A stretch of DNA of 64,000 nucleotides from Halorubrum halodurans (lineage in GTDB: Archaea; Halobacteriota; Halobacteria; Halobacteriales; Haloferacaceae): assembly GCF_002252985.1 (NCBI RefSeq), contig NZ_NHPJ01000059.1, positions 1-64,000 of the forward strand, in the 5' to 3' direction. Positions within the stretch are counted from its first letter, which is position 1; each line of letters begins with the position of its first letter. This document shows, in pieces, positions 1 to 64,000 of this stretch. Position numbers and translations under genes: made by a program. The notes under the pieces were generated by a model. It did not search any database and was not told where the DNA came from. It saw only the letters and a list, made by a program, of their open reading frames with translations.

Positions 1-601
1 GCGGGTAGTTATCCATCGGGTTGTACGCGATGAGCTGATCGAGTAGCATCGACACGTGGGCCGGGTGGGCCGGGATGAACTGTGCGTCCTCGGGGTTCTG
101 GTTCGGACCGATGATGACAGGGGTATCTCGGATGGTGCCAGGACGCTTGTCTTCACCACGAACATCGAGTAGGAGCGATTCGTGGAGTTCACAGAGGAGG
201 GTGCGGTCGATACTCTCGCCCTGTTCGAGCCGATTGAACCCCATCTGGATAGCTTCGACGTAGTTGTACGCCTCTCGGATGTCTCGTTCGGATGCTGCTT
301 CCCGTTCAGGGTCGTCGTCTGGCTCGTGGAGGATGATGTCCGAGACGGTGACTGCGGTGCCTTCGATCTGCGAGCTCATCGCCGCTTCTCGGGCCACGAA
401 CGGGGCGAGCAGGAGGTTCTCGTTTTCGATGTGGTCGTGAAGGGTCGAAAGCTGGCCGAGCGCGTAGAGAGCGTCGCCGTAGGCATCGAGAATCTCCGAA
501 GTGAGTTCAAGCTCTGGAGGGAGGCTTGCCGGATTGTAGCAGGGGAGTCCGTTGTGTGGCTCGATCCGACCAGGTCCATCTTCGAACTCAGCGGGGTTCA
601 T
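1..601 (-). CDS. Fic/DOC family protein, N-terminal part (cut by window edge)
   Basis: The reverse strand is open from an ATG at 601 to the window edge, giving about 200 residues. The motif SSQIEGTAVTVSDI (residues 76-89) matches the inhibitory-helix/N-terminal region of Fic proteins (S-x-x-IEG-T). It is followed by a helical region and then PGTIRDTPVIIGP, typical of the stretch before the catalytic Fic core. The core HPFxxGNGR loop would lie beyond the edge, so AMPylation activity cannot be confirmed. Such haloarchaeal proteins often carry a C-terminal winged helix. Paired dyads lie directly upstream (626-715), which suggests autoregulation. The family call is firm; the target is unknown. 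Confidence 0.85.
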   Translation of the reverse strand, partial: MNPAEFEDGPGRIEPHNGLPCYNPASLPPELELTSEILDAYGDALYALGQLSTLHDHIENENLLLAPFVAREAAMSSQIEGTAVTVSDIILHEPDDDPEREAASERDIREAYNYVEAIQMGFNRLEQGESIDRTLLCELHESLLLDVRGEDKRPGTIRDTPVIIGPNQNPEDAQFIPAHPAHVSMLLDQLIAYNPMDNYP

Positions 602-625
602 TACAATACAGATGATTCTCAACCC

Positions 626-715
626 GGATAAGTGTACTAAACCCCGATCGAATACACTTACAGTAGATTCAAACCGGAGTAAGTGTACTGAATCCTGATC
701 AAATACATCTACATC
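626..715. promoter_or_regulatory. Paired operator-like dyads upstream of the Fic gene
   Basis: A perfect inverted repeat TAAGTGTA (629-636) / TACACTTA (653-660) is followed by a second, degenerate copy starting with TAAGTGTA at 680-687. The two units lie in tandem about 50 bases apart, each with a GATC in the centre. They sit 28-110 bases upstream of the Fic start, the expected place for a repressor or autoregulator site. Confidence 0.5.
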
Positions 716-891
716 AGTCCGAGAGAGCTCTTAGTGCAACCACCAGGAGCGTGGTAGTTGAGACTGGCCGTCTCAATGTATACGATTCTCGAACTGCTTC
801 GACGAGGCTACGGGCGGAGTATCCCCTTCAGCAATTTCGTCGCTTTCGCACCTAACACTCATTACGATTGACACCGTATTTCTGCTCAACG

Positions 892-1263
892 ATGTCCATC
901 GACCGAGATACCTTCGAGAAGACGAGCGAGGACGAACTCGAGGAACTTTCCGTCCCGGATCAGGTGCTGGGATTTCTCGCCGCCAACGATGATCGCGCGT
1001 TCAAGGCCCGCGAAATCGCCTCTCAGATCGGTCTCGATGAGGGCGCGGTCAGCACCGCGCTCTCGAGACTGAAGGACCGCGATCTCGTCGAACACAAAGC
1101 GACGTACTGGGCGATAACCGACGACACAGAGCGACTCGACGGATACAGCGGGTACGAACGAGCGACCGCCCTGTTCAACCAGCGACTCGGTACAGAGGAC
1201 AAGGAGTCCTGGCGCGAACACGCACCCGAGGAACCACATCCGAGCGTCGAGGACGAACAGTGA
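892..1263 (+). CDS. Winged-helix protein, probable antitoxin
   Basis: A 123-residue protein if it starts at the ATG at 892; an in-frame TTG at 868 is less likely. Residues 20-70 form a winged helix (VLGFLAANDDRAFKAREIA, then a recognition helix with VSTALSRLKDRDLVEH) of MarR/TrmB type. The tail is acidic and proline-containing, as in many antitoxins. It overlaps the next gene by GTGA, so the two are translationally coupled. The neighbour is PemK/MazF-like, hence the antitoxin call; it probably also represses the operon. No antitoxin family was assigned by search. Confidence 0.7.
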   Translation: MSIDRDTFEKTSEDELEELSVPDQVLGFLAANDDRAFKAREIASQIGLDEGAVSTALSRLKDRDLVEHKATYWAITDDTERLDGYSGYERATALFNQRLGTEDKESWREHAPEEPHPSVEDEQ

Positions 1264-1649
1264 CCGACGAAGAGAGACCGATTTTCGAGCGTGGCGACGT
1301 CGTCTACGGGGATGATCCGTTCAAAGGTGAGAGAGATGCTCGGCCATGGATCATTCTCTCGAATCACGAAGGCCGTCCGTTCTACGGCGATCAGTATATC
1401 GCGCTCACGTTGACGTCGAAATCTTGGATGGACGGCCTAATCGACATCCCCGGTGAGAGTTGGCTTCGTGGTGGGATCCCGGATGAGAGTCGGATTGTTC
1501 TGTGGGGAGTCCAATCGATCGTCCGCGAGGATATCGATTTCTGGCAGGGCCGCCTTGACAGCGATCTATGGGAATCGCTGATAGTAGCGATTATCGTTGA
1601 TCTCCTTGATCGTGATCTTCGACGGGACATCATCTGGGAAGTCGTCTAG
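1260..1649 (+). CDS. PemK/MazF-like toxin
   Basis: A 129-residue protein starting with GTG inside the GTGA overlap. The N-terminus RGDVVYGDDPFKG followed by RPWIILSN matches the first strands of the PemK/MazF fold (RGDVVxVxxxP...GxxRPxLVLSN). Later strands (QYIALTLTSK, IVLWGVQSIVREDI) fit the family as well. Members cleave mRNA at short sites and are neutralised by the cognate upstream protein. The tail DLLDRDLRRDI is helical. The family assignment is good; nuclease activity is inferred. Confidence 0.75.
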   Translation: MTDEERPIFERGDVVYGDDPFKGERDARPWIILSNHEGRPFYGDQYIALTLTSKSWMDGLIDIPGESWLRGGIPDESRIVLWGVQSIVREDIDFWQGRLDSDLWESLIVAIIVDLLDRDLRRDIIWEVV

Positions 1650-2081
1650 TCACTCCTCACCTTCGTTTAAGCTTGTCCCCTCTTCAAGCCAATCGACCTG
1701 AGCCGTGAGTTCCTTTCGCCGTTGGCGTTTGATGATCGTTGAGTCAAGTACATCTCCGATGATCGCAACGTCAAGCGCGAACTCCGTCGTTGCGACCACT
1801 TCGCTCCCGTTAGGATCTGATGTGACGGTGTACGCTGTCCGCATCTCCTCGAAGATGCCCTTGCGCTGTTCGTAGGCGAGGTCGGCGTCAGGACGGTCAA
1901 CGAGTTCAAGCGTGAGTTCGATAGTCGCGATCCCCATTTCGTTCGCGACGCGAACCGTTTCGCCGTCTACGTGAACCTCATCGAACCCCGACGCTCGCAT
2001 GAACTGATCGAGTTCGTTCATCGATTCGCGGACAACAGTCGGAGGCGCGTCGATCGTTCGCGAAAGCGTTACCGAATTCAT
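1650..2081 (-). CDS. SRPBCC (START-like) family protein
   Basis: A 143-residue protein if it starts at the ATG at 2081 (MNSVTLSRTIDAPP), where homology to the SRPBCC helix-grip fold begins; the extra 25 codons upstream look non-coding. The pattern of an opening strand ending in IDAPP, a helix, then alternating strands (ETVRVANEMGIATIELTLEL, VVATTEFAL) is typical of haloarchaeal polyketide-cyclase/coenzyme Q-binding-like proteins. It is convergent with the toxin gene, with adjoining stop codons. Ligand and role are unknown. Confidence 0.65.
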   Translation of the reverse strand: MNSVTLSRTIDAPPTVVRESMNELDQFMRASGFDEVHVDGETVRVANEMGIATIELTLELVDRPDADLAYEQRKGIFEEMRTAYTVTSDPNGSEVVATTEFALDVAIIGDVLDSTIIKRQRRKELTAQVDWLEEGTSLNEGEE

Positions 2082-2180
2082 GGGTCGGACTTGTCTTTCG
2101 AAAGCGGCCGAAACTCTTGTACTGGATTGGTGAGCATCCGATAATTCAGATCTCAATTCCGTCTCGTTTCACGGATGTCC

Positions 2181-2192
2181 CGAACAAGTTCG
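2181..2192. promoter_or_regulatory. CGAA-N4-TTCG operator upstream of the four-domain DUF2249 gene
   Basis: CCGAACAAGTTCGG has perfect 6-base arms around AA. The core lies 44-55 bases upstream of the ATG at 2236, the same position as the related sites listed below. Confidence 0.6.
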
Positions 2193-2235
2193 GCTGAGGG
2201 ACCATCTTCCTTCGCGACCGTACTCGATCCGAGAG

Positions 2236-3318
2236 ATGGTTACCGAAATCGACCTGCGGGATTCCTCGCCTCGCGAGTTCCAAGACCGGATCGACGACGC
2301 GTTCGACGAGATTGAGACGGGTACCGAAGTCCTCGTTATCTCTGATCGAGATATCGACGCTCATCTGATCCAGTATCAGATCGAACGGGACTACGCCCTT
2401 GACTGGGACCACGAGGATCCTGACGCGGAGCCCCGCGAGGTTCGGGTGTCCAAACAGAAACCACTCGGTGACGATGAGTTAGGGACGTTCGACGTGCGTG
2501 ACCTGATACCGCAACGGCGACACGAGGTGTTGCTCGATACGTTTAATCGCCTCGGCCCCGGCGAGGGGTTCGTACTGGTCAACGACCACGATCCGAAGCC
2601 GCTCTACTACGAACTTCGATCGATGCACGGCGATGTCATCGATTGGGAGTATACAAGTCGTGAGTCGGGTGAGTGGCGCGTCAAAATCGTGAAGACCGAC
2701 GCTTCGATAGCCGACAACGAGGGCGTAATCACGCGATACGATGTCCGGGAGATCCCGAAGCCGGATCGCCACGAGACGATCCACCACCGGTACGGAATGA
2801 TACCCGACGGGGAGACGATGGAGCTCATCGCTCCACACGAGCCGCGACCGCTCCGTCGCGAGTTTCGGGAGCAATATGATGACACGTTCGACTGGGAGGT
2901 CGTCGAAAAGGAGCCCGGTCGCTGTCGGGTACAGATCACGAAGGCTGAACGAAGTGAATCCACAGCTGACGATGAGGATCTCACATCTACGATGTCTGAC
3001 AATGACGAGGTGTCCGCGGAAGCGTCCGTCGAGATCCCAGAGAGTACGGCTGAGCTCGACGTCCGCGACCTTCCACCTGCGCAACGCCACGAGAAGATCT
3101 TCGAGGCGTACGCGGACCTCGACGACGGAGCGGGATTTACCCTCGTGAACGACCACGACCCGAAGCCGCTGTACCACCAGTTCGACGCCGAAGCTGGCCC
3201 GGAGTTCTACTGGGAGTACCGCAAGCGTGATCCCGGCGAGTTCAGGGTGCTGATCGGGAAGGCCGAAACGCATGACGACGACCCGACTGTCGCGGAGGAT
3301 CCGAACGCACCGTTCTGA
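2236..3318 (+). CDS. Protein with four tandem DUF2249 domains
   Basis: A 360-residue protein made of four DUF2249 repeats (about residues 3-75, 83-157, 165-240 and 272-346). Repeats 2-4 show the signature: xDVRDLxPxxRHE, a helix, then FxLVNDHDPKPLYxxF and a closing DWEYxxRExGxxRVxIxK. Repeat 1 is divergent (VISDRDIDAHLIQYQ). A charged linker of about 30 residues precedes repeat 4. DUF2249 proteins are common near haloarchaeal and bacterial denitrification genes; the HDP/PxPL motif suggests metal or haem-related chemistry, but no function is established. A strong operator lies upstream. Single DUF2249 domains also occur at 7578 and at the C-terminus of the 34954 protein. Confidence 0.85.
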   Translation: MVTEIDLRDSSPREFQDRIDDAFDEIETGTEVLVISDRDIDAHLIQYQIERDYALDWDHEDPDAEPREVRVSKQKPLGDDELGTFDVRDLIPQRRHEVLLDTFNRLGPGEGFVLVNDHDPKPLYYELRSMHGDVIDWEYTSRESGEWRVKIVKTDASIADNEGVITRYDVREIPKPDRHETIHHRYGMIPDGETMELIAPHEPRPLRREFREQYDDTFDWEVVEKEPGRCRVQITKAERSESTADDEDLTSTMSDNDEVSAEASVEIPESTAELDVRDLPPAQRHEKIFEAYADLDDGAGFTLVNDHDPKPLYHQFDAEAGPEFYWEYRKRDPGEFRVLIGKAETHDDDPTVAEDPNAPF

Positions 3319-3412
3319 CGAGGCGGTTTCGAAAACGGACTGATCCGGAGCGAGACCGCGGATTGCGGTACCGACCGCGCAGTGGCCGTTGCCCTGGGGG
3401 GACCAGATCCTT

Positions 3413-4036
3413 TCAGAACGGAGCGTCCGGCGATCCGCGGCTCAGTCCCTCGTTTTCCATCGACCGTTCCATCGGGTTCGACCCGATTTCGGTGTCGCCC
3501 CCCGGATCGGCGGTCACGTCTCCCGTCTCGAGATACGTCTGCTCGAGGTCGGCGAGCTGCTCGTTGATCGCCTCGCTCTGGTGGTGCATGGGTGCCGCGC
3601 GGACGCGGATGAGATCGTACTCATGTCGTTCAGAGAGCCCATTCCACGCGCGGAACGACCCGATCGTCAGCGTGTGGGTCTGTGGACAGAATGGAGTCGT
3701 CGGCGTGAACTCGGCACGGAGTACGCGGTCGATGTCGTCCGCCTCGACGGCGTCATCAGCGTCGTCGCGTTCGACGGCGTAGCGGTAGCCGGCGCCCGTG
3801 TGCCGCGTGTCGAGATTCAGCCGGGCGAGATTGTAGTTGAACGTCATATCGTACACCTTTCGCTCCTCGAAGCAGTCGCGCGTGAGGCGGTGAAACGCGA
3901 CGTGGTCCGCCCCGGTGAGCAAATCATGGGGCTCAAGGAACTCACCCGGTCTCGGGACGTGGTCCGAAACGAACTCGTCGTACCCGTCGAACAGGTCGCC
4001 GTCGTCGGACCCGAACGGAGACGGAAAGCTGGGCAT
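3413..4036 (-). CDS. Conserved hypothetical protein of the nitrite-respiration locus
   Basis: A 207-residue soluble acidic protein. I place the start at the ATG at 4036 because the upstream ATG at 4081 overlaps an operator. Visible motifs are DHVAFHRLTRDCFEERKVYDMTF and FTPTTPFCPQTHTLTIGSFR; the TPxCPxxxxLT pattern distantly recalls the cysteine loop of DUF59/MIP18 iron-sulfur assembly proteins, but I do not claim membership. The C-terminal 30 residues are low-complexity. It is read away from the 4143 gene cluster's end on the same strand and probably belongs to the CGAA-N4-TTCG regulon. Function unknown. Confidence 0.7.
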   Translation of the reverse strand: MPSFPSPFGSDDGDLFDGYDEFVSDHVPRPGEFLEPHDLLTGADHVAFHRLTRDCFEERKVYDMTFNYNLARLNLDTRHTGAGYRYAVERDDADDAVEADDIDRVLRAEFTPTTPFCPQTHTLTIGSFRAWNGLSERHEYDLIRVRAAPMHHQSEAINEQLADLEQTYLETGDVTADPGGDTEIGSNPMERSMENEGLSRGSPDAPF

Positions 4037-4074
4037 ACCTATTTGTTCGAGATCGTGAGGGGTACTCCTACTCC

Positions 4075-4086
4075 CGTACATGTTCG
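4075..4086. promoter_or_regulatory. CGAA-N4-TTCG operator upstream of the 4036 start
   Basis: CGTACATGTTCG differs by one base from the palindrome CGAACATGTTCG. It lies 39-50 bases upstream of the minus-strand ATG at 4036. Confidence 0.6.
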
Positions 4087-4142
4087 GATAGCGGTCTCCT
4101 CGCCCGAAAACGGTCGGGCCCTCGTCTTCGATCGATCGGGTA

Positions 4143-5390
4143 TCAACTGTTCACAAACCGGCGTCCGAGGAGGTAGCCACATCCGATCGCCCCGATTACG
4201 GACCCGAGAATTCCGATCACGCGTACCGGTTCGTACTGAAGGGCAACTCCCACCGATTGTACCGCGACGCCGGCTCCGAGCACCCCGATCGTCGCACGGG
4301 CCGTTTGTGGGTTCGCCCCCGTGAACTGACCGCCGGTAATTGGGAAGAATAGGTACGCGTATCCGACGATTGTGAGCGGAAAGAACCCGGCTAGGATGAG
4401 CGTTCGATGAACGGCAAGCGACATCGGGTTCCCGAATCCGAACGCCACCGGAACTACCGACACGACGGCGGTCCCTCCCGCGATCGCACCGAGTGCGATC
4501 CCCGATATGCCGACCCGTCTGCGATTCGTTTTCAGAACGACAAACAGTACGAGGCCCACATACCCGAGCATTGCGAGTGTCGCGAATACGCCGCCGACCC
4601 GGAACCACGGATCGATCCAGAGGAACGTTCCCAGAAAGGCCGGTGCGATGGCTCCAGCCATGAGCACGAGCCAGACGACGGCGCGAGGTAGCGAGACGTG
4701 GAAAAAAGCCGTCAGCAGCCGTGTGCCGAGCGCGTAGATGAGCAGCGCTGCGAACCCGGTAAGGTAGTAGTGGGTGACCTGTGCTACTGTGACTGTCCCG
4801 ATCCCCCGCGAGACGTCGGTCACGAAGAAAGCAACTGTTCCGACGACGAGATAGCCGACGGCAACCGGTATCATCGCTGTGGCAAGTCGGGTCGTGCGTT
4901 GGGATCGTCCACTTTCTCCAAGTGTCCCAGCTACTGTACTGACCGCCGTCGGACCGACAGTCGCCAGCAACGACCCAACGAAAATGAGGACACCGGTCGT
5001 CCAGAGCGTCACACCAAGGGGCCTCAGGAGAATCCCCGCCGTAACGAACTGATCCGCCACGAGAAGAGTGACACCGACATAGGCGAGCCCGAAGTGAATC
5101 CCGGCGAGTCGCTGATCGACGAGCGTCTCGCCGACGTACGAGGGGAGCAAAAGGTACGCCATCCCGAACACCATCGGACAGACGAAGCCGAACACGCCGA
5201 GCAGGACGGCGACCTCATCTGCCCCACCGAGCAGTGCGAGAAGCGAGCCCACGAACGACCCGACGCTCGCCACCGTGAAGCGTTGTGTCCACATCCGGAG
5301 TCCAGTTGATCCCGTGTTCATGAGTGTTGTCAGAAGCTCAGGACGATCTCCGGGCTTTCTGCTGGCAAATCTAATCGTCGGCCGCCTCAT
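4143..5390 (-). CDS. Polytopic membrane protein paired with an oxidase-like protein
   Basis: About 415 residues with roughly 11-12 hydrophobic segments. Histidines lie in or near helices (QVTHYYLTGFAALLIYALG, FHVSLPRAVVWL, MSLAVHRTLILAGFFPL), a layout like the haem-ligating helices of haem-copper oxidase-like or NnrS-like proteins. The ATG at 5390 overlaps the end of the upstream gene; an alternative ATG at 5321 would leave a 49-base gap. It is cotranscribed with the 6729 gene and is probably a haem-binding membrane partner in NO/nitrite metabolism, but the family is not certain. Confidence 0.65.
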   Translation of the reverse strand: MRRPTIRFASRKPGDRPELLTTLMNTGSTGLRMWTQRFTVASVGSFVGSLLALLGGADEVAVLLGVFGFVCPMVFGMAYLLLPSYVGETLVDQRLAGIHFGLAYVGVTLLVADQFVTAGILLRPLGVTLWTTGVLIFVGSLLATVGPTAVSTVAGTLGESGRSQRTTRLATAMIPVAVGYLVVGTVAFFVTDVSRGIGTVTVAQVTHYYLTGFAALLIYALGTRLLTAFFHVSLPRAVVWLVLMAGAIAPAFLGTFLWIDPWFRVGGVFATLAMLGYVGLVLFVVLKTNRRRVGISGIALGAIAGGTAVVSVVPVAFGFGNPMSLAVHRTLILAGFFPLTIVGYAYLFFPITGGQFTGANPQTARATIGVLGAGVAVQSVGVALQYEPVRVIGILGSVIGAIGCGYLLGRRFVNS

Positions 5391-6729
5391 CAAGATCGCG
5401 CGCTCGGCGCGGCGAGAATGAACCCAACACGATCCGATCGATCGAGTGCGGGCTGTGACGGACCAACACGAGTACCATGTTGGACACGAATGCCACGACG
5501 CCGACGCCCACTAGCAGTCCGCCAAGGAGCGCCGGTGCTCCGGCGACTTCCAGGAGGTTCGTACCCACGATCAGTACGCTTCCGGCCCCGAGGAGTCCCC
5601 CGTCGATCGCAGCGATCCGATCGTCGTAGAGGTCGTCGATCATCGGGACGTCCTCTAACCCTAATAGATCGCTGTACCGGTTGACCCAGATGACGAAGGG
5701 GATGATGTGATAGAGCGTCCCCACGACGACGAACCCGATCGCACCCAACAACAGTAGATGGCCGGCGTTCGCTGCGCCGAGCAGATGCTCACGCGTCAAC
5801 GGGTCAGATATCCACGCGGGTACTGTGACGGCGATCCACAGCGCGAGTGCGCCGGCTGCCACCATGTACCGTGTGTGCATCGGGGTCCGCTCAACCTGCA
5901 TCTCGTACAGTTTGCGTGCCAAAACGAGACAGAACACCGACGCGGCGACCAGGATCAACAGACCGCCGACCCGCGCAGTAGGGGCATGAGCCACGAGCCG
6001 ACCGACCGCGAGCACGACCACGCCGGTAGGATGCGCGATCTCCTCGATGGACCGAAGCCGGTGATCGATCCCGTGGAGCTCCGTCTGCGTGAACATTGTC
6101 CCGAGCTGGTACAGCGCACCGTATACCGTTGTGAGCACGGCACCGAACACCGCGAGGGTCGCGTGGGCGCCCACCACCCCGGACCGGCTGGCGCCGATCC
6201 GCGAGAACGTCGGAACGGTGAAATCGATCGCGAGGAGGACGCCGAGAACGGTCAACAGGAGAAAAAAGCCGAGCGCGCCGAGAAAGTGTCGTTCGGTCAC
6301 GTCGTACTCCTCCACCGTGCCGAGCGTTCGGATGATGTTGTACGCGAAGGCCCAGAAACCGACGAGCATGAGCGCTGCGAACGGGATCAGCCACCTCATC
6401 TCGACCAGGAGAAACGCGACGACGAACCCGGAGAGGCCGGCGACGACTAGTCCCAACTGCAGATTCGCGAGCCGCCGCGAGTGGAGGGTCGCTCCTGACC
6501 AAACGGGCACGAACTGCGTCATCGCCCCCATGATCGTGATACAGATCCACCCGGCCAACAGGAGGTGGACGTGAGCGAGCTGACCCAGTCCCGGGACGGC
6601 GTTCAGGTGTAAGCCGATCCCGATCCCGATACCCGCGACGAGAAAGGCGAGCCCGACGACGAAGTGTCGTAATGGGACCGTCATCGGGGGCTGTTGGTCC
6701 GTCTCGATGTTACCCGGGATCGCGCCCAT
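5371..6729 (-). CDS. Haem-copper oxidase subunit I-like membrane protein
   Basis: 452 residues with about 12 membrane helices. Histidine-bearing helices resemble COX1/CcoN-type cores: LAHVHLLLAGWICITIMGA, GAHATLAVFGAVLTTVYGA and NAGHLLLLGAIGFVVVGTLYH. The length is close to cbb3 subunit I, but I see no complete CuB triad with the usual spacing, so it may bind haem without being an oxidase. It is not a quinol NO reductase (those are about 750 residues). The start at 6729 is chosen because the operator at 6768-6779 lies 39 bases upstream; longer forms would read through it. First gene of a two-gene operon near nirK. Confidence 0.7.
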   Translation of the reverse strand: MGAIPGNIETDQQPPMTVPLRHFVVGLAFLVAGIGIGIGLHLNAVPGLGQLAHVHLLLAGWICITIMGAMTQFVPVWSGATLHSRRLANLQLGLVVAGLSGFVVAFLLVEMRWLIPFAALMLVGFWAFAYNIIRTLGTVEEYDVTERHFLGALGFFLLLTVLGVLLAIDFTVPTFSRIGASRSGVVGAHATLAVFGAVLTTVYGALYQLGTMFTQTELHGIDHRLRSIEEIAHPTGVVVLAVGRLVAHAPTARVGGLLILVAASVFCLVLARKLYEMQVERTPMHTRYMVAAGALALWIAVTVPAWISDPLTREHLLGAANAGHLLLLGAIGFVVVGTLYHIIPFVIWVNRYSDLLGLEDVPMIDDLYDDRIAAIDGGLLGAGSVLIVGTNLLEVAGAPALLGGLLVGVGVVAFVSNMVLVLVRHSPHSIDRIVLGSFSPRRARDLDEAADD

Positions 6730-6767
6730 GGACGTGGGTACGGGCTCCGCACACCTGACAGTACCAC

Positions 6768-6779
6768 CGAAGATGTTCC
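6768..6779. promoter_or_regulatory. CGAA-N4-TTCG-like operator upstream of the 6729 gene
   Basis: CGAAGATGTTCC (reverse strand GGAACATCTTCG) matches the palindrome with two changes and lies 39-50 bases upstream of the minus-strand start. Confidence 0.5.
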
Positions 6780-6972
6780 CCTTCCGTTGGCCGCGTATCT
6801 TCCTACTGGGACAGAGGAGGCGGTGCGTCGACGAGCGTGGGCCGTTTCTAGCGGGATTTGACACCTCAATGAACCTGTTCACCGATAGCGGCTCTCGAGT
6901 CGGCCGACCGCCCGTGGCGAGTCTCTTCTGTACTGCGCTCAGGGACAGACATGCTGGAGTTGACGTTAGACG

Positions 6973-6984
6973 GGAACATGTTCG
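6973..6984. promoter_or_regulatory. GAACATGTTC operator upstream of the DtxR-like gene
   Basis: GACGGGAACATGTTCG at 6969-6984 contains the perfect palindrome GAACATGTTC. It ends 40 bases upstream of the ATG at 7024. The same 16 bases recur exactly at 12199-12214. Confidence 0.6.
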
Positions 6985-7023
6985 GGGGTGCCCTCATGTC
7001 TGGAGCGTGTCGATCGCACGGTA

Positions 7024-7506
7024 ATGACTATCGACTACTCACAGGCGGACGTCTGCGGCTGCACGCGCCCCACCGCCTGCGTCGATCGGAACGGCGGGCT
7101 GTATCTTATCACCATCAGGCGACTCGGTACCGACTGTACCGATCGGGTTCGGACTGGAGAGGTGAGCGACCGCCTCGAGGTTGCACCGTCGAGCGTGACG
7201 GAGATGTTCGAGCGACTCGACGCCGCCGGGCTCCTCCGATACGAGAAGCGAGCCGGGGTCGTGCTCACCGATCGAGGGAGAGAGGTCGCGCTGGAACTCG
7301 AAGCGCGCCAGTGCGCCGTCCGTACGTTCTTCCGCCGTCGAACGGGGTTCGATATGCCTCTCGAAGTGGGTTACCGAATCGGATACGTTCTTCCGGACGA
7401 GGCGATCGAACGCCTGCAAGTGCTCGTCGACGGAACGTCGAGCACGTGTTCTGCGACCCCCTCAACTGGAATTGAACAGTGCCCATTCGCAGGAACAGAG
7501 TGTTGA
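7024..7506 (+). CDS. DtxR/MntR-like metal-dependent regulator with cysteine-rich ends
   Basis: 160 residues starting at the ATG at 7024. Residues 18-75 form a DtxR-type winged helix (YLITIRRLG..., EVSDRLEVAPSSVTEMFERL, AGLLRYEKRAGVVLTDRG). The middle resembles the metal-binding/dimerisation domain (LELEARQCAVRTFFRRRTG). The N-terminus carries CGCTRPTAC and the C-terminus a cluster CSATPSTGIEQCPFAGTEC, which could hold a metal or a redox-sensitive cluster. Divergent from the oxidase-like operon with operators on both sides of the intergenic region. Effector unknown; iron, manganese or nitrosative stress are plausible. Confidence 0.75.
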   Translation: MTIDYSQADVCGCTRPTACVDRNGGLYLITIRRLGTDCTDRVRTGEVSDRLEVAPSSVTEMFERLDAAGLLRYEKRAGVVLTDRGREVALELEARQCAVRTFFRRRTGFDMPLEVGYRIGYVLPDEAIERLQVLVDGTSSTCSATPSTGIEQCPFAGTEC

Positions 7507-7528
7507 AACCCACCGACGGGTACGTCCC

Positions 7529-7540
7529 CGAATACGTTCG
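7529..7540. promoter_or_regulatory. CGAA-N4-TTCG operator upstream of the small DUF2249 gene
   Basis: The core sits within CCCCGAATACGTTCGGGG (7526-7543), with perfect 7-base arms. It lies 38-49 bases upstream of the ATG at 7578. The centre differs from CATG, which helps define arms versus spacer. Confidence 0.65.
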
Positions 7541-7577
7541 GGGGAACACGCACCTCCCCGTCCATGCTTGAACGGAT

Positions 7578-7811
7578 ATGGCCACTGAGCGAAACGAGAC
7601 CGATCGTCGCCTGGATGTCCGAGAGATCGACGGCGAACCGTTCGGCGACATCATGGCCGAACTCGAAGCGCTCCCTGACGACGAGACGCTACTGTTGATC
7701 AACAGCTTCGAACCAGAGCCGTTGTATCAGGTCCTCGAAGAACGCGGGTTCCAGTACGAAACGACGTCTGACGGGTCCGACGTGTGGTATATCGAGATTC
7801 GACACGAGTAA
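7578..7811 (+). CDS. Single-domain DUF2249 protein
   Basis: 77 residues, one complete DUF2249 domain: RRLDVREIDGEPF at the start, LLLINSFEPEPLYQVLEERG in the middle and a C-terminal strand VWYIEIRH. The H-D-P of the larger proteins is replaced here by F-E-P, while the PLYxxL part is kept. A perfect inverted repeat is positioned as an operator, so it is probably co-regulated with the other genes around nirK. Function of the family is unknown. Confidence 0.8.
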   Translation: MATERNETDRRLDVREIDGEPFGDIMAELEALPDDETLLLINSFEPEPLYQVLEERGFQYETTSDGSDVWYIEIRHE

Positions 7812-7881
7812 CCTGATTCCGAGGGATCTGTCGGCCCCTAAATTGTCAGGTCGGAACGATTTTCCAGCGGGCTCGATCCAC

Positions 7882-7893
7882 CGAATATGTTCG
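7882..7893. promoter_or_regulatory. CGAA-N4-TTCG operator upstream of the peroxiredoxin gene
   Basis: CGAATATGTTCG lies 40-51 bases upstream of the ATG at 7933. AT-rich sequence (CTTATTCATTGG) follows. Confidence 0.6.
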
Positions 7894-7932
7894 TGTGAAG
7901 CTTATTCATTGGACAACAAGAAATGAATCCTG

Positions 7933-8412
7933 ATGCTTGAACGTTCAGATACTGCACCGCTGTTCACCGCGACGCGTGGAACGAGTGACCACGAGACGTT
8001 CGAATTGGAAGATCACATAGGAGACGGACCGACCGTGCTTGCGTTTTTCCCGGGCGCGTTCACGCCACCGTGTACGAATGAGATGGTCGCGCTTCAAGAC
8101 AATCTCGAGGCATTTCAGGACGCCGGAGCGACGATCTTCGGTGTGAGCGCCGATTCACCGTTCTCTCAGGGTGCCTTCCGCGACGAACACGGAATAGAGT
8201 TTGATCTCGTTAGCGACATGAGCGGTGATGTGATCCGGAAATACGACCTCGAGATCGACATTGAAGAGCTCGGATTGTACGGGATCGCGAACCGAGCAGT
8301 GTTCGTACTCGATGAGACGGGTACGGTGACGTATCGCTGGGTTGCAGACGATCCCACGAACGAGCCGGATTACGAGGAACTGCTTGAGGCCGTGAATACG
8401 GCAACCGAGTAG
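7933..8412 (+). CDS. Peroxiredoxin (AhpC/TSA, BCP-like)
   Basis: 159 residues with the thioredoxin-like peroxiredoxin fold. The active site FPGAFTPPCTNEM carries the peroxidatic cysteine at about residue 48. No second cysteine follows, so it looks like a one-cysteine enzyme needing an external thiol. Later motifs (GVSADSPFSQGAF, LYGIANRAVFVLDETG) fit the family. It would reduce peroxides or peroxynitrite. Its operator matches those of the nitrite-locus genes, consistent with a nitrosative/oxidative-stress role. Cytoplasmic; no signal peptide. Confidence 0.9.
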   Translation: MLERSDTAPLFTATRGTSDHETFELEDHIGDGPTVLAFFPGAFTPPCTNEMVALQDNLEAFQDAGATIFGVSADSPFSQGAFRDEHGIEFDLVSDMSGDVIRKYDLEIDIEELGLYGIANRAVFVLDETGTVTYRWVADDPTNEPDYEELLEAVNTATE

Positions 8413-8488
8413 AGCGACTCCCTTCCGATAGACCGATCCTCACTCACGATTGAGTAACTCTCTTTCCAAGACCACTCTATATTCGATT

Positions 8489-8842
8489 ATGACTCCTGAA
8501 CGGTCCAACAAGGAACGACGGCCCAACTGTCGGGACGATGCTCCTGATACTGGAGTCGACGCCGACTGCGTCCTGAGACGATTGCAACATCGAACAGCAC
8601 GGATCGAACGGCGTGAGATCGAGGAGGCTCTCTCTAAACTCGAAAATTGCGGCGATCTTACTGACGAGCAACGGCAAACTGTCCGGCTGTTTGGGGGTAC
8701 TCTCGCTTGGCGACTTACAGCAGATTTCGAGTCAATACTGAAACAATGTTCTCAAAATAACCAAGCGACTGCCCGCGCTGTTGCACGGTTGTTCAACCTC
8801 GTTCCAGAGAGCTATTTTGACGACGAGTGCGAACAGTCGTGA
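8489..8842 (+). CDS. Small protein resembling the glutamyl-tRNA reductase dimerisation domain
   Basis: 117 residues from the ATG at 8489; an upstream start at 8450 is less likely. Residues 38-105 (RREIEEALSKLENCGDLTDEQ, then RQTVRLFGGTLAWRL, then helices around SQNNQATARAVARLFNL) resemble the C-terminal helical dimerisation domain of HemA, where the pattern is ...LGDLTxxQRxxVxxxxxALxxxLL. The catalytic and NADPH domains are absent. It may be a free-standing regulator of haem synthesis or bind HemA. The call rests on pattern recognition only. It lies between the peroxiredoxin gene and nirK. Confidence 0.5.
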   Translation: MTPERSNKERRPNCRDDAPDTGVDADCVLRRLQHRTARIERREIEEALSKLENCGDLTDEQRQTVRLFGGTLAWRLTADFESILKQCSQNNQATARAVARLFNLVPESYFDDECEQS

Positions 8843-8942
8843 TATGTTCGTCTTTGTGTCACCACGGATGTGTTCGTGGACCAGGGTCTGAGTTTGACAG
8901 TTCCGATCGATTCCAGATCCGTCATATCTATTAGGATATTTA

Positions 8943-9010
8943 AAATCCCACATATGGGGGATGAGTGGCATTTCTCCCCCACTATCAGGGAACAGTATAT
9001 ATTATATATG
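8943..9010 (+). promoter_or_regulatory. nirK promoter with TATA box and inverted repeat
   Basis: An AT run (GTATATATTATATATG, about 8995-9010) lies 36-51 bases upstream of the nirK ATG and is the likely TATA box. Just upstream, TGGGGGA (8955-8961) and TCCCCCA (8975-8981) form an inverted repeat that could be an activator or repressor site. The strong CGAA-N4-TTCG palindrome seen at neighbouring genes is absent here; only weak relatives occur at 8841-8876. Confidence 0.55.
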
Positions 9011-9045
9011 TCACTAGGGCGCCTCGGATGAGGTAGGGAAGTATC

Positions 9046-10143
9046 ATGTCACAAGACCTCAGCAGGCGGAAGATGGTTGCAGCACTCGGAATCGGAGCGG
9101 TCGGCGCCATTGCCGGCTGTATCGGCGCACCCGTGAATGCGGAGCCGACACCCGCTGCCGAAACGACCCCGGACGTAACGCCGGAACTCGATCCCGCACG
9201 CGAGGTCGACGTCGACCGGATCGCGGCCGACCCGACCGACGTCCCGGCGCCTGTAGACTGGGACGAGCCGCGCGAACACGACATCACCCTTCGCACGAAG
9301 GAGCTCGTCGCGGAGATCGAGCCGGGCGTGACGTTCAAGTACATGACCTTCGAGGGGCAGGTCCCCGGCCCGATGATCCGTGTCCGCCGGGGCGACACCG
9401 TGAACCTCCGGTTCGAGGTGCCGGCCGACGACAACGGCGACATCCACAACGTGGACTTCCACGCGGTGTACGGTCCCGGCGGCGGCGCCGTCGATACGAC
9501 GCTCGTGCCCGGCGACGACGCGGCAGAACTCAGCTTCAAAGCGGCGTATCCCGGCCTGTTCACCTACCACTGCGCGGTGCCGGCGATGGACCACCACGTC
9601 AGCTCCGGGATGTTCGGCGCGATCCTCGTCGAGCCCGAGGAGGGACTGCCGGCGGTCGACCGTGAGATCTACCTCGGTCAGCACGAGTTGTACACCAAAG
9701 GCGACCTCGGCGAGAAGGGCCACCACGCCTTCGATCACGGTGCGATGCTCGCCGAAGATCCGACGTACGTCGTGTTCAACGGCGTCGACCACGGCTTCAC
9801 CGAGGACCGGCTCGGACCGATCGGCGCCGAGGTGGGGGAGACCGTTCGCGTGTTCTTCGTGAACGGCGGCCCGAACCAGTCCTGCTCGTGGCACCCGATC
9901 GGCAACGTCTGGTCGCGGCTGTACCGCGACGGCGACCTCCTCTCGCCGCCGGGGCAATACGTCGAGACCACGGCCGTTCCCCCGGGGACGGCGACCGTCG
10001 GCGAGATGGATCTGGTGGTGCCCGGACCGATCAAGATCGTCGACCACGCGCTCTCGCGGGCGGGGCGCCGCGGCGCGCTCGCGGTCGTGGACGTCACGGG
10101 GGAGGCGAACACGGACGTGTACGACTCGGGCACCGGTGAGTGA
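9046..10143 (+). CDS. nirK: Copper-containing nitrite reductase
   Basis: 365 residues with two cupredoxin domains; reduces nitrite to nitric oxide outside the cytoplasmic membrane. The N-terminus has a twin-arginine motif (SRRKM) and a lipobox-like AIAGC, so it is probably exported and lipid-anchored. The type 1 copper site is visible in YHCAVPAMDHHVSSGM. Type 2 copper ligands are HNVDFHAV, the first histidine of the YHC block, and SWHPIG in domain 2. The GQVPGP motif in domain 1 is typical. RBS-like GATGAGG precedes the ATG. The blue-copper electron donor (halocyanin) is not encoded in this window. Confidence 0.95.
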   Translation: MSQDLSRRKMVAALGIGAVGAIAGCIGAPVNAEPTPAAETTPDVTPELDPAREVDVDRIAADPTDVPAPVDWDEPREHDITLRTKELVAEIEPGVTFKYMTFEGQVPGPMIRVRRGDTVNLRFEVPADDNGDIHNVDFHAVYGPGGGAVDTTLVPGDDAAELSFKAAYPGLFTYHCAVPAMDHHVSSGMFGAILVEPEEGLPAVDREIYLGQHELYTKGDLGEKGHHAFDHGAMLAEDPTYVVFNGVDHGFTEDRLGPIGAEVGETVRVFFVNGGPNQSCSWHPIGNVWSRLYRDGDLLSPPGQYVETTAVPPGTATVGEMDLVVPGPIKIVDHALSRAGRRGALAVVDVTGEANTDVYDSGTGE

Positions 10144-10264
10144 GCACCGGCCCCTCGAGCGCTGACATAGTCTTCGACGTTTCGCTCCGGGACGGACCGC
10201 AGATCGAAGATACCCGAGGGCCGACGAAATAACGGGAGTCATCTCATACTCCTCACTCTGGCGG

Positions 10265-10276
10265 CGAACATGTTCG
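10265..10276. promoter_or_regulatory. Perfect 12-base palindrome upstream of the multicopper oxidase
   Basis: CGAACATGTTCG is the best copy of the recurring operator. It lies 67-78 bases upstream of the ATG at 10343, further than at other genes because a stem-loop leader intervenes. Confidence 0.65.
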
Positions 10277-10294
10277 GAACCCACCTCATAGAGT

Positions 10295-10327
10295 GGGGTT
10301 TGTCCGGTCCCCTATCCGGACAACCCC
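10295..10327 (+). promoter_or_regulatory. Stable stem-loop in the multicopper oxidase 5' leader
   Basis: GGGGTTTGTCCGG (10295-10307) pairs with CCGGACAACCCC (10316-10327), leaving one bulged T and an 8-base loop. It ends 15 bases before the ATG. It may control translation or act as a terminator-like attenuator; it could also be a DNA-level repeat. Confidence 0.5.
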
Positions 10328-10342
10328 GCTAGCGTGTATGTA

Positions 10343-12178
10343 ATGCATGACAGGGTCGGACGATCTCGAAGCGACGTCGCTCGGCGGAAGTTTCTCGCGG
10401 CCGTGGGTATCACTGGCACCGCGGCGCTCGCGGGCTGCTCCGCGAAGAGCATTGGCGCCCCGGTAGCCGCCGACGAGTCGGAAGATGGGGGAGAAACACC
10501 CGACGCGACCCATACGTCACCGGATCTCGAACGGTGGGTCGACGAAGTACCTCGCCCGGGGGTCATCGAACCAAACGGAACGAAGGACGGTCAGCCTCGC
10601 TACGAGGTAGAGATGGCCGAGATCGAACAGAAGCTCCACCGCGACCTTCCGCCGACGACCCTGTGGGGCTACGGCGGGCAGTTTCCCGGGCCCACGATCG
10701 AAGCCGAACAGGGCGAACCGATCTACGTTCGATGGCAGAACCACCTGCCGGACGAACACCTGCTCCCGGAGGATCCGACGATTCACGGCGACATCATCCC
10801 GTACGACGAGCCGGGCGCCCGCGTCGTCCCGCACCTCCACGGTGGCAACGTCGAACACGAGAGCGACGGGAAACCGCAGGCGTGGTTCACCCGCGACTTC
10901 GAGCGGACGGGCCCCGACTTCGAGAAGAAGGACTACTACTACGCGAACGACCAGCCGCCCGCAACCCTGTGGTACCACGACCACTCGCTCGGTATCACCA
11001 GGTTGAACGTTTACGCCGGCCTCGCGGGGTTCTATCTGCTTCGGAACGATCACGAGCGAGAGCTCGACCTCCCGACGGGCGACAACGAGATCCCGCTCGT
11101 GTTGCAGGACCGGAGCTTCAACGAGGACGGCTCGTTGTACTACCCTACGGCCACTCCGGGGACGCAGAAAGATGAAGACGAATCACGTCCCGACCCAAGT
11201 ATCGTCCCGCAGTTCTACGGCGATACGTCGACGGTCAACGGCAAAGTGTGGCCCCGGTTGTCAGTCGATCCCGAGCGGTATCGGTTCCGCCTGCTCAACG
11301 GGGCCAACAGCCGGTATTACAACCTCAAACTGCTCGAATACAACGAGGAGTCGGGCGACACGGGCGATGCGGGGCCACCGTTCGTCCAGATCGGGAACGA
11401 CGGCGGGCTTCTCTCGGAGCCCGTCGAGACCACTGGCCGCCTCGAACTCGGGTCGAGTCAGCGTGCGGACGTCCTCGTCGACTTCAGCGAGTACGCGGGC
11501 GAGACACTGCTCCTGCACAATAACGCCCCGGCGAAGTATCGTGGCACGAGCGGGATCGAGGCAGACGGCGCTGAACCCCTCCCGGAGGTCATGCTTATCG
11601 ACGTGGCAGCCGCGGAAAGCGAACCGGAGCCGACGCAACTCCCAGCCGAACTGACCCAGGTACCCGCGATTCCGATGGAGTCTGTCGACACCGAACGCTA
11701 CCTCACGCTCGCCCGGCAATCGGACGAGTACGGTCGCCCGCGCTACGCGCTCGGGACTCGCAACGAAAAGACCGGATACGAACTCACGGACTCGGTCACC
11801 GAGACCCCGACGCTCGGCGACACCGAGATCTGGAGTCTCGCCAACTTCACGGGGATGTCCCACCCGATGCATCTCCACCTCGTTCACTTCCAGGTGTTGG
11901 GACGACAGTCGGCCGCTGATCACGATCCGGCTGAAGACGACATCGATCTGGACGCGCTGGACGGGCCCGAGTCGTACGAACTTGGGTGGAACGACGTGGT
12001 CACCGTCGACCCAGGCGAAGTGGTGCACGTAATCGCACACTTCGGGGAGTTCGAGGGGCTATTCTCCGATCAGACGGGGGACTACATGTGGCACTGTCAC
12101 ATGATCGAACACGAGGATCACGACATGATGCGACCGTTCAAGGTTCTGTCGCCCGACGACGAGGGTGGAAGCGAGTAG
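10343..12178 (+). CDS. Secreted multicopper oxidase (CotA/bilirubin oxidase/laccase type)
   Basis: 611 residues from the ATG at 10343, with a twin-arginine signal (ARRKFLAAVG) and lipobox ALAGC. All four copper-ligand blocks are present: HLHGG, WYHDHSLG, HPMHLHLVHF and HCHMIEHEDHDMM. The size and the HPMHLHLVHFQVL block fit the CotA-like three-domain family, not the two-domain nitrite reductases. It probably oxidises phenolics or metal ions (Cu(I), Mn(II), Fe(II)) with O2; the substrate is not readable. Its operator links it to the nirK-locus regulon, unusual for an oxygen-using enzyme. Confidence 0.9.
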   Translation: MHDRVGRSRSDVARRKFLAAVGITGTAALAGCSAKSIGAPVAADESEDGGETPDATHTSPDLERWVDEVPRPGVIEPNGTKDGQPRYEVEMAEIEQKLHRDLPPTTLWGYGGQFPGPTIEAEQGEPIYVRWQNHLPDEHLLPEDPTIHGDIIPYDEPGARVVPHLHGGNVEHESDGKPQAWFTRDFERTGPDFEKKDYYYANDQPPATLWYHDHSLGITRLNVYAGLAGFYLLRNDHERELDLPTGDNEIPLVLQDRSFNEDGSLYYPTATPGTQKDEDESRPDPSIVPQFYGDTSTVNGKVWPRLSVDPERYRFRLLNGANSRYYNLKLLEYNEESGDTGDAGPPFVQIGNDGGLLSEPVETTGRLELGSSQRADVLVDFSEYAGETLLLHNNAPAKYRGTSGIEADGAEPLPEVMLIDVAAAESEPEPTQLPAELTQVPAIPMESVDTERYLTLARQSDEYGRPRYALGTRNEKTGYELTDSVTETPTLGDTEIWSLANFTGMSHPMHLHLVHFQVLGRQSAADHDPAEDDIDLDALDGPESYELGWNDVVTVDPGEVVHVIAHFGEFEGLFSDQTGDYMWHCHMIEHEDHDMMRPFKVLSPDDEGGSE

Positions 12179-12202
12179 TCGTCGACGGGGGCCGATCTGA
12201 CG

Positions 12203-12214
12203 GGAACATGTTCG
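12203..12214. promoter_or_regulatory. GAACATGTTC site between the multicopper oxidase and cupin genes
   Basis: The 16 bases GACGGGAACATGTTCG (12199-12214) repeat those at 6969-6984 exactly. The site lies about 150 bases upstream of the cupin start, too far for the usual position, so it may serve an unseen promoter or be inactive. Confidence 0.45.
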
Positions 12215-12257
12215 TCCCAATCCTGTTGCCGCTCCGTGCCACACGTTGAGATGCATG

Positions 12258-12278
12258 AATTTAGGCCAACCTAAAATT
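12258..12278. promoter_or_regulatory. DtxR-type iron/manganese box
   Basis: AATTTAGGCCAACCTAAAATT contains perfect arms TTTAGG and CCTAAA around CCAA. This matches the TTAGG...CCTAA pattern of DtxR/IdeR/SirR-family operators. It lies about 90 bases upstream of the cupin operon. Confidence 0.5.
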
Positions 12279-12364
12279 CACCAAACGGGCAAGGCGTCCG
12301 TCGCCGGCGCTCGACCCGCTGTCCGGACGAATGACCGCGGCGCCTACCGAACGGGTGATTCGGT

Positions 12365-12745
12365 ATGACTGCCATCGATTTCGATGCGGAACGAACGTAC
12401 GACGACGAGAAGTTCTCAGCGGTCGAGGTGTTCCGGAGCGAGCGGATGAAAGTCGTCTGCGGCTACTTCGAACCGGGACAGTTTATCCCGGTTCACGCTC
12501 CGTCCAGTGACGTACTAATCGACGTTCGGTCCGGCACTGGGCTCGTTCGCGACGGCGATGGGGAACACCGCGTCGAACCAGGAGATGTCGTGACTATCGA
12601 GGCGGATGCCGACCGCGGTGTCAAGGCCGACGACGATTCGCGGCTCAAAGCGTTGCTCGTCACCGCCCCACCGCCGACCGACGCCGAACACGAACCGGTC
12701 CGTCGGGGGCTCCGAACCGGCGAATTCGATCCGACCGATACATGA
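12365..12745 (+). CDS. Cupin-domain protein
   Basis: 126 residues with one cupin barrel: GYFEPGQFIPVHAPSSDVLI for motif 1 and HRVEPGDVVTIEADADRG for motif 2. Motif 1 keeps only one histidine (PVHAPSSD), so metal binding may be weakened. Overlaps the next cupin gene by ATGA, so the two are coupled. A DtxR-type box lies upstream. Substrate unknown; small haloarchaeal cupins are often fast-evolving metal or redox proteins. Confidence 0.75.
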   Translation: MTAIDFDAERTYDDEKFSAVEVFRSERMKVVCGYFEPGQFIPVHAPSSDVLIDVRSGTGLVRDGDGEHRVEPGDVVTIEADADRGVKADDDSRLKALLVTAPPPTDAEHEPVRRGLRTGEFDPTDT

Positions 12746-13047
12746 CGACGATACACACCCTCAACGAACTGGACGGACAGCCCCACGCTAATGTCTTCCC
12801 CGACGCTGAACCGAAGACGATCAGACTCACTCTCGACGCGGGCGGCGAGGTCGCGCCTCACTCGCATCCCGACCGCGAAATCGTGTTCCATCTCATCGAG
12901 GGGACGATCGAGTTGGAACTCGACGGCGAGACACATGAGCTGTCGGCAGGCGACGTGGCTCGCTTCGACGGGGACCAGGAGATCGCTCCCCATGCCGTCG
13001 AGAATAGCACTGCACTAATCGTCTTGGCGTCTCGGTCCGAAGCGTAG
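12742..13047 (+). CDS. Cupin-domain protein (second of a pair)
   Basis: 101 residues, one cupin barrel with a full motif 1 (GGEVAPHSHPDREIVFHLIE: two histidines and a glutamate) and motif 2 (LSAGDVARFDGDQEIAPHAV). The metal ligands missing in the preceding cupin are present here, so the two may form a complementary or heteromeric pair. Starts within the ATGA overlap. Substrate unknown. Confidence 0.8.
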   Translation: MTTIHTLNELDGQPHANVFPDAEPKTIRLTLDAGGEVAPHSHPDREIVFHLIEGTIELELDGETHELSAGDVARFDGDQEIAPHAVENSTALIVLASRSEA

Positions 13048-13139
13048 CTGGAGGCCAGCGAGCGACACGGCCTTTGCACACGACTGATTTACCCGGATTC
13101 GTGCGTACATCTATACGCAAGACTGTGATAGAGTGATTC

Positions 13140-13337
13140 ATGCAAGAGTTCACACTTCGAGCTGACGACACTGGAACGATTGAGCTCGTCTGTGAGAGGA
13201 ACGACGAGGAGGCTCCTGCCCCTCGTGTACGCTCGTTCGCTGGAGATGACGAGTTTGGACTCCTCGTTGATGATTTAACACCAGGAGAACAGGTTCTCCT
13301 GTTCGTTACCGACACGGCCTCTGAGAAGTTACGCTGA
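13140..13337 (+). CDS. Small hypothetical acidic protein
   Basis: 65 residues. Acidic composition and codon use fit haloarchaeal coding sequence; alternating strands (FTLRADDTGTIELVCERN, FGLLVDDLTPGEQVLLFV) suggest a small beta-rich fold with a single cysteine. An AT-poor but TATA-like stretch (ATCTATACGCAAG) lies about 30 bases upstream. No family recognised. Confidence 0.55.
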   Translation: MQEFTLRADDTGTIELVCERNDEEAPAPRVRSFAGDDEFGLLVDDLTPGEQVLLFVTDTASEKLR

Positions 13338-13463
13338 GAATCACTTCCGTCTCCATCCTCGGTGGGATGGACTACCTTTCCATCACGTCGGTACAGAAGT
13401 ACTCCGTATTGACCGCCAGCGGATCAATATGTGTTACTGATCGTCAACCGGTTTTGTCCGATG

Positions 13464-13498
13464 GGTTCGACCCCGCTACTGATCAATACGGTCGAACC
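13464..13498. repeat. Inverted repeat between converging genes
   Basis: GGTTCGACC (13464-13472) and GGTCGAACC (13490-13498) are perfect 9-base arms separated by 17 bases. It lies between a plus-strand gene ending at 13337 and a minus-strand gene ending at 13532. It could be a bidirectional terminator or an orphan regulator site; no gene is visible in 13338-13531. Confidence 0.4.
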
Positions 13499-13515
13499 AC
13501 GGAGGTGGCTATCGG

Positions 13516-13526
13516 CGAACTGTTCG
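13516..13526. promoter_or_regulatory. CGAA-N3-TTCG dyad just 3' of a NarO-type gene
   Basis: CGAACTGTTCG (reverse CGAACAGTTCG) lies 6 bases beyond the stop codon of the minus-strand regulator gene. The flank GGTACTTAAA...CCGAANAGTTCG is shared with the 3' side of the second NarO-type gene (23981-24005). Confidence 0.45.
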
Positions 13527-13531
13527 GGGGT

Positions 13532-14311
13532 TTAAGTACCGTCTCCGAATGTCTGCGAGAAGAGCGCTGCCGTCACGGTCCGGAGATGCTCCGATACCGT
13601 GGACTTCGCGAGGTCGAACTCGGCCGCGACGTCGGCGGCGGACGCGCCGTCGGGCTCGAAGTACCCTTTCTCCGCGGCGACCGTTGCGATTTCGGCCTGT
13701 CTGTCGGTTACGCCGGCGAGATCCACGGGGATCACATCGGAAGAACACCCGTCCCCCTCGCCGCTTCCGCGGTCGATACAGAGTCGGCGGAGTTCGATGT
13801 CGAGCCCGGCCGCCTCGCACTCATCAACTGTCGCCTGCAGCTCCTCGTGGCCGCTCAGGACGAAGGAGACATGCAGTTCGCTGTTCTCCATCTCCGTCCG
13901 ACGCGGCGACGCCGGGAAGTTCGCGAACGCAGCCGGAAGCCCGCCGCAGGAACATCCGGTGCAGATCCCCTCGTCGGAATCGGGCGATACGGGCTCGGCC
14001 GCCGTGCCAACCTCGACGTTCGGGGGGGCGACTGATATTCCACCGTCGGTGGCTGTGGCGTCCGCTGTGCGGTTACCGTCGGTCGTCGAATGCTCGTGAT
14101 CAATCTCGTACCGGCCGTGTGCCCGATCCGCGAACTCGATGAAGTCGATGGCAGACGGGGGATCGTCCGGCGGATCATCGGCGACGAAATCGACCCGATC
14201 GTCGCCCGAATCGACCTGCAGCTCCTGGATCGGCGTGCTGGACGAGAGGGCTGCAACGGGACAGCCGTCGCAGGTGGAGAGAGCGAGTTCGGCGTAGATC
14301 CCGTTGGTCAT
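13532..14311 (-). CDS. NarO-type cysteine-rich HTH_10 regulator (copy 1)
   Basis: 259 residues from the ATG at 14311. The N-terminus has STCDGCPVA and a central CTGCSCGGLPAAF, fitting the cysteine pattern of haloarchaeal NarO/DmsR-like regulators, where the cysteines probably hold a redox- or oxygen-sensitive centre. A low-complexity linker precedes the second cysteine block. The C-terminal bacterio-opsin-activator HTH_10 domain (LAGVTDRQAEIATVAAEKGY, AADVAAEFDLAKSTVSEHL) binds DNA. A TATA-like element about 28 bases upstream suggests a leaderless transcript. It probably activates denitrification genes. Paralogue of the 23330 gene. Confidence 0.8.
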   Translation of the reverse strand: MTNGIYAELALSTCDGCPVAALSSSTPIQELQVDSGDDRVDFVADDPPDDPPSAIDFIEFADRAHGRYEIDHEHSTTDGNRTADATATDGGISVAPPNVEVGTAAEPVSPDSDEGICTGCSCGGLPAAFANFPASPRRTEMENSELHVSFVLSGHEELQATVDECEAAGLDIELRRLCIDRGSGEGDGCSSDVIPVDLAGVTDRQAEIATVAAEKGYFEPDGASAADVAAEFDLAKSTVSEHLRTVTAALFSQTFGDGT

Positions 14312-14492
14312 ACGCACAAGTAGGTGCTCTGAGACACATATAATGCGGACCAATTTCCAGCGCGATGAAAAGACCCACCACTAGCGCGGCCGTTCGACCG
14401 GAACCCTCGATCTGGTCCGATGAGCGCGCCCTCTTCCATCGAGGTCTGAACCGAGCCGGTCTACTGAAATCCTAACAGTCCGTGTCTTCTCA

Positions 14493-15017
14493 TTAAGAAC
14501 CCCTGTGAGCGCTAACGAACGCACGACGGAGGACGGTCAGAAGCACGTACGTCTCGTACTTTTGGGTCTGACAGTGCTCGCAGGGCTGCATGTCTGCGAC
14601 GATTTCCTTGATGTCGCCGTCGTACTCATCGGTGAGCGTGGCGAGCGCGTCCGTGATCTGGGGCTGGACCGCATCTATCATCTCTTTGACGGCAGCATCC
14701 GCTGAGTCCGGGAGTGAGTACGAGAGGACAATCGTGTTCGCGTGGTAGTACTTTGTCGTCCCGCCGCGACCCTCCTCGAAGCGAACGACGTCGACGAGGC
14801 CGGCGTCCCGTAGCTCGTTGATGTGGTGTCGAACCGTGTTCTCGGTTCGGTCGATGCCGCGATCGGCGAGGCTCCCGTGGACCTCGCTCGCGGTCAGGGC
14901 CTCCTCGGACAGGATATCGAGGATCATCGCCCGCATCGGTTCGTCGATCGCGTCCGAGACCTGCGTGTCTCGCACCGCGATGTCGTCGAGGCGTTGATCG
15001 GTACCGGAGTTGCTCAT
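14493..15017 (-). CDS. ArsR-like metal-sensing winged-helix repressor
   Basis: 174 residues from the ATG at 15017. The winged helix spans about residues 25-90 (MRAMILDILSEEALTASEVH, ENTVRHHINELRDAGLVDVV, wing RFEEGRGGTTKYYH). The C-terminal part carries CEHCQTQKYE (CxxC), likely for metal binding. It is divergent from the HMA-protein/P-type ATPase operon at 15216, the standard arrangement for a metal-responsive repressor. A close relative (44237) with the same C-terminal CxxC-TQ-Y motif stands next to another metal ATPase. Confidence 0.8.
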   Translation of the reverse strand: MSNSGTDQRLDDIAVRDTQVSDAIDEPMRAMILDILSEEALTASEVHGSLADRGIDRTENTVRHHINELRDAGLVDVVRFEEGRGGTTKYYHANTIVLSYSLPDSADAAVKEMIDAVQPQITDALATLTDEYDGDIKEIVADMQPCEHCQTQKYETYVLLTVLRRAFVSAHRGS

Positions 15018-15215
15018 ACGAAAACCGAGCGCGAGCACGGGGGAAAAAACGGCGGGATGCGAGCGGAGAGGTATCTACCGAGGAACCAGTCCCGAATGGA
15101 CCCCGAGACCGAAAGCCCTAGACGACCCGTTTGACTGTTCCAACAACCTATTTCCGTACCCAAACATATCATCTAAAAAATACTTATTGGGGTATGGCCA
15201 CTATCTCAAATCGTA

Positions 15216-15431
15216 ATGAGCGACACAACGCAGTTCCGCGTCTTGGATTTTGACTGTCCGAGTTGTGCAAGCACCGTCGAACGCGCTCTCTCGAACGTCG
15301 ACGGCGTCGAAGACGTCGAGGTGCACTACTCGACCGGTCGCGTCGAGATCGAGTACGACGACGGCGTTTCCGACCCCAACGCCTTCGCACAGACCATCGA
15401 AAACCAGGGCTACACGCCTCAGCCCGCCTAA
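15216..15431 (+). CDS. Heavy-metal-associated (HMA) domain protein
   Basis: 71 residues, one ferredoxin-like HMA domain with metal loop DFDCPSCAS (CxxC) and typical closing GYTPQP. Aspartate before the loop (D-C-P-S-C) is more common in zinc/cadmium/lead proteins than in copper chaperones (M-x-C-x-x-C), so the metal is uncertain. It ends 11 bases upstream of the ATPase gene, which itself lacks an N-terminal HMA domain, so this protein probably supplies that function in trans. Confidence 0.85.
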   Translation: MSDTTQFRVLDFDCPSCASTVERALSNVDGVEDVEVHYSTGRVEIEYDDGVSDPNAFAQTIENQGYTPQPA

Positions 15432-15442
15432 GGAGACCGATC

Positions 15443-17365
15443 ATGGATACCCAATCGATCGAACAGTACTATCGCCAACATCGGAAGGCCATCGTCGTCG
15501 CGATGAGTGGTCTCCTCTACGCTGGCGGCTGGAGTATCGGCTACGTCCCCGGCTTTGACGCCGCGAGCACCGCGATCTTGATCCTCGCGGCGATCATCGG
15601 CGGCTACGACATCGCCAAGACCGCCTACTACGAGGTCAAAAGCCGAACACTCGGCATCAAGACGCTGGTGACGCTGGCCGCTGTCGGCGCGATCGCTATT
15701 GGATCGTACTGGGAAGCCGCCGCGGTGGTCTTCCTGTTCGCGCTGGGATCGTACCTCGAAGGGCGGACGATGCGCAAGACGCGTAACGCGCTCGAAGAGC
15801 TCCTCGAAATGACGCCGGATACGGCCACCGTGCGCCGCGACGGCGAGCAAAAAGAGGTGCCCGCTCGCGAGGTCGAAGCGGGCGAGATTGTCATCGTCAA
15901 ACCCGGCGAGAAGATCCCCGTCGACGGCGACGTCGTGGAGGGGGAAAGCGCCGTCAATCAAGCACCGGTCACCGGCGAGAGCGCCCCCGTCCACAAGGCC
16001 GACGGCGACGAGGTCTACGCCGGGACGGTCAACCAGGAAGGAGCGTTGGAAGTCACGACTACCGGTACCGGCACGGACACGACGCTCCAACGGATCATTC
16101 AACGCGTCGAGGGGGCCCAAGAGGCCCAGTCGCCGACCGAGAGTCTGATCGACCGCTTCGCCAAATACTACACCCCGGCCGTTATCGCGCTCGCCATCGG
16201 AGCGTACGCGGTCACGCAGAACGCGGTCCTCTCGCTAACGCTGCTGGTCATCGGCTGTCCCGGTGCGCTGGTCATCGGGCCGCCGGTGAGCATTGTCTCG
16301 GCCATCGGTAACGCCGCGCGAAACGGCGTTCTCATGAAGGGCGGTGAGCACCTCGAGCAGGCGGGTAAGATCGACCTGGTCGCCTTTGACAAGACCGGCA
16401 CGCTCACGAAAGGCGAGACGGCAGTCGCCGACGTCGAAGGATTCGACGCCGATGACGACGAGGTGCTGGACCTGGCAGCCATCGCCGAAATGAAGAGCGA
16501 ACACCATCTCGGCGACGCCATCCTCGATGCGGCCCAGAACCGCCGGGACCCCGTGACCGACGGTGGGGCAACTACCGCCGAATCGGGCACTCGGTCGCCG
16601 ACGGAGACCGGCTCGCTCTCCGAACCGGACGACTTCGAGGTAGTCGCCGGGAAGGGCGTCGTCGCTCACCACGACGACCGCGAGATCGTCGTCGGGAACC
16701 GCGCGCTCCTCGACGAGCGCGGAATCGACCTTCCGAACGACGTCGCCGAGTACGTCCGCGACCGTGAGGAGCGCGGCGAGACCGCCATCCACGTCGTCCT
16801 CAACGGAACTGTAGTCGGCGCTATCGCGCTCCACGATGAACTGCGCGACGCTGCGCCTGGCGTCATCCAGGAGTTACGGGACGCCGGGATCGAGGCGGTG
16901 ATGCTTACCGGCGACAACGAACGCGTCGCGGCCGCGGTCGCCGAAGAGATCGGCATCGACGACTACCGCGCCGAGTTGCTGCCCGAGAACAAACAGGATG
17001 TCGTTACGGAGTACCAGGCCGATGGGCACGTCGTGGCGATGACCGGCGACGGCATCAACGATGCGCCGGCGCTGGCGACCGCTGACGTCGGCATCGCCAT
17101 GGGTGCAGCCGGGACGGATACCGCCATCGAGACGGCGGACATCGCGTTGATGGCCGACGACCTCGAGCGCATCCCCTACGCGGTGAAACTCAGCAAAGCC
17201 ACGCGCTGGAATGTCCTCGAAAACGTCGGGCTGGCCCTCGTGGTGGTGACGATGCTGCTCGCGGGCGTGCTGACGAGCTACGTCACCCTCGCGCTCGGGA
17301 TGCTCGTCCACGAGGCCAGCGTCCTCGCCGTGATCGGCAACGGCATGCGCCTGCTGCGGTACTGA
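15443..17365 (+). CDS. P1B-type metal ATPase with CPG motif
   Basis: 640 residues starting at the ATG at 15443 after RBS-like GGAG. P-type core: TGES loop (VTGESAPVH), phosphorylated Asp in DKTGTLT (about residue 316), hinge GDGINDAP. The membrane metal site at residues 272-274 reads CPG instead of the usual CPC or SPC. The last helix has HEAS (His 623), recalling the HEGxT motif of P1B-4 ATPases. No HMA domain is fused; a separate HMA protein precedes it. About six helices, short like P1B-4. It exports a transition metal; which one is not readable. Confidence 0.9.
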   Translation: MDTQSIEQYYRQHRKAIVVAMSGLLYAGGWSIGYVPGFDAASTAILILAAIIGGYDIAKTAYYEVKSRTLGIKTLVTLAAVGAIAIGSYWEAAAVVFLFALGSYLEGRTMRKTRNALEELLEMTPDTATVRRDGEQKEVPAREVEAGEIVIVKPGEKIPVDGDVVEGESAVNQAPVTGESAPVHKADGDEVYAGTVNQEGALEVTTTGTGTDTTLQRIIQRVEGAQEAQSPTESLIDRFAKYYTPAVIALAIGAYAVTQNAVLSLTLLVIGCPGALVIGPPVSIVSAIGNAARNGVLMKGGEHLEQAGKIDLVAFDKTGTLTKGETAVADVEGFDADDDEVLDLAAIAEMKSEHHLGDAILDAAQNRRDPVTDGGATTAESGTRSPTETGSLSEPDDFEVVAGKGVVAHHDDREIVVGNRALLDERGIDLPNDVAEYVRDREERGETAIHVVLNGTVVGAIALHDELRDAAPGVIQELRDAGIEAVMLTGDNERVAAAVAEEIGIDDYRAELLPENKQDVVTEYQADGHVVAMTGDGINDAPALATADVGIAMGAAGTDTAIETADIALMADDLERIPYAVKLSKATRWNVLENVGLALVVVTMLLAGVLTSYVTLALGMLVHEASVLAVIGNGMRLLRY

Positions 17366-17406
17366 ACGGACTCGAATCACGAACGAGCGATCGCAACCGA
17401 CTCACA

Positions 17407-18060
17407 ATGTCAGAAAACACGACTCCGACCGACACGAACCGCACCGAGGAGAATTGGGCTGTCGAATACGACGTCGAACCGATCCGCGTCCGCGATCCCG
17501 TCGCGGAAGCACTCGGTGTCCTCAAGCCGGGTGCCCCGTTCGTCATCACCTATCGAGACGCGGTGAAAGAAGCGGGACACTCCTGTCCGACCGCCTCGGG
17601 TGCCTACCGGATCGCCCAGCTCGGACTCGACGCTCTGTATCCCGACAGCGATCCCGTCCGAAGCGAGATCGAAGTGCAGGCGGCCGGTCCCCGGGACGAC
17701 GCCACATACGGCGTGATGAGCCGCATCGTCTCGCACGTGACCGGCGCGACCGAAGACGACGGCTTCGGCGGACTCGCCGGCGGCTACGGCGGACGCCGTG
17801 ACCTCTTGCGGTTCGACGCGTTAGACCCGGACACTCCGGACCCGACGTTCCGCTTCCGACGAACCGACACGGACGCGACTATCGAAGTGACCTACCACGT
17901 CAGCAAGCTTCCTGACGGTGGACCCGCGATCGGAAACCTCCAGCAGATTCTCGATGGGTCAGCGAGCGACCAGCAACGAGAGGCCTTCGCTGACGCCTGG
18001 CATCGCCGCGTACAGATAGTCCTCAGCGACGACTCACTGTTCACCGTGGAATCAGCCTAG
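17407..18060 (+). CDS. FmdE-like protein linked to the metal ATPase
   Basis: 217 residues. The motif AGHSCPTASGAYRIAQLG resembles the GHxCPxxxxGxR metal-binding motif at the start of FmdE-type domains (His and Cys ligands). Later glycine-rich GGLAGGYGGRRDLL and a C-terminal helical part are not recognised. Same strand, 41 bases after the ATPase, so probably in its operon. It could bind or sense the exported metal. FmdE membership rests on the motif alone. Confidence 0.55.
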   Translation: MSENTTPTDTNRTEENWAVEYDVEPIRVRDPVAEALGVLKPGAPFVITYRDAVKEAGHSCPTASGAYRIAQLGLDALYPDSDPVRSEIEVQAAGPRDDATYGVMSRIVSHVTGATEDDGFGGLAGGYGGRRDLLRFDALDPDTPDPTFRFRRTDTDATIEVTYHVSKLPDGGPAIGNLQQILDGSASDQQREAFADAWHRRVQIVLSDDSLFTVESA

Positions 18061-18123
18061 AACCGTCAGTAACATCGGTACGATGGGTTTGGATAGCCGG
18101 TCACGATTTTTGCCGTAGGGGTG

Positions 18124-18765
18124 TCACACGTCCATATGTTCCTCGACGAACCAGTGGATGATGTGCCCCTCTGCTCGATGGAGCAGGTCGCTACACGTCG
18201 CGTTCGCGATGTCGAGCACTTCGGCCACGTCGCTCAACGTCGATTCCCGCGGTGCGCGGTAGTAGCCCGCTTCGACAGCGGCGAGCAGCACCTCCTGCTG
18301 TCGGTCGGTCAGTAACTGGTCAGCTTGGCTCGCATCGATCTCGCGGACGTACTCGATCGCGAAGCCGATGCCCAAATCGTCGAGGTGATCGCCGAGACTC
18401 GAGAGTCGACTCGTCGATGTCGTCATCTCCCACGTAGCCTCTCCATTCTGAATGTCGAAGGGCATCTTGAGCGGGACACCAGCTCGCAAGACCGGGAGAA
18501 GCGGGAGCGGATTGGAAGTCTCTATCTGGATGAGCGCCTCGTCGTCGTGCTTCCAGAGCAGTTCGAGATCCTCGACGTCGTCACGTGACTGAATGTCGGT
18601 AATGAGGGGGAGCGGGTCAGCTGTCGTGAGTCGAACTAGTCCGATCCCGGTTCTCTCGCCGGGAATACTCGTGACGACTTGAAATACCACGTCCGGATGA
18701 GCGGTTGAGAGGTCTCCGATCCAGGTGTGTTCCGGGAGATCAACTGTGAGTTGCGCGTGCGGCAT
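18124..18765 (-). CDS. HTH_10 (bacterio-opsin activator-type) regulator
   Basis: 213 residues. The N-terminal 150 residues form the strand-rich domain typical of haloarchaeal Bat-like regulators, without visible cysteine clusters. The C-terminal HTH_10 (LTDRQQEVLLAAVEAGYYRA, LSDVAEVLDIANATCSDLL) ends in HWFVEEHMDV. It is divergent from the S-layer-domain/RND exporter operon; repeated CGAATATATTAG sites lie between them. Probably a local regulator of that exporter. Confidence 0.8.
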   Translation of the reverse strand: MPHAQLTVDLPEHTWIGDLSTAHPDVVFQVVTSIPGERTGIGLVRLTTADPLPLITDIQSRDDVEDLELLWKHDDEALIQIETSNPLPLLPVLRAGVPLKMPFDIQNGEATWEMTTSTSRLSSLGDHLDDLGIGFAIEYVREIDASQADQLLTDRQQEVLLAAVEAGYYRAPRESTLSDVAEVLDIANATCSDLLHRAEGHIIHWFVEEHMDV

Positions 18766-18810
18766 CGTCGGTAGTGTAGCATACTAGATCCCTTATAATA
18801 GCAGTAGACA

Positions 18811-18956
18811 CGAATATATTAGGGATTCAGTTAACGATCCGCACTGGTCACGAACCAGCCGAGGGCTATCGTCGCGAGTGGCATCAGATCCGCTGTAAGA
18901 CATCGAACTCGGCGTGGTTAGATGCGAATATATTAGCATACAACGGATATATTCGC
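18811..18956. promoter_or_regulatory. Repeated CGAATATATTAG operators between regulator and exporter
   Basis: CGAATATATTAG occurs at 18811-18822 and 18925-18936 as a direct repeat. The second copy also forms an inverted repeat: GCGAATATAT (18924-18933) with ATATATTCGC (18947-18956), 13-base spacer. The right arm ends 41 bases before the exporter operon start. AT-rich TATA-like DNA overlaps the arms, so binding would block or recruit at the promoter. Confidence 0.6.
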
Positions 18957-18997
18957 GTAAATAACCAACGTTCTAGTCCCCCTTTTGATCAACTAAC

Positions 18998-20677
18998 GTG
19001 CCAAACATCCCATTCAATCGTCGAGATGATGACGATACGCGAGACACACGGAGTCGCATCCGCAGAAGTGTTATTCTCGTATTGTTCCTCACGGTAGTCC
19101 TCTTGTTGACTCCCATTAGTGGCATCGGTCTCGTGGACGCACAAGAAACGACGAGCGACGACCGGTTCGTTCGCGGCGAACCCGACCTCGACGTGCATGT
19201 TCCGTCGAACACGGTCGCTCCGGGCCAGACCCAAGCGATCGAGCTGTTCGTTACGAACGACGGGGAGATCCAGGTCGGGTCAGTCAACAACCGCAATACC
19301 GTTACCAAAGCACGGAACGTACGAGCGACCGTCGAGGCCGATGATGACTCGCCGATCACGGTCGAGACCGGAACGCAAGCGGTGGGCTCAGTTACGAACG
19401 ACCAACCGAAGGGTACCTCGTTCCGACTGACAGTCCCCGAAGACGCCGACCCCGGTGAATACGACTTGGACGTCGAACTCGACTACTCGTTCACGAGACA
19501 GATATCCGATCGGTCAGGCATAACGGATGAACGGTCCGCATCGGAGACTCGAACGGTTACGATCGAGATCGACGACGACGCCCAATTTATCGTCCGGAAC
19601 ACGTCCACGTCCGCGCAGATCGGTGACTCGGGTGAATTGTCGTTGGAAATGGAGAACGTTGGAACGCGGACAGCGTATAACGCGAGCGTCAGGACGACAT
19701 CGACAAACGGGAACGTCGTCTTTGGCGAGTCCGCGGTCGATGAGACGCACGCCGGATCGTGGGAGCCAGGCGAGGTAAAAAGGGTCACGCACGACGTTTC
19801 CGTCAGAGACGACACCAGCGTTCGTCCGTACACGTTCGACACTGCCGTCTCGTTCGACGACCGCGACGGGATCGAGAACGTGGACGACGGGATCAGTAGC
19901 AGTGTGTCACCGCTTCCCGCACAGGCGTTCGAGGTCGAACTGACCGAGTCGACGCTCCGGGTCGACGAGGAGGGGTGGATCCGCGGCGAAGTGACGAACA
20001 CCGGACCGGCTACCGCCGAAAGCGTCGAGCTCCGCGCTCCGCTGGCGGATCCGAACCTGTATCCGATCGAGAACTCGTACGCCGTTGGGACGCTTGAACC
20101 GGGAGAGACGGCGTCGTTCGCACTGCGCCTCGATGTCGGCGGCGAAGCCGAAGCGATTCGGAAACTCATCGACGTAGACGTTCGGTATCGGACCATGGAC
20201 CGCAACAAGCGGGTGGACGACGACGGTGACGTGATCGTCGATGTACAGGACCGTCGCAGCGAGTTCCGCCTCGCCTCACAGCAAGATCAGATCACCGCCG
20301 GAGAGACAGAAACCATCACTATCGAGGTGACCAACAATCTTGACGAGACAGTTACTGATATCGAACCGAAACTGTTCACCGACGATCCGCTGTCCGCCCC
20401 CGATGACATCGCGTTCGTTCCCGAGTTGAAACCTGGAGAAACGACGACGATTCGCTTCGAAGTGAGCGTCGGCCAAGACACGGTACCGAAGACGTACGCG
20501 GCGACCGTCGACATGCGGTACGACGACGCCGACGGCGAAAGCCAGATCTCCGACACGCATCGGGTGACGATCACGGTCGGTGAGCCCGCCGAGACGACGA
20601 ACCCGCTTCTCATCGGGGTCGCCGTCGCACTCCTCGTCGTTCTCACGGCGGGGCTGTATGCTTGGAGGCTCCGATAA
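18998..20677 (+). CDS. Secreted/anchored protein with S-layer-type (COG1361/NEW3-like) domains
   Basis: 559 residues with a GTG start. An N-terminal hydrophobic segment (SVILVLFLTVVLLL) is a signal or anchor, followed by repeated Ig-like domains with the pattern PGQTQAIELFVTNDG, PGETASFALRLD and AGETETITIEVTN (CARDB/NEW3-type). A C-terminal helix (LLIGVAVALLVVLTAGLYAW) with a short basic tail anchors it. It precedes the RND exporter by 15 bases. Such proteins are common partners of archaeal RND transporters and may act as an extracytoplasmic adaptor. Confidence 0.8.
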   Translation: MPNIPFNRRDDDDTRDTRSRIRRSVILVLFLTVVLLLTPISGIGLVDAQETTSDDRFVRGEPDLDVHVPSNTVAPGQTQAIELFVTNDGEIQVGSVNNRNTVTKARNVRATVEADDDSPITVETGTQAVGSVTNDQPKGTSFRLTVPEDADPGEYDLDVELDYSFTRQISDRSGITDERSASETRTVTIEIDDDAQFIVRNTSTSAQIGDSGELSLEMENVGTRTAYNASVRTTSTNGNVVFGESAVDETHAGSWEPGEVKRVTHDVSVRDDTSVRPYTFDTAVSFDDRDGIENVDDGISSSVSPLPAQAFEVELTESTLRVDEEGWIRGEVTNTGPATAESVELRAPLADPNLYPIENSYAVGTLEPGETASFALRLDVGGEAEAIRKLIDVDVRYRTMDRNKRVDDDGDVIVDVQDRRSEFRLASQQDQITAGETETITIEVTNNLDETVTDIEPKLFTDDPLSAPDDIAFVPELKPGETTTIRFEVSVGQDTVPKTYAATVDMRYDDADGESQISDTHRVTITVGEPAETTNPLLIGVAVALLVVLTAGLYAWRLR

Positions 20678-20692
20678 TGCCGGTTCGAAACG

Positions 20693-23170
20693 ATGAATGA
20701 CGAGCACATCCTCGTCTCGGCACTGAGCGACTGGATCGTTAACCATCCGGTACAGGTCGTCGTCCTGTTTCTACTGCTCACTGCCGGGTTTGCAACCGGA
20801 ATGAACGATATCCGGATGGAGGGCGGAACCGACCAGTTCTCCGAAGACATCGATGCGTACCAAGTCAACGAGTATGTCGACGAGACGTTTGGCTCCACCT
20901 TCGAGGACGATCCGGATACGACGCTCCTGCTTCAGGACGATCGAGATGTTCTTTCGAAGGAGAGCCTGTTGCGGATGCTCTCCGTCCAACGCGAGATAGA
21001 GGACCGCACCTCACAGCGCGTAATAGAGATGGCGAGTCCGGCAGGATTCGTGGCGACCGAACTTGATCCATCGGCCACGACGACCGACGCGCAGATCCGA
21101 ACGATACGGATGGCAACTGACACGGAAGTGCGGCGGGCGATACGGGTCCAAAGCGAGAATCCGGAGTTCATACGGCTGGTTGGAGATGACTTCAGTCCGC
21201 AATCCGCATCCGCCACGGCGGCGATCGGCGTCGTCAGCCACGATGCAAAAGACAATTCTGAAACCTTCGAACAGATCCAACTCGAAACACAGCGTATCGC
21301 GAACGCAGCTGACGGGGATATCCGGGTGTTCGGTTCGGGAATCTCCGAACACGAGAATATGCAGGTCTTACAGGATTCGCTCTCGGCGTCGATTCCTGCG
21401 GTCATCATCCTGCTGGTTCTCTTCTTGGCGATCTCCTATCGTGACCCGTTCGACCTGTTTTTAGCCGTTGTCGGGCTTGCGATGTCGTTGATCTGGACGT
21501 TCGGCTTCCTCGGCCACGCTGGAATCCCGTTTACCCAGTTACAGGTGGCCTTACCGCCACTTCTGCTGGCTATCGGTGTCGATTTCGGGATCCACGTCAT
21601 CAATCGCTACCGCGAGGAGATCGACGACTCTGCGGTTGCAGATCCTGTCGATAACGCGACGGTGGCAAAAACGGTTCGCCGGGCAATCGCTCCGCTCATG
21701 GTGGCGTTCTTCATGGTAACGACGACATCGGTGATTGGATTCTCCGCAAACATGGCGAGCGGGCTGTCGCCCATCGCCGACTTCGGGCTCGTCGCCGCGG
21801 TCGGAATCGTCGCCGTAATGTTGATCTTCGCCGTGTTTTTGCCGGCCGCAAAGCTCCTGGTCGAGCAGCTCCGGCACCGAACGCCGTTACCGGCGTTCAC
21901 CTCGAAACCGCTTGGTGACGAAGATTCGATACTGGGGAGGTTCATTCCGTATCATCTCAACATTACGAACCGCATGCCCGTGTTGTTCCTGCTCGTGTTG
22001 GTGGTGACTGCCGGGGCAGCGGGCTACTACGGGCAGGACGTTGGATCGTCGTTCGAGGACGAGGATATGCTCCCTCCCGAGGAGCTTCCGGACTACTTAA
22101 ACGCGCTGCCGGCAGGACTGCAGCCCGGAACGTACACCGTCACGGAGAGCCTCGGTTTCCTCGAAGACGAGTTCGAGACGACGGAGGATGAGACCGTAAC
22201 GATATATCTACAGGGATCGTTCGCGGAGGACCACGCGTTGGAGTCGATCCATCGGGCGGGGAACGATCCTCCATCGTCGGTCGTCACCGACGACTCTCGA
22301 CAAGCCGAGACGACGAGCATTTTGACCGTGATCGACGCCTACGCCGAGGAGTCCGCGTCGTTCAAGGCATTGGTTGAACGGAGCGATCGGACGGATAACG
22401 GCGTTCCAGACGCCAACGTGGAGCGCATTTACGACGAATTGCTTTCCTCGCCATACGAAACGGAAGCGCTCCGATACATCACTGCGGACTACCGAGAGAT
22501 GCGGATCGTCTACTCCGTCGAGACCGATTCGACCGACGCGGCGATCACCGCGGATGCGGAGTCAATAGCGGACGGGCCCTACCGATACGAAGCCATCGAG
22601 AGCGGAGACATCATTGTGTTCCAGCGGGTCTCCGAGGAGGTCCGCAACTCGGCGATCACGGCGTTGATGATCGCTCTCTCGCTCGGCGTGATCTTCCTGA
22701 CGGGACTGTACTACGCGCTAGAACGACGGCCGATATTGGGCGTAGTGACGCTCTCGCCGATCATCATCACACTCCTGTTTCTGGTTGCAACCATGCGGTA
22801 CCTCGGTATCCCGTTCAATACGCTCACGGCGACAATTCTGTCGGTCACGGTCGGAATCGGCATCGATTACGCGATCCACGTCGTTCATCGGTTCACCGAA
22901 GAGTTCGATGCCAGGGACGACGGGCTCGCTGCGGCCCGGATTACCCTTCAAGGAACTGGCGGTGCCCTATTCGGAACCACAGTCACGACTGCGAGTGCCG
23001 GTATCGCGTTGTATTATCTCTCGATCACACCGATCCTGATCCAGTTCAGAGCGTTGATCGCCATTAGCGTCACCTACGCGTTCATCGCTTCCACCGTTGT
23101 GCTTCCGGTGGTCCTCATCATGTGGACCCGATGGGAGTCCGCTAGGGAGACACATGGGTCGTGGTATTGA
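20693..23170 (+). CDS. RND-superfamily exporter (MMPL/HAE3-like)
   Basis: 825 residues in two homologous halves. Each half has one helix, a large outer domain (about residues 35-215 and 430-640) and five helices. Sterol-sensing-like segments carry the signature GVDFGIHVINRYREE in half 1 and GIGIDYAIHVVHRFTEE in half 2, with aspartates that relay protons. Related archaeal proteins move lipids or hydrophobic compounds. Second gene of the operon; regulated with the upstream partner. Substrate unknown. Confidence 0.85.
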   Translation: MNDEHILVSALSDWIVNHPVQVVVLFLLLTAGFATGMNDIRMEGGTDQFSEDIDAYQVNEYVDETFGSTFEDDPDTTLLLQDDRDVLSKESLLRMLSVQREIEDRTSQRVIEMASPAGFVATELDPSATTTDAQIRTIRMATDTEVRRAIRVQSENPEFIRLVGDDFSPQSASATAAIGVVSHDAKDNSETFEQIQLETQRIANAADGDIRVFGSGISEHENMQVLQDSLSASIPAVIILLVLFLAISYRDPFDLFLAVVGLAMSLIWTFGFLGHAGIPFTQLQVALPPLLLAIGVDFGIHVINRYREEIDDSAVADPVDNATVAKTVRRAIAPLMVAFFMVTTTSVIGFSANMASGLSPIADFGLVAAVGIVAVMLIFAVFLPAAKLLVEQLRHRTPLPAFTSKPLGDEDSILGRFIPYHLNITNRMPVLFLLVLVVTAGAAGYYGQDVGSSFEDEDMLPPEELPDYLNALPAGLQPGTYTVTESLGFLEDEFETTEDETVTIYLQGSFAEDHALESIHRAGNDPPSSVVTDDSRQAETTSILTVIDAYAEESASFKALVERSDRTDNGVPDANVERIYDELLSSPYETEALRYITADYREMRIVYSVETDSTDAAITADAESIADGPYRYEAIESGDIIVFQRVSEEVRNSAITALMIALSLGVIFLTGLYYALERRPILGVVTLSPIIITLLFLVATMRYLGIPFNTLTATILSVTVGIGIDYAIHVVHRFTEEFDARDDGLAAARITLQGTGGALFGTTVTTASAGIALYYLSITPILIQFRALIAISVTYAFIASTVVLPVVLIMWTRWESARETHGSWY

Positions 23171-23329
23171 CCCAATTTCTGGTTCGACAGCCACTTGTTC
23201 GAGTAATATGTGGGACCCACACAGATCGGCCCGGGATCGCATGGATCCATAGGTCGCCGTTCCGGTCGGTCTTTGCGTTCACATCGGCGCCAAATTTATT
23301 ATAACTGACTGAACTATCAGCGACCACCC

Positions 23330-23989
23330 GTGGCTGATACGATTCTGGTCAAGTTAGCGATCCCCGCCTGCGACCGCTGTCCCGTAGCCACGCTTTCGGA
23401 GCGGACGCCCCTGCGAGAGGTTCGGATCGATCCCACCGACGAACGGGTCGACTTCGTCGCCAGCGAACTCACGTCTGACCCGCCGGGAGACCTAGAGCTA
23501 CTGGAGTTCGCCGGGGAGATACACGGACGATACGACCTAGAGAGGACCGCATCCAATCTCGAGGGCGACACGTGCGACGACTGCGCCTGCGACGAATTTC
23601 CGCCGGCGTTCTCGAGTGTCCCGGTGTCGCCGCGGGAGGCCCGGATCGACGACGGCGAGCTGATCGTCACCTTCGTGCTGACCGGGTACGGCGAGCTGCA
23701 GGCGGTCGTCAACGCGTTCGACGCGACCGAAGTCCGCCAGATCCTCGTCGATCGGGACGTAGAAGACGGCGACGGGCGGTCGGACGTCGTTCCGATCGAC
23801 CTGACCGGCGTGACGGAGCGACAGGCGACGGTCGCCGCGCTCGCGGTCGAGAAGGGGTACTTCGAGCCGGACGGCGCTACCGCCGACGAGATCGCCGCCG
23901 AGCTCGGGGTGGCCAAGTCGACCGTCTCGGAGCACCTCCGGCTCGTGACGGCCACCGTGCTGTCCCAGCTGTTCGGCGAGGGTACTTAA
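23330..23989 (+). CDS. narO: NarO-type cysteine-rich HTH_10 regulator (copy 2), next to the nar operon
   Basis: 219 residues with a GTG start; TTTATTATA about 30 bases upstream suggests a leaderless transcript. N-terminal ACDRCPVAT and central CDDCACDEFPPAF give the Cys-x(n)-Cys-x-Cys pattern of NarO, the haloarchaeal regulator of nitrate respiration. The C-terminal HTH_10 (LTGVTERQATVAALAVEKGY, DEIAAELGVAKSTVSEHL) is the DNA-binding domain. It lies directly upstream of the nitrate reductase operon on the same strand, so it is the best candidate for its activator. The name is by analogy; copy 1 at 13532 could also be the orthologue. Confidence 0.8.
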   Translation: MADTILVKLAIPACDRCPVATLSERTPLREVRIDPTDERVDFVASELTSDPPGDLELLEFAGEIHGRYDLERTASNLEGDTCDDCACDEFPPAFSSVPVSPREARIDDGELIVTFVLTGYGELQAVVNAFDATEVRQILVDRDVEDGDGRSDVVPIDLTGVTERQATVAALAVEKGYFEPDGATADEIAAELGVAKSTVSEHLRLVTATVLSQLFGEGT

Positions 23990-23994
23990 ATCGC

Positions 23995-24005
23995 CGAATA
24001 GTTCG
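23995..24005. promoter_or_regulatory. CGAA-N3-TTCG dyad upstream of the nar operon
   Basis: CGAATAGTTCG lies 5 bases after the NarO-type gene and about 200 bases upstream of the first nar gene. The spacer is 3 bases instead of the 4 seen around nirK. No other regulator-like repeat stands out in 23990-24202; an AT-rich stretch (GTAATTAATTCC, about 24065) may be the promoter. Confidence 0.45.
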
Positions 24006-24202
24006 GGAGTAGCTAGTTGTTCGTTTCGGGTCCTAGGGTACAGTATGTCACGACTCTGTATTCCGTAATTAATTCCGTGACCGGACGCCCGCGAGGCACC
24101 GAGAGCTCACAAGCGATCGCCGCGGCGGACGGCGGGCCGGCGCCGCGGGGCCGCGTTCGTACCGCCGAGCCGGCTCAACGACACGACACACGACACACAC
24201 CT

Positions 24203-24838
24203 ATGGACAGACGAACGATCGCGATCCTCCTCATCGTGCTCGCCGTGCTGCTGCCGACGTGGTACGTCGGCCTGCACGGCGAGCCGCCCTCGGAGGAGGT
24301 CAGGATCGACCAGAGCGTGAGCGAGATGCAGCCGCTGGAGGGGTTCGTCGACGCGCCGAACAAGCTCTCACCGAGTCAGGTCGGCGTGATCGTCTGGGTC
24401 GCCCTGTTCGGGCTTCTCGGAGCCATGGCGTTCTTCCACCGCTTCATGAACCGAGCCGCCCGCCCCGACGCGAGCGGTGGGGGACCGAGCGACGCCGGCG
24501 GCGCTGACGACCCGGCCGCGTCCGACGGCGGGCTCAACGCCCCGCCGCCGGACGGGACGAACCGGGCGACGTTCCCCTGGTTCGAGACGGAGGACCGGTG
24601 GGTCGTCCAGTACCACGACGCGAGCGACGCCATCGAGGGGCTCGTCGCGATGGGCGGGCTCACCGTCCTCGCTATCGTCTTCTCGGCGCTGCTGACGGCC
24701 GAGTACCTCACTCTGGCGCGCACCCAGTACTTCGGCGTGTACGCCTTCGGGCTGTTCATGTCGCTGCTGGGCTCGACGGTGTCGTACTACGCCTGGTTCA
24801 TGCCACACGTCGAAGTCGCCGAACGGAGGGACCACTGA
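24203..24838 (+). CDS. Membrane protein, first gene of the nitrate reductase operon
   Basis: 211 residues starting at the ATG at 24203. Helix near the N-terminus (IAILLIVLAVLLPTWYVGL), a second at about residues 53-75, a low-complexity Gly/Ala/Asp linker, and two more helices after residue 145 (LTVLAIVFSALLTAEYL, LFMSLLGSTVSYYAWF). A conserved gene of this kind precedes the Rieske gene in haloarchaeal nar operons. No cofactor motif is visible. Ends in a TGATG overlap with the Rieske gene. Confidence 0.7.
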   Translation: MDRRTIAILLIVLAVLLPTWYVGLHGEPPSEEVRIDQSVSEMQPLEGFVDAPNKLSPSQVGVIVWVALFGLLGAMAFFHRFMNRAARPDASGGGPSDAGGADDPAASDGGLNAPPPDGTNRATFPWFETEDRWVVQYHDASDAIEGLVAMGGLTVLAIVFSALLTAEYLTLARTQYFGVYAFGLFMSLLGSTVSYYAWFMPHVEVAERRDH

Positions 24839-25671
24839 TGGGAGACGACGCACCCGACACGCGACCGACGGGAGACGGAATCGACGCCCCGCCGAGCGAC
24901 GGCCCTCGCGAGCGCGAGGCGCCCGGCGGGCGTACCGATGTCGACGCGTCCGACGCCGACGCTTCCGACGCGTCCGACGCCGACGCTTCCGACGTGTCCG
25001 ACGCCGACGCTTCCGACGCGTCCGACGCCGAGGGAGAACTGTGCGACGCCTGCCCGGAGAACGACGGCGGGCCCGCCGTCGACCCGAGTATCTTCCGGCC
25101 GTTCTGGAAGGACGCGCGCGCCGAACTCAAGCGCCGCGACTACGCGAAGGTCCTCGCGACGGTCGGCGGGATCACGGCGGTCGGAAGCCTCGCCGCGCCG
25201 GTCGCGGGGCTCACGCGGGTGTTCGAGCGCAAGTATCAGGGCCCGGTGTACGAGGAGGGGATCCCCCTCGTCGACGAGGCGGGTGAGCGGATCGCGGAGG
25301 ACCGCATCGCCCCCGGCGAACAGCTCACGGTGTTCCCGGAGCCGCGCCCGGGGATCGACGACGCCCCGACGCTGCTCGTGCGCTTCGAGGAGTCGGCGTA
25401 CGGCGACCAGGTGCGCGACGAGTACACCGTCGGCGGGTACGCCGCGTTCTCGAAGGTGTGCACCCACGCCGGCTGCATGGTCGCCGACCGCGACGGCGAC
25501 GTGCTCGTCTGTCCGTGCCACTCCGGGCGGTTCGACCCGGTGACGGGCGCGCAGGTCGTCGGGGGACCGCCCCCGCGGGCGCTGCCGCAGCTCCCGATCA
25601 CGCTCTCGGGCGACGGCTACCTCGTCGCGACCGGGGACTTCCAGGGGCCGGTCGGCCCCGGGGGTGAGTGA
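24838..25671 (+). CDS. narB: Rieske [2Fe-2S] protein of the nitrate reductase complex
   Basis: 277 residues from the ATG at 24838. The cluster ligands are in CTHAGC and CPCHSGRFD (Cys-x-His and Cys-x-x-His), with the [12 protein letters not shown] loop after them. A membrane helix near residues 95-120 ([20 protein letters not shown]) anchors it. Residues 36-65 are an acidic DASDADAS-type repeat. With the next gene (cytochrome b) it forms a bc1-like module passing electrons to NarGH. The symbol follows the Haloferax nar naming as I recall it. Confidence 0.9.
24943..25032 (+). repeat. 24-base tandem repeat inside the Rieske gene
   Basis: About three and a half copies of a 24-base unit encoding [16 protein letters not shown], in frame. 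It makes a flexible acidic linker and could change length by slippage. Confidence 0.7.
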
Positions 25672-27167
25672 TGTCCCGGATCGACGCCGCGACCGAGCGG
25701 GCCGAGTCCGCGTACGACTGGGTCGACTCGCGGCTGGACCTGGACGACGCGAGCGACTTCCTCGGGAAGGCATTCCCCGCGGAGGACTCGTTCCTCCTCG
25801 GCGAGGTCGCGCTGTTCTGTTTCGGGATCCTCGTCGCGACCGGGACGTTCCTCGCGTTCTTCTACGAGCCGAGCACGACCGCCGTCGAGTACAGCGGGAG
25901 CGTCGTGCAGTACCAGGGTCAGGAGCTGCCGGCGGCGTTTACGAGCGTCCTCTACATCACCTACGACGTGCCGTTCGGGATGTTCCTGCGGCGCATGCAC
26001 CACTGGGCGGCGCACCTGTTCGTCGCCTCGATCGCCCTGCACATGCTCCGCGTCTTCTTCACCGGCGCGTACCGGAACCCGCGCGAGCCGAACTGGCTCG
26101 TCGGGACCGGCCTCGCCGGGCTGGCGATGTTCGCGGCCTACACCGGCTACTCGCTCCCGTACGACGAGTTCGCGAGCACGGCGGTCGGCATCGGCTACAA
26201 CGTCGCCGCCTCGATCCCGATAGTCGGCGACCCGCTCGCGAGCATCGTCTTCGGCGGTCAGTTCCCGACGAGCGCGACGATCCCGCGGCTGTTCTTCTTA
26301 CACGTCTTCCTCATCCCGGCCGCGATCGCGGGGCTCATCGCCGTCCACATGGCCATCCTCGTCCGGCAGAAACACACCGAGGCGCAGCGCGACGGAGACG
26401 TGAGCGCCGCGGGAGCGGGCAGTGCCGCCGGGGATACCTCGAGAACGAGTAGCAACCCGGAGGCGACCGACGGCGGCGCGCGCCTGATCGACCGCGACGA
26501 CGACAGCGTCGTGATCGGGCTCCCCGCGTTCCCGAACCAGGCCGCGGTGAGCGCGGTCGTGTTCTTCCTCACGATGGCCGTGCTCTCGCTGCTCGCCGGG
26601 CTGCTCCCCGTTCACAACATCGCTCAATACGGACCGAACGACCCGGCGTCGACGCCGTCGCTCGTCATGCCGGACTGGTTCCTGATGTGGGGGTACGGGT
26701 TCCTGAAGCTCACCCCGTCGTGGATGAGCTTCGACGTGCTCGGGATCCACGTCAGTTCGGAGTTCGTGGGCGGGCTGCTCCTCCCGAGTCTGGTGTTCGT
26801 CGCCGTGGCGGTCTGGCCGTTCATCGACCGCGCGGAGGAGCCGGAGCACTTCACGCGGAACTACCTCGACCGCCCGTTCCCGACCGCGGTCGGCATCACC
26901 GGCGTCACGCTCGTCATGGTCGCCTCGATCGCCGGCATGGACGTGATCGTCGCCGAGATCCTCGGCACGTCGACGGCCGCGCTCCGCCCCTATCTGATCG
27001 GGGCGCTCGTGCTCGTTCCCGCCGCGGCCGGCACGCTCACTTACGCGATCCTCGGCGGCTTCGAGGGGGAGACGGAGGGAGGACCGCCACCGGCGAGCGG
27101 CGAGGACCGGTCGACGTCGGGAGACGACGGCACGCCGTCACCCACGGAGGGATCGGACGATGACTGA
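25671..27167 (+). CDS. narC: Cytochrome b of the nitrate reductase complex
   Basis: 498 residues, start in a TGATG overlap with the Rieske gene. The N-terminal half is a bis-haem cytochrome b core: histidine pairs in [19 protein letters not shown] and in [20 protein letters not shown]. The C-terminal half matches subunit IV-like helices ([18 protein letters not shown]). Both bc1-type parts are fused in one chain, with an acidic linker at about residues 240-285. It oxidises menaquinol and feeds the Rieske centre. The tail is low-complexity. Confidence 0.9.
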
Positions 27168-27360
27168 CTCTGACGCATTCCGGTTGGCCGAGCTGTCGCC
27201 GCGCCGGTACCGCTGGGCGGATCGGGCGACGAAACTGGCCGGCGTGGGGCTGATCGCCGCCGGACTCGACGCAGGCGGCGGCACGCCCGCGGGCGTCGCG
27301 TTCGCGGCGCTCGGCGTCGCACTCGGCCTCGCGACCGTTCTCATCGACAAACATGACTGA
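27160..27360 (+). CDS. Small membrane protein in the nar operon
   Basis: 66 residues with two short hydrophobic segments ([14 protein letters not shown] and [18 protein letters not shown]). It overlaps the preceding gene by 8 bases and narG by 8 bases. Haloarchaeal nar operons carry a small open frame here; function unknown. Confidence 0.65.
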
Positions 27361-30300
27361 CACGACAGACACATCGAACGAATCGACACGCGACGCCTCC
27401 GGCACCGCGCGCCGCGACTTCCTGAAGGGGGTCGGAGCGGCGGCCGCCGTCGGCGCCACCGGGCTGGGGTCCGCGCAGGACCTCACCGAGATGAATACGC
27501 TGGAGGTGGTCGACGACCCGATCGGAAACTACCCGTACCGCGACTGGGAGGACCTCTACCGCGAGGAGTGGGACTGGGACGGCAAGGCCCGTTCGACGCA
27601 CAGCGTCAACTGCACGGGCAGCTGCTCCTGGCAGGTGTACACGCGGAACGGGCAGGTGTGGCGCGAGGAGCAGGCCGGCGACTACCCGCGCTTCGACGAG
27701 TCGCTCCCCGACCCGAACCCGCGCGGCTGTCAGAAGGGGGCGTGTTTCACCGACTACGTGAACGCCGACCAGCGCGTCACGCACCCGCTCCGCCGGACCG
27801 GCGAGCGCGGCGAGGGGAAGTGGGAGCGGATCTCCTGGGACGAGGCGCTCACCGAGATCGCCGAGGAGGTCATCGACGCCGTCGAGGACGAAGAGTACGA
27901 CGCGATCAGCGGCTTCACGCCGATCCCGGCGATGAGTCCCGTCTCGTTCGCCTCCGGGAGCCGCCTCGTCAACCTGCTCGGCGGCGTCAGCCACTCCTTC
28001 TACGACTGGTACTCCGACCTCCCGCCGGGACAGCCGATCACGTGGGGGACCCAGACCGAGAACGCCGAGAGCGCCGACTGGTACAACGCCGACTACATCA
28101 TCGCCTGGGGCTCGAACATCAACGTCACGCGGATCCCCGACGCGAAATACTTCCTCGAGGCCGGCTACGACGGCGCCAAGCGCGTCGGGATCTTCACCGA
28201 CTACAGCCAGACGGCGATCCACTGCGACGAGTGGATCGGTCCCGATCCCGGTAGCGACACCGCGCTCGCGCTCGGGATGGCCCGAACCATCGTCGACGAG
28301 GGGTTGTACGACGAGGAGCATTTAAAAGAGCAGACGGACATGCCGCTGCTCGTCCGCGAGGACACCGGGAAGTTCCTCCGCGCGAGCGAGGTGTCCGGGC
28401 TCGACGTCGACGCCGACCGCCCGGAGAAGGTGTTCGTCATGCAGGACGCCGACGGCGGCCTCCGGACGGCGCCCGGCTCGCTCGGCGAGCGGGACGGACA
28501 GCACGACCACTCCCTGAGCATCGAGCTCGACTTCGACCCCGACCTCGACGCCGAGCGCACGGTTCAGACGACCGACGGCGCGGTCGAGACCCGCACCGTC
28601 TGGCAGAACCTCCGCGACGAGCTGTCGGAGTACACTCCCGAGGTGGTCAACGAGATCACCGGCGTCGGGAGGCAGACACACCAGAAGATCGCCCGCGAGT
28701 TCGCCGAGGTCGACCGCGCGAAGATCATCCACGGCAAGGGGGTCAACGACTGGTACCACAACGACCTCGGCAACCGCGCCATCCAGCTGCTCGTCACGCT
28801 CACTGGGAACCTCGGTCGACAGGGGACCGGCCTCGATCACTACGTCGGCCAGGAGAAGATCTGGACGTTCAAGGGGTGGAAGAACCTCTCGTTCCCGACC
28901 GGGAGCGTCCGGGGCGTCCCGACGACGCTGTGGACGTACTACCACGCCGGGATCATGGAGAATACGGACCCGGAGACGGCCGCGAAAATTCAAGAGTCGA
29001 TCGACAAGGGGTGGATGCCGCTGTACCCGAGCGAGCGCGACGACGGGAGCCGTCCCGACCCCAGACTCATGTTCGTCTGGCGCGGGAACTACTTCAATCA
29101 GGCCAAAGGGAACATCGCCGTCGAGGAGGAGCTGTGGCCGAAGCTCGACCTCGTCGTCGACATCAACTTCCGGATGGACTCGACGGCGCTCAACAGCGAC
29201 ATCGTGCTCCCGACGGCGAGCCACTACGAGAAGCACGACCTGTCGGTGACGGACATGCACACGTACGTCCACCCGTTCACGCCGGCGGTCGAGCCGCTGG
29301 GTGAGTCGAAGACGGACTGGCAGATCTTCCGCGAGCTCGCCGCGAAGATCCAGGAGCTCGCCGAGGAGCGCGGCGTGGAACCGGTCGAGGATCGGAAGTT
29401 CGACCGCGAGATCGACCTCCAGTCCGTTCACGACGACTACACGCGCGACTGGATCGACAACGAGCCCGGCGCGCTGGCCGAGGACAAGGCGGCCGCGGAG
29501 TTCATCCTCGAGAACTCCGAGGAGTCGAACCCGGAGGGCACCGACGAGCAGCTCACGTTCGACGACATCGAAGAGCAGCCGCGTCGCCTCCTCGAGACCG
29601 GCGACCACTGGTCGTCGGACATCGAGGAGGGCGAGGCGTACTCGCCGTGGAAGGACTACGTGCAGGACAAGAACCCGTGGCCGACGTTCACCGGGCGCCA
29701 GCAGTACTACATCGACCACGACTGGTTCTTAGAGCTCGACGAGCAGCTCCCCACGCACAAGGAGGGCCCGGTGCTCCAGGAGAAGTCGGAGTACCCGCTG
29801 AGCTACAACACGCCGCACAGCCGCTGGTCGATCCACTCGACGTGGCGCGACGACAGCAAGATGCTCCGGCTGCAGCGCGGCGAGCCGACCGTCTACCTCA
29901 ACCCGGAGGACGCGGCGGAGCGGGGGATCGAGGACGGCGACACCGTCCGCGTGTACAACGACCTCGACTCGGTCGAGGTGCAGGCGAAGATCTACCCGAG
30001 CGGGGAGCCCGGCACCGTCCGGCACTTCTTCAGCTGGGAGCGGTTCCAGTACCCCGACCGCAACAACTTCAACTCGCTCGTGCCGATGTACATGAAGCCG
30101 ACGCAGCTCGTCCAGTACCCCGAGGACACGGGCGAACACCTCCACTTCTTCCCGAACTACTGGGGACCGACCGGGGTGAACAGCGACGTCCGGATCGAGG
30201 TCGAGCCGGTCGAGGAGGAGGCGGCCTCGCTCGACGCCGGCCTGCTCGGGGTGTCGGCGACGGGGTCAGAGTCGACCGATTCGGGATCGGAGTCGACCGA

Positions 30301-30367
30301 TTCGGGGTCGAGGACGCGCGGCGCGTTGGGTCGCGTCTCGGACCTGCTCGGAGGTGACGGCTCGTGA
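27353..30367 (+). CDS. narG: Respiratory nitrate reductase catalytic subunit
   Basis: 1004 residues. A twin-arginine signal (ARRDFLKGVG) puts the enzyme on the outer face of the membrane, as in other haloarchaea (pNarGH type). The [4Fe-4S] site has His 83, Cys 87, Cys 91 (HSVNCTGSCSW) and a later Cys in GCQKGACF. The Mo-bis-MGD ligand is an Asp in SFYDWYSDLPPGQP, the nitrate-reductase signature. The C-terminus has a short acidic repeat (ESTDSGS twice). Reduces nitrate to nitrite. It is followed by narH with a GTGA overlap. Confidence 0.97.
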   Translation: MTDTTDTSNESTRDASGTARRDFLKGVGAAAAVGATGLGSAQDLTEMNTLEVVDDPIGNYPYRDWEDLYREEWDWDGKARSTHSVNCTGSCSWQVYTRNGQVWREEQAGDYPRFDESLPDPNPRGCQKGACFTDYVNADQRVTHPLRRTGERGEGKWERISWDEALTEIAEEVIDAVEDEEYDAISGFTPIPAMSPVSFASGSRLVNLLGGVSHSFYDWYSDLPPGQPITWGTQTENAESADWYNADYIIAWGSNINVTRIPDAKYFLEAGYDGAKRVGIFTDYSQTAIHCDEWIGPDPGSDTALALGMARTIVDEGLYDEEHLKEQTDMPLLVREDTGKFLRASEVSGLDVDADRPEKVFVMQDADGGLRTAPGSLGERDGQHDHSLSIELDFDPDLDAERTVQTTDGAVETRTVWQNLRDELSEYTPEVVNEITGVGRQTHQKIAREFAEVDRAKIIHGKGVNDWYHNDLGNRAIQLLVTLTGNLGRQGTGLDHYVGQEKIWTFKGWKNLSFPTGSVRGVPTTLWTYYHAGIMENTDPETAAKIQESIDKGWMPLYPSERDDGSRPDPRLMFVWRGNYFNQAKGNIAVEEELWPKLDLVVDINFRMDSTALNSDIVLPTASHYEKHDLSVTDMHTYVHPFTPAVEPLGESKTDWQIFRELAAKIQELAEERGVEPVEDRKFDREIDLQSVHDDYTRDWIDNEPGALAEDKAAAEFILENSEESNPEGTDEQLTFDDIEEQPRRLLETGDHWSSDIEEGEAYSPWKDYVQDKNPWPTFTGRQQYYIDHDWFLELDEQLPTHKEGPVLQEKSEYPLSYNTPHSRWSIHSTWRDDSKMLRLQRGEPTVYLNPEDAAERGIEDGDTVRVYNDLDSVEVQAKIYPSGEPGTVRHFFSWERFQYPDRNNFNSLVPMYMKPTQLVQYPEDTGEHLHFFPNYWGPTGVNSDVRIEVEPVEEEAASLDAGLLGVSATGSESTDSGSESTDSGSRTRGALGRVSDLLGGDGS

Positions 30368-31464
30368 GCAAGACCACAGACGACGCGGTCCGTCAGGCCG
30401 ACGAGGCCGCCCGACAGACCGACGACGGCGACGTCCCCCTCGCGGAGGGCGTGGACCATCAGGTCGCGATGGTGATGGACCTGAACAAGTGCATCGGCTG
30501 CCAGACGTGCACGATCGCGTGTAAGACCAACTGGACCGAGTCCGGGGGGCGCGAGTACATGTACTGGAACAACGTCGAGACGAAGCCCGGCGCCGGCTAC
30601 CCCCGCGACTGGGAGGAGATGGGCGGCGGCTGGGACGAGGACGGGCAGTCCCGGACGCCCGGCCAGCTCCCGGAGCAGGAGGACTACGGCCGCGCGTGGG
30701 AGTTCAACCACGAGGCGATCATGTACGAGGGGAGCGACGAGCCGCTCCGCCCCATGGAGAACGCCGACTGGGGTCCGAACTGGGACGAGGACGAGGGCAC
30801 CGGCGAGTACCCCAACTCCTACTACTTCTACCTCCCTCGGATCTGCAACCACTGCACCCACCCCTCCTGCGTGGAGGCGTGCCCGCGCTCCGCGATCTAC
30901 AAGCGCGAGGAGGACGGGATCGTCCTCGTCGACCAGGACCGCTGTCGCGGCTACCGGTACTGCGTCGAGGGGTGTCCGTACAAGAAGGTGTTCTACAACG
31001 CGCAGACGAAGACCAGCGAGAAGTGCATCTTCTGTTACCCCCGGATCGAGGGGGAGGGACCGGAGGGCGAGGTGCGGCCCCCCTCCTGCGCCGAGGACTG
31101 CCCGCCCCAGCTCCGGCACGTCGGCTTCCTCGACGACGAGGACGGGCCGATCTACAAGCTCGTGAACGAGTACGAGGTCGCCTTGCGGCTCCACCCCGAG
31201 TACCGCACGGAGCCGAACGTCTACTACATCCCGCCGTTCGCGCCGCCGCAGACGTCGGAGAGCGGCGAGACGGTGGACGCGGAGCGCATCCCGCGCAACT
31301 ACCTGGAGGAGCTGTTCGGCCCGCAGGTGAACGAGGCGCTCAACACGATCAACCGCGAGCGCGATCGGGTCAGACAGGGCGAGGAGAGCGAGCTCATGGA
31401 GATCCTCTCGACCGTGAACAACGACGACCAGTACCGGCTGGAGGTGTTCGACGATGGGGCGTGA
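30364..31464 (+). CDS. narH: Nitrate reductase iron-sulfur subunit
   Basis: 366 residues with a GTG start. Four cluster-binding blocks are visible: CIGCQTCTIAC from residue 43, CNHCTHPSCVEACP, CRGYRYCVEGCP, and CIFCYPR plus CAEDCP. In the third block a tyrosine stands where a fourth cysteine would be (tryptophan in E. coli NarH), giving one [3Fe-4S] and three [4Fe-4S] clusters. No signal peptide; it would be exported with NarG through the Tat system. Confidence 0.96.
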   Translation: MSKTTDDAVRQADEAARQTDDGDVPLAEGVDHQVAMVMDLNKCIGCQTCTIACKTNWTESGGREYMYWNNVETKPGAGYPRDWEEMGGGWDEDGQSRTPGQLPEQEDYGRAWEFNHEAIMYEGSDEPLRPMENADWGPNWDEDEGTGEYPNSYYFYLPRICNHCTHPSCVEACPRSAIYKREEDGIVLVDQDRCRGYRYCVEGCPYKKVFYNAQTKTSEKCIFCYPRIEGEGPEGEVRPPSCAEDCPPQLRHVGFLDDEDGPIYKLVNEYEVALRLHPEYRTEPNVYYIPPFAPPQTSESGETVDAERIPRNYLEELFGPQVNEALNTINRERDRVRQGEESELMEILSTVNNDDQYRLEVFDDGA

Positions 31465-32338
31465 CGCTGACCGGCCAGACGCCGAGCGCCCCGGCGACGA
31501 CGAGGTCGACGACCGCGGGATCGGCTCGCGGGAGCTCGTCGTCGCGGCCGCGCTCGCGCTCGCCGTCGTGGCCGCGACCGCCGCCTTCCCGGCGGCCGTC
31601 GACGCGCGCGCGGCCTACGAGATCCCGGTCGAGGGACAGTCGAGCGCCGGCGACCTCGCGGAGCCGACCGGGGACGCGTGGGAGTCCGTCGAGACGGTGA
31701 CTGTCCCGCTGAGCAGCACCGGCGCGGCGGTGCCGGGCGGCGCCGACACCACCGTCGAGTTCGTCCGCGTCGGGGCCGCGCGGACCGACGAGCGGCTCTA
31801 CCTCAGGCTGTCGTGGAGCGACCCCACGGCGAACGAGTCGACGGGATCGCTCCGCGCGTTCGCCGACGCCGCCGCGGTCCAGCTCCCCGTCTCCTCGGAG
31901 TCGCGGCCGCCGATCGCGATGGGGTCGACCGACGAGCGGGTGAACGTCTGGTACTGGAACGCCGCCGACGGGACGGAGTCGCTGCTCGCCGGCGGCGCCG
32001 GGAGCACCACGCAGATGTCGGAGTCGGCGGTGGAGACGACCGCGACGCACACCGGCGACCGGTGGGCCGTCGTGTTCACTCGACCGCTCTCCGCCGACCG
32101 CGCGAACGTGACCGACGTCGACCCGGACCAGGACGTGAACGCCGCGTTCGCGGTCTGGGAGGGGTCGAACGACGAGCGCTCCGGACAGAAGGCCGCGAGC
32201 GAGTGGTACTACCTCTCGCTCGGGCCGGCCGAAGGCGGGCCGCCCTACGAGACGGTGCTGTGGGCGCTCGCCGGGATCGCCGTCGTATTCACCACGCTCG
32301 TGACCGTCGAAGGGATCCGCCGGACGAGGGGTGAGTGA
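31454..32338 (+). CDS. Type II DMSO reductase-family haem b subunit
   Basis: 294 residues. Basic N-terminal region then a signal-like helix (LVVAAALALAVVAATAAF) and a C-terminal helix (LWALAGIAVVFTTLVTVEGI). The central domain (FADAAAVQLPVSSES, IAMGS, VNVWYWNA) matches the haem-b gamma subunit of ethylbenzene/DMS/chlorate dehydrogenases (EbdC/DdhC), not NarI. It overlaps narH by 11 bases. It probably links the cytochrome b/Rieske pair to NarGH on the outer face. Confidence 0.8.
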   Translation: MGRDADRPDAERPGDDEVDDRGIGSRELVVAAALALAVVAATAAFPAAVDARAAYEIPVEGQSSAGDLAEPTGDAWESVETVTVPLSSTGAAVPGGADTTVEFVRVGAARTDERLYLRLSWSDPTANESTGSLRAFADAAAVQLPVSSESRPPIAMGSTDERVNVWYWNAADGTESLLAGGAGSTTQMSESAVETTATHTGDRWAVVFTRPLSADRANVTDVDPDQDVNAAFAVWEGSNDERSGQKAASEWYYLSLGPAEGGPPYETVLWALAGIAVVFTTLVTVEGIRRTRGE

Positions 32339-33162
32339 CCGTGTCGGAACCGATCGCCGAACGTGACGGTCCCGGGTTCGACGAGGGGCTTCGGGCAGGC
32401 GCGATCGACGAGGAGGCCGCGGCGCGCGGGAGCGTCTACGCGCTGGCGGCGGCGGCCTTCGCCGAGCCGAGCGGCGGCGTCCACGAGCGGTTCGCGGACG
32501 GATCGCTCGACGAGGCGATGGCGACGCTCGTCGACCGGAGCGGCCTCGACGTCGACCCGCCCGACCTGACCGTCGAGGACGACCGCGAGACGCTCGCGGC
32601 CCGGTACAACGACCTGTTCGTCGTCGGCTACTCAGAGGTGATCGACGGGACGGACGGAACGGTCGAGAACCAGGGACCGCCGGCCTCCCTGTACGAGTCG
32701 ACGTACCGCTCCGACGTGTCGTGGAACGACGTGAACCTCGACCTCGCTCGGGCGTACGAGCACTTCGGCTGCGAGGTGGGCGGGGACGAGCGCCGCCACC
32801 ACGACCACGCCCGGCTGGAGCTCGAGTTCGCGGGGTATCTCTGTCGGCTGGCCGCCGCGGGCGACGGAGACGGCGTCGCGGACGGCGGCAGCGACGGGGG
32901 GTCGGCCGGAGCCGCAGAGCCGTCTGACCTCCGCCGCGCCCGACTGGACTTCCACGACCGCCACCTCTCCGTCCTCGCGTCGGGGCTTCGGACGGCCCTC
33001 GACGAGGAGCCCGGCACGAGCGTCTACGGTCGCCTCGCGCGCTTCCTCGACGCCTTCGTCGCCGCCGATGTCGACGACCTCGCGGACCGGCTCGACGCCG
33101 GCGCCGGAGGCGACCGCGAACACGCGGTCACCGACGGTCCGGACGGGGGTGAGCGGTCGTGA
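32335..33162 (+). CDS. narJ: Nitrate reductase assembly chaperone (NarJ/TorD family)
   Basis: 275 residues with a GTG in a GTGA overlap; a second GTG at 32341 is equally possible. All-helical TorD fold with the family pattern RYNDLFVVGY...GPPASLYESTY and LARAYEHFGCEVGGDERRHHDH, then LELEFAGYLCRLAA. It would load the Mo cofactor into NarG and delay Tat export. The C-terminus is acidic and low-complexity. Cytoplasmic. Confidence 0.85.
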   Translation: MTVSEPIAERDGPGFDEGLRAGAIDEEAAARGSVYALAAAAFAEPSGGVHERFADGSLDEAMATLVDRSGLDVDPPDLTVEDDRETLAARYNDLFVVGYSEVIDGTDGTVENQGPPASLYESTYRSDVSWNDVNLDLARAYEHFGCEVGGDERRHHDHARLELEFAGYLCRLAAAGDGDGVADGGSDGGSAGAAEPSDLRRARLDFHDRHLSVLASGLRTALDEEPGTSVYGRLARFLDAFVAADVDDLADRLDAGAGGDREHAVTDGPDGGERS

Positions 33163-34085
33163 GCTCACCGACCGAGCGGGCGAGCGGGCGGGCGGCCCCG
33201 TCGGCGCCGGTCGGTCGCCTCGGCGGTCGCGCGGGGTCGATCGGCCTGCTGGCCGCCGTCGGCGTCGGCTTCGCGACCGCGGTCCGCGTGCTGTACAACG
33301 CGCCGTTCGAGCCGGCCGGGTTCGCGTCGGAGCTGGTTCCGGTCACGGGGACGCTCGCGGCGCTCGCGAGCGGCGTCGCGCTGGCCGGTGTCGCGCTCTC
33401 GTCGGACCGTTCCGCGGTCCGCGTCGGGCTCCTGTTCGCCGGGGTGTTCGGCGTGCTCGCGACGATATCCGGCGCGGCGACCGTCGCCGCGGCAGTCGCG
33501 ATCCCGATCGGCGCCGCGGTCGCGTTCGCCCGCGCGCTGGGGCCGCCGTCGACCTACTTCGAGCTCCGGCGCGCCGTCCTCGCGCTGGCGTTCGCGCTCG
33601 CCGCCGGACTCTCGCTCGCCGCGACGGCCGGGATCGCCGGCCCCGCCGTCCGGTCGGCCGGATCCGTCGTCTTCCTCGGCGGGGTGACGCTCCTCGCGGT
33701 CCGGGCCGAGGGCGATCCCGTCGCGCTCGTCGCGGGCGCGACCGCGTTCGCGGGGGTCGTTCTCGCGAGCGCCGCCGCGCCGTACGTCACCGGGAGCGCG
33801 CTGCTCGTCGGGTTCGCGATCGTCGGGAGCCCGCACCTGCTCGCCGCGACCGCGGCGTTCGGCGGGGTCGCGGCCGCCGTCGCCGGGCTCCGCGAGGGCG
33901 ACGCGCGGCTCGCGATCGGCGCGGTCCTCTTGGTTCTCGCGGGAGTCCCCGCGACGCCGGGAGCCGCGACCGCCGTCTGTCTCGGCGCCGCGCTCGCGAC
34001 GCTCGACGCCGAGGAGCTCTCCGGGGGGCGGGGCGCGCCGGACTCGGCGGGTCCGACGACCGAGAAGGGGGTGAGCGCCCGATGA
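33159..34085 (+). CDS. Polytopic membrane protein in the nar operon
   Basis: 308 residues, nearly all hydrophobic Ala/Gly/Val/Leu, about 9-10 helices in short hairpins. GTG start in a GTGA overlap with narJ, and ATGA overlap with the next gene. No motif, no histidine pair for haem. Position after narJ is shared with haloarchaeal nar clusters as I recall. Function unknown. Confidence 0.65.
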   Translation: MSSPTERASGRAAPSAPVGRLGGRAGSIGLLAAVGVGFATAVRVLYNAPFEPAGFASELVPVTGTLAALASGVALAGVALSSDRSAVRVGLLFAGVFGVLATISGAATVAAAVAIPIGAAVAFARALGPPSTYFELRRAVLALAFALAAGLSLAATAGIAGPAVRSAGSVVFLGGVTLLAVRAEGDPVALVAGATAFAGVVLASAAAPYVTGSALLVGFAIVGSPHLLAATAAFGGVAAAVAGLREGDARLAIGAVLLVLAGVPATPGAATAVCLGAALATLDAEELSGGRGAPDSAGPTTEKGVSAR

Positions 34086-34918
34086 GGGACCCGGACGAGG
34101 CGACGGACGGGCCGACCGACCCCCGCGTCCACCCCGAGGAGAGCCCGGGGTTCGGCGAGGAGCCGGACGGGCTCGAGGATATCGAGGTGAGCCGCGACGT
34201 GACGATCGGCGACGCGAGTCCGCGGGAGCTGCAGGCGACGGACACGGCCCCGCTCCGCGGGACCGACGCCGCCGCGAAGATCGAGGACCTCGTCGACGGC
34301 GACCCGGTCGAGCGCCGGCGGGCGGCGCTGGCACTGGGCGAAGGCCGACCGAGCGAGGCCGCCGTCGACGCGCTGATCGACCACGGCCTCGCCGACGACG
34401 ACGCCGACGTGCGGCAGTTCGCCGTCGAGGCGCTCGGCGAGCTCGGCGGCGGGCGGGCGGGCGAGGCCGCGGTCGCGGCGTGTGACGACCCCGATCCGTG
34501 GGTCCGCGCCGAGGCCGTCGTCGCGCTCGACCGGATCGACCGCGGCGGGTACGCGGCGACGATCGAGGCGGCGCTGGACGACGACCACCACGCGGTCGTC
34601 AGAAACGCGATGGTCTCGCTGTTCAAGAGCCGCGGCGAGGCGTTGCTCCCGGTCCTGCTCGAGCTGTCGCACGCGGAGAGCGAGCGGCTCAGGGAGTGGG
34701 CCATCCACCTGCTCGCCGGCGTCGACGACGAGCGCGCGCTCGACCGCCTCGAGGCGGTCGCGGGCGACGAGACGGAGCCGAAGGTCGTCCGGAGCACCGC
34801 CGCCCGCGCGATCGACGCCGACCCCGGGAAGTTCCGGCGGCAGTTCAGCGGCGGCACGGAGAACGACAGCGCCGACCTGCCCGGCGAGAGCACGCTCAAC
34901 CGCCGGCCGGACCTGTGA
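34082..34918 (+). CDS. HEAT-repeat protein in the nar operon
   Basis: 278 residues from the ATG at 34082. From about residue 60 it shows PBS-lyase/HEAT repeats: RRAALALGEGRPSEAAVDAL, VRQFAVEALGELG, VRAEAVVALDRI, VRNAMVSLFKS, LREWAIHLLAG, VVRSTAARAI. The N-terminal 60 residues are acidic and disordered. HEAT proteins scaffold or assist maturation; a role in NarGH assembly is an inference from position. Cytoplasmic. Confidence 0.8.
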   Translation: MRDPDEATDGPTDPRVHPEESPGFGEEPDGLEDIEVSRDVTIGDASPRELQATDTAPLRGTDAAAKIEDLVDGDPVERRRAALALGEGRPSEAAVDALIDHGLADDDADVRQFAVEALGELGGGRAGEAAVAACDDPDPWVRAEAVVALDRIDRGGYAATIEAALDDDHHAVVRNAMVSLFKSRGEALLPVLLELSHAESERLREWAIHLLAGVDDERALDRLEAVAGDETEPKVVRSTAARAIDADPGKFRRQFSGGTENDSADLPGESTLNRRPDL

Positions 34919-34953
34919 AGCGACCTCGAAATGCCGACGCCGACCACACCACC

Positions 34954-36324
34954 ATGACAGACCCAACCGTTGACACGCCCGACGACGCGCACGCCGCCGA
35001 CGAACCGACCGATCACGAGTCGCCAGCCGACGCCGTGGAGGCCGAGCTCCGGAAGGTCCGCGACCCGGACGCCGGCGTGAGCGTGTTCGAGGCGGGCGTC
35101 GTCGAGGACGTCTCGGTCGACGACGGCGCCGCGACGATCACCGCGGACCTGCGCGAGTTCCCGCGTGACGCGGCCGAGCGAGTGTCGGCCGCCATGGTCC
35201 GGGCGGCCTCCGACGCGCCGGGCGTGTCGAACGCGCGGATCGAGCAGGTCGATCCGAGCCCGGACCTCGACGGGCGCTCTGCGGGGATGGGGACCGCGGA
35301 CCGGGTGATCGCGGTCGCGAGCACGAAGGGCGGCGTCGGGAAGACGACCGTCGCGACGACGCTGGCGTGCGCGCTCGCGGCCGGGGGTGCCGGAGACGAT
35401 GCGGGCGGGGAGGCCGACGACGAGGAGGTCGACGCCGAGCGCGACGACGCCGACGCCCCCTCGGTCGGCCTGTTCGACGCCGACATCTACGGCCCGAACG
35501 TCCCCGAGGTCGTCGGGGCGAGCGGCCCCGTCTACAGCGACGACGACGGGAACCCCGTCCCGGTCGACGTCGACGGGTTGGAGGTGATGAGCGTCGGGCT
35601 GCTCTCGGACGACGGCCCGCTCGCGTGGCGGGGCGCGATGGCGCACGACGCGCTCTCGGACCTGTTCGAGACCGCCGCCTGGAGCGACCCGGACACCGTC
35701 GTCGTCGACATGCCGCCGGGAACGGGAGACGTGGCGTTGACAACCCTTCAGGAGGTGCCGGTTGACGGTGTTGTTCTCGTCACCACGCCGTTCCAAGCCG
35801 CCGTCTCCGACACCGGGCGCGCGTTGGAGCTGTTCGAGGAGAACGACGTGCCAGTCCTCGGCGTCGTCTCGAACATGGGGGAGTTCGTCTGCGACGAGTG
35901 CGGCACGCCACACGACCTGTTCGGTGGTGACAACCCCATCGAGGCGCTCGATCTACCGGTGCTCGCGGAGCTCCCCTTCGATCCAGAACTCCAGTCGACG
36001 CCGAAGCCGAGCACCGACTCGCTTCCCGAGTACGCAGCGGAATTAGCGGTTGCGGTCGACGAGCGCTACGAAGAGATCTGGTCGGTCGATCCGCCCGCTG
36101 ACGCTCTCGACCTCCGCGGACTCGATCCGGAGGCCCGCAAGGAGCGCGTCGAAGCTCAGTTTCGCGCACTCGACTCGGGCGAAGAGTTGTTTATTGTGAG
36201 CGATCGCGACCCTGCGCCAGTCCAGGGGTTCCTACTCGATCTGGTCGACGCCGACGGACTCCAGAATTTCCGCGTCAAGCGACAGAATCCGGAAACGTGG
36301 TTCGCACGAGCAACGCGCCCGTGA
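34954..36324 (+). CDS. Mrp/ApbC-type P-loop ATPase fused to DUF2249
   Basis: 456 residues. Residues 25-90 form a DUF59/MIP18-like domain. The Mrp ATPase follows: deviant Walker A STKGGVGKTTVA, FDADIYGPNVPEV, DMPPGTGDVALTT, and the bridging CxxC in VCDECGTPHDLF that holds a [4Fe-4S] cluster in scaffold proteins. The C-terminal 75 residues (LDLRGLDPEARKERVEAQF, LFIVSDRDPAPVQGFLLDL, WFARAT) are a DUF2249 domain, an unusual fusion. It probably delivers Fe-S clusters to NarG/NarH. Codon GC falls visibly in the second half of the gene. Confidence 0.85.
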   Translation: MTDPTVDTPDDAHAADEPTDHESPADAVEAELRKVRDPDAGVSVFEAGVVEDVSVDDGAATITADLREFPRDAAERVSAAMVRAASDAPGVSNARIEQVDPSPDLDGRSAGMGTADRVIAVASTKGGVGKTTVATTLACALAAGGAGDDAGGEADDEEVDAERDDADAPSVGLFDADIYGPNVPEVVGASGPVYSDDDGNPVPVDVDGLEVMSVGLLSDDGPLAWRGAMAHDALSDLFETAAWSDPDTVVVDMPPGTGDVALTTLQEVPVDGVVLVTTPFQAAVSDTGRALELFEENDVPVLGVVSNMGEFVCDECGTPHDLFGGDNPIEALDLPVLAELPFDPELQSTPKPSTDSLPEYAAELAVAVDERYEEIWSVDPPADALDLRGLDPEARKERVEAQFRALDSGEELFIVSDRDPAPVQGFLLDLVDADGLQNFRVKRQNPETWFARATRP

Positions 36325-36432
36325 ACACTCGTTATCGTCTTCGTTAGATCGAAAGCGACCACCAATCTGTTCACTTCGAGGTTGCCGGGGTGTCAGCGAT
36401 TCTGTTTCTCTCGATCGTACGTGTCAGGGTAT

Positions 36433-37416
36433 CTATGAGCGAGGATCTGTTCGACGTGTCGACCGTCCGGTTCGCTGGAGCTGTGACAGTCTGTCTTCGA
36501 GGACGTCGATGAGTTCTTCTGCCGTTCGACTAATCCGGCCGAGGCGCTCGCGAACGATCTCGGGATCGTCCGACTCCCACGCAGCGAGGTAGAACGCTGA
36601 CCCGCTCGTGTCGAGCCCGCAGTAGCGCCCGACGACGTAGGCGACGGCTTCGGCCTCGACTTCGCGTTTCGCCCGCTCGGTGTCGTCGTCGACATCGAAG
36701 TGGAGCAGGGCGTGTGCGTACTCGTGAATCAGCGTCCGCGCGAGGTTGGCCTCGTTCTCCCGATCACGCACCTCGACGAGCGGCTGAACGTCGACGAGGC
36801 TCAGCTGCTCGCAGATGCCCTTCGCCTCGCCGTGGGTCCACTCCTCGGCTGGAACGATCCGCACCGTCACGCCGAGGTCGTCAGCGGCGCCAGTCAACTG
36901 TTCGACGAGGTCGCCGGCGTCCCCAGTCGCTTCCGTGTCCAGGTCGGGAAGCGGTTCGCCCTCGGTCTGGGAGACGTCGAACACCGGCGCGGGCTTGAAC
37001 CCGACCAGCCCCTCGGACCACTCCTCGGGCGGCGTCTCGTCGTACTCACAATCGCTGTCCTCGTGGTAGCTCGGGGAGTTCTCGCACTCCGGGCACTGTT
37101 TCGCGATGATTGGCGCCCAGATCCAGATGGCCGACTCACCCTCCGTGACGTGACGGTCGAACTCCTCCTGCCACGTCCGGTAGCCAGCCACGCGGGTTGC
37201 CTCGGGACACTGCCGCTTGATCAGGAGCGTGTTCCGATACGAGTAGTCGTGGAAGCGACTCTGGACGTCAAGCCACTCCTGAAACTCCGCGCTGGCCTGC
37301 GCGTCGTCGACGCCGGCGACGAGGTCGTCGATCCACTGTTCGATCGTACTGTTCATCTCGTCGGATCGCGTGTCGGTCTGGTCGAAGGAGACCGACGAAT
37401 CACTGGTCGTAGCCAT
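36433..37416 (-). CDS. ArdC-like protein with zinc metallopeptidase domain
   Basis: 327 residues from the ATG at 37416. The N-terminal part (SRFHDYSYRNTLLIKRQCP, VAGYRTWQEEFDRHV) is the ArdC-type ssDNA-binding domain. A CPECENSPSYHEDSDC insert may bind zinc. The C-terminal half has HEYAHALLHF (HExxH) followed by EAEAVAYVVGRYCGL, the ImmA/IrrE-like peptidase pattern. ArdC proteins protect incoming plasmid DNA from restriction. Preceded by a T-tract/GC-hairpin leader. Confidence 0.8.
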   Translation of the reverse strand: MATTSDSSVSFDQTDTRSDEMNSTIEQWIDDLVAGVDDAQASAEFQEWLDVQSRFHDYSYRNTLLIKRQCPEATRVAGYRTWQEEFDRHVTEGESAIWIWAPIIAKQCPECENSPSYHEDSDCEYDETPPEEWSEGLVGFKPAPVFDVSQTEGEPLPDLDTEATGDAGDLVEQLTGAADDLGVTVRIVPAEEWTHGEAKGICEQLSLVDVQPLVEVRDRENEANLARTLIHEYAHALLHFDVDDDTERAKREVEAEAVAYVVGRYCGLDTSGSAFYLAAWESDDPEIVRERLGRISRTAEELIDVLEDRLSQLQRTGRSTRRTDPRS

Positions 37417-37465
37417 TGTGTTCACCGAATCAAGTTCACGGCAACTGCGTCTGCTCAGACCGCGC

Positions 37466-37493
37466 CGCACCCCTCAGGGGCGTTCAAAAAACC
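37466..37493 (-). promoter_or_regulatory. T-tract/GC-hairpin leader element, copy 1
   Basis: In gene orientation GGTTTTTTGAACG is followed by the hairpin CCCCTGAGGGG and then TGCGG. About 50 bases upstream of the ArdC-like start, right after the stop of the preceding gene. Confidence 0.5.
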
Positions 37494-37503
37494 GCTCTAT
37501 CGG

Positions 37504-37851
37504 TCAGCGGAGCTCGTGGCGTTCGTCCACAAAGCCAACCGAGACGAGGTACTCGAGGAACTCGTCGAACCGTTCGACGTCACTGGGGGTGTCGGTCGCA
37601 AGGTGACGTGCCCACTCGATGGCCCATTGGAAGGCGGGATCCGTGCCGCCCTTGCCGTGAATGTACCACCATCGGGCCGCTTTCAGCACGACCAGCGGAT
37701 TCGTCGGCGGCTGCTCACCGGCGAGTCCACGGGTGATGGATTCGATTTCGTCGGGGACGTCGGCGGAATCGACCTCTGCTGATTGCGTGTTGTCGATATC
37801 GACCGGGATCTCGTCGATCGAGACGTTGTCGGGACTCTGTTGTTGACTCAT
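37504..37851 (-). CDS. Hypothetical plasmid-type protein
   Basis: 115 residues. Acidic N-terminal 45 residues, then a helical domain with LVVLKAARWWYIHGKGGTDP, FQWAIEWARHLATD and FDEFLEYLVSVGF. No family recognised. It is 87 bases upstream of the ArdC-like gene on the same strand and has its own leader element, so it belongs to the same accessory module. Confidence 0.65.
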   Translation of the reverse strand: MSQQQSPDNVSIDEIPVDIDNTQSAEVDSADVPDEIESITRGLAGEQPPTNPLVVLKAARWWYIHGKGGTDPAFQWAIEWARHLATDTPSDVERFDEFLEYLVSVGFVDERHELR

Positions 37852-37881
37852 TGAAAGTCACCTCTGAGAGCTTTCGAAGGA

Positions 37882-37911
37882 GCCCTCGCCCTCTCTGGGG
37901 CACGAAAAACA
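37882..37911 (-). promoter_or_regulatory. T-tract/GC-hairpin leader element, copy 2
   Basis: Gene orientation: TGTTTTTCGTGCCCC, AGAG, GGGCGAGGGCT. It lies about 30 bases upstream of the ATG at 37851. Confidence 0.5.
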
Positions 37912-37991
37912 GGTCGCGAAGTCACGCCGGCGGGAGGTAGACGCTCTGCTCGCCGGCAGATACCTTTGTGCTGAACGTGGGACTTCGCTTG

Positions 37992-39209
37992 TTAGTCAAC
38001 TACTGGTTGGACTGGCAGCCGTTCGAGTCGGCGATGGCACGGGATACAGAGAGTCAGCAGGTTACTCGGTACATCTGCATCGTCGACCGACTGGTCTGGG
38101 TCGTTGTAGAACCGGCGTCGAGGAATCCGGTGGTGAACCGGGAGATAACGACCGAATTTCTCGCGGTGAGCTTCACGGCCCATACCGCAGCGAAGGCAGG
38201 ACTCGTTGTCACGGGTGATGATCTCCTCACGAATCTGTGGCCAGTTCGAGCCAAACGGAACTATCTCAGTATCTGACTGACGGTAGTTTTCTAGATAGTC
38301 CGGGTCGGCCGCTTGAAGGGCCGTTCGCCACGTTCCGAATTCACGCTGATACGGATCGATGGTAAACTTCCCGTGTTCGTTCATTTCCGTTGTTGTCGGT
38401 GGGTGGCCCAGCTCATTCGCAACAGCCCGCAGTTCGGCTAATAACTCCTCCCGTGGAATTCGCCACCGCTCATTCGGCTCGAAGCCGGCAGCTCGGAGAG
38501 CTTCATTCCACGAACCGAATCGCTCCTGATAGACTGCTGCACTCCATTTCCCTTGGTTTCGCATTTCATCCTTCCGAGGGACATGGCCTAGCTCTTCGGC
38601 GAGACGGTTGAGTTCGGATATCAGATCCTCCTCGCTCACATCCCATACGGAGTGGACTTCCAACTCAGCCTGTCGAAGAGCACGATTCCAGGTTCCAAAC
38701 GCTCGCTTGTACGAATCCGAGGTGTAGGGGCCACTCCGGTCCATTTCATCTGTTGTGGGCGGTCGACCCAGTTTCTCAGCGAACCCCTGTAAGGCAGTAA
38801 TGAGTCTCTCTTCGGAGAGGTTCATTTCAACGTTCGGCTCAAAATCGGCCGCCCGTAGTGCTGCATTCCATCCTCCAAATCGCTTGCAGTATGTCTTCAC
38901 CGAATACTTTCCGTGAGCACTGTATTCACGCTCTGACGGGGTTCCTCCCACGATGTCGGCAACCGATTTGAGATCAGTAAGGAGGTCCTCTTCGGACGTC
39001 GATGGTCGTCCGTCTGGATCATTCGTTCCGGTTTGAAGTCCGGCAGCCTCGAGTGCGTTATTCCACGACTCGAACCGATTCCCGTACGTCTTCGAAGCAT
39101 GAGGTCCTGAATCGTCCATCTCACTCTGCGATGGGGGACGACCGAGTTCCTCAGCGAACTTCTGGAGCCGATTGAGGAGTTCATCGTCTGAGTACAGCTT
39201 CTTGCCCAT
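37992..39209 (-). CDS. HNH endonuclease with five homing-endonuclease-associated repeats
   Basis: 405 residues from the ATG at 39209. Five repeats of about 55-60 residues, each with a helix (LLAELRAVANELG), the motif GxPPTxxEM, then a second helix and F(G/E)xWNxALxAAG, which bind DNA in related homing enzymes. The C-terminus is an HNH domain: CLRCGMG, VHHRIPRR and LCIPCHRRLE (zinc-stabilised). Such genes are self-mobile or target specific DNA. No intron or intein is visible here. A shorter relative lies at 60664. Confidence 0.85.
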   Translation of the reverse strand: MGKKLYSDDELLNRLQKFAEELGRPPSQSEMDDSGPHASKTYGNRFESWNNALEAAGLQTGTNDPDGRPSTSEEDLLTDLKSVADIVGGTPSEREYSAHGKYSVKTYCKRFGGWNAALRAADFEPNVEMNLSEERLITALQGFAEKLGRPPTTDEMDRSGPYTSDSYKRAFGTWNRALRQAELEVHSVWDVSEEDLISELNRLAEELGHVPRKDEMRNQGKWSAAVYQERFGSWNEALRAAGFEPNERWRIPREELLAELRAVANELGHPPTTTEMNEHGKFTIDPYQREFGTWRTALQAADPDYLENYRQSDTEIVPFGSNWPQIREEIITRDNESCLRCGMGREAHREKFGRYLPVHHRIPRRRFYNDPDQSVDDADVPSNLLTLCIPCHRRLERLPVQPVVD

Positions 39210-39391
39210 GATTTCTGAGGGGATTGAGTCACTCAGTTTGGTCCCGACTCGGTATTTGAATGTCCGCACTCACTCATTCCGGATATTGATCGGAACGGCG
39301 ACTCAAGGGGCGATCCTCGCGAGTCGTATGGCAGCCACCCCCACTTTTTGGAAGCGACGGCTCGCCGACTAGGATATACTGAAATTCAGTA

Positions 39392-41062
39392 CTAAGACGT
39401 CTTATTCGACGGTTTATGGATAGGCAGTTCGACGACGAAGACTGAACCAGTTGGGTCGTTGTCCTCGACCCATACGTCACCACCGAATTGGTCCGTCAGG
39501 AGATGGACGAGATATAGACCAATCCCCGATCCTGGACTGTCCAATCCTTTCTCCCCTTTCCCGAAGATTTGTTCTTTCTGTTGGTCAGGAATGCCAGGTC
39601 CATTATCTGCAATCCGGTACCGGACAGTCTCTGAGTTCTCTTCACAGGAGACGGTGATCTCAGGGGTCTCTTTGTCGTTGTGTCGGACCGCATTCTCGAG
39701 GATATTCCGGAAAACCGAAGAAAGCATCTCGTTTGCCTGTACCGACACGTCGCAGAGTTCACCCGATACGTGAAACTGCGCGTTCGGGAACGAATCACGT
39801 ACTGCAGCGAGCTCAGCGTCAAGAAGTGGCTGAAGCTGGATTTCTTCTAATTCAGCTGTTCCTTCTTCTGAGAGTGATTCAACGAACTCACGTGCGACCT
39901 CTGTGAACTGAATTACGTGCCGGGACTTCTGTAACACTCGGTCCAGAGCGTCTTCCCCATCTTCATCGATATGGTCTTTGAGGATCTCGGCCCATCCGAG
40001 AATCACGGTCATATCGTTCCGGATATCGTGTCGAACCACGCGATTTAACGCCTCGAGTTGTTCGGTTTTCTCTTCGAGTCGCTGTCGATATGACTCGCGT
40101 TCAGTTACGTCGGTAACCGTCACTAATTGGCCGGTCGTTACCTCACCTGCTAAGAATGGCGTGCTCGACACGTCATAATACCGTGTTTCACCTTCCTGCG
40201 TAATTGTCAGGATATCTTGTTTGGTGAGATGATCTGCGAGTGCGGTATTCACAGCCTCAAGCGGTTCGCCAAAGGAATCCTCAAGGGTTGGAAACAGTTT
40301 GCGAGCCGCTTGATTGTAATCCTGAATCCGGGTTTCTTGGTCGAGGAAGATTGCGGGTTTCTCTGACTCCCCGGTTAATCGGATTGCCTCAAACCGTTGT
40401 CTGTAGAAGAAGAGCGTTCCAACGGCGAAGAGGGCGACGCCAGGCGGCTCATACATTAATGGGAGCAGCCAGTCGACCTGGCCGCCAATAATCGTTGCAA
40501 CAGCTGGGAGGCCTGAGAGTCCAACGAGCACGACGAGCGGACGGCTGTCACTCCCAGTATGATGGAACCGCTCCATCAGTACGAAGAATCCGACAGCGAT
40601 GGCGGCATATGATAACCCCAAGACGATCCAGTAGAGCAGTTCGTGATGGATCACGAGGTGTGGGAATGGTTCTGTGACCCATTCCGTCGTAAAGTAGAGA
40701 TTGTGGAGTGGATTCGTGACTTTGAGAGCGGTGAAAAAGAGGAACGTCCCGAGTATGAGGTTTCGGAATGGGGCGTGTCGAGGTGGCCGACCGGTATATG
40801 CAGCACAAAAGTAGAGCCAGGCCCCAACGGCGACGAACGCAAAGATGAAGCCAAATATATAGAAATCGAGTTTCCCCGCACACGTCGGTGCGAGAAGATA
40901 GCCAATGTACCCTCCAGACCACAGAGCAACAGAACCGAGGAAGACGATCAGTCCTTCACGTGTCTCCGGATGCTGTATCTTCCGTGCTTGTGGAATAGTC
41001 GCCACGCAGGCAATCGCAGATAGTGCGAAAATTATGACGTGACCTAGAAGGAGGGGATTCAT
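39392..41062 (-). CDS. Membrane sensor histidine kinase (7TM-PAS-HisKA-HATPase)
   Basis: 556 residues. Seven N-terminal helices (to about residue 220) match the histidine-kinase N-terminal 7TM domain; a PAS domain follows (AIFLDQETRIQDYNQAARKL). The phospho-acceptor is in NRVVRHDIRNDMTVI, and the ATPase has NILENAVRHND, DNGPGIPD and GSGIGLYLV. A two-component kinase of the large haloarchaeal group; no response regulator gene adjoins. Ligand unknown. Confidence 0.9.
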   Translation of the reverse strand: MNPLLLGHVIIFALSAIACVATIPQARKIQHPETREGLIVFLGSVALWSGGYIGYLLAPTCAGKLDFYIFGFIFAFVAVGAWLYFCAAYTGRPPRHAPFRNLILGTFLFFTALKVTNPLHNLYFTTEWVTEPFPHLVIHHELLYWIVLGLSYAAIAVGFFVLMERFHHTGSDSRPLVVLVGLSGLPAVATIIGGQVDWLLPLMYEPPGVALFAVGTLFFYRQRFEAIRLTGESEKPAIFLDQETRIQDYNQAARKLFPTLEDSFGEPLEAVNTALADHLTKQDILTITQEGETRYYDVSSTPFLAGEVTTGQLVTVTDVTERESYRQRLEEKTEQLEALNRVVRHDIRNDMTVILGWAEILKDHIDEDGEDALDRVLQKSRHVIQFTEVAREFVESLSEEGTAELEEIQLQPLLDAELAAVRDSFPNAQFHVSGELCDVSVQANEMLSSVFRNILENAVRHNDKETPEITVSCEENSETVRYRIADNGPGIPDQQKEQIFGKGEKGLDSPGSGIGLYLVHLLTDQFGGDVWVEDNDPTGSVFVVELPIHKPSNKTS

Positions 41063-41277
41063 TATCCAGATAAAGGGTTGTTCTCGGGGTATTAAATAAC
41101 GGTTTGGAACAGCCCTCTTACAGGGGGATATCCGGGCTTCTTCCGGCCACTAGGCATTCTTTCTCTCGGTCGATTCCCAGAGTTGGCGTCCAACTCATAA
41201 GGCTCCAACAGTACTGGTACAGCCGATTAACCAACAATAAGGAAACCGACGCGGAAGGTGTTGGTTAAGAACAGAGC

Positions 41278-41493
41278 TTACTCTTCGTTCTCACGCAGCT
41301 CTTCAGCCTTCCACTTGAGCCGGCGCAGAATCTGCGTTCGATTTTGGTGGGCGTTCTCGTAGGCAACACACTCTTGCAGGGTCTCCATATCGGGAATCGT
41401 CGCGATACCGGCCTTGATCAGGTGCGTGTTCGATGCTTCAAGCCGCTTCTCTGGCGGGAATTCGTCGCTCTCTTCGTCGTTAGTAGTTCCCAT
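41278..41493 (-). CDS. Small hypothetical plasmid-type protein
   Basis: 71 residues from the ATG at 41493. Helical, charged: LEASNTHLIKAGIATIPDM and ECVAYENAHQNRTQILRRL. No family known. A leader element lies 8 bases upstream, as for other accessory genes in the window. It stands between the kinase and the CopZ-like gene; no other gene is seen in 41063-41277. Confidence 0.6.
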   Translation of the reverse strand: MGTTNDEESDEFPPEKRLEASNTHLIKAGIATIPDMETLQECVAYENAHQNRTQILRRLKWKAEELRENEE

Positions 41494-41500
41494 CTCGAAG

Positions 41501-41531
41501 AGCCTCCACCCCTTTGGGGCCGACACAAACA
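41501..41531 (-). promoter_or_regulatory. T-tract/GC-hairpin leader element, copy 3
   Basis: Gene orientation: TTGTTTGTGTCGGCCCCAAA, then GGGGTGGAGGCT. The hairpin CCCC-AAA-GGGG is perfect. It ends 8 bases before the ATG at 41493. Confidence 0.5.
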
Positions 41532-41553
41532 ACTCTCCGGACGATAACGCCTC

Positions 41554-41568
41554 ATCTCTAATAGAGAT
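41554..41568. promoter_or_regulatory. Palindromic operator upstream of the CopZ-like gene
   Basis: ATCTCTAATAGAGAT is a perfect inverted repeat with 6-base arms, 58-72 bases upstream of the ATG at 41626. TAATACCGGTATAAC, itself partly symmetric, follows. Confidence 0.5.
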
Positions 41569-41625
41569 AATACCGGTATAACAGCTACCGTAATGGTCAT
41601 CCCCCGCGAGTGTTTACAGGCCCGT

Positions 41626-41832
41626 ATGGAGCGAAAGACGATCTCCGTCACCGGGATGTCGTGCAACGGGTGCGAACAGAACGTGGAGACCGCCCTGCGA
41701 AACCTCGACGGTGTGAGTCGGGTCGAGGCCAATCACGACGCTGACACGGTCGACGTGGTTCTCGAGGATGGAGTCGCAGACGACGACGTGAACGCGGCAA
41801 TCGAACAGGCTGGCTACGACGTCAAGGCCTAA
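41626..41832 (+). CDS. copZ: CopZ-like copper chaperone (HMA domain)
   Basis: 68 residues from the ATG at 41626. One HMA domain with metal loop GMSCNGCEQ (MxCxxC with Met, typical of copper) and closing AGYDVKA. It should carry Cu(I) to the P-type ATPase encoded convergently (stop codons overlap at 41829-41832). Confidence 0.85.
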   Translation: MERKTISVTGMSCNGCEQNVETALRNLDGVSRVEANHDADTVDVVLEDGVADDDVNAAIEQAGYDVKA

Positions 41833-44105
41833 TCGGCCGCCGCTCGGCCGTCTTCCCGCTCGCCCTCGGTGTGTTCGTCGAGGGCGAATTCGGTGTTGAC
41901 ACCCTCACCCGAGAGGAGCTGACCAGCGAAGCTGTTGGCGAGGACGGCCGAGACAGACAGCACCATCGCGAGCATCGCGAACACCGGGTGGACGAGCCCG
42001 GTCGTCGCGGCGGCGACACCGACCCCGTTGAACGCGAAGGCCGTCGCGAGGTTCTGGCGGGTCTTCCGGTAGCTCTCGTTCCCGATCTCGTAGGCGTCCA
42101 TCACGCCACCAAGCCGGTCACCCATCAGGACGATATCCGCCGACTCGATGGCGATGTCGGTCCCAGCGCCGATGGCGATGCCGATGTCCGCCTGCGTGAG
42201 TGCAGGAGCGTCGTTGATGCCATCGCCGACCATCGCCACGCGGTGGTCGGCTTCCTGCAGGCGCCCGATCTCCTCGCGTTTCTCGTCAGGGAGGACGTCG
42301 GCCATAACCCGGCCGATGCCGATCTCTTTGGCGACCGCGTTCGCGGTGCGTTCGTTGTCGCCGGTGATCATCACGGGCGTGATGTCGGCGTCGCGCATCC
42401 GCCGGATCGTCTCGGCGGCATCGGCTTTGATTTCGTCGCCGATGCCGATCAGGCCGATTAGGTTACCACCACGGACGACCCCAGAGACGGTGAGGCCGCG
42501 GCCCTGAAGTCGCTCAATGTCGTCGGCCCTCTTCGACAGGTCGATTCCCTCGTCGCTGAGCCATCCCGGTTTCCCGACCAGCACGTCGTCGCTGGCCACG
42601 GTTACCCGGACGCCCTTGCCGGTCACGGAATCGAAGGCGTCGGGGTCTCCGTACTCGAAGCTTTGCTCGTCGGCGGCCTCGAGGATCGCATCGGCAAGTG
42701 GATGTTCGGAGAACGCCTCCGCGCAGGCCGCAGTCGTGAGTACATCCACCTCGTCGGCACCGAAGGCGACGACCTCACTGACGGCGGGTTCGCCGACGGT
42801 GATCGTGCCAGTCTTGTCCAGCACGATGTGGTCGACGTCGGGGAAAATCTGGAAGGCGTCACCGGAGCGCATCAGGATGCCTCGGTCAGCGGCCTTCCCG
42901 CCGCCCCGAATTAGCGCGAGCGGTGTCGCCATCCCGAGGGCACATGGATAGCCGAGCACGAGGACCGCCAGCGCTGCGAACGGCCCGCGCTGGACGTTGG
43001 GGGCTGCACCCCACGCAAGCGGTGCGACCACCCAGAAGAGGAACGAGAGCGCGGCAATCGTCAAGACGCCTGGGACGAAGTACTTGAGGACGCGGTCGGC
43101 GAGCTGAATGATGCCGGGCTTCATAGCGCGTGCTTCCTCGATTTCGCGGGCCACCTGGTTCAGGAATGCGTCCTCGCCCGTTGCAGTTACCTTGATGAGC
43201 AGCGTCCCGGTCTCGTTGACGCTGCCGCCGATCACTCCGTCGCCCTTCCCCTTCTCCTCGGGGATGGACTCACCGGTGGCAACCGACTCGTCGACTGTGG
43301 ATTTACCCTCGACGACCTCACCGTCTACGGGGATGTTCTCGCCGGGCTTGACCCGGACGTAGTCGCCGACGTCGAGGCCGTCGAGGGGGACTTCCTCGAC
43401 GTCACCGTCCTCACCGATGCGGCGTGCCGTGTCGGGCTGGAGGTCGAGCAGGTTCTGCACGGCCTGCGAGGACCGCGTGCGGACGATGAGGCTGGTGTAC
43501 TCCGAAAGGATGTGATAGGTGGTGATGAACACGGAGACGGCGAAGAAGTGGACGGTCGGGAAGCTTGGGAAGACAAACAGGCCGAGTAACCCACCGAGGA
43601 GCCCTGCGAAGGCGCCCGCCTCTAGGAGGACGTGCTGGTTGAAGATCCCCCGGCGAAGGCTCTGGAACGCCTTCTGTTTGATGTAGCGACCGGGACCGAA
43701 CATCGTCCCGAGGGCCAGCCCAACGGCCACCAGATCCATCGCCGGTGACGCTGACTCGAAGCGTCCCATTACGAGAATCATCCACCCCATCAGGGCAGCG
43801 ACAACGATAGATGCGCCGCCGGCGATGAGGAGACGGCGCTTCCCGTCGGCGAGTTCGGCCTGCTGCTGCTCGTATCGTTTCGCCTTGTCCGGATCTCGGA
43901 TGGTGTAGCCGAGATCCCGAAGCGTGTCCTTCACCTCGACCTCGCTCAGGCGGTCATCGTCGTACTGGACGAGGACCTCCTCGTGGGCGAGACTTACGTC
44001 GACGTCCTCGACGCCGTCGGTCCGGCTGTAGGCCTTCTTGATACTCTCGGCACAGAAGGAGCAGGACATTCCCCCGACGTTGAATTGTTCGTGTGTCGTT
44101 CCCAT
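41829..44105 (-). CDS. P1B-type ATPase with N-terminal HMA domain and YPC motif
   Basis: 758 residues. HMA domain at 8-72 with GMSCSFCAES. Actuator VATGESIPEE, phosphorylated Asp 430 in DKTGTITVG, SEHPLADA, and GDGINDAP are present. The membrane site at residues 386-388 is Tyr-Pro-Cys (LVLGYPCALGMATP) instead of CPC. The rest of the motif is like copper P1B-1 pumps. The neighbouring CopZ-like chaperone supports Cu(I) export, but loss of the first cysteine may change metal choice. Divergent from an ArsR-like regulator. Confidence 0.92.
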   Translation of the reverse strand: MGTTHEQFNVGGMSCSFCAESIKKAYSRTDGVEDVDVSLAHEEVLVQYDDDRLSEVEVKDTLRDLGYTIRDPDKAKRYEQQQAELADGKRRLLIAGGASIVVAALMGWMILVMGRFESASPAMDLVAVGLALGTMFGPGRYIKQKAFQSLRRGIFNQHVLLEAGAFAGLLGGLLGLFVFPSFPTVHFFAVSVFITTYHILSEYTSLIVRTRSSQAVQNLLDLQPDTARRIGEDGDVEEVPLDGLDVGDYVRVKPGENIPVDGEVVEGKSTVDESVATGESIPEEKGKGDGVIGGSVNETGTLLIKVTATGEDAFLNQVAREIEEARAMKPGIIQLADRVLKYFVPGVLTIAALSFLFWVVAPLAWGAAPNVQRGPFAALAVLVLGYPCALGMATPLALIRGGGKAADRGILMRSGDAFQIFPDVDHIVLDKTGTITVGEPAVSEVVAFGADEVDVLTTAACAEAFSEHPLADAILEAADEQSFEYGDPDAFDSVTGKGVRVTVASDDVLVGKPGWLSDEGIDLSKRADDIERLQGRGLTVSGVVRGGNLIGLIGIGDEIKADAAETIRRMRDADITPVMITGDNERTANAVAKEIGIGRVMADVLPDEKREEIGRLQEADHRVAMVGDGINDAPALTQADIGIAIGAGTDIAIESADIVLMGDRLGGVMDAYEIGNESYRKTRQNLATAFAFNGVGVAAATTGLVHPVFAMLAMVLSVSAVLANSFAGQLLSGEGVNTEFALDEHTEGEREDGRAAAD

Positions 44106-44111
44106 CGTGGT

Positions 44112-44127
44112 CGCTAGTTAACCAGCG
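44112..44127. promoter_or_regulatory. Operator-like dyad at the ATPase start
   Basis: CGCTAGTTAACCAGCG has a GTTAAC centre and CGCT/AGCG arms (one mismatched pair). It lies 7-22 bases upstream of the ATG at 44105, between the ATPase and its divergent regulator. Confidence 0.45.
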
Positions 44128-44236
44128 AAGTGGATAACCATTACGACTAGTATTATAGCGGTATCGAACAACTAAGACTGCTATTGAATGTGTAGCGTTA
44201 CTCTTACTATCGTCGTTCCCCTACGTCCTCACAAGA

Positions 44237-44836
44237 ATGGCGCTCCTCGAATCCGACGTGCCGATCCGTGAAGTCGTGACGACGGCCCCGGAGAAAGCGA
44301 AAGCGTTGGAGAACGACGTCCGGGCGAAGATTCTCGATATGCTCGCAACCGAGGAAATGACGATCGAGGAGATCCACGACGAACTGCATCGTCGCGGTGA
44401 GGAGAAGGCCGAGACGACGGTGCGCCACCACGTGAACGTCCTGCAGGACGCCGGGATGGTCGAGATCGCCCGTCTTGAGGAAGCTGGCGGCGGGACGCGG
44501 AAGTTCTACAAGTCGAACACGCGGATTTTCTCGTATGACCTTCCAGAGGACGCCGAGCAGACGCTCGCTGGGGCGCAGGAAACCGCGACAGCCGAATTAG
44601 CAGGACTCGTCGAGACGCTCTATGGGGAGCACGGCGACGAGATCGAGGCAGTGGCACGAGAAATGAAGCCGTGCGAGTACTGTGCAACACAGCATTACGA
44701 GGAGTTCGTCCTCCGGAAACTGCTAAATCGCGCGCTTATTGACCTCACTGAGAATGGGACGGTGGAGAGCGTTCGGCGTGATTCAGAAGACGCCGGCGAT
44801 GAAGCCGAGTCCCATGACGACGAGGACGATCGCTGA
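44237..44836 (+). CDS. ArsR-like metal-sensing winged-helix regulator
   Basis: 199 residues. Winged helix at about 28-90 (VRAKILDMLATEEMTIEEIH, ETTVRHHVNVLQDAGMVEIA, wing LEEAGGGTRKFYK). C-terminal CEYCATQHYEEFVLRKLLNRA matches the CxxC-TQ-Y motif of the regulator at 14493, so the two form a small family tied to P1B ATPases. Divergent from the YPC ATPase. Its 3' end overlaps the converging NicO gene by 54 bases. Confidence 0.82.
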   Translation: MALLESDVPIREVVTTAPEKAKALENDVRAKILDMLATEEMTIEEIHDELHRRGEEKAETTVRHHVNVLQDAGMVEIARLEEAGGGTRKFYKSNTRIFSYDLPEDAEQTLAGAQETATAELAGLVETLYGEHGDEIEAVAREMKPCEYCATQHYEEFVLRKLLNRALIDLTENGTVESVRRDSEDAGDEAESHDDEDDR

Positions 44837-45592
44837 GAACAGCGGCAGGTACGGTGTGTACTTCTCCACCGTTTCTTCGTACTCCTGAAAGCCGGCGATG
44901 AGGAGCATCGTTAACCCGACGATGCCGACGATGACCGTCAGCGCATACGCAGTCATCAGCTCCAGACAGTACGTCGAACCGGCACAGAGGCCGATAATCT
45001 CGAATTCTTCTTCGTGAGCGAACCCGAGGACGAATGCGAACCAGGCGATTCCGAGTAGCCCGCGGTCGGCGTCAGTAGCCGGATCGGTCCTGTGCTCGTG
45101 GGAGTGCCCTCTGATTTCTCCAAGCCGAGTTTTCACCCAGGTAAGAACCCCATCCGGGGCGTGTTCGTGCGTGGGTGACGTGCCGTGACTGTGGTGGGTC
45201 GACTGCTCCTCCGTATGCCCATCGTGGTCGTCCTCGTGCTGGTGAGAATGGCCGTGTGTGTACTCTCGAATCCCGAGTCCGATGAGTAAGATGCCTGCGA
45301 CGATGCTGACCGGACCGCCGATGGAAACGCCGCCAAGAATCGAGATCGGCTCGTTCACCTGCGTCAACCGAAAATAGGATTTCGCGTAAAAGAACACGCC
45401 GACCATCGCCAGACTGCTAATGAGGTGGCCGATGCCGATTAGCAAGCTGCTGGCGAGTCCGTAGAGCCACTTGTTGGATTGATCGAGCGCATAGCTCGCA
45501 GCGACCGGCCATCCGTGTCCGGGCTCGATGCCGTGTACAAATCCGAGAGCAATCGCGCCGACCAATACTGGTAACGCCTCGCCGTGGAGCAT
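44783..45592 (-). CDS. NicO-family nickel/cobalt transporter
   Basis: 269 residues, six helices. First-helix motif GFVHGIEPGHGWP and later GFAHEEEFEI carry the His/acidic ligands of NicO/RcnA-type transporters. A long histidine-rich cytoplasmic loop (residues 112-170; GHSHQHEDDHDGH, THHSHGTSPTHEH, GHSHEHR) probably binds Ni or Co. Divergent from a NikR-type gene 104 bases away, so likely a nickel transporter under nickel control; import or export is not decided by sequence. Confidence 0.8.
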   Translation of the reverse strand: MLHGEALPVLVGAIALGFVHGIEPGHGWPVAASYALDQSNKWLYGLASSLLIGIGHLISSLAMVGVFFYAKSYFRLTQVNEPISILGGVSIGGPVSIVAGILLIGLGIREYTHGHSHQHEDDHDGHTEEQSTHHSHGTSPTHEHAPDGVLTWVKTRLGEIRGHSHEHRTDPATDADRGLLGIAWFAFVLGFAHEEEFEIIGLCAGSTYCLELMTAYALTVIVGIVGLTMLLIAGFQEYEETVEKYTPYLPLFSAIVLVVMGLGFIAGVF

Positions 45593-45695
45593 TCATCTAT
45601 CTCTCTATCCCTGCGTTGTATAGCGGTTGTTAAGACTGAAACGGGGGTCCCGTAATAATCGAGGGGTCAAGACAGTAGGGGATCAATTGGGGAGT

Positions 45696-46103
45696 ATGCG
45701 CACGAGCTTGAACGTGTCTGAGGACATTCTCGAGGAGTTCGACGAGACGTGGCAGGCTGAGGGGTTGGATTCCCGCTCGCGGGCGATTCGTGAAGCGATG
45801 CAGGAATACATCGAGGGGCACTCACAACTCGAAGAGGTTTCGGGTGAGGTCGTCGCTGTACTGGCGTTCGATTACCAGCACCACGAGGTGATTCACGATC
45901 TCCATACTGCCCAGCACCAGTTTCAGGACGTCATCGAGACGATGAGCCACACCCACCAGGGCGAGTGGTGTTTAGAGACCGTCTTCTGTCATGGCGATGC
46001 GGCGCGGGTGCGGGAACTCGTGTATCGGCTCCGTGATTTCGATGGGGTCGGTCGCGTGAAGACGATGCTCCTCCGCAGTACTGCGCCGGCCGACCCGGAG
46101 TGA
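45696..46103 (+). CDS. nikR: NikR-type nickel-responsive regulator
   Basis: 135 residues from the ATG at 45696. N-terminal ribbon-helix-helix (MRTSLNVSEDILEEFDE, SRSRAIREAMQEYI). The ACT-like C-terminal domain has the nickel ligands in LAFDYQHHEV, SHTHQGEWC and a second Cys/His pair. It ends just before the stop of the converging merA gene. It would repress or activate the NicO gene with nickel. Confidence 0.85.
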   Translation: MRTSLNVSEDILEEFDETWQAEGLDSRSRAIREAMQEYIEGHSQLEEVSGEVVAVLAFDYQHHEVIHDLHTAQHQFQDVIETMSHTHQGEWCLETVFCHGDAARVRELVYRLRDFDGVGRVKTMLLRSTAPADPE

Positions 46104-46106
46104 GAT

Positions 46107-47561
46107 TCATTCGATACAGCAGCTCATTGTCGACGTGTCCCGTCGGAACGCCTGACAGGTGTGTTTGAACGCCTCGCTGAACGTCGGGAACGGGTGGACG
46201 GTGTCGATGATGTCGTCGACAGTCAGCCCAAACCTCACAGCCAGCGTGGCTTCCATGATCATGTCGGCGGCACGCGGCCCGACCATGTGGACGCCGACGA
46301 TCTCGTCGGTCTCGTGGTGTTTGACGACCTGGACGAGGCCATCCGTGTTCTTGACTGCCTTCGCCCGCGGGACATCCGCCATCTGGATGGTCTGGCACGA
46401 ACAGGTGCCGTGCTCGTCCATATACTCGCGTTCTGTCGTCCCGACGGCTGCGACTTCCGGGCTGGTGAACACGACTGCGGGGACTGTATCGTAGTCGATG
46501 CTGACGCCCTCGTTGCCGAAGGCGTTCTTGACGGCGTGATTGCCCTCCTTGGCGGCGACCGTCTCCAGTTCGGGCTCGCCGATCACGTCGCCCGCTGCGT
46601 AGACGTCGGGATTGGTCGTCTGGAAATGCTCGTCGACGTGGATCGCGCCATCGGATTCGGTCTCGACGCTGACTGCTTCCAAGCCGATGTCCTCGCTGTT
46701 GGGCTGGACGCCTGTCGCGACGAACAACGCCTCGGCGGTGAACGCTCGTTTATCGCCCTCAATGACAGTCTCCACAGCGACGCCCTGCTGACCAGAGTCA
46801 GCACTATTGTCGGTAGCCACACCCTGAACCTGCTGGAAGTCGTTACCGGTCATGATGTCGATCCCTTCCTCGCGGAAGGCTCGTTCCATCTCCCGGCCGA
46901 GCTGGCCTTCCATACCTGAGAGCACGTGACCGGAGCGCTGGAGAACCCTTACGTCGACGCCGACACGGTGGAGGATCTGGCCCCACTCCAGCGCGATGTA
47001 CCCGCCGCCGACTATCAGAATACTCTCGGGAAGGTCGCGCTCCTCGAGGATTGTCTCGCTCGTGTAGTAGTCGATGTCGTCGAGGCCGTCGATGGGTGGT
47101 GCCCACGGTGAACTCCCGGTCGCGACGAGAGCCTTTTCTCCAGTGATGCGCGCGCCCTCGTCGGCGCCGTCGACGACCTCGATGGTCGTGTCGTCGACGA
47201 GCCGGCCATAGCCCTCGTAGATGTCGGTCTCGAAGCGCTCAGCGACGTCGACGTAGTTCTCCTGCCGGAACCGCTCGACGAGTTCGTTGGTGCCGTCGAG
47301 GGCGTCGGCCCAGTCGACAGTCGGCTCTTCGGGATATGTGACGGCGTCGAAGGGATTCTCCGACGCTGCAGCGCCACTCTCGGCGACGGCGAGTAGATGC
47401 TTACTCGGGACACAGCCGACGTTCACGCACGTCCCGCCGATGGGAAGGCCGGTGTTCACCATCGCCGTTGAAAGATCTCGGCGGCTCGCTTCAGTGATCG
47501 CGGCGAAGGCTGCGGCGCCACCGCCGAGAATCACGAGATCATAGTCGGACGTCTGGGCCAT
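46107..47561 (-). CDS. merA: Mercuric reductase
   Basis: 484 residues, FAD-dependent disulfide oxidoreductase: GGGAAAFAAITEA for FAD, redox pair GGTCVNVGCVPSK, NAD motif IVGGGYIALEWGQ, and HPFPTFSEAFKHTCQ near the end. The C-terminal adjacent cysteines (SCCIE) that bind Hg(II) separate MerA from dihydrolipoamide dehydrogenase. No N-terminal HMA domain. Reduces Hg(II) to volatile Hg(0) with NADPH. Divergent from an HxlR-type regulator with a cysteine-rich N-terminus; no merB or merT adjoins. Confidence 0.92.
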   Translation of the reverse strand: MAQTSDYDLVILGGGAAAFAAITEASRRDLSTAMVNTGLPIGGTCVNVGCVPSKHLLAVAESGAAASENPFDAVTYPEEPTVDWADALDGTNELVERFRQENYVDVAERFETDIYEGYGRLVDDTTIEVVDGADEGARITGEKALVATGSSPWAPPIDGLDDIDYYTSETILEERDLPESILIVGGGYIALEWGQILHRVGVDVRVLQRSGHVLSGMEGQLGREMERAFREEGIDIMTGNDFQQVQGVATDNSADSGQQGVAVETVIEGDKRAFTAEALFVATGVQPNSEDIGLEAVSVETESDGAIHVDEHFQTTNPDVYAAGDVIGEPELETVAAKEGNHAVKNAFGNEGVSIDYDTVPAVVFTSPEVAAVGTTEREYMDEHGTCSCQTIQMADVPRAKAVKNTDGLVQVVKHHETDEIVGVHMVGPRAADMIMEATLAVRFGLTVDDIIDTVHPFPTFSEAFKHTCQAFRRDTSTMSCCIE

Positions 47562-47594
47562 CTGTGTCTATACTTTACGACGGGAAGTTCTTAT

Positions 47595-47604
47595 ACTCCA
47601 GAGT
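47595..47604. promoter_or_regulatory. Palindrome between merA and its regulator
   Basis: ACTCCAGAGT (arms ACTC/GAGT) lies midway in the 78-base divergent intergenic region, a likely regulator site. TATA-like TTCTTATACT overlaps it. Confidence 0.4.
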
Positions 47605-47639
47605 CCAAAGCTATAGAGTAGGTTGGAGGCTACGAAGCT

Positions 47640-47984
47640 ATGGCAGATACTACTTCATCAGCGCCCGCGTGCGATGTCGAGGGGACGTGCTACTGTCCGC
47701 TCACAGGAGTTATCGACACGTTGAGCCGGAAATACGCGATGCAACTCGTCAGCATCATCGGCGCACACGACTCACTGCGGTTCGCGGAGATCGAGGAGCA
47801 CCTCCCAACGGCGAGTACCTCGACAATCTCGAAACGCCTCGACGAATTTGAGGAGGCAGGGATCGTCTCACGGACGCAGTATAATGAAATCCCGCCGCGT
47901 GTCGAATATGCGTTGACCGACGATGGCGACGAGGTTCGAACGCGACTGGAGCCGTTACTCGAGTGGGCAACTGAAAACAGCTGA
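47640..47984 (+). CDS. HxlR-family regulator with cysteine-rich N-terminus
   Basis: 114 residues. HxlR-type winged helix (DTLSRKYAMQLVSIIGAHDS, RFAEIEEHLPTASTSTISKRL, wing TQYNEIPPRVEYALT). The N-terminus replaces the family's single redox cysteine with CDVEGTCYCP, three cysteines in nine residues, suited to Hg(II) binding. Position next to merA supports a mercury-responsive role in place of MerR. Confidence 0.8.
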   Translation: MADTTSSAPACDVEGTCYCPLTGVIDTLSRKYAMQLVSIIGAHDSLRFAEIEEHLPTASTSTISKRLDEFEEAGIVSRTQYNEIPPRVEYALTDDGDEVRTRLEPLLEWATENS

Positions 47985-48002
47985 GCTAAGACAATTCGCG
48001 GT

Positions 48003-48148
48003 TCAGCTCATCGCGTCCTGGAACCGCTCACGGAGCGCGTCCTCACGTTCCTCGAACTGGTCGACCTTCTCCTGTAGATCGTCGCTGACGCGCTCGATGC
48101 TCGCGAGCGCCCGCTCGCCGGCCAGCGACGCCTGCGACCCGTCGTCGA
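48003..48148 (-). pseudogene. C-terminal remnant of a conserved plasmid gene
   Basis: On the reverse strand DDGSQASLAGERALASIERV and then DQFEEREDALRERFQ end at a TGA at 48003-48005. This is almost identical to the last 47 residues of the gene at 58188. The match stops at about 48148 and the sequence upstream is unrelated, so only the 3' end of a copy is left. Confidence 0.75.
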
Positions 48149-48537
48149 CATGGAACCCAGCCCCCTGCGAGAGAGGTCTACCTGTCCGAGCGCAACCGCC
48201 GAGCCACGTTGGCGATCCGTCAACGAATACGAACCACCGATGTCTGCGGGTGATACGATAAACAAATCATACAGGACGAGCCTGAGGAAGGGTGGTGGTC
48301 GGATACTACCGGATACACCGTCTGATTATAGATGTGACTAACAAATTTCACATCGACCTTCGGACGATATTCTGTTCGATAGATAGCGATAGCCACATAA
48401 ACGCGACATTCATACGTTACTATGACTAACTGTCTCTTTACAATTCCACTGTTCCTATATTCATAAACTATGTACTGTGATGTCCGCTTGAGTCTGCGTG
48501 CTATCCGACTGGGGAAACGGGTCACGTCCGTCGCAAA
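48149..48537. other. Intergenic region without recognisable gene
   Basis: About 390 bases, more AT-rich than its surroundings, between the remnant and the 48538 ATPase gene. Short open frames here lack haloarchaeal composition. The promoter of the ATPase gene must lie in its right part (AT-rich TATTCATAAACTATG, about 48455-48475). Confidence 0.5.
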
Positions 48538-51036
48538 ATGAGCGATAAGTGTTCCTTGTGTGGTCGATCGATTCAGTCATCCGCTTTTGAGGCTCCTGGT
48601 GAGCAGGCGTTCTGTTCGAGCGGGTGTCACGACGTGTACACGACACTCGGAGCGACCGGTTCCCATGACGACACCCAAGCCGCATCTGAGAGCGAGAGGA
48701 TACAGGAAGAGGATGTGCTGCCCGATTCGGACGGTTCGCAGACGTTTCTCCGGATCGACGGGATGTACTCCGCGACGTGTGAAGCGTATCTCGAGTCGCT
48801 CGCCGAAACCCAATCGGGAGTCATCTCCGCCGAGGCAAGTTATGTTACCGAGACGATCCGAATCGACCACGATCCGGCTACCGTTTCGAAGGAGACACTG
48901 CGTGACGCGTTGAGTACACTCGGGTACACAGCATACCTCCGTGACGACGCCTCGACAGAGGCGGATACAGCCGGCGGAACGACGCGCCGGTCGCGGGAGA
49001 TGGGTGGCATTCGAAAGCGGCGAGACGATCAACTTCTGGGCATGCGGTACTCCGTTGGCTTCCTTTTCGGCGCGTTCCTGTTGGTCCCGTACGTCGCGAT
49101 TCTGTATCCCGCGCAACTCGCGTCAATATTCGACTGGCAAGCGCTCGCGATATTCGAGGGCGCGTTCCGGCTGGACAGTCAGGGCGCGTTCGTGTTCCTC
49201 CGACTCTACTTCGTGATGACCGGGATCATCCTCGTCTTCACCGGGCTTCCGGTGTTGCGGGGTGCGTACATCAGTCTGAAAATGCGTCGGCCGAACACCG
49301 ACCTATTGGTCGCGATCACCGCGGTGAGCGCGTATTTGTACAGTACGGCCGCCGTCATCCTCGGACAGAATGATATCTTCTACGACCTCGCGATCGTCGT
49401 GACGGCTGCGGTCACCGCGATGGTGTTCTACGAGTCGTCGATCAAACAGCGCGCACTCGACCGGCTCACCGAGCTCACGATATCGCAGGTCGAGCAGGCG
49501 CGGACGTACGACTCAGACGGAACCACTCAGGACGTTCGCGTCGAGGACCTCGAGGCGGGTGACGTCGTCCTCGTTCGACAGGGGGAACGCGTGCCGGTCG
49601 ACGGTGAACTCGTCGAAGACAGCTGTACCGTCGACGAAGCGATCGTGACCGGTGAGTCGCTTCCGGTGGTGAAACGCGCCGGCGACGACGTGATCGGGGG
49701 GTCGATCGTCACGGACGGCGCTGCGTTGGTCCGCGTCGGCCCGGACGTGACGAGTAGTATCGACCGGATAACGACCGCCGTCTGGGACTTACAGAGCGCG
49801 ACGCATGGGGTCCAGCGGCACGCCGATCAACTCGCGTCGTACGCCGTGTTCCTCGTCGTCGGAGCCGCCGTCACGGTCGGCAGCGTCGGGGCGCTCGCAT
49901 TCGGGATGGCCCCGCCCGACGCTGCCCTGCTCGCGCTGTTGGTCCTCCTCGCCGGCTCGCCGTGGGCGCTCGGACTCGCGACGCCGTTGTCGGTCGCGAA
50001 GAGCCTCTCCAGTGCGCTCCGGCGCGGGATCATCATCTTCGACGAAACGGTCTTTGAACGGCTCCGCGACGTCGACATCGTCGTTTTCGATAAGACGGGA
50101 ACGCTCACGACCGGAGAGATGGAGGTGATCGAAGCGGACGCGCCCCCCGAGTTGCTCGACGCCGTCGCCGAACTCGAACAATGGGCGTCACACCCCGCCG
50201 CGAACGCAATTGTGACGGCCTTCGCCGACAAGGACGGGGGCGACGACACGGAGGATCAGTTGGACTCGGCAGACGACGCGGTCGGAACGGAAGGCGTCGG
50301 TCAGATACGGGAGTTCACGAACCACCGGTCCGGTATCGAAGGCGTGATCGGCGACACGTCGTATCTCGTTGGGAACCTCGATCTGTTCGCGGAACAGGGG
50401 TGGACGGTCGACGACGACATCCGGTCGCGGATCGCCGACGCTCGGGGATTCGGTCAGTTGCCGGTCGTGATCGGTCGTGATGGGGCGGCAGAGGGGCTGA
50501 TAGTCGTCGGCGACGAGCCGCGGGACGGCTGGGACGACACCGTCTCTCGGCTCGGGGAACGAGGCACGGAGGTCGTCGTCCTGACCGGCGACGACGAGGA
50601 GGCGACGGACTTCTTCAAGCGACACGACGCCGTGACGCACGTCTTTGCGACGGTTCCGCCGGAGGGGAAGACGGTGACGATCCGGCGACTCAAATCCGAC
50701 GGGCAGGTTGCGATGGTCGGTGACGGCACCAACGACGCCCCAGCGCTCGCCGCCGCCGATCTTGGCATCTCGCTGGGCGGCGGGACGGCGTTGGCCGCCG
50801 ACGCCGCCGACATTGCGATTGTCGATAACGACATCCGCTCCGTCGAAACCGCGTTCGACCTCGCGGGAGCGGCTCGCCGTCGCGTGAAACAGAACAATCT
50901 TCTCGCGTTCTCCTACAACGGTATCGCGCTCGCGGCGTTGGCCGTCGGGTTCTTCAATCCGCTGACGGCAGCGGCCGCGGTCATTGCCAGTGGTGGGTTG
51001 CTCGCCGTAAACACTCGACGGAAACTCCTCGGGTAG
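48538..51036 (+). CDS. P1B-type ATPase with TRASH-like N-terminus and SPW motif
   Basis: 832 residues. The N-terminus CSLCGRSIQ...FCSSGCHDVY looks like a TRASH/YHS-type zinc-binding module. The next domain is HMA-like but its loop reads DGMYSATCEA, with one cysteine only. The pump core is intact: TGESLPVVKR, Asp 518 in DKTGTLTTG, GDGTNDAP. The membrane site (residues 474-476) is Ser-Pro-Trp in AGSPWALGLATP, lacking both usual cysteines. The domain layout recalls FixI/CcoI, the oxidase-maturation ATPase. Substrate unclear. A two-helix protein gene follows. Confidence 0.88.
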   Translation: MSDKCSLCGRSIQSSAFEAPGEQAFCSSGCHDVYTTLGATGSHDDTQAASESERIQEEDVLPDSDGSQTFLRIDGMYSATCEAYLESLAETQSGVISAEASYVTETIRIDHDPATVSKETLRDALSTLGYTAYLRDDASTEADTAGGTTRRSREMGGIRKRRDDQLLGMRYSVGFLFGAFLLVPYVAILYPAQLASIFDWQALAIFEGAFRLDSQGAFVFLRLYFVMTGIILVFTGLPVLRGAYISLKMRRPNTDLLVAITAVSAYLYSTAAVILGQNDIFYDLAIVVTAAVTAMVFYESSIKQRALDRLTELTISQVEQARTYDSDGTTQDVRVEDLEAGDVVLVRQGERVPVDGELVEDSCTVDEAIVTGESLPVVKRAGDDVIGGSIVTDGAALVRVGPDVTSSIDRITTAVWDLQSATHGVQRHADQLASYAVFLVVGAAVTVGSVGALAFGMAPPDAALLALLVLLAGSPWALGLATPLSVAKSLSSALRRGIIIFDETVFERLRDVDIVVFDKTGTLTTGEMEVIEADAPPELLDAVAELEQWASHPAANAIVTAFADKDGGDDTEDQLDSADDAVGTEGVGQIREFTNHRSGIEGVIGDTSYLVGNLDLFAEQGWTVDDDIRSRIADARGFGQLPVVIGRDGAAEGLIVVGDEPRDGWDDTVSRLGERGTEVVVLTGDDEEATDFFKRHDAVTHVFATVPPEGKTVTIRRLKSDGQVAMVGDGTNDAPALAAADLGISLGGGTALAADAADIAIVDNDIRSVETAFDLAGAARRRVKQNNLLAFSYNGIALAALAVGFFNPLTAAAAVIASGGLLAVNTRRKLLG

Positions 51037-51200
51037 CGAGGTACGGTCGCCGACGGACCTCGGATCCGAATCGCCCTACTGACGTGGAAGAGTGGCCATC
51101 TATTATTCGGACGTCGTCGATCCAATCGGTGCGGTCGTCACCCGACTCCGACTCGTTTCTGTTTCTAAAGGACTATTCTTGTCTAGACACTACTACAACC

Positions 51201-51386
51201 ATGGAGCTCGACTTCGTGCGCTCGGTGGCTCCGCTCGCCGTGATCGTCGCCGTCGCAACGGTCGCGCTAACCGCCGTGATGGCACCTTCGACCGTCTTCA
51301 TGATGGTTCTCCCCTCGATGATCGCGTTCTCGGTGGTCGCGTACTTCTTCGGGATGAAACACGGCGAATTCCGCGGTAGTCCGTAG
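51201..51386 (+). CDS. Small two-helix membrane protein
   Basis: 61 residues from the ATG at 51201. Helices SVAPLAVIVAVATVALTAVM and VFMMVLPSMIAFSVVAYFFG, ending in a short charged tail KHGEFRGS. It stands 164 bases after the SPW ATPase on the same strand. Perhaps an accessory subunit; no family recognised with certainty. Confidence 0.6.
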   Translation: MELDFVRSVAPLAVIVAVATVALTAVMAPSTVFMMVLPSMIAFSVVAYFFGMKHGEFRGSP

Positions 51387-51532
51387 CGGCCCTGTCCGGC
51401 ACCGCCCCCAAACTCACAGTGTCACTCCGTCTGAAGCGTCCTCATTCGGTTACCACCCCTGGTTGTCCATACTTCGTTTTCAACAAGTCTCGATGAACGA
51501 TCAGCAGCCGAGGATCGACGTGGCCGGGATGT

Positions 51533-52735
51533 TTACTCGGTGACTCCCGCACTGAGCTCAGACGCGTCCTGCCGGACGGGCGTCGGGGAGTCGATCGAAT
51601 ACACGAGCGTTCCGGTGAACAGTGCGATGCTCCCTAACAGGAATATCGAACTGAGCGGCGACGCCGAATCGACGAAGATCCAGTATATCGGCGCCGCGAT
51701 CGTCGGGCCGGCCGCGATGACAGCGACTTGGGAGACGAGGGGGCCACAACACCCACACGTACACGCACCGACGACCGTCGCCGTCCCGGCCGTGCTCTGT
51801 GTCGCTCCCGCCTGCTGATCGAGACGCCACGAGTGAGCGACGGCGGCCGCGTTCAACCCCACGAGGACGCCGAGAAGTCCGAGCACGATGACTACACCGG
51901 GAGAGATCGCGATGAAAAACGGAACGTCGGGGAGCAGGATCTCGAGGGTGGGCCATCGCACGATCTGATACAGTACGTTCAGGACCGCCACGGTCGTCTC
52001 TTGCGGAGCGCCCTCCTCACTAAAGAAGGATAGGTATCCCGTCGTCGCCATAAAGAAGAGGCTCACCATGGCTCCGACGCTGAATCCGAACCGACGCGCC
52101 ACCGGGTCCCGAAGGATCGTCGACAGTGCCGTGCCAACGTCGTTCCAGAGAATGTAGCCGACGAGTAGTGGTGTTGCGAGGACGATCCCGTACCCGATCG
52201 GGTTGGTGTAGCCGCTGAATCCGGGCAGTAGATACGGGTACAGTATCCAGCCACCGAGCAGCATGCCGAGAGCCATGTACCGGGGACGTGTCGTCCATCG
52301 CACGAGTCCAGTGATGAAACTCGCGACCACGACCAACAGGCCGGTTCCGATCGCGAGCGGCTGATACCACGACCGCGGGAACGGCATCGATCCCGCCTGA
52401 TACGTCGGATCCGGGGCCAGGCCTTCGAAGATGATCGCGCCGGCGATAGCAACACCGATGCCGACCGCAATTCCGTACAGAGCGGTTCTCGGCGAGATCC
52501 GCTTGCTTCGCTTGAGGAAGACGAGCGCACCAACTCCGAGGGCACCGATACCAGCGATCGCCAACCCGTGCGATTGTGAGAGTGCTGACGACTCTGCGGC
52601 ACCGTGAGCGGAAGCCGTCGGGACCAGTGAAAGCAGGCCGATCCCGACCGGAACCAAGACAAACAGACGGATCAACCTCTTGCGAGAGTTTGGTTCGCCA
52701 CCGTCTGTGTTCTTCTCATAACCTCTCTGTACCAT
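51533..52735 (-). CDS. Polytopic membrane protein with CxCxCC cluster
   Basis: 400 residues from the ATG at 52735. N-terminal signal-type helix ending in PTASAHGAAES, then about nine helices. Between helices near residue 325 is GACTCGCCGP, a metal- or redox-active-looking cysteine cluster next to a membrane helix. No other conserved motif recognised. It lies between the SPW ATPase and the DtxR/GDT1 pair, so a metal-related role is possible. Confidence 0.65.
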   Translation of the reverse strand: MVQRGYEKNTDGGEPNSRKRLIRLFVLVPVGIGLLSLVPTASAHGAAESSALSQSHGLAIAGIGALGVGALVFLKRSKRISPRTALYGIAVGIGVAIAGAIIFEGLAPDPTYQAGSMPFPRSWYQPLAIGTGLLVVVASFITGLVRWTTRPRYMALGMLLGGWILYPYLLPGFSGYTNPIGYGIVLATPLLVGYILWNDVGTALSTILRDPVARRFGFSVGAMVSLFFMATTGYLSFFSEEGAPQETTVAVLNVLYQIVRWPTLEILLPDVPFFIAISPGVVIVLGLLGVLVGLNAAAVAHSWRLDQQAGATQSTAGTATVVGACTCGCCGPLVSQVAVIAAGPTIAAPIYWIFVDSASPLSSIFLLGSIALFTGTLVYSIDSPTPVRQDASELSAGVTE

Positions 52736-52993
52736 TATCGTCGTTTTGTGACCCGTACACAACAGTCTGTCTCTTGTGCCCATCGCGAGCCCCGCTACCT
52801 ACTCTCCGGGCCAGCCCTCTCGATTACGCCTCGGAAGTGCCAACTCGACGAGGATGTGTTTGTAGGCTTCCTGTTCAATCCATTTTTTAGAGCTTTCTCT
52901 CAGTGTATATATCTCACCTGCGGGTAATGGGACACGTTCTACTATTCCCTTTCAGAAATCTGGTATATTTGGCACTTTCGCGTACAGCCAAAG

Positions 52994-53014
52994 TATTAAA
53001 TTAGGGTAGGCTAA
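52994..53014 (+). promoter_or_regulatory. DtxR-type box overlapping the DtxR gene promoter
   Basis: TATTAAA (52994-53000) is followed by TTAGGGTAGGCTAA (53001-53014), a TTAGG...CTAA half-symmetric box of the DtxR/SirR type. It ends 3 bases before the ATG at 53018, so the transcript is probably leaderless and autorepressed. Confidence 0.6.
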
Positions 53015-53017
53015 ATT

Positions 53018-53731
53018 ATGACCCAAATGTCTCCGAGTCCAGTTATCGAAGACACCCTCAAAACGATCTACCATCTCCAGCAGGAAGCGGGTCCACCGGT
53101 TGGGACGTCTGCCATTGCCGACCGGCTTGACAAGGCACAAGCAACGGTCACGAGTACGCTCGACCGTCTTGAAGACCAGGAACTGATCACACGCGAACCG
53201 TACCAGGGGTGCGAGCTCACTGACAAGGGCCGCACTGTTGCGGTCGAAGTACTTCGGCATCACCGGCTCCTCGAAACCTATCTGGCCGACCACCTCGATT
53301 ACCCGTGGGAGCAGGTCCACGAGGAAGCCGACAGACTCGAACACCACATCAGCGAGGAGTTCGAACGGCGGCTCGCCGAGACACTCGAGAATCCCCGGCG
53401 AGACCCCCACGGCGATCCGATTCCAGGTGAAGATCTAGAGCCACCGAATCAGGACCCCATGACACCCCTGTCAGCCTGTGAGGTCGGCGATCGAGTGGTC
53501 ATCACTCGCGTTAGCGATCGCAACGAGGATGATCTTGCGTACTTGGCCGATGTCGGGATCACGCCGGGCACAGCTGTTCATATTGTCGATGTCGCCCCGT
53601 TCGGCATGATTACTCTGGATGTCGACGGCACTGAGCAAGCCATTCCCGAAGAGGTTGCGACGTCGATCCGCGTGACCTCCCTGAACGACGTCGACGACTC
53701 GGTGAGCGTGGACCACCGGGGTGACGCATGA
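53018..53731 (+). CDS. DtxR/MntR-family metal-dependent repressor with FeoA domain
   Basis: 237 residues. Winged helix at 8-65 (IEDTLKTIYHLQQEAGPPV, AIADRLDKAQATVTSTLDRL), dimerisation/metal domain (EVLRHHRLLETYLADHLDYP, EEADRLEHHISEEFERRL), and a C-terminal FeoA/SH3-like domain (LSACEVGDRVVITRVSDRN...). Full-length three-domain architecture. The ATGA-coupled GDT1-family gene suggests manganese rather than iron as effector. A DtxR-type box overlaps its own start. Confidence 0.88.
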   Translation: MTQMSPSPVIEDTLKTIYHLQQEAGPPVGTSAIADRLDKAQATVTSTLDRLEDQELITREPYQGCELTDKGRTVAVEVLRHHRLLETYLADHLDYPWEQVHEEADRLEHHISEEFERRLAETLENPRRDPHGDPIPGEDLEPPNQDPMTPLSACEVGDRVVITRVSDRNEDDLAYLADVGITPGTAVHIVDVAPFGMITLDVDGTEQAIPEEVATSIRVTSLNDVDDSVSVDHRGDA

Positions 53732-54468
53732 CGCCGTTTCTGGAGATCGTCGTAATCGCGGCCATCGCGCAGCTCACCGTCCTGCCGGGCGAGAAGGTCC
53801 AGTTCATCATCGCCGGGCTCTCGACCCGGTTCAAACCACTGGTGGTCGTCGCGGCGGCTGGGACAGCGTTCGCGGGCTGGACCGTCCTCGAGATCCTGTT
53901 CGGTCAGGCGCTCCAGCAGGCGCTCCCGGGCGTCGTCCTCGACGGGATTACGGCGGCGCTCTTCCTGCTGTTCGCGGTGTTACTCGTCCGGTCAGCCCCT
54001 GGTGGGCACAACGTCCCAGTCGAGAGCGGCACTCAAACGGATGGTGGCGTCGTCGGGACACGAATCACGGACATCAACCCGGAGTTCGAAGCGTTCGGCT
54101 ACTCAATTGGCGGGCAACTGGGCGAGTTCCTCACCATCTTCGCGATGATGGCTGCCGGGGAGTTCGGCGATAAGACCCAGCTTGTCACCATCGGGCTGGC
54201 GGCACAGTACGGGGCTAGTGCTGCCATCTGGGCAGGCGAAATGTTGGTCATCATCCCGGTGAGCCTTGCGAATGCGTACTTTTTCCACACGTTCTCACAC
54301 CGCTTCGACGTCCGGAAGGCCCACTACGCCGGGGCGGCACTGTTTGGGTTCTTCGGGGTGGATACGATTTTAGGGATAGCGACCGGCCCGGAAGCGGTGT
54401 TCGGTCACAACAGCCTCTGGGAAGCGATCGTCAGCGCCGCTTCGGATGCGCTCCTCGCAGTCGTGTGA
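53728..54468 (+). CDS. GDT1/TMEM165 (UPF0016) family cation transporter
   Basis: 246 residues, about six helices in two repeats. The second repeat keeps the family motif ExGDK(T/S) in GEFGDKTQLVTIGLA. The first is altered to PGEKVQFIIAGLS. Members exchange Mn2+ or Ca2+ for protons. Cotranslated (ATGA) with the DtxR-type regulator, it is most likely a manganese exporter. Confidence 0.82.
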   Translation: MTPFLEIVVIAAIAQLTVLPGEKVQFIIAGLSTRFKPLVVVAAAGTAFAGWTVLEILFGQALQQALPGVVLDGITAALFLLFAVLLVRSAPGGHNVPVESGTQTDGGVVGTRITDINPEFEAFGYSIGGQLGEFLTIFAMMAAGEFGDKTQLVTIGLAAQYGASAAIWAGEMLVIIPVSLANAYFFHTFSHRFDVRKAHYAGAALFGFFGVDTILGIATGPEAVFGHNSLWEAIVSAASDALLAVV

Positions 54469-54612
54469 CCACTTCTCGCTTGCCGTACTACGGTGGGACT
54501 GTTGATTCCTCATCGAAACTCACGGCTGAGACGTATCTCATACGCTGGGATGCCAATCTTCCGGGGCAGGAACGTGCTGTTTGTGGTACGGGAACCGAAT
54601 CCTATCTATCAC

Positions 54613-55019
54613 TCATCCCTTCTCGGAAAACCAGTCGAGTGCTCTCTCGCGCTCGGTACTGTCGAAATATCGCATCTCGTCGGGCGCGACCGGCCAGATC
54701 GGCCGGACGACACGCCACCAGTCGAAGAGCAGCTTCGCCCACCTCGAATTGCCGACTGCTGCGTACCGGTCGATGTCGAAGTCGGGACCGTATCGCAGAT
54801 CGGGAACGACCCCGTGGAGGTGTGTGAGAAACGTCCTGAAACTCCAGTTTGGAACTTCCTCGTACACGTGGATGTGTTCGTGCTGGTCGCTTTTTTCGAC
54901 GAGAAGCGAGTACAGTCTCGATAGCCTGCTCTCGTCCCCCGCCCGACGCGAATCGCAACGAGGTTCTCGTTCGTCTCGTCTAACACCTCGAATATTCGAT
55001 TGGATGCTGCGTGGGACAT
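54613..55019 (-). pseudogene. Frameshifted SpoIIAA-like (STAS) protein gene
   Basis: Two reverse-strand frames carry one protein: MSHAASNRIFEVLDETNENL (start 55019) and, after a G5 run near 54940, DESRLSRLYSLLVEKSDQHE continuing through FLTHLHGVVPDLRYGPDFD to RYFDSTERERALDWFSEKG (stop 54613). The joined product of about 135 residues fits SpoIIAA-like STAS proteins (IAVVGxxRWxxW...VRYFDxxExxxALxW). One base missing in the homopolymer explains the break; it may be real or a sequencing error. Confidence 0.7.
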
Positions 55020-55072
55020 CGTTTGTGAGAGTGATTTATCGTCCCGACGAGGCTGGTTTCGTTGTCAGTAGG

Positions 55073-55222
55073 TTCGCCAAGCTCGATGTCGAAGCCGACG
55101 AAGTTGATGACGGCCACGAACGCCAACCGTCGCCTACTCCGCTCTGTACTTCGACGCTGGCCACCACTGTCGTCGTCGTGCTCGTGCGTATGGGTGACAT
55201 CGTATCGAATGATGAAGGATGG
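55073..55222 (-). pseudogene. N-terminal remnant of a CDF (CzcD-like) metal transporter
   Basis: Directly after the ATPase stop codon and in the same frame, the reverse strand reads THTHEHDDDSGG, then RRRLAFVAVINFVGFDIELG. This is the His-rich start and first helix of CDF zinc/cobalt exporters (HxHxHD...RRLxxVxxINxxFxxEL). There is no ATG, and similarity ends after about 50 residues. No gene is visible in the rest of 55020-55222. It is probably the debris of an exporter once next to the zinc ATPase. Confidence 0.5.
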
Positions 55223-57871
55223 TTAGCTGTCGGGCACCGTGTCTCTATCGTCAATCGCAGGACGGATCCGCGAGAGTCGCATCGCGTTTCCGGTCACCGC
55301 GGTCGTCATGCCGGCATCCCCGGCGAGGACAGCGAGCCAGATCGGAACGTACCCGAAGGGGACCGCGAGCGCCAGTCCGGCCTTCACTCCGAGGCTCGCC
55401 CAGATGTTCTGTCGGATGACGCCGTTCGCGTCGTTCGCGAGTTCGTAGAGGTACGGGAGCTTCGCGAGGTCGTCGCCCATCAGAGCGATGTCGGCCGTCT
55501 CTAACGCGGTGTCCGTCCCGGCCGCACCCATTGCGACCCCCACCGTCGCCGTCGCGAGCGCCGGGGCGTCGTTGATGCCGTCACCGACCATTGCGACGCC
55601 GTCGAACTCGTCGACGAGTTCCTCAATCGCGGTTACCTTGTCCTCCGGAAGGAGTTCTGCGTGGTACTCGTCGACGCCGACCTGATCGGCGATCGCGCGG
55701 GCGGTCCGCTCGTTGTCACCCGTCAGCATCACCGTTCGGGCAACACCGAGCTGCTTCAATCGCGCCACCGTTCGCTTCGCTTCCGGCCGAATCTCGTCGG
55801 CAACCGCGATGACGCCTTCGAGTTCGTCTTCGGTCCCAACGAGAACGACGGTCTTGCCTTCTGCTTGGAGTTCGGGAACGGTCTCTTCGAGGAGATCGAG
55901 ACAATTGTTCCGGTCACACAGCTGCCGGGCTGTCTGCGTCACGACACCCCCCTCGGTCGTCGCGTGAACGTGTGACAGGTCGAACTCTAACTCTTCAAAC
56001 AGCCCCGGTTTACCGGCGAAGTGGGGAGTCCCGTCAAGATTGGCGCGAACACCCTTTCCGGTGATGCTCTCGAAGTCATCGACCTCGCGCTCGTCGACCC
56101 CTGCGCTACCGGCTTCCGCGACGATCGCCTCACCGATGGGGTGTTCACTCCGTTGTTCGAGTCCCCGTGCACACCGGAGCACGTCCTCCTCCGAGTTCCC
56201 GTTTAGGGGAACGACGTCCGTGACGGTGAGTTCGCCTTTCGTGAGCGTTCCCGTCTTGTCGAACGCGACGACGTCAACGGCGCCCATCGCTTCGAGGTGA
56301 TTGCCGCCCTTGATCAGAACCCCGTTCTTCGCGGCGCTGGTGATTCCCGACACCACTGAGACAGGTGTCGAGATGACGAACGCACAGGGACAGGCCAACA
56401 CCAGCAGCGTCAGCCCGTAGACGACGGCCGTAGACCAGGTCGTACCGAGGACGTACGGGCTTGCCACTGTCGTCAGGACTGCGAAGACGACGACGACTGG
56501 CGTGTAATACGCAGAGAAGCGCTCGACGAACTGTTCGCGTTCGGTCTTGTTCGACTGCGCGTCTTCGACCATCTCCACGATGCGGGAGAGCGTGTTCTCA
56601 CCGGCCGCGGAGGTGACCTCCACCTCGAGATACCCTTCTTCGTTGATGGTGCCGGCGTACACTTCGTCGCCCGCCGTCTTGTCGACAGGAACGCTTTCAC
56701 CCGTGATCGGTGCCTGATTGACGGCGCTTTCACCGTCGACGACGGCTCCGTCCATCGGGATTTTCTCCCCCGGCTTGACGACGACGATGTCTCCTACGGC
56801 GACCTCGTCGACGGGGATCGTCTCCGTGCCACCATTACGTTTGACGGTCGCTTCGTCCGGCGAAAGATCCATTAGCTCGCGGAGGGAGTTCCGGGCGCGA
56901 TCCATCGAGTACCGCTCCAGCAGTTCCGCGATGCTGAATAGGAACGCGAGGGTGGCGGCCTCGAAGTAGAGTGCCTCACCGAAGACGAGACTCGCAACGA
57001 GTGCGCCGAGAATAGCCACCGACATCAGGAAATCGATATCGAGGTTCAGATTCCGCGCCGAGTAGTAGCCGTTGCGAAGGATCTCTTGGCCACCGGTGGC
57101 CACTGCAATCAGGAACAATACGTCGGCAACCAGTAGCTCCGTACCGAGGAGACCTGCGATCTGTATATTCTGGCCGGTCAGGAAGAACTCGAAGAGTAAG
57201 CCGAGGGCGACGAATCCCCCGCTCACCCACGTCTTGAGTGCGCGCGAACTGGTCCAGATACTCTCACGTTCTCCGCCCGCTTTGTGATCTCCTGATTTGT
57301 CGGTTCTCGTCTCTGTGACCCCGTACCCCGCACTTTCGATCGCCTTAATGACATCAGCTTCCTTCACTCGCGATGACTCAAACGTGACGACGACGGTTCC
57401 GGTCGTCGGCCGGGTTTCATACGTCGTGACTCCCGTTTTCTTCAGTGCGTTTTCGATCTTCCCGGCACACGAGGCACAATCCATCTCCGGAACGGTGAGT
57501 TTGATCGATGTCTCGCTCTCGTCTTCGACTGTATACCCTGCCTTTTCGACCCGCTCGGCTATTGCAGTAGCGCTCGTTCGCTCGTCGTCGTAGGAGACGG
57601 TCAGGGTTCCCGTCGTTGCCTGTGGATTTAGGTCGTTGATTCCGTCTAGCCGCTTGACGCTATTCTCAACTTTCCCCGCACACGAGGGACAGTCCATCTC
57701 AGGCACTGCGAACCGTGTAACGGTCCCCTGTTCCCGTGATAGCGAGGACTCATCGATGTCATTCGTGTGTTGTTTGGTGTCATGACTGTGCTGCGATCCC
57801 GGTTCATGATTATGTGTTTGACTCGGTGGTCCACCTTGGTCTGTCTGTGAATCATCGTCGGATGGGGTCAT
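55223..57871 (-). CDS. zntA: Zn/Cd/Pb-type P1B ATPase with two HMA domains
   Basis: 882 residues. Two HMA domains at about 50-115 and 122-185 with PEMDCPSCAG and PEMDCASCAG. A second DCPSCAG-like loop is typical of zinc/cadmium pumps. The core has TGESVPVDK, phosphorylated Asp 538 in DKTGTLTKG, SEHPIGEA and GDGINDAP. Membrane site CPC at 494-496 (LACPCAFVISTP) and DAG near the end (LAGDAGMTTAVTGNAMRL) match P1B-2. An insert with CDRNNC is at about 650. Exports Zn2+, Cd2+ or Pb2+. The name is by family. No adjacent regulator. Confidence 0.93.
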   Translation of the reverse strand: MTPSDDDSQTDQGGPPSQTHNHEPGSQHSHDTKQHTNDIDESSLSREQGTVTRFAVPEMDCPSCAGKVENSVKRLDGINDLNPQATTGTLTVSYDDERTSATAIAERVEKAGYTVEDESETSIKLTVPEMDCASCAGKIENALKKTGVTTYETRPTTGTVVVTFESSRVKEADVIKAIESAGYGVTETRTDKSGDHKAGGERESIWTSSRALKTWVSGGFVALGLLFEFFLTGQNIQIAGLLGTELLVADVLFLIAVATGGQEILRNGYYSARNLNLDIDFLMSVAILGALVASLVFGEALYFEAATLAFLFSIAELLERYSMDRARNSLRELMDLSPDEATVKRNGGTETIPVDEVAVGDIVVVKPGEKIPMDGAVVDGESAVNQAPITGESVPVDKTAGDEVYAGTINEEGYLEVEVTSAAGENTLSRIVEMVEDAQSNKTEREQFVERFSAYYTPVVVVFAVLTTVASPYVLGTTWSTAVVYGLTLLVLACPCAFVISTPVSVVSGITSAAKNGVLIKGGNHLEAMGAVDVVAFDKTGTLTKGELTVTDVVPLNGNSEEDVLRCARGLEQRSEHPIGEAIVAEAGSAGVDEREVDDFESITGKGVRANLDGTPHFAGKPGLFEELEFDLSHVHATTEGGVVTQTARQLCDRNNCLDLLEETVPELQAEGKTVVLVGTEDELEGVIAVADEIRPEAKRTVARLKQLGVARTVMLTGDNERTARAIADQVGVDEYHAELLPEDKVTAIEELVDEFDGVAMVGDGINDAPALATATVGVAMGAAGTDTALETADIALMGDDLAKLPYLYELANDANGVIRQNIWASLGVKAGLALAVPFGYVPIWLAVLAGDAGMTTAVTGNAMRLSRIRPAIDDRDTVPDS

Positions 57872-58187
57872 TATGCCCCACTAACTGCTACAGTCTTATT
57901 AAATCAACTGCGAAAAAAGGGGTATATTTTAATAAGAATTATTAATGAAAGAGAATAGTATTAACATTATTTTAATCCGATCATTTTAATTGTAACACCG
58001 AAAACGTATGTTAGTACATACACATGTACTTAATCCAGTTTGCTCATGTAGGGTTTCAAATAGAGGGTTTGTCATGATACTCGCGTCAATTTTCCCGCCG
58101 TCGATTGTGAGCGATCCCCCGCTTGTAGCCCTCCACCTCGCGAGGGGAGAGACAAACAGAACAGCCGACTACCTCATCATCGCAGCG
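57872..58187. other. AT-rich intergenic region with nested palindromes
   Basis: 316 bases without a gene. The left part is strongly AT-rich and should hold the ATPase promoter (minus strand). At 58006-58029 two inverted repeats overlap: GTATGT/ACATAC (58006-58021) and GTACAT/ATGTAC (58014-58029). They may be a regulator site; no repeats suggesting an origin were seen. Confidence 0.45.
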
Positions 58188-58593
58188 TCAGGCCATCGCC
58201 TCTTGGAACCGCTCACGCAGCGCGTCCTCGCGTTCTTCGAACTGCTCGACTTTCTCCTGCAGGTCGTCGCTGACCCGTTCGATGCTCGCCAGCGCTCGTT
58301 CGCCGGCCAGTGAGGCCTGTGACCCGTCGTCACCGTCCGCCTCTAGCTGCTGCTCGTAGGCCTGCTCGACGCGCTCGATCGTGCCTTCCGGGTTGAACAG
58401 GATGTCGTTGGCGATCCGAACGTACTGATCGAGGGACGCTCCCTCTTTCCCCTGGAAGAAGTGGGTGAGCGCGTACGTCGCGCCGGAATGCAGCGTCCAC
58501 ATATCGATCTCGAAGGGGGACGCCGCATTGGCTTCTGCATCGCCGGCGGCACGCTCGGCTAGGTAGTCCGGGAAGCCCAGCAGGCTGTGAACT
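58188..58593 (-). pseudogene. 3' part of a plasmid gene split by a TnpB element
   Basis: Continuing from VHSLLGFPDYLAERAAGDAE through FEIDMWTLHSGATYALTHFF to FEEREDALRERFQEAMA, stop at 58188. This helical C-terminal portion is preceded by the right end of the TnpB element. Its N-terminal half is at 60010-60338. A close copy of its last 47 residues survives at 48003. The family is a conserved haloarchaeal plasmid protein of unknown function. Confidence 0.75.
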
Positions 58594-60007
58594 GTCTCAG
58601 GATCAAGTCCTGAGACTTCCCGTGGATTAGTCGGACACTCCCGTGATACCATCGGTCTGATATCCTCGAACGGTATCGTGGGTCACGGTCGGGGCGTCCA
58701 CGGCCCCCGATGCCTGCCGTCGCACCGTCCGCACAGTGGGAAGGCTGTTGAGAGCAGGCACAGTCCACTCCTGATGGTTTTTGATACCCTTCGCGGCAAT
58801 GTTGACGCTTGCCCCACGGTCCGCGTGGTCTTGATGTCCACAGTCTCGACATTTGAACCGCTTTTTATTCCGATTCGTACGCTCCGTGTGTCCACACATC
58901 GGACACTCTTGGCTGGTGTATTCGGGGTTAATCCAGGCCGTTGGTATGCCCTCGAAACCGGCTTTATATGATGTGTAATGTTGGAGCGCACGGAACGGTA
59001 AATGGTGTAAGCGCCGGTTCATCCGCGTGCCGTAGTCGAGACTGTCGCGTATCTCTTTGAGGTCTTCAAAGACGATACACGGGTCCTCGAACTGCCGGCT
59101 CCATTTCACGATGTGTCGAGATACTTTGTGGAGCCTATCGCGGACAAACCGCTCTTCCTGATCTTCCAGCGTGTCGTGAACGCTCCGCTTTCCCGCATTC
59201 TGGACACGCTTCCGGATCGTGAAATAGCGGTGACGTTCAAACTTAATTTCCGGAAACTCGATGACGATCGTATCCTTGATGCCATCCTCAGAGAACGCCG
59301 TGAGGGCTACGTTGTCTTCGTTCACGTCCACGCCGACGACCGTCTGCGAGTCCTGCTTGTCCCGAACGGTCTGATCGGTATTGGTGACGTTGACGTGTAG
59401 CTCGGGGCTGTCGTTATGGAATAGGACTTCGGCCGTTCCAATCTCCCACTCATCACTTTCGAGTCCGACTTTGAGGATATCGAGATGGGCGTCACTCCCC
59501 TTGAGGAGGCCCTCGACATGCTGGTACGGCTTCGCGCTGATGCGGAACGCAACGTCGCCATCGTCGGTGAGAAACAAGTTGTACCCTTCCTCGTAGTTGG
59601 CTCGGAGTGGGTAGATGCCATCTTTCGTGTGGCTCGGTTGGTCAAAGTTGTCGTACTCGTAGTAGTTCTCCATCGCGCCGAGTGCTTTAGCGACGACACG
59701 CTGCGTCGTGTTCTTCACGAGGTCGACATCGGCAGCCACACGGTCGGGGATCATGTCCCAGTCCACGCCGTTCTTGGCAAGACGGATCGTTTCGTTATAC
59801 ACCCTCCGGGATTCGATACAGGCACCGTACAGCAGGTTTTCGTTGCCACTTTGTATCTCAAGTTGGAAGTCTAATGTCTTGACAAGTGCCTGTTTCGACG
59901 GCATTACTTCCGTTTTCGATTCGGAGTGTTGTCTTCTTCAAACTCAGCCATCCGGAGTGAAAGTGGTATGATGGCCTCTACAACCTCCCTTAAATCAAGT
60001 CCTGAGA
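58594..60007 (-). mobile_element. IS200/IS605-group element with tnpB only (IS1341 type)
   Basis: Contains tnpB and no tnpA. The right end (58594-58616) is the hairpin GTCTCAGGA-TCAAG-TCCTGAGAC. The left end carries ATCAAGTCCTGAGA at 59994-60007, the same 14 bases as in the right end (58602-58615). Both ends abut the two halves of one host gene. No target duplication is expected for this group. It must have been moved by a TnpA in trans. Confidence 0.75.
58627..59904 (-). CDS. tnpB: TnpB RNA-guided nuclease (IS200/IS605 group)
   Basis: 425 residues. Split RuvC residues are all visible: Asp in VGVDVNEDNVAL, Glu in IVFEDLKEIRD, Asp in DHADRGASVNIAAKG. A four-cysteine zinc finger (CPMCGHTERTNRNK, FKCRDCGH) lies between the last two. 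The N-terminal helical domain (LDFQLEIQSGNENL) is normal for the family. Length is complete and active-site residues are intact, so a functional guide-dependent nuclease is plausible. The guide RNA would overlap the 3' end of tnpB and the right end of the element. Confidence 0.93.
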   Translation of the reverse strand: MPSKQALVKTLDFQLEIQSGNENLLYGACIESRRVYNETIRLAKNGVDWDMIPDRVAADVDLVKNTTQRVVAKALGAMENYYEYDNFDQPSHTKDGIYPLRANYEEGYNLFLTDDGDVAFRISAKPYQHVEGLLKGSDAHLDILKVGLESDEWEIGTAEVLFHNDSPELHVNVTNTDQTVRDKQDSQTVVGVDVNEDNVALTAFSEDGIKDTIVIEFPEIKFERHRYFTIRKRVQNAGKRSVHDTLEDQEERFVRDRLHKVSRHIVKWSRQFEDPCIVFEDLKEIRDSLDYGTRMNRRLHHLPFRALQHYTSYKAGFEGIPTAWINPEYTSQECPMCGHTERTNRNKKRFKCRDCGHQDHADRGASVNIAAKGIKNHQEWTVPALNSLPTVRTVRRQASGAVDAPTVTHDTVRGYQTDGITGVSD

Positions 60008-60009
60008 TC

Positions 60010-60338
60010 CTGAGTCTGTAGACGTCGGCCGGGTTGATGATCGCGTACGAGTCAGCCGGGATGTGAAATAGCGACTCCGCATCGGTGCCACCATTCGCTT
60101 CTGCTTGTAACCGCGACGGCTCGACGAGTGCGTTGAACCGCTCGGTTTCGACCCACTCCTCAGTGTAGGGGTTGCGATACGCGACTGCTGTCTCGATCGC
60201 CTGTGGAAGCTCTCGAATCGCCTGACTGAAGCTGACTGGATCGGGGGTAGCGTGTTGCTCCGCGTACCACTCAGGTAGTTCAGTGTCGGTTCGCCCATCG
60301 AGGCCCGCGAAGACTGTCGCTGTCTCTGGGTCTTTCAT
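60010..60338 (-). pseudogene. 5' part of the plasmid gene split by the TnpB element
   Basis: From the ATG at 60338 (MKDPETATVFAGLDGR) through VSFSQAIRELPQAIETAVAY and HIPADSYAIINPADVYRL, where the element's left end begins. The open frame runs on into the element (to 59904), adding about 35 unrelated residues. A leader element lies 33 bases upstream. The centre of the original protein may also be missing. Confidence 0.7.
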
Positions 60339-60370
60339 ATCTACTCCGAAGGCGCGATGCGGTCTGGTCT

Positions 60371-60402
60371 GCGCCTCCACCCATCACTGGCGCAAAAAAC
60401 GA
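60371..60402 (-). promoter_or_regulatory. T-tract/GC-hairpin leader element, copy 4
   Basis: Gene orientation: GTTTTTTGCGCC, AGTGAT, GGGTGGAGGCGC. It ends 33 bases before the ATG at 60338. Confidence 0.5.
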
Positions 60403-60404
60403 CC

Positions 60405-60647
60405 CTACGGTCGTTGACACTCGTGGGCTTGGATCCGCTCTGGAAGCCCGACCTTCCCGCAGAACGGACACTCAACGAGTGGTGTCGGCGGGAGCTTCCG
60501 ATACTCCACGAGTGCTCCTCGAAGATGGGCTTTCGTTTCCGGCGACTCGGCGCTTGCGAGGGCACTGGTGAGGTGCCAGTGAAGTCGTTCTCTCTTCGTG
60601 AGACCGTCTGCGTTTGGTGTCGGGATGGACTCGTCTGTCTCTCGCAT
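60405..60647 (-). CDS. Small zinc-finger protein
   Basis: 80 residues. A helical N-terminal part (KRERLHWHLTSALASAES) is followed by a C-terminal zinc finger CPFCGKVGLPERIQAHEC (Cys2-His-Cys). Such small proteins are common in haloarchaeal plasmids and may bind nucleic acid or partners. It has its own leader element, which overlaps the end of the HNH gene upstream. Confidence 0.7.
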   Translation of the reverse strand: MRETDESIPTPNADGLTKRERLHWHLTSALASAESPETKAHLRGALVEYRKLPPTPLVECPFCGKVGLPERIQAHECQRP

Positions 60648-60660
60648 TTAGACCACTGGG

Positions 60661-60696
60661 GCCTTACCCCTCACCCCCTCGTGGGGGGAGACCAAC
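60661..60696 (-). promoter_or_regulatory. GC-hairpin leader element, copy 5
   Basis: Gene orientation: GTTGGTCTCCCCCC, ACGA, GGGGGTGAGGGG. The T-tract is weaker than in the other copies. It ends 14 bases before the ATG at 60647 and encodes the last residues of the HNH gene. Confidence 0.45.
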
Positions 60697-61488
60697 ACAC
60701 TCTCCCCCGGCTATCTCTTGCGGCTGTGTGCTGTCGACAATCGTATCCAGTCGCTGTGGGGCGACGGCCTCCCAGATGAGATGATGCTTCGAACAGACGG
60801 TCACGAGATTCGAGACGCGATTTGCTTGCTCGTGGTCAAACCGCCCGTCGGGATCGACGAAGAACTTCCGCGGAACCAGATGGTGGACTGAGATATCCTT
60901 TCCCACCTGCTCTTGATGATCTACTTGGGTCATCCCACACCATGGTGTTTGACACTCGTAGTCATCGCGTTTCAACGCTTTTTGTCGCTGTTCTGGCCAG
61001 TTCGGGCCGTAGGGGATCGCCGACCGCTCCTGATAGGACTGTGGTTGTGAGAAGCCAGCTTCAGTGAGTGTCTCTTCCCATCCACCAAACCGTTCGAGAT
61101 ATGTACACTTGTGAAACTTCCCGATTCGGTTCATCTCGCCGCTCGATGGCGGACGACCGAACTGATCTGTAAGGCGGTTAATTTCGTCCAACAAGTCCTG
61201 ATCGGTGAGTCGGTACTTTCGATTCGGAGCGAAGCCAGCCTCACGAAGCGCCTCGTTCCAACTCCCGAACTTGTTCTGACAGACGCGTTGGGAATACTCC
61301 CCGTGCTCGCTCATCTCCTTTGCTGTCGGTGGTTTTCCTAATTTGTCTGCGACACGCTGAATGTCGTTGAGAATCACGTCTACATCCGTTACGATCTGGT
61401 CGCGGCGATGGACGGCCGTTACGTGCCCGCCCAGTTCGTTGGAGGTCGCAAACGACTCGCCACAGTAGTCACAGATATGCTCTGTCAC
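60664..61488 (-). CDS. C2H2 zinc finger - HNH endonuclease with two DNA-binding repeats
   Basis: 274 residues starting at GTG 61488, which has a near-perfect Shine-Dalgarno GGAGGTGA 7 bases upstream; the frame is open further to 61590. A zinc finger CDYCGESFATSNELGGHVTA comes first. Two homing-endonuclease-associated repeats follow (GKPPTAKEM...KFGSWNEALREAG and GRPPSSGEM...RFGGWEETLTEAG), then the HNH domain (CQTPWCGMT, VHHLVPRKF, VCSKHHLIW). Related to the 37992 gene but with fewer repeats. Target unknown. Confidence 0.8.
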   Translation of the reverse strand: MTEHICDYCGESFATSNELGGHVTAVHRRDQIVTDVDVILNDIQRVADKLGKPPTAKEMSEHGEYSQRVCQNKFGSWNEALREAGFAPNRKYRLTDQDLLDEINRLTDQFGRPPSSGEMNRIGKFHKCTYLERFGGWEETLTEAGFSQPQSYQERSAIPYGPNWPEQRQKALKRDDYECQTPWCGMTQVDHQEQVGKDISVHHLVPRKFFVDPDGRFDHEQANRVSNLVTVCSKHHLIWEAVAPQRLDTIVDSTQPQEIAGGECVGLPPRGGEG

Positions 61489-61495
61489 GGCTTCG

Positions 61496-61618
61496 TCACC
61501 TCCCTCCGCGGTTCCCCCGTAATGCGTTATAAACTCTTGACCTCGTACGCAACTCCTGTTCCAAGTAGAACCCTCCAAGGAGCGATTCATCTCGCCACGA
61601 ATTTTCTGTATCGGTCAT
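61496..61618 (-). CDS. Possible 40-residue peptide upstream of the HNH gene
   Basis: ATG at 61618 gives MTDTENSWRDESLLGGFYLE followed by QELRTRSRVYNALRGNRGGR. Its stop codon is the TGA of the GGAGGTGA Shine-Dalgarno of the HNH gene, so it would be translationally coupled. A leader element lies 23 bases upstream of this ATG, the usual distance. No family known; may be a leader peptide. Confidence 0.4.
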   Translation of the reverse strand: MTDTENSWRDESLLGGFYLEQELRTRSRVYNALRGNRGGR

Positions 61619-61640
61619 AGCTCGGTGACGCGGAGTGAGT

Positions 61641-61673
61641 TCACCCCGCAGCCTCTCGGGGGCAAATAAACAG
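61641..61673 (-). promoter_or_regulatory. T-tract/GC-hairpin leader element, copy 6
   Basis: Gene orientation: TGTTTATTTGCCCCC, GAGAGGCT, GCGGGGTGA. It lies between the small peptide gene (minus strand) and the Mrr-like gene (plus strand). Confidence 0.5.
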
Positions 61674-61733
61674 AGCGAGGCTGCGTTCGGCAACGTATTT
61701 GACAGACCCACCGCACTGTTGGGATATATCGGG

Positions 61734-63098
61734 ATGGCTGTACTGGACGACCTCTCGGGATTCGAGTTCGAGGACGTGATGGAGGACGTGTTCCGGAACC
61801 TCGGCTACGAGAACGTCCGCCAGGCCGACCGCACGGCTGACGAGGGTCGCGACGTCATTATGGAGGAGGTCGTCGACGGCACGCGGCGCGCGATCATCGT
61901 CGAGTGCAAGCACACGGGGACGGTCGGGCGGCCGGTCGTCCAGAAGCTCCACTCCGCCATCGCGACATTCGACTTCGACGGCCCCAAACGCGGAATGGTC
62001 GTCACGACCGGCCGGTTTACGAACCCTGCTCAGGAGTACGCAAACCGCCTCCAGCAGAACGACGACCCACACCCGATCGAGCTGCTCGATGGCGAGGACC
62101 TCCGGGAGATTGCCGACGAGATCGGCCTCGACCTCTACAACGGGCGCATCGAGATTCTCTGCGACGAGACGCTCCGCCCGTACGACCCTGCCGCCGACGT
62201 CGACGTGCCGGTCACGGAGGCGTTCCGCGACATCGAGAACATCGAGGCTGCCGACCTGCCAGAACCGCATTCAGCGGTGACGTTCCGGCCGGTGGCCGCG
62301 GTCACCGCGGACACGAACGCCGTCTTCGAGACGTCGGTGGGCGTCATCCACCGGATCAACGACCGGACCCGATTCGTTGCCCACGCCGAACGCGGGCAGC
62401 CACAGGTCGCGAACGAGGATGTAGCAACGCTGGTCACCGAGAACCTTCACGCGACGGTCGACCTTGACGCCGAGCAGTTCGGAGAGGTGTTCGACGCCGT
62501 CGAGGAGCGCCGGTTCGGACAGACCCAAACGGATTACAAGGAGTGGGCCGTCGAGCGCCTCCAGCAACACCACACGACGACGGTCACCTACACCGGCGAC
62601 AACAACGTCACGTACAACAAGACCTGCGAGCCGAACCGCTCGGACATCTCCGTCCAGTCGATCGAACCAGTGTACCTCCCCGAGGTTCGGCACACGACCG
62701 ACCTCCAGGAGTACACCTACCCCTACGAGTACTACGCGGCAGGCCCGTCACGAGTGACAGCCGAGGACGGCATCCATCGGTGCGTCCACTGTGACACGAG
62801 CGGCGGCGACGAGACGTACACCTACTGTCCGAACTGCGGGGCCATCGCCTGCTCCAGCCACATCAAAACGGAGCGGCTGGAAGGCGAGCCGATCTGTACG
62901 GGCTGTGCCGTGACGGAACGGTTTGCGCTGAAGACGAAGTACTTCTACGACGAGGAAAATCTCGAGGCGTTCCGCGAGGAGTACGCCGAGATGCCGCTTC
63001 ACGAGAAGGCGATGGAGAACAAGTGGCTGGCCGGGGGAAGCGTTGTTGCGACGATTCTGCTCGTCGTCGGACTACTCGTCATCGGCGGCATCATCTGA
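61734..63098 (+). CDS. Membrane-anchored Mrr-like restriction endonuclease
   Basis: 454 residues from the ATG at 61734. Residues 8-120 are a PD-(D/E)xK Mrr-type domain: FEDVMEDVFRNLGYENVR, Asp 40 in DEGRDVI and Glu 57/Lys 59 in VECKH, then QKLHSAIATF. The middle domain is not recognised. A double zinc ribbon follows (CVHCDTSGG, YCPNCGAIACSSH, CTGCA), and the C-terminus is a single helix (VVATILLVVGLLVIGGII). A nuclease tethered to the inner membrane face could act on incoming DNA. Type IV (modified DNA) specificity is possible but unproven. Confidence 0.85.
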   Translation: MAVLDDLSGFEFEDVMEDVFRNLGYENVRQADRTADEGRDVIMEEVVDGTRRAIIVECKHTGTVGRPVVQKLHSAIATFDFDGPKRGMVVTTGRFTNPAQEYANRLQQNDDPHPIELLDGEDLREIADEIGLDLYNGRIEILCDETLRPYDPAADVDVPVTEAFRDIENIEAADLPEPHSAVTFRPVAAVTADTNAVFETSVGVIHRINDRTRFVAHAERGQPQVANEDVATLVTENLHATVDLDAEQFGEVFDAVEERRFGQTQTDYKEWAVERLQQHHTTTVTYTGDNNVTYNKTCEPNRSDISVQSIEPVYLPEVRHTTDLQEYTYPYEYYAAGPSRVTAEDGIHRCVHCDTSGGDETYTYCPNCGAIACSSHIKTERLEGEPICTGCAVTERFALKTKYFYDEENLEAFREEYAEMPLHEKAMENKWLAGGSVVATILLVVGLLVIGGII

Positions 63099-63111
63099 GC
63101 GGGCTCAGTGT

Positions 63112-63684
63112 TCACGCCGGCTCAGCGGCCATCTCTTCGAGCGCCTGCTCAAGCGGGCCGTGGAACTGCCAGCTGGCCCGCTCGAAGGCTTCCTCGGTCG
63201 GACCATCCCAGCGCGGGAAGGCGGAGTGACCACTCACCTTGACGGTCCACTCGGACGGCTCCTCGAACGGGTTCCGGGTCGGGAGCTCGACGACGTAGAG
63301 ATACTCCTCGTCGCCGTGAATGCCGTCGGCTGGGTTCTCTACGCCGTGTCCGAGCAGAAACATCGGCTGGTCGAGGTGCTCCATATTGTCCGGGTCGAGG
63401 AGATCCGAGGGTTGGTCAGCGTGGATGCTCCGGTCACGCCCTTCGTCCACGTAGAGGGTCATCGCCGAGAGCGTGTCGAGGAACAGGAACTGGGCAGCGG
63501 CGTACGCAGCCCCGCGCTCTGTTCGTGTCTCGTCAAGCAGCTGCTTCAGCTGGTCCAGGTCATGGAGGACGCTATCGGGATACCCGTCCGAGTGGCGGTA
63601 GATTTGTGCGATGCGGTCGGTATCGGACTGTTCGCCTGCGGTCTCGCTCCGTTGGATGAATCGGAGTTGACTTCGTGTCGACAT
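63112..63684 (-). CDS. Conserved plasmid-type hypothetical protein
   Basis: 190 residues. Motif RIAQIYRHSDGYPDSVLHDL near the start and YLYVVELPTRNP later; the pattern is familiar from haloarchaeal plasmids but has no known role. Alpha/beta, no membrane segment. Convergent with the Mrr-like gene, 13 bases apart. A GC-hairpin leader lies 7 bases upstream. Confidence 0.7.
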   Translation of the reverse strand: MSTRSQLRFIQRSETAGEQSDTDRIAQIYRHSDGYPDSVLHDLDQLKQLLDETRTERGAAYAAAQFLFLDTLSAMTLYVDEGRDRSIHADQPSDLLDPDNMEHLDQPMFLLGHGVENPADGIHGDEEYLYVVELPTRNPFEEPSEWTVKVSGHSAFPRWDGPTEEAFERASWQFHGPLEQALEEMAAEPA

Positions 63685-63690
63685 CGATCA

Positions 63691-63737
63691 CCGCCGGCGC
63701 GTGTGCGCCGGCACCCATCGCCGGCGCAGAAACAACC
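63691..63737 (-). promoter_or_regulatory. T-tract/GC-hairpin leader element, copy 7
   Basis: Gene orientation: GGTTGTTTCTGCGCCGGCGA, then TGGGTGCCGGCGC; a second GC hairpin (GCGCCGGCGG side) follows. It ends 7 bases before the ATG at 63684. Confidence 0.5.
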
Positions 63738-63885
63738 TCTCCTGAATCGAGTGGAGTCGCTGGAATCTCGAGGAAGGGTTGTCACTGGCTAACTTAAACC
63801 CGGTTAAAAATGGATTCCGAAATTCGCAAGATGGCAGTCGGGCGGGGTCCTTGCTCGGAAACTGATGCTGTTCCAGCCCAAAGGT

Positions 63886-64000
63886 ATGCGTATGTCATCG
63901 GAGTCTGAGAGGAGCTCACCGCTCCCCGATTCGGATGAGATCGCCAGGCGGGCCGAACGGCAGCGTAGTCTGTACGAGGTGACCGCCGAGAATCCAGACC
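63886..64000 (+). CDS. Start of a hypothetical protein (cut by window edge)
   Basis: From the ATG at 63886 or 63892, the frame stays open to the edge: MSSESERSSPLPDSDEIARR then AERQRSLYEVTAENPD. Acidic, helical, haloarchaeal in composition. Too little is visible for a family. Confidence 0.55.
   Translation, partial: MRMSSESERSSPLPDSDEIARRAERQRSLYEVTAENPD

Follow-up and report, generated by a model that had tools for sequence, protein, structure and literature searches.

A predicted Mrr-type nuclease with a C-terminal membrane-like helix, frequent on haloarchaeal plasmids

What might a DNA-cutting domain do when it is joined to a membrane helix and is often carried on plasmids? The question was raised by a gene near the end of the window (the whole stretch of Halorubrum halodurans DNA analysed, 64,000 nucleotides). 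An earlier note on this DNA described its product as an Mrr-like nuclease with a membrane helix and a double zinc ribbon; the nuclease domain and the conserved helix were borne out, whereas the double zinc ribbon was not. The gene had been placed correctly in coordinates and frame, with 454 aa translated from the ATG at 61734 (Table 1). The open reading frame is evidently a real gene because it contains a significant Mrr_cat match, has close relatives in many genera and is under purifying selection (median dN/dS 0.100 in 104 comparisons, each against the window's gene). The ATG was aligned with the start of relatives, and few positions in the 60 bases upstream were conserved at 80% among 75 loci. 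A longer frame with a GTG start at 61635 was rejected as unsupported, since relatives start at the ATG and the upstream DNA is poorly conserved.

Full-length comparisons used the 131 of 141 loci that gave open proteins of 420 to 480 residues; loci with internal stops, truncations or read-through lengths were excluded. The 131 rows comprised 116 distinct sequences, the window's own included, and some genomes were entered twice. A diverse set of 38 sequences also included the window's sequence. No solved relative of the whole protein was found by sequence in the PDB. The full-length structure prediction, made from an alignment containing only rows 78 to 95% identical to the window protein, had a mean pLDDT of 39.

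Table 1. Coordinates of the nuclease gene, its parts and two other genes of the window
Feature	Position	Strand	Basis or remark
Whole gene	61734..63098	+	454 aa: Mrr nuclease, unrecognised centre, FYVE-like zinc finger, C-terminal membrane helix (predicted)
Mrr_cat nuclease domain, residues 4-126	61743..62111	+	Pfam PF04471, E 1.7e-26
Catalytic Asp 40 (predicted)	61851..61853	+	Family motif; D in 38/38 diverse sequences
Catalytic Glu 57 - Cys 58 - Lys 59 (predicted)	61902..61910	+	Family motif; E and K each in 37/38 diverse sequences
Centre, residues 136-345, without recognised domain	62139..62768	+	Conserved YTGxNN...Y...C.P and VYxP stretches
Eight-ligand binuclear zinc finger, residues 350-391 (predicted)	62781..62906	+	FYVE-like spacing
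Conserved linker preceding membrane helix, residues 396-430	62919..63023	+	Sequence conservation
C-terminal membrane-like helix, residues 431-454	63024..63095	+	Hydropathy 2.81; helix in predicted structure
190-aa protein	63112..63684	-	Tail to tail with nuclease gene; frequent plasmid neighbour
ArdC-like protein of same plasmid-type backbone	36433..37470	-	PF08401, E 3.5e-05

The window protein scored 93 bits against the Pfam Mrr_cat cut-off of 21, the domain was matched at E 1 or better in all 38 diverse sequences, and the protein is a predicted Mrr_cat PD-(D/E)XK nuclease. Asp 40, Glu 57 and Lys 59, proposed earlier as catalytic, were found at these residues inside the domain. The earlier note would have been contradicted by a triad missing from most homologues; the set was complete in 37 of the 38 diverse sequences and in 130 of the 131 full-length rows. 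In the exception, L128, it was altered to D-A-E, the sequence being otherwise aligned over its full length. Among five relatives from elsewhere in the phylum, the triad was kept in L151, L152 and L154 and read D-Q-K in L153; L155, split over two frames, was excluded from this count. Of the regions compared, residues 1-135 showed the lowest median dN/dS, 0.041, in about 100 comparisons that each involved the window's gene. The nearest PDB folds to the nuclease part were MspJI and AspBHI (rows 1 to 5, E 1.3e-05 to 4.9e-04; mean pLDDT of the model 39). PADLOC matches were confined to the nuclease domain and comprised PDC-S02, mREase_IV and ZorD (ZorD at E 2.7e-06). No reader domain for modified bases was matched by Pfam in the window protein, the centre of which has no assigned domain.

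When other haloarchaeal Mrr_cat frames were scanned for membrane windows, five of six had none, so the C-terminal helix is apparently not general among haloarchaeal Mrr_cat proteins. The sixth, L193, is an Mrr_cat protein of the window's genus with a 744-residue frame, in which three membrane-like windows and a long C-terminal part follow the nuclease domain. Given L193, Mrr nucleases may have become linked to the membrane on more than one occasion.

The centre had been said to contain no recognised domain, and it gave no Pfam match above cut-off and nothing up to E 10 in a PDB sequence search. Within residues 138-345, eight positions were invariant over 29 sequences, five of these from elsewhere in the phylum. 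Used alone, the centre matched in 29 of 294 genomes of the phylum, and every listed place was also found by the whole-protein profile.

Downstream of the centre, zinc ligands were found in the pattern C350-x2-C353-x11-C365-x2-C368-x4-C373-x2-H376-x11-C388-x2-C391, which is a cross-brace order. All eight were present in 37 of the 38 diverse sequences and 130 of the 131 rows; L139 lacked two of them and was otherwise aligned over its full length. Elsewhere in the phylum, L151 and L152 had all eight, L153 had His at the last position, L154 gave no fit and L155 fitted in the alignment. The order and spacing of the eight ligands are those of FYVE fingers. Pfam FYVE was matched, always below cut-off, in 3 of the 38 diverse sequences (best E 0.62) and in 4 of 6 relatives elsewhere in the phylum (E 0.0015 to 0.019). 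Three PDB entries, all FYVE, were matched by the whole-protein profile, at values that are not significant (E 0.051 to 0.35). The finger profile matched 11 entries, none significantly; six of the 11 were FYVE (E 0.085 to 0.33), the top match was a small HVO-2753-like zinc protein (E 0.077), and the remaining non-FYVE entries were ribosomal S26e, a histone methyltransferase, a cellulose synthase subunit and an artificial protein.

With a model of the C-terminal part (mean pLDDT 66), Foldseek returned nothing at E 0.001; in its ranking GATA3 and RING chains came first, a Rab effector 10th and a FYVE domain 23rd. When 300 of the Foldseek chains were compared again with VIA-align, rows 1, 3-7 and 10 of the 18 shown were FYVE domains, and rows 2 and 12 were Rab-effector fingers, which are related to FYVE. 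Rows 1 to 7 had Z 2.9-4.4 (best Z 4.4, 56 residues, 3.1 Å), and by the tool's own warning Z below 8 may reflect merely a common arrangement. Two tandem zinc ribbons were disfavoured because the ligands form a single cross-brace order and double-ribbon Pfam matches fell below cut-off. Ligand order, the weak profile matches and the weak structural matches thus favour one eight-ligand, two-zinc finger over the double zinc ribbon claimed before. The zinc part is better read as one FYVE-like binuclear finger, on weak fold support, and is not called a FYVE domain here. FYVE domains that bind phosphoinositides carry the motifs WxxD and RRHHCR; both were absent from the sequence around C350 and C365. 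Burroughs et al. reportedly treated prokaryotic binuclear treble clefs in 2011 and may mention related proteins.

The single C-terminal transmembrane helix of the earlier note agrees with the sole membrane-like window of the protein, at residue 436, and with helices predicted at 430-450 of the full-length model (block pLDDT 63-87) and at 93-114 of the C-terminal model (block pLDDT 73-94). A membrane-like window lay within the last 45 residues in 131/131 rows, the best 19-residue window averaging 2.22 to 3.38; one row, L117, had a second such window. The concern that the helix might not be conserved was answered by its presence in all 116 distinct sequences, against a lone C-terminal window in 2 of 185 control ORFs. 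These controls were ORFs of at least 100 aa, called by a simple script at 14 haloarchaeal loci, with family members removed. At the end of full-length relatives elsewhere in the phylum a membrane-like window was found in L151, L152 and L153, and near the end in L154. The helix region had the highest median dN/dS of the regions compared (0.223; about 100 comparisons, all against the window's gene), yet its hydrophobicity was kept. With its single hydrophobic C-terminal helix the product is a predicted tail-anchored membrane protein. Since one positive and no negative residue followed the window over all 131 rows, the bulk of such a protein must lie on one side of the membrane, probably the cytoplasmic one because it has a nuclease domain.

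Strong matches (E 1e-91 or better) were found in 134 of 292 Halobacteria genomes, some of them long partial matches or copies with internal stops, so that this threshold does not prove an intact gene. Any match at all was found in 165; the 31 genomes left out of the 134 comprised 11 with E between 1e-91 and 1e-15 and 20 weaker. In a sample of 392 genomes of the phylum, 82 had a match; 46 of these belong to the same order as the window and 36 to other parts of the phylum. Among the latter, which judging by the phylum may be methanogens or their kin, three genomes held full-length relatives (G561, G563 and G346), one a partial (G366) and one a split relative (G501); most others gave nuclease-domain matches. 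Matches were also found in 85 plasmid records, 71 of them covering at least 80%, including pNRC200, pNG600, pJ7-1 and pSTJ002. Wherever the feature was named among the 60 plasmids listed, it was annotated as 'restriction endonuclease'. By MOB-suite, 81 of the 85 records were non-mobilizable and 4 conjugative. Copies were also present on contigs of 2 to 4.5 Mb and elsewhere in the phylum. A second copy in the window's genome (L192, G000:C125, 2992-4356) was 88% identical. After it come a small ORF resembling AbrB and a gene resembling ParA, both named by reading the sequence.

Many copies were 95 to 96% identical across genera, among the best 80 of the 134 confirmed stretches. A quick tree of 75 relatives, built from the same scan, required 43 genus changes (73 rows, 23 genera), where shuffled labels required 42 to 46 and 13 of 200 shuffles reached 43 or fewer. 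For families, 31 changes were required, against 30 to 37 in shuffles, 5 of 200 reaching 31 or fewer. Genus on the tree is therefore close to shuffled, with apparently only a faint trace of host lineages. As judged from these sequences the gene has moved between genera and is often plasmid-borne, which changes whose interest the nuclease probably serves. The gene also appears to be often lost or decayed, because L128 lacks two catalytic residues and 18 partial matches of 62 to 89% identity were listed. A viral origin was not favoured: none of 50,697 phage records matched, and of the two loci retained by a scan of viral contigs both were similar in the zinc region only, at 31%.

At least 47 of the 60 listed plasmids also carried the 190-aa gene, and on 43 of these its start was no more than 2.5 kb from that of the nuclease gene. 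At 20 loci on other contigs no neighbouring match to its protein was found at E 1e-5, and it was dropped as a candidate partner. The ArdC-like gene was listed on at least 34 of the 60 plasmids carrying the nuclease gene (29 within 20 kb) and PolB on at least 32 (15 within 20 kb). Orc1/Cdc6 and TFB genes were annotated near the nuclease on several of the five plasmids viewed. On the same five, no methylase was annotated within 15 to 20 kb, where many genes were hypothetical. No match to the ArdC-like, 190-aa, PolB or Orc proteins was found at E 1e-5 within about 8 kb of the 20 loci on other contigs, and no neighbour family, with genes called by a simple caller, recurred in more than four of these. 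By this comparison no partner gene is kept in all contexts.

Variable genes lay between the ArdC-like gene and the nuclease. In pJ7-1 they included a DUF1837 gene and a DEAD/DEAH helicase, a pair that we take to be Hachiman. In pNG600, and by reading also in the window, metal-related genes such as merA and a P-type ATPase were found there. L152 adjoined McrC, an AAA ATPase and a UvrD/PD-(D/E)XK protein, forming a restriction island, and the distant L156 adjoined a NERD protein and a NACHT-TPR protein. Ten neighbour ORFs were scanned at seven loci, and the remaining five comprised two that matched nothing, a permease, a HEAT-repeat protein and a TnpB-type transposon protein; because these five say nothing for defence, a defence context is present at some loci and not general. 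L156 itself (6942-8561, elsewhere in the phylum) carried an N-terminal zinc-ribbon-like stretch, an Mrr domain and further zinc motifs, and part of it was weakly similar to the centre and finger of the nuclease family (E 3.4e-4).

Other genes of the window were also noted. A TnpB-type RNA-guided nuclease gene (58627-59904, minus strand) is flanked on either side by a piece (59904-60380 and 58188-58652) with a match to the first or the last part of phage family phrog_13083, and the TnpB-type insertion seems to split a gene of that family (58188-60380). HNH proteins with homing-endonuclease-associated repeats are encoded at 60664-61590 (two stretches; this one also carries a C2H2-finger-like stretch) and at 37992-39269 (five stretches). 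A protein with four DUF2249 stretches is encoded at 2236-3318.

The domain layout, the kept catalytic and zinc residues, the kept hydrophobic helix and the purifying selection are read directly from the sequences; in addition we infer that the protein is anchored in the cell with its bulk in the cytoplasm, that it cuts DNA and prefers DNA on its way in, and that it acts in defence and benefits the plasmid. The nuclease is best explained as a place-restricted DNA cutter because the membrane helix is constant, no methylase is kept, the gene travels on plasmids and the catalytic domain is under the strongest constraint. Action on incoming DNA at the membrane may reasonably be supposed, given the bacterial precedent of SNIPE (PMC13190303). 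Tentatively, and at somewhat less than an even chance, we favour a solitary, plasmid-spread, tail-anchored and cytoplasm-facing nuclease that would attack DNA entering at the membrane and serve its plasmid. The C-terminal helix would anchor the protein in the cytoplasmic membrane with the remainder in the cytoplasm, the Mrr domain would cleave DNA using a metal ion, and the unrecognised centre and the FYVE-like finger would position the nuclease on DNA, lipid or an entry complex. Viral or plasmid DNA would be met at entry and the chromosome mostly spared because the enzyme is confined to the membrane, and a partner methylase would therefore be unnecessary. The cell, and above all the resident plasmid, would be protected from rivals. 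Against an entry nuclease may be set the great uniformity of the protein, whereas recognition proteins in an arms race often diversify, together with the empty search of phage records, the five scanned neighbours that give no hint of defence and the apparently frequent loss or decay of the gene.

The strongest rival is modification-dependent cutting, because the catalytic domain is of Mrr type and the Mrr of Haloferax volcanii, as described in PMC6471742, lowers transformation by GATC-methylated plasmids. The protein would then be a Type IV restriction enzyme that chooses DNA by its foreign base modification, with the helix adding only convenience or oligomerisation. The shared Mrr_cat family, the lack of a kept methylase partner on the five plasmids viewed and around the 20 loci on other contigs, and the nearest folds (both of modification-dependent enzymes, from a model of mean pLDDT 39) all fit this explanation. 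It was nevertheless judged somewhat unlikely: a helix kept in every distinct sequence is hardly expected if incidental, five of six other haloarchaeal Mrr_cat frames have no membrane window, and Pfam matched no reader domain, though the unassigned centre tempers this last point. Were the helix itself packed outside the membrane as a hydrophobic oligomerisation tail, the anchor would disappear, and the anchor does rest on hydropathy and low-depth models only. A helix whose sequence changes freely while every row keeps a strongly hydrophobic window, followed over 131 rows by one positive and no negative residue, makes such a tail scarcely credible.

Two further explanations keep the protein at the membrane. 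A housekeeping nuclease, processing plasmid DNA there in replication, partition or transfer and having no defence role, would suit a gene that often shares its plasmid record with ArdC-like and PolB genes, lies near Orc1/Cdc6 and TFB genes on several plasmids and has a second copy near a ParA-like gene in the window's genome. It is improbable, since copies on the 2 to 4.5 Mb contigs and elsewhere in the phylum have no ArdC-like, 190-aa, PolB or Orc match within about 8 kb, and even among the listed plasmids the ArdC-like and PolB genes have the partial counts given above. Alternatively, the protein might sense the stress of a membrane disturbed by infection and then cut the DNA of its own cell, as an abortive defence. 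The zinc finger could act together with the helix as the sensor, and in Zorya membrane disturbance is described as coupled to a nuclease (PMC12904381). No gene that could serve as antidote or regulator accompanies the nuclease in every context, the 190-aa protein being unmatched around the 20 other loci, and this explanation seems quite improbable.

If the reading as a tail-anchored entry nuclease is true, cutting DNA at the door extends to archaea, with a different nuclease and a different anchor, and entry cutting serves plasmids as well as hosts. Some of the variation among haloarchaea in transformation and in plasmid transfer might have its cause here, and the gene would offer a single-gene system that can be tested in standard haloarchaeal strains. 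A wider claim is rather unlikely to hold as a whole, namely that the plasmids of archaea encode an entry nuclease that sits at the membrane, distinguishes foreign from own DNA by location and not by sequence or methylation, evolved independently of SNIPE, is aimed mainly at rival plasmids and viruses, and uses a membrane module with an archaeal FYVE-like finger. Even as a Type IV enzyme, the protein would have a strong match in 134/292 Halobacteria genomes, yet passages on Mrr in papers on archaeal restriction genes do not mention its layout (PMC6471742, PMC5867850, PMC10609329). In one survey, Type III and IV systems are put at fewer than 0.2 per genome, and Type IV is said to be possibly under-represented (PMC10609329). 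A search by title and abstract, with subscription literature mostly outside its scope, found no published description of the Mrr-centre-finger-helix layout.

Among known systems, eukaryotic membrane-trafficking FYVE fingers share the order and spacing of the eight zinc ligands with the window protein, which differs in lacking WxxD and RRHHCR, motifs typical of FYVE domains, and in having only profile and structure matches below significance. MspJI and AspBHI share the nearest folds to the nuclease part, with no reader domain seen in the window protein. The Mrr of H. volcanii (HVO_0682) and other Mrr_cat Type IV enzymes have an Mrr_cat domain and no methylase partner, as here; HVO_0682, compared by its published description, is shorter, at 1005 bp (PMC5867850). 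Unlike the window protein, L195 and L196, Mrr_cat frames of 336 and 335 residues, show no membrane window. ArdC-N domains are said to be associated mainly with conjugative elements (PMC5512222).

For Zorya and Kiwa, a link between membrane location and action against injected DNA is described (PMC12904381). An Mrr-like domain is common to the PADLOC ZorD model and the window protein; Zorya type I comprises four proteins and Kiwa two (PMC12904381), whereas the present system is one polypeptide. SNIPE of E. coli is a membrane-anchored anti-phage nuclease that is described as cutting phage DNA during injection, with the nuclease as its best-conserved region and the N-terminal anchoring region as its least conserved (PMC13190303). 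Its parts are arranged as an N-terminal anchor, DUF4041 and a GIY-YIG domain near the C-terminus, whereas in the window protein an Mrr-type domain comes first and is followed by the centre, the finger and the C-terminal helix; neither DUF4041 nor GIY-YIG was matched in it by Pfam at E 1. Common to both are a single-pass membrane anchor (predicted here), a cytoplasmic part without known function and a nuclease domain, with the nuclease most conserved and the anchoring region least. The haloarchaeal nuclease would work like SNIPE without being related to it.
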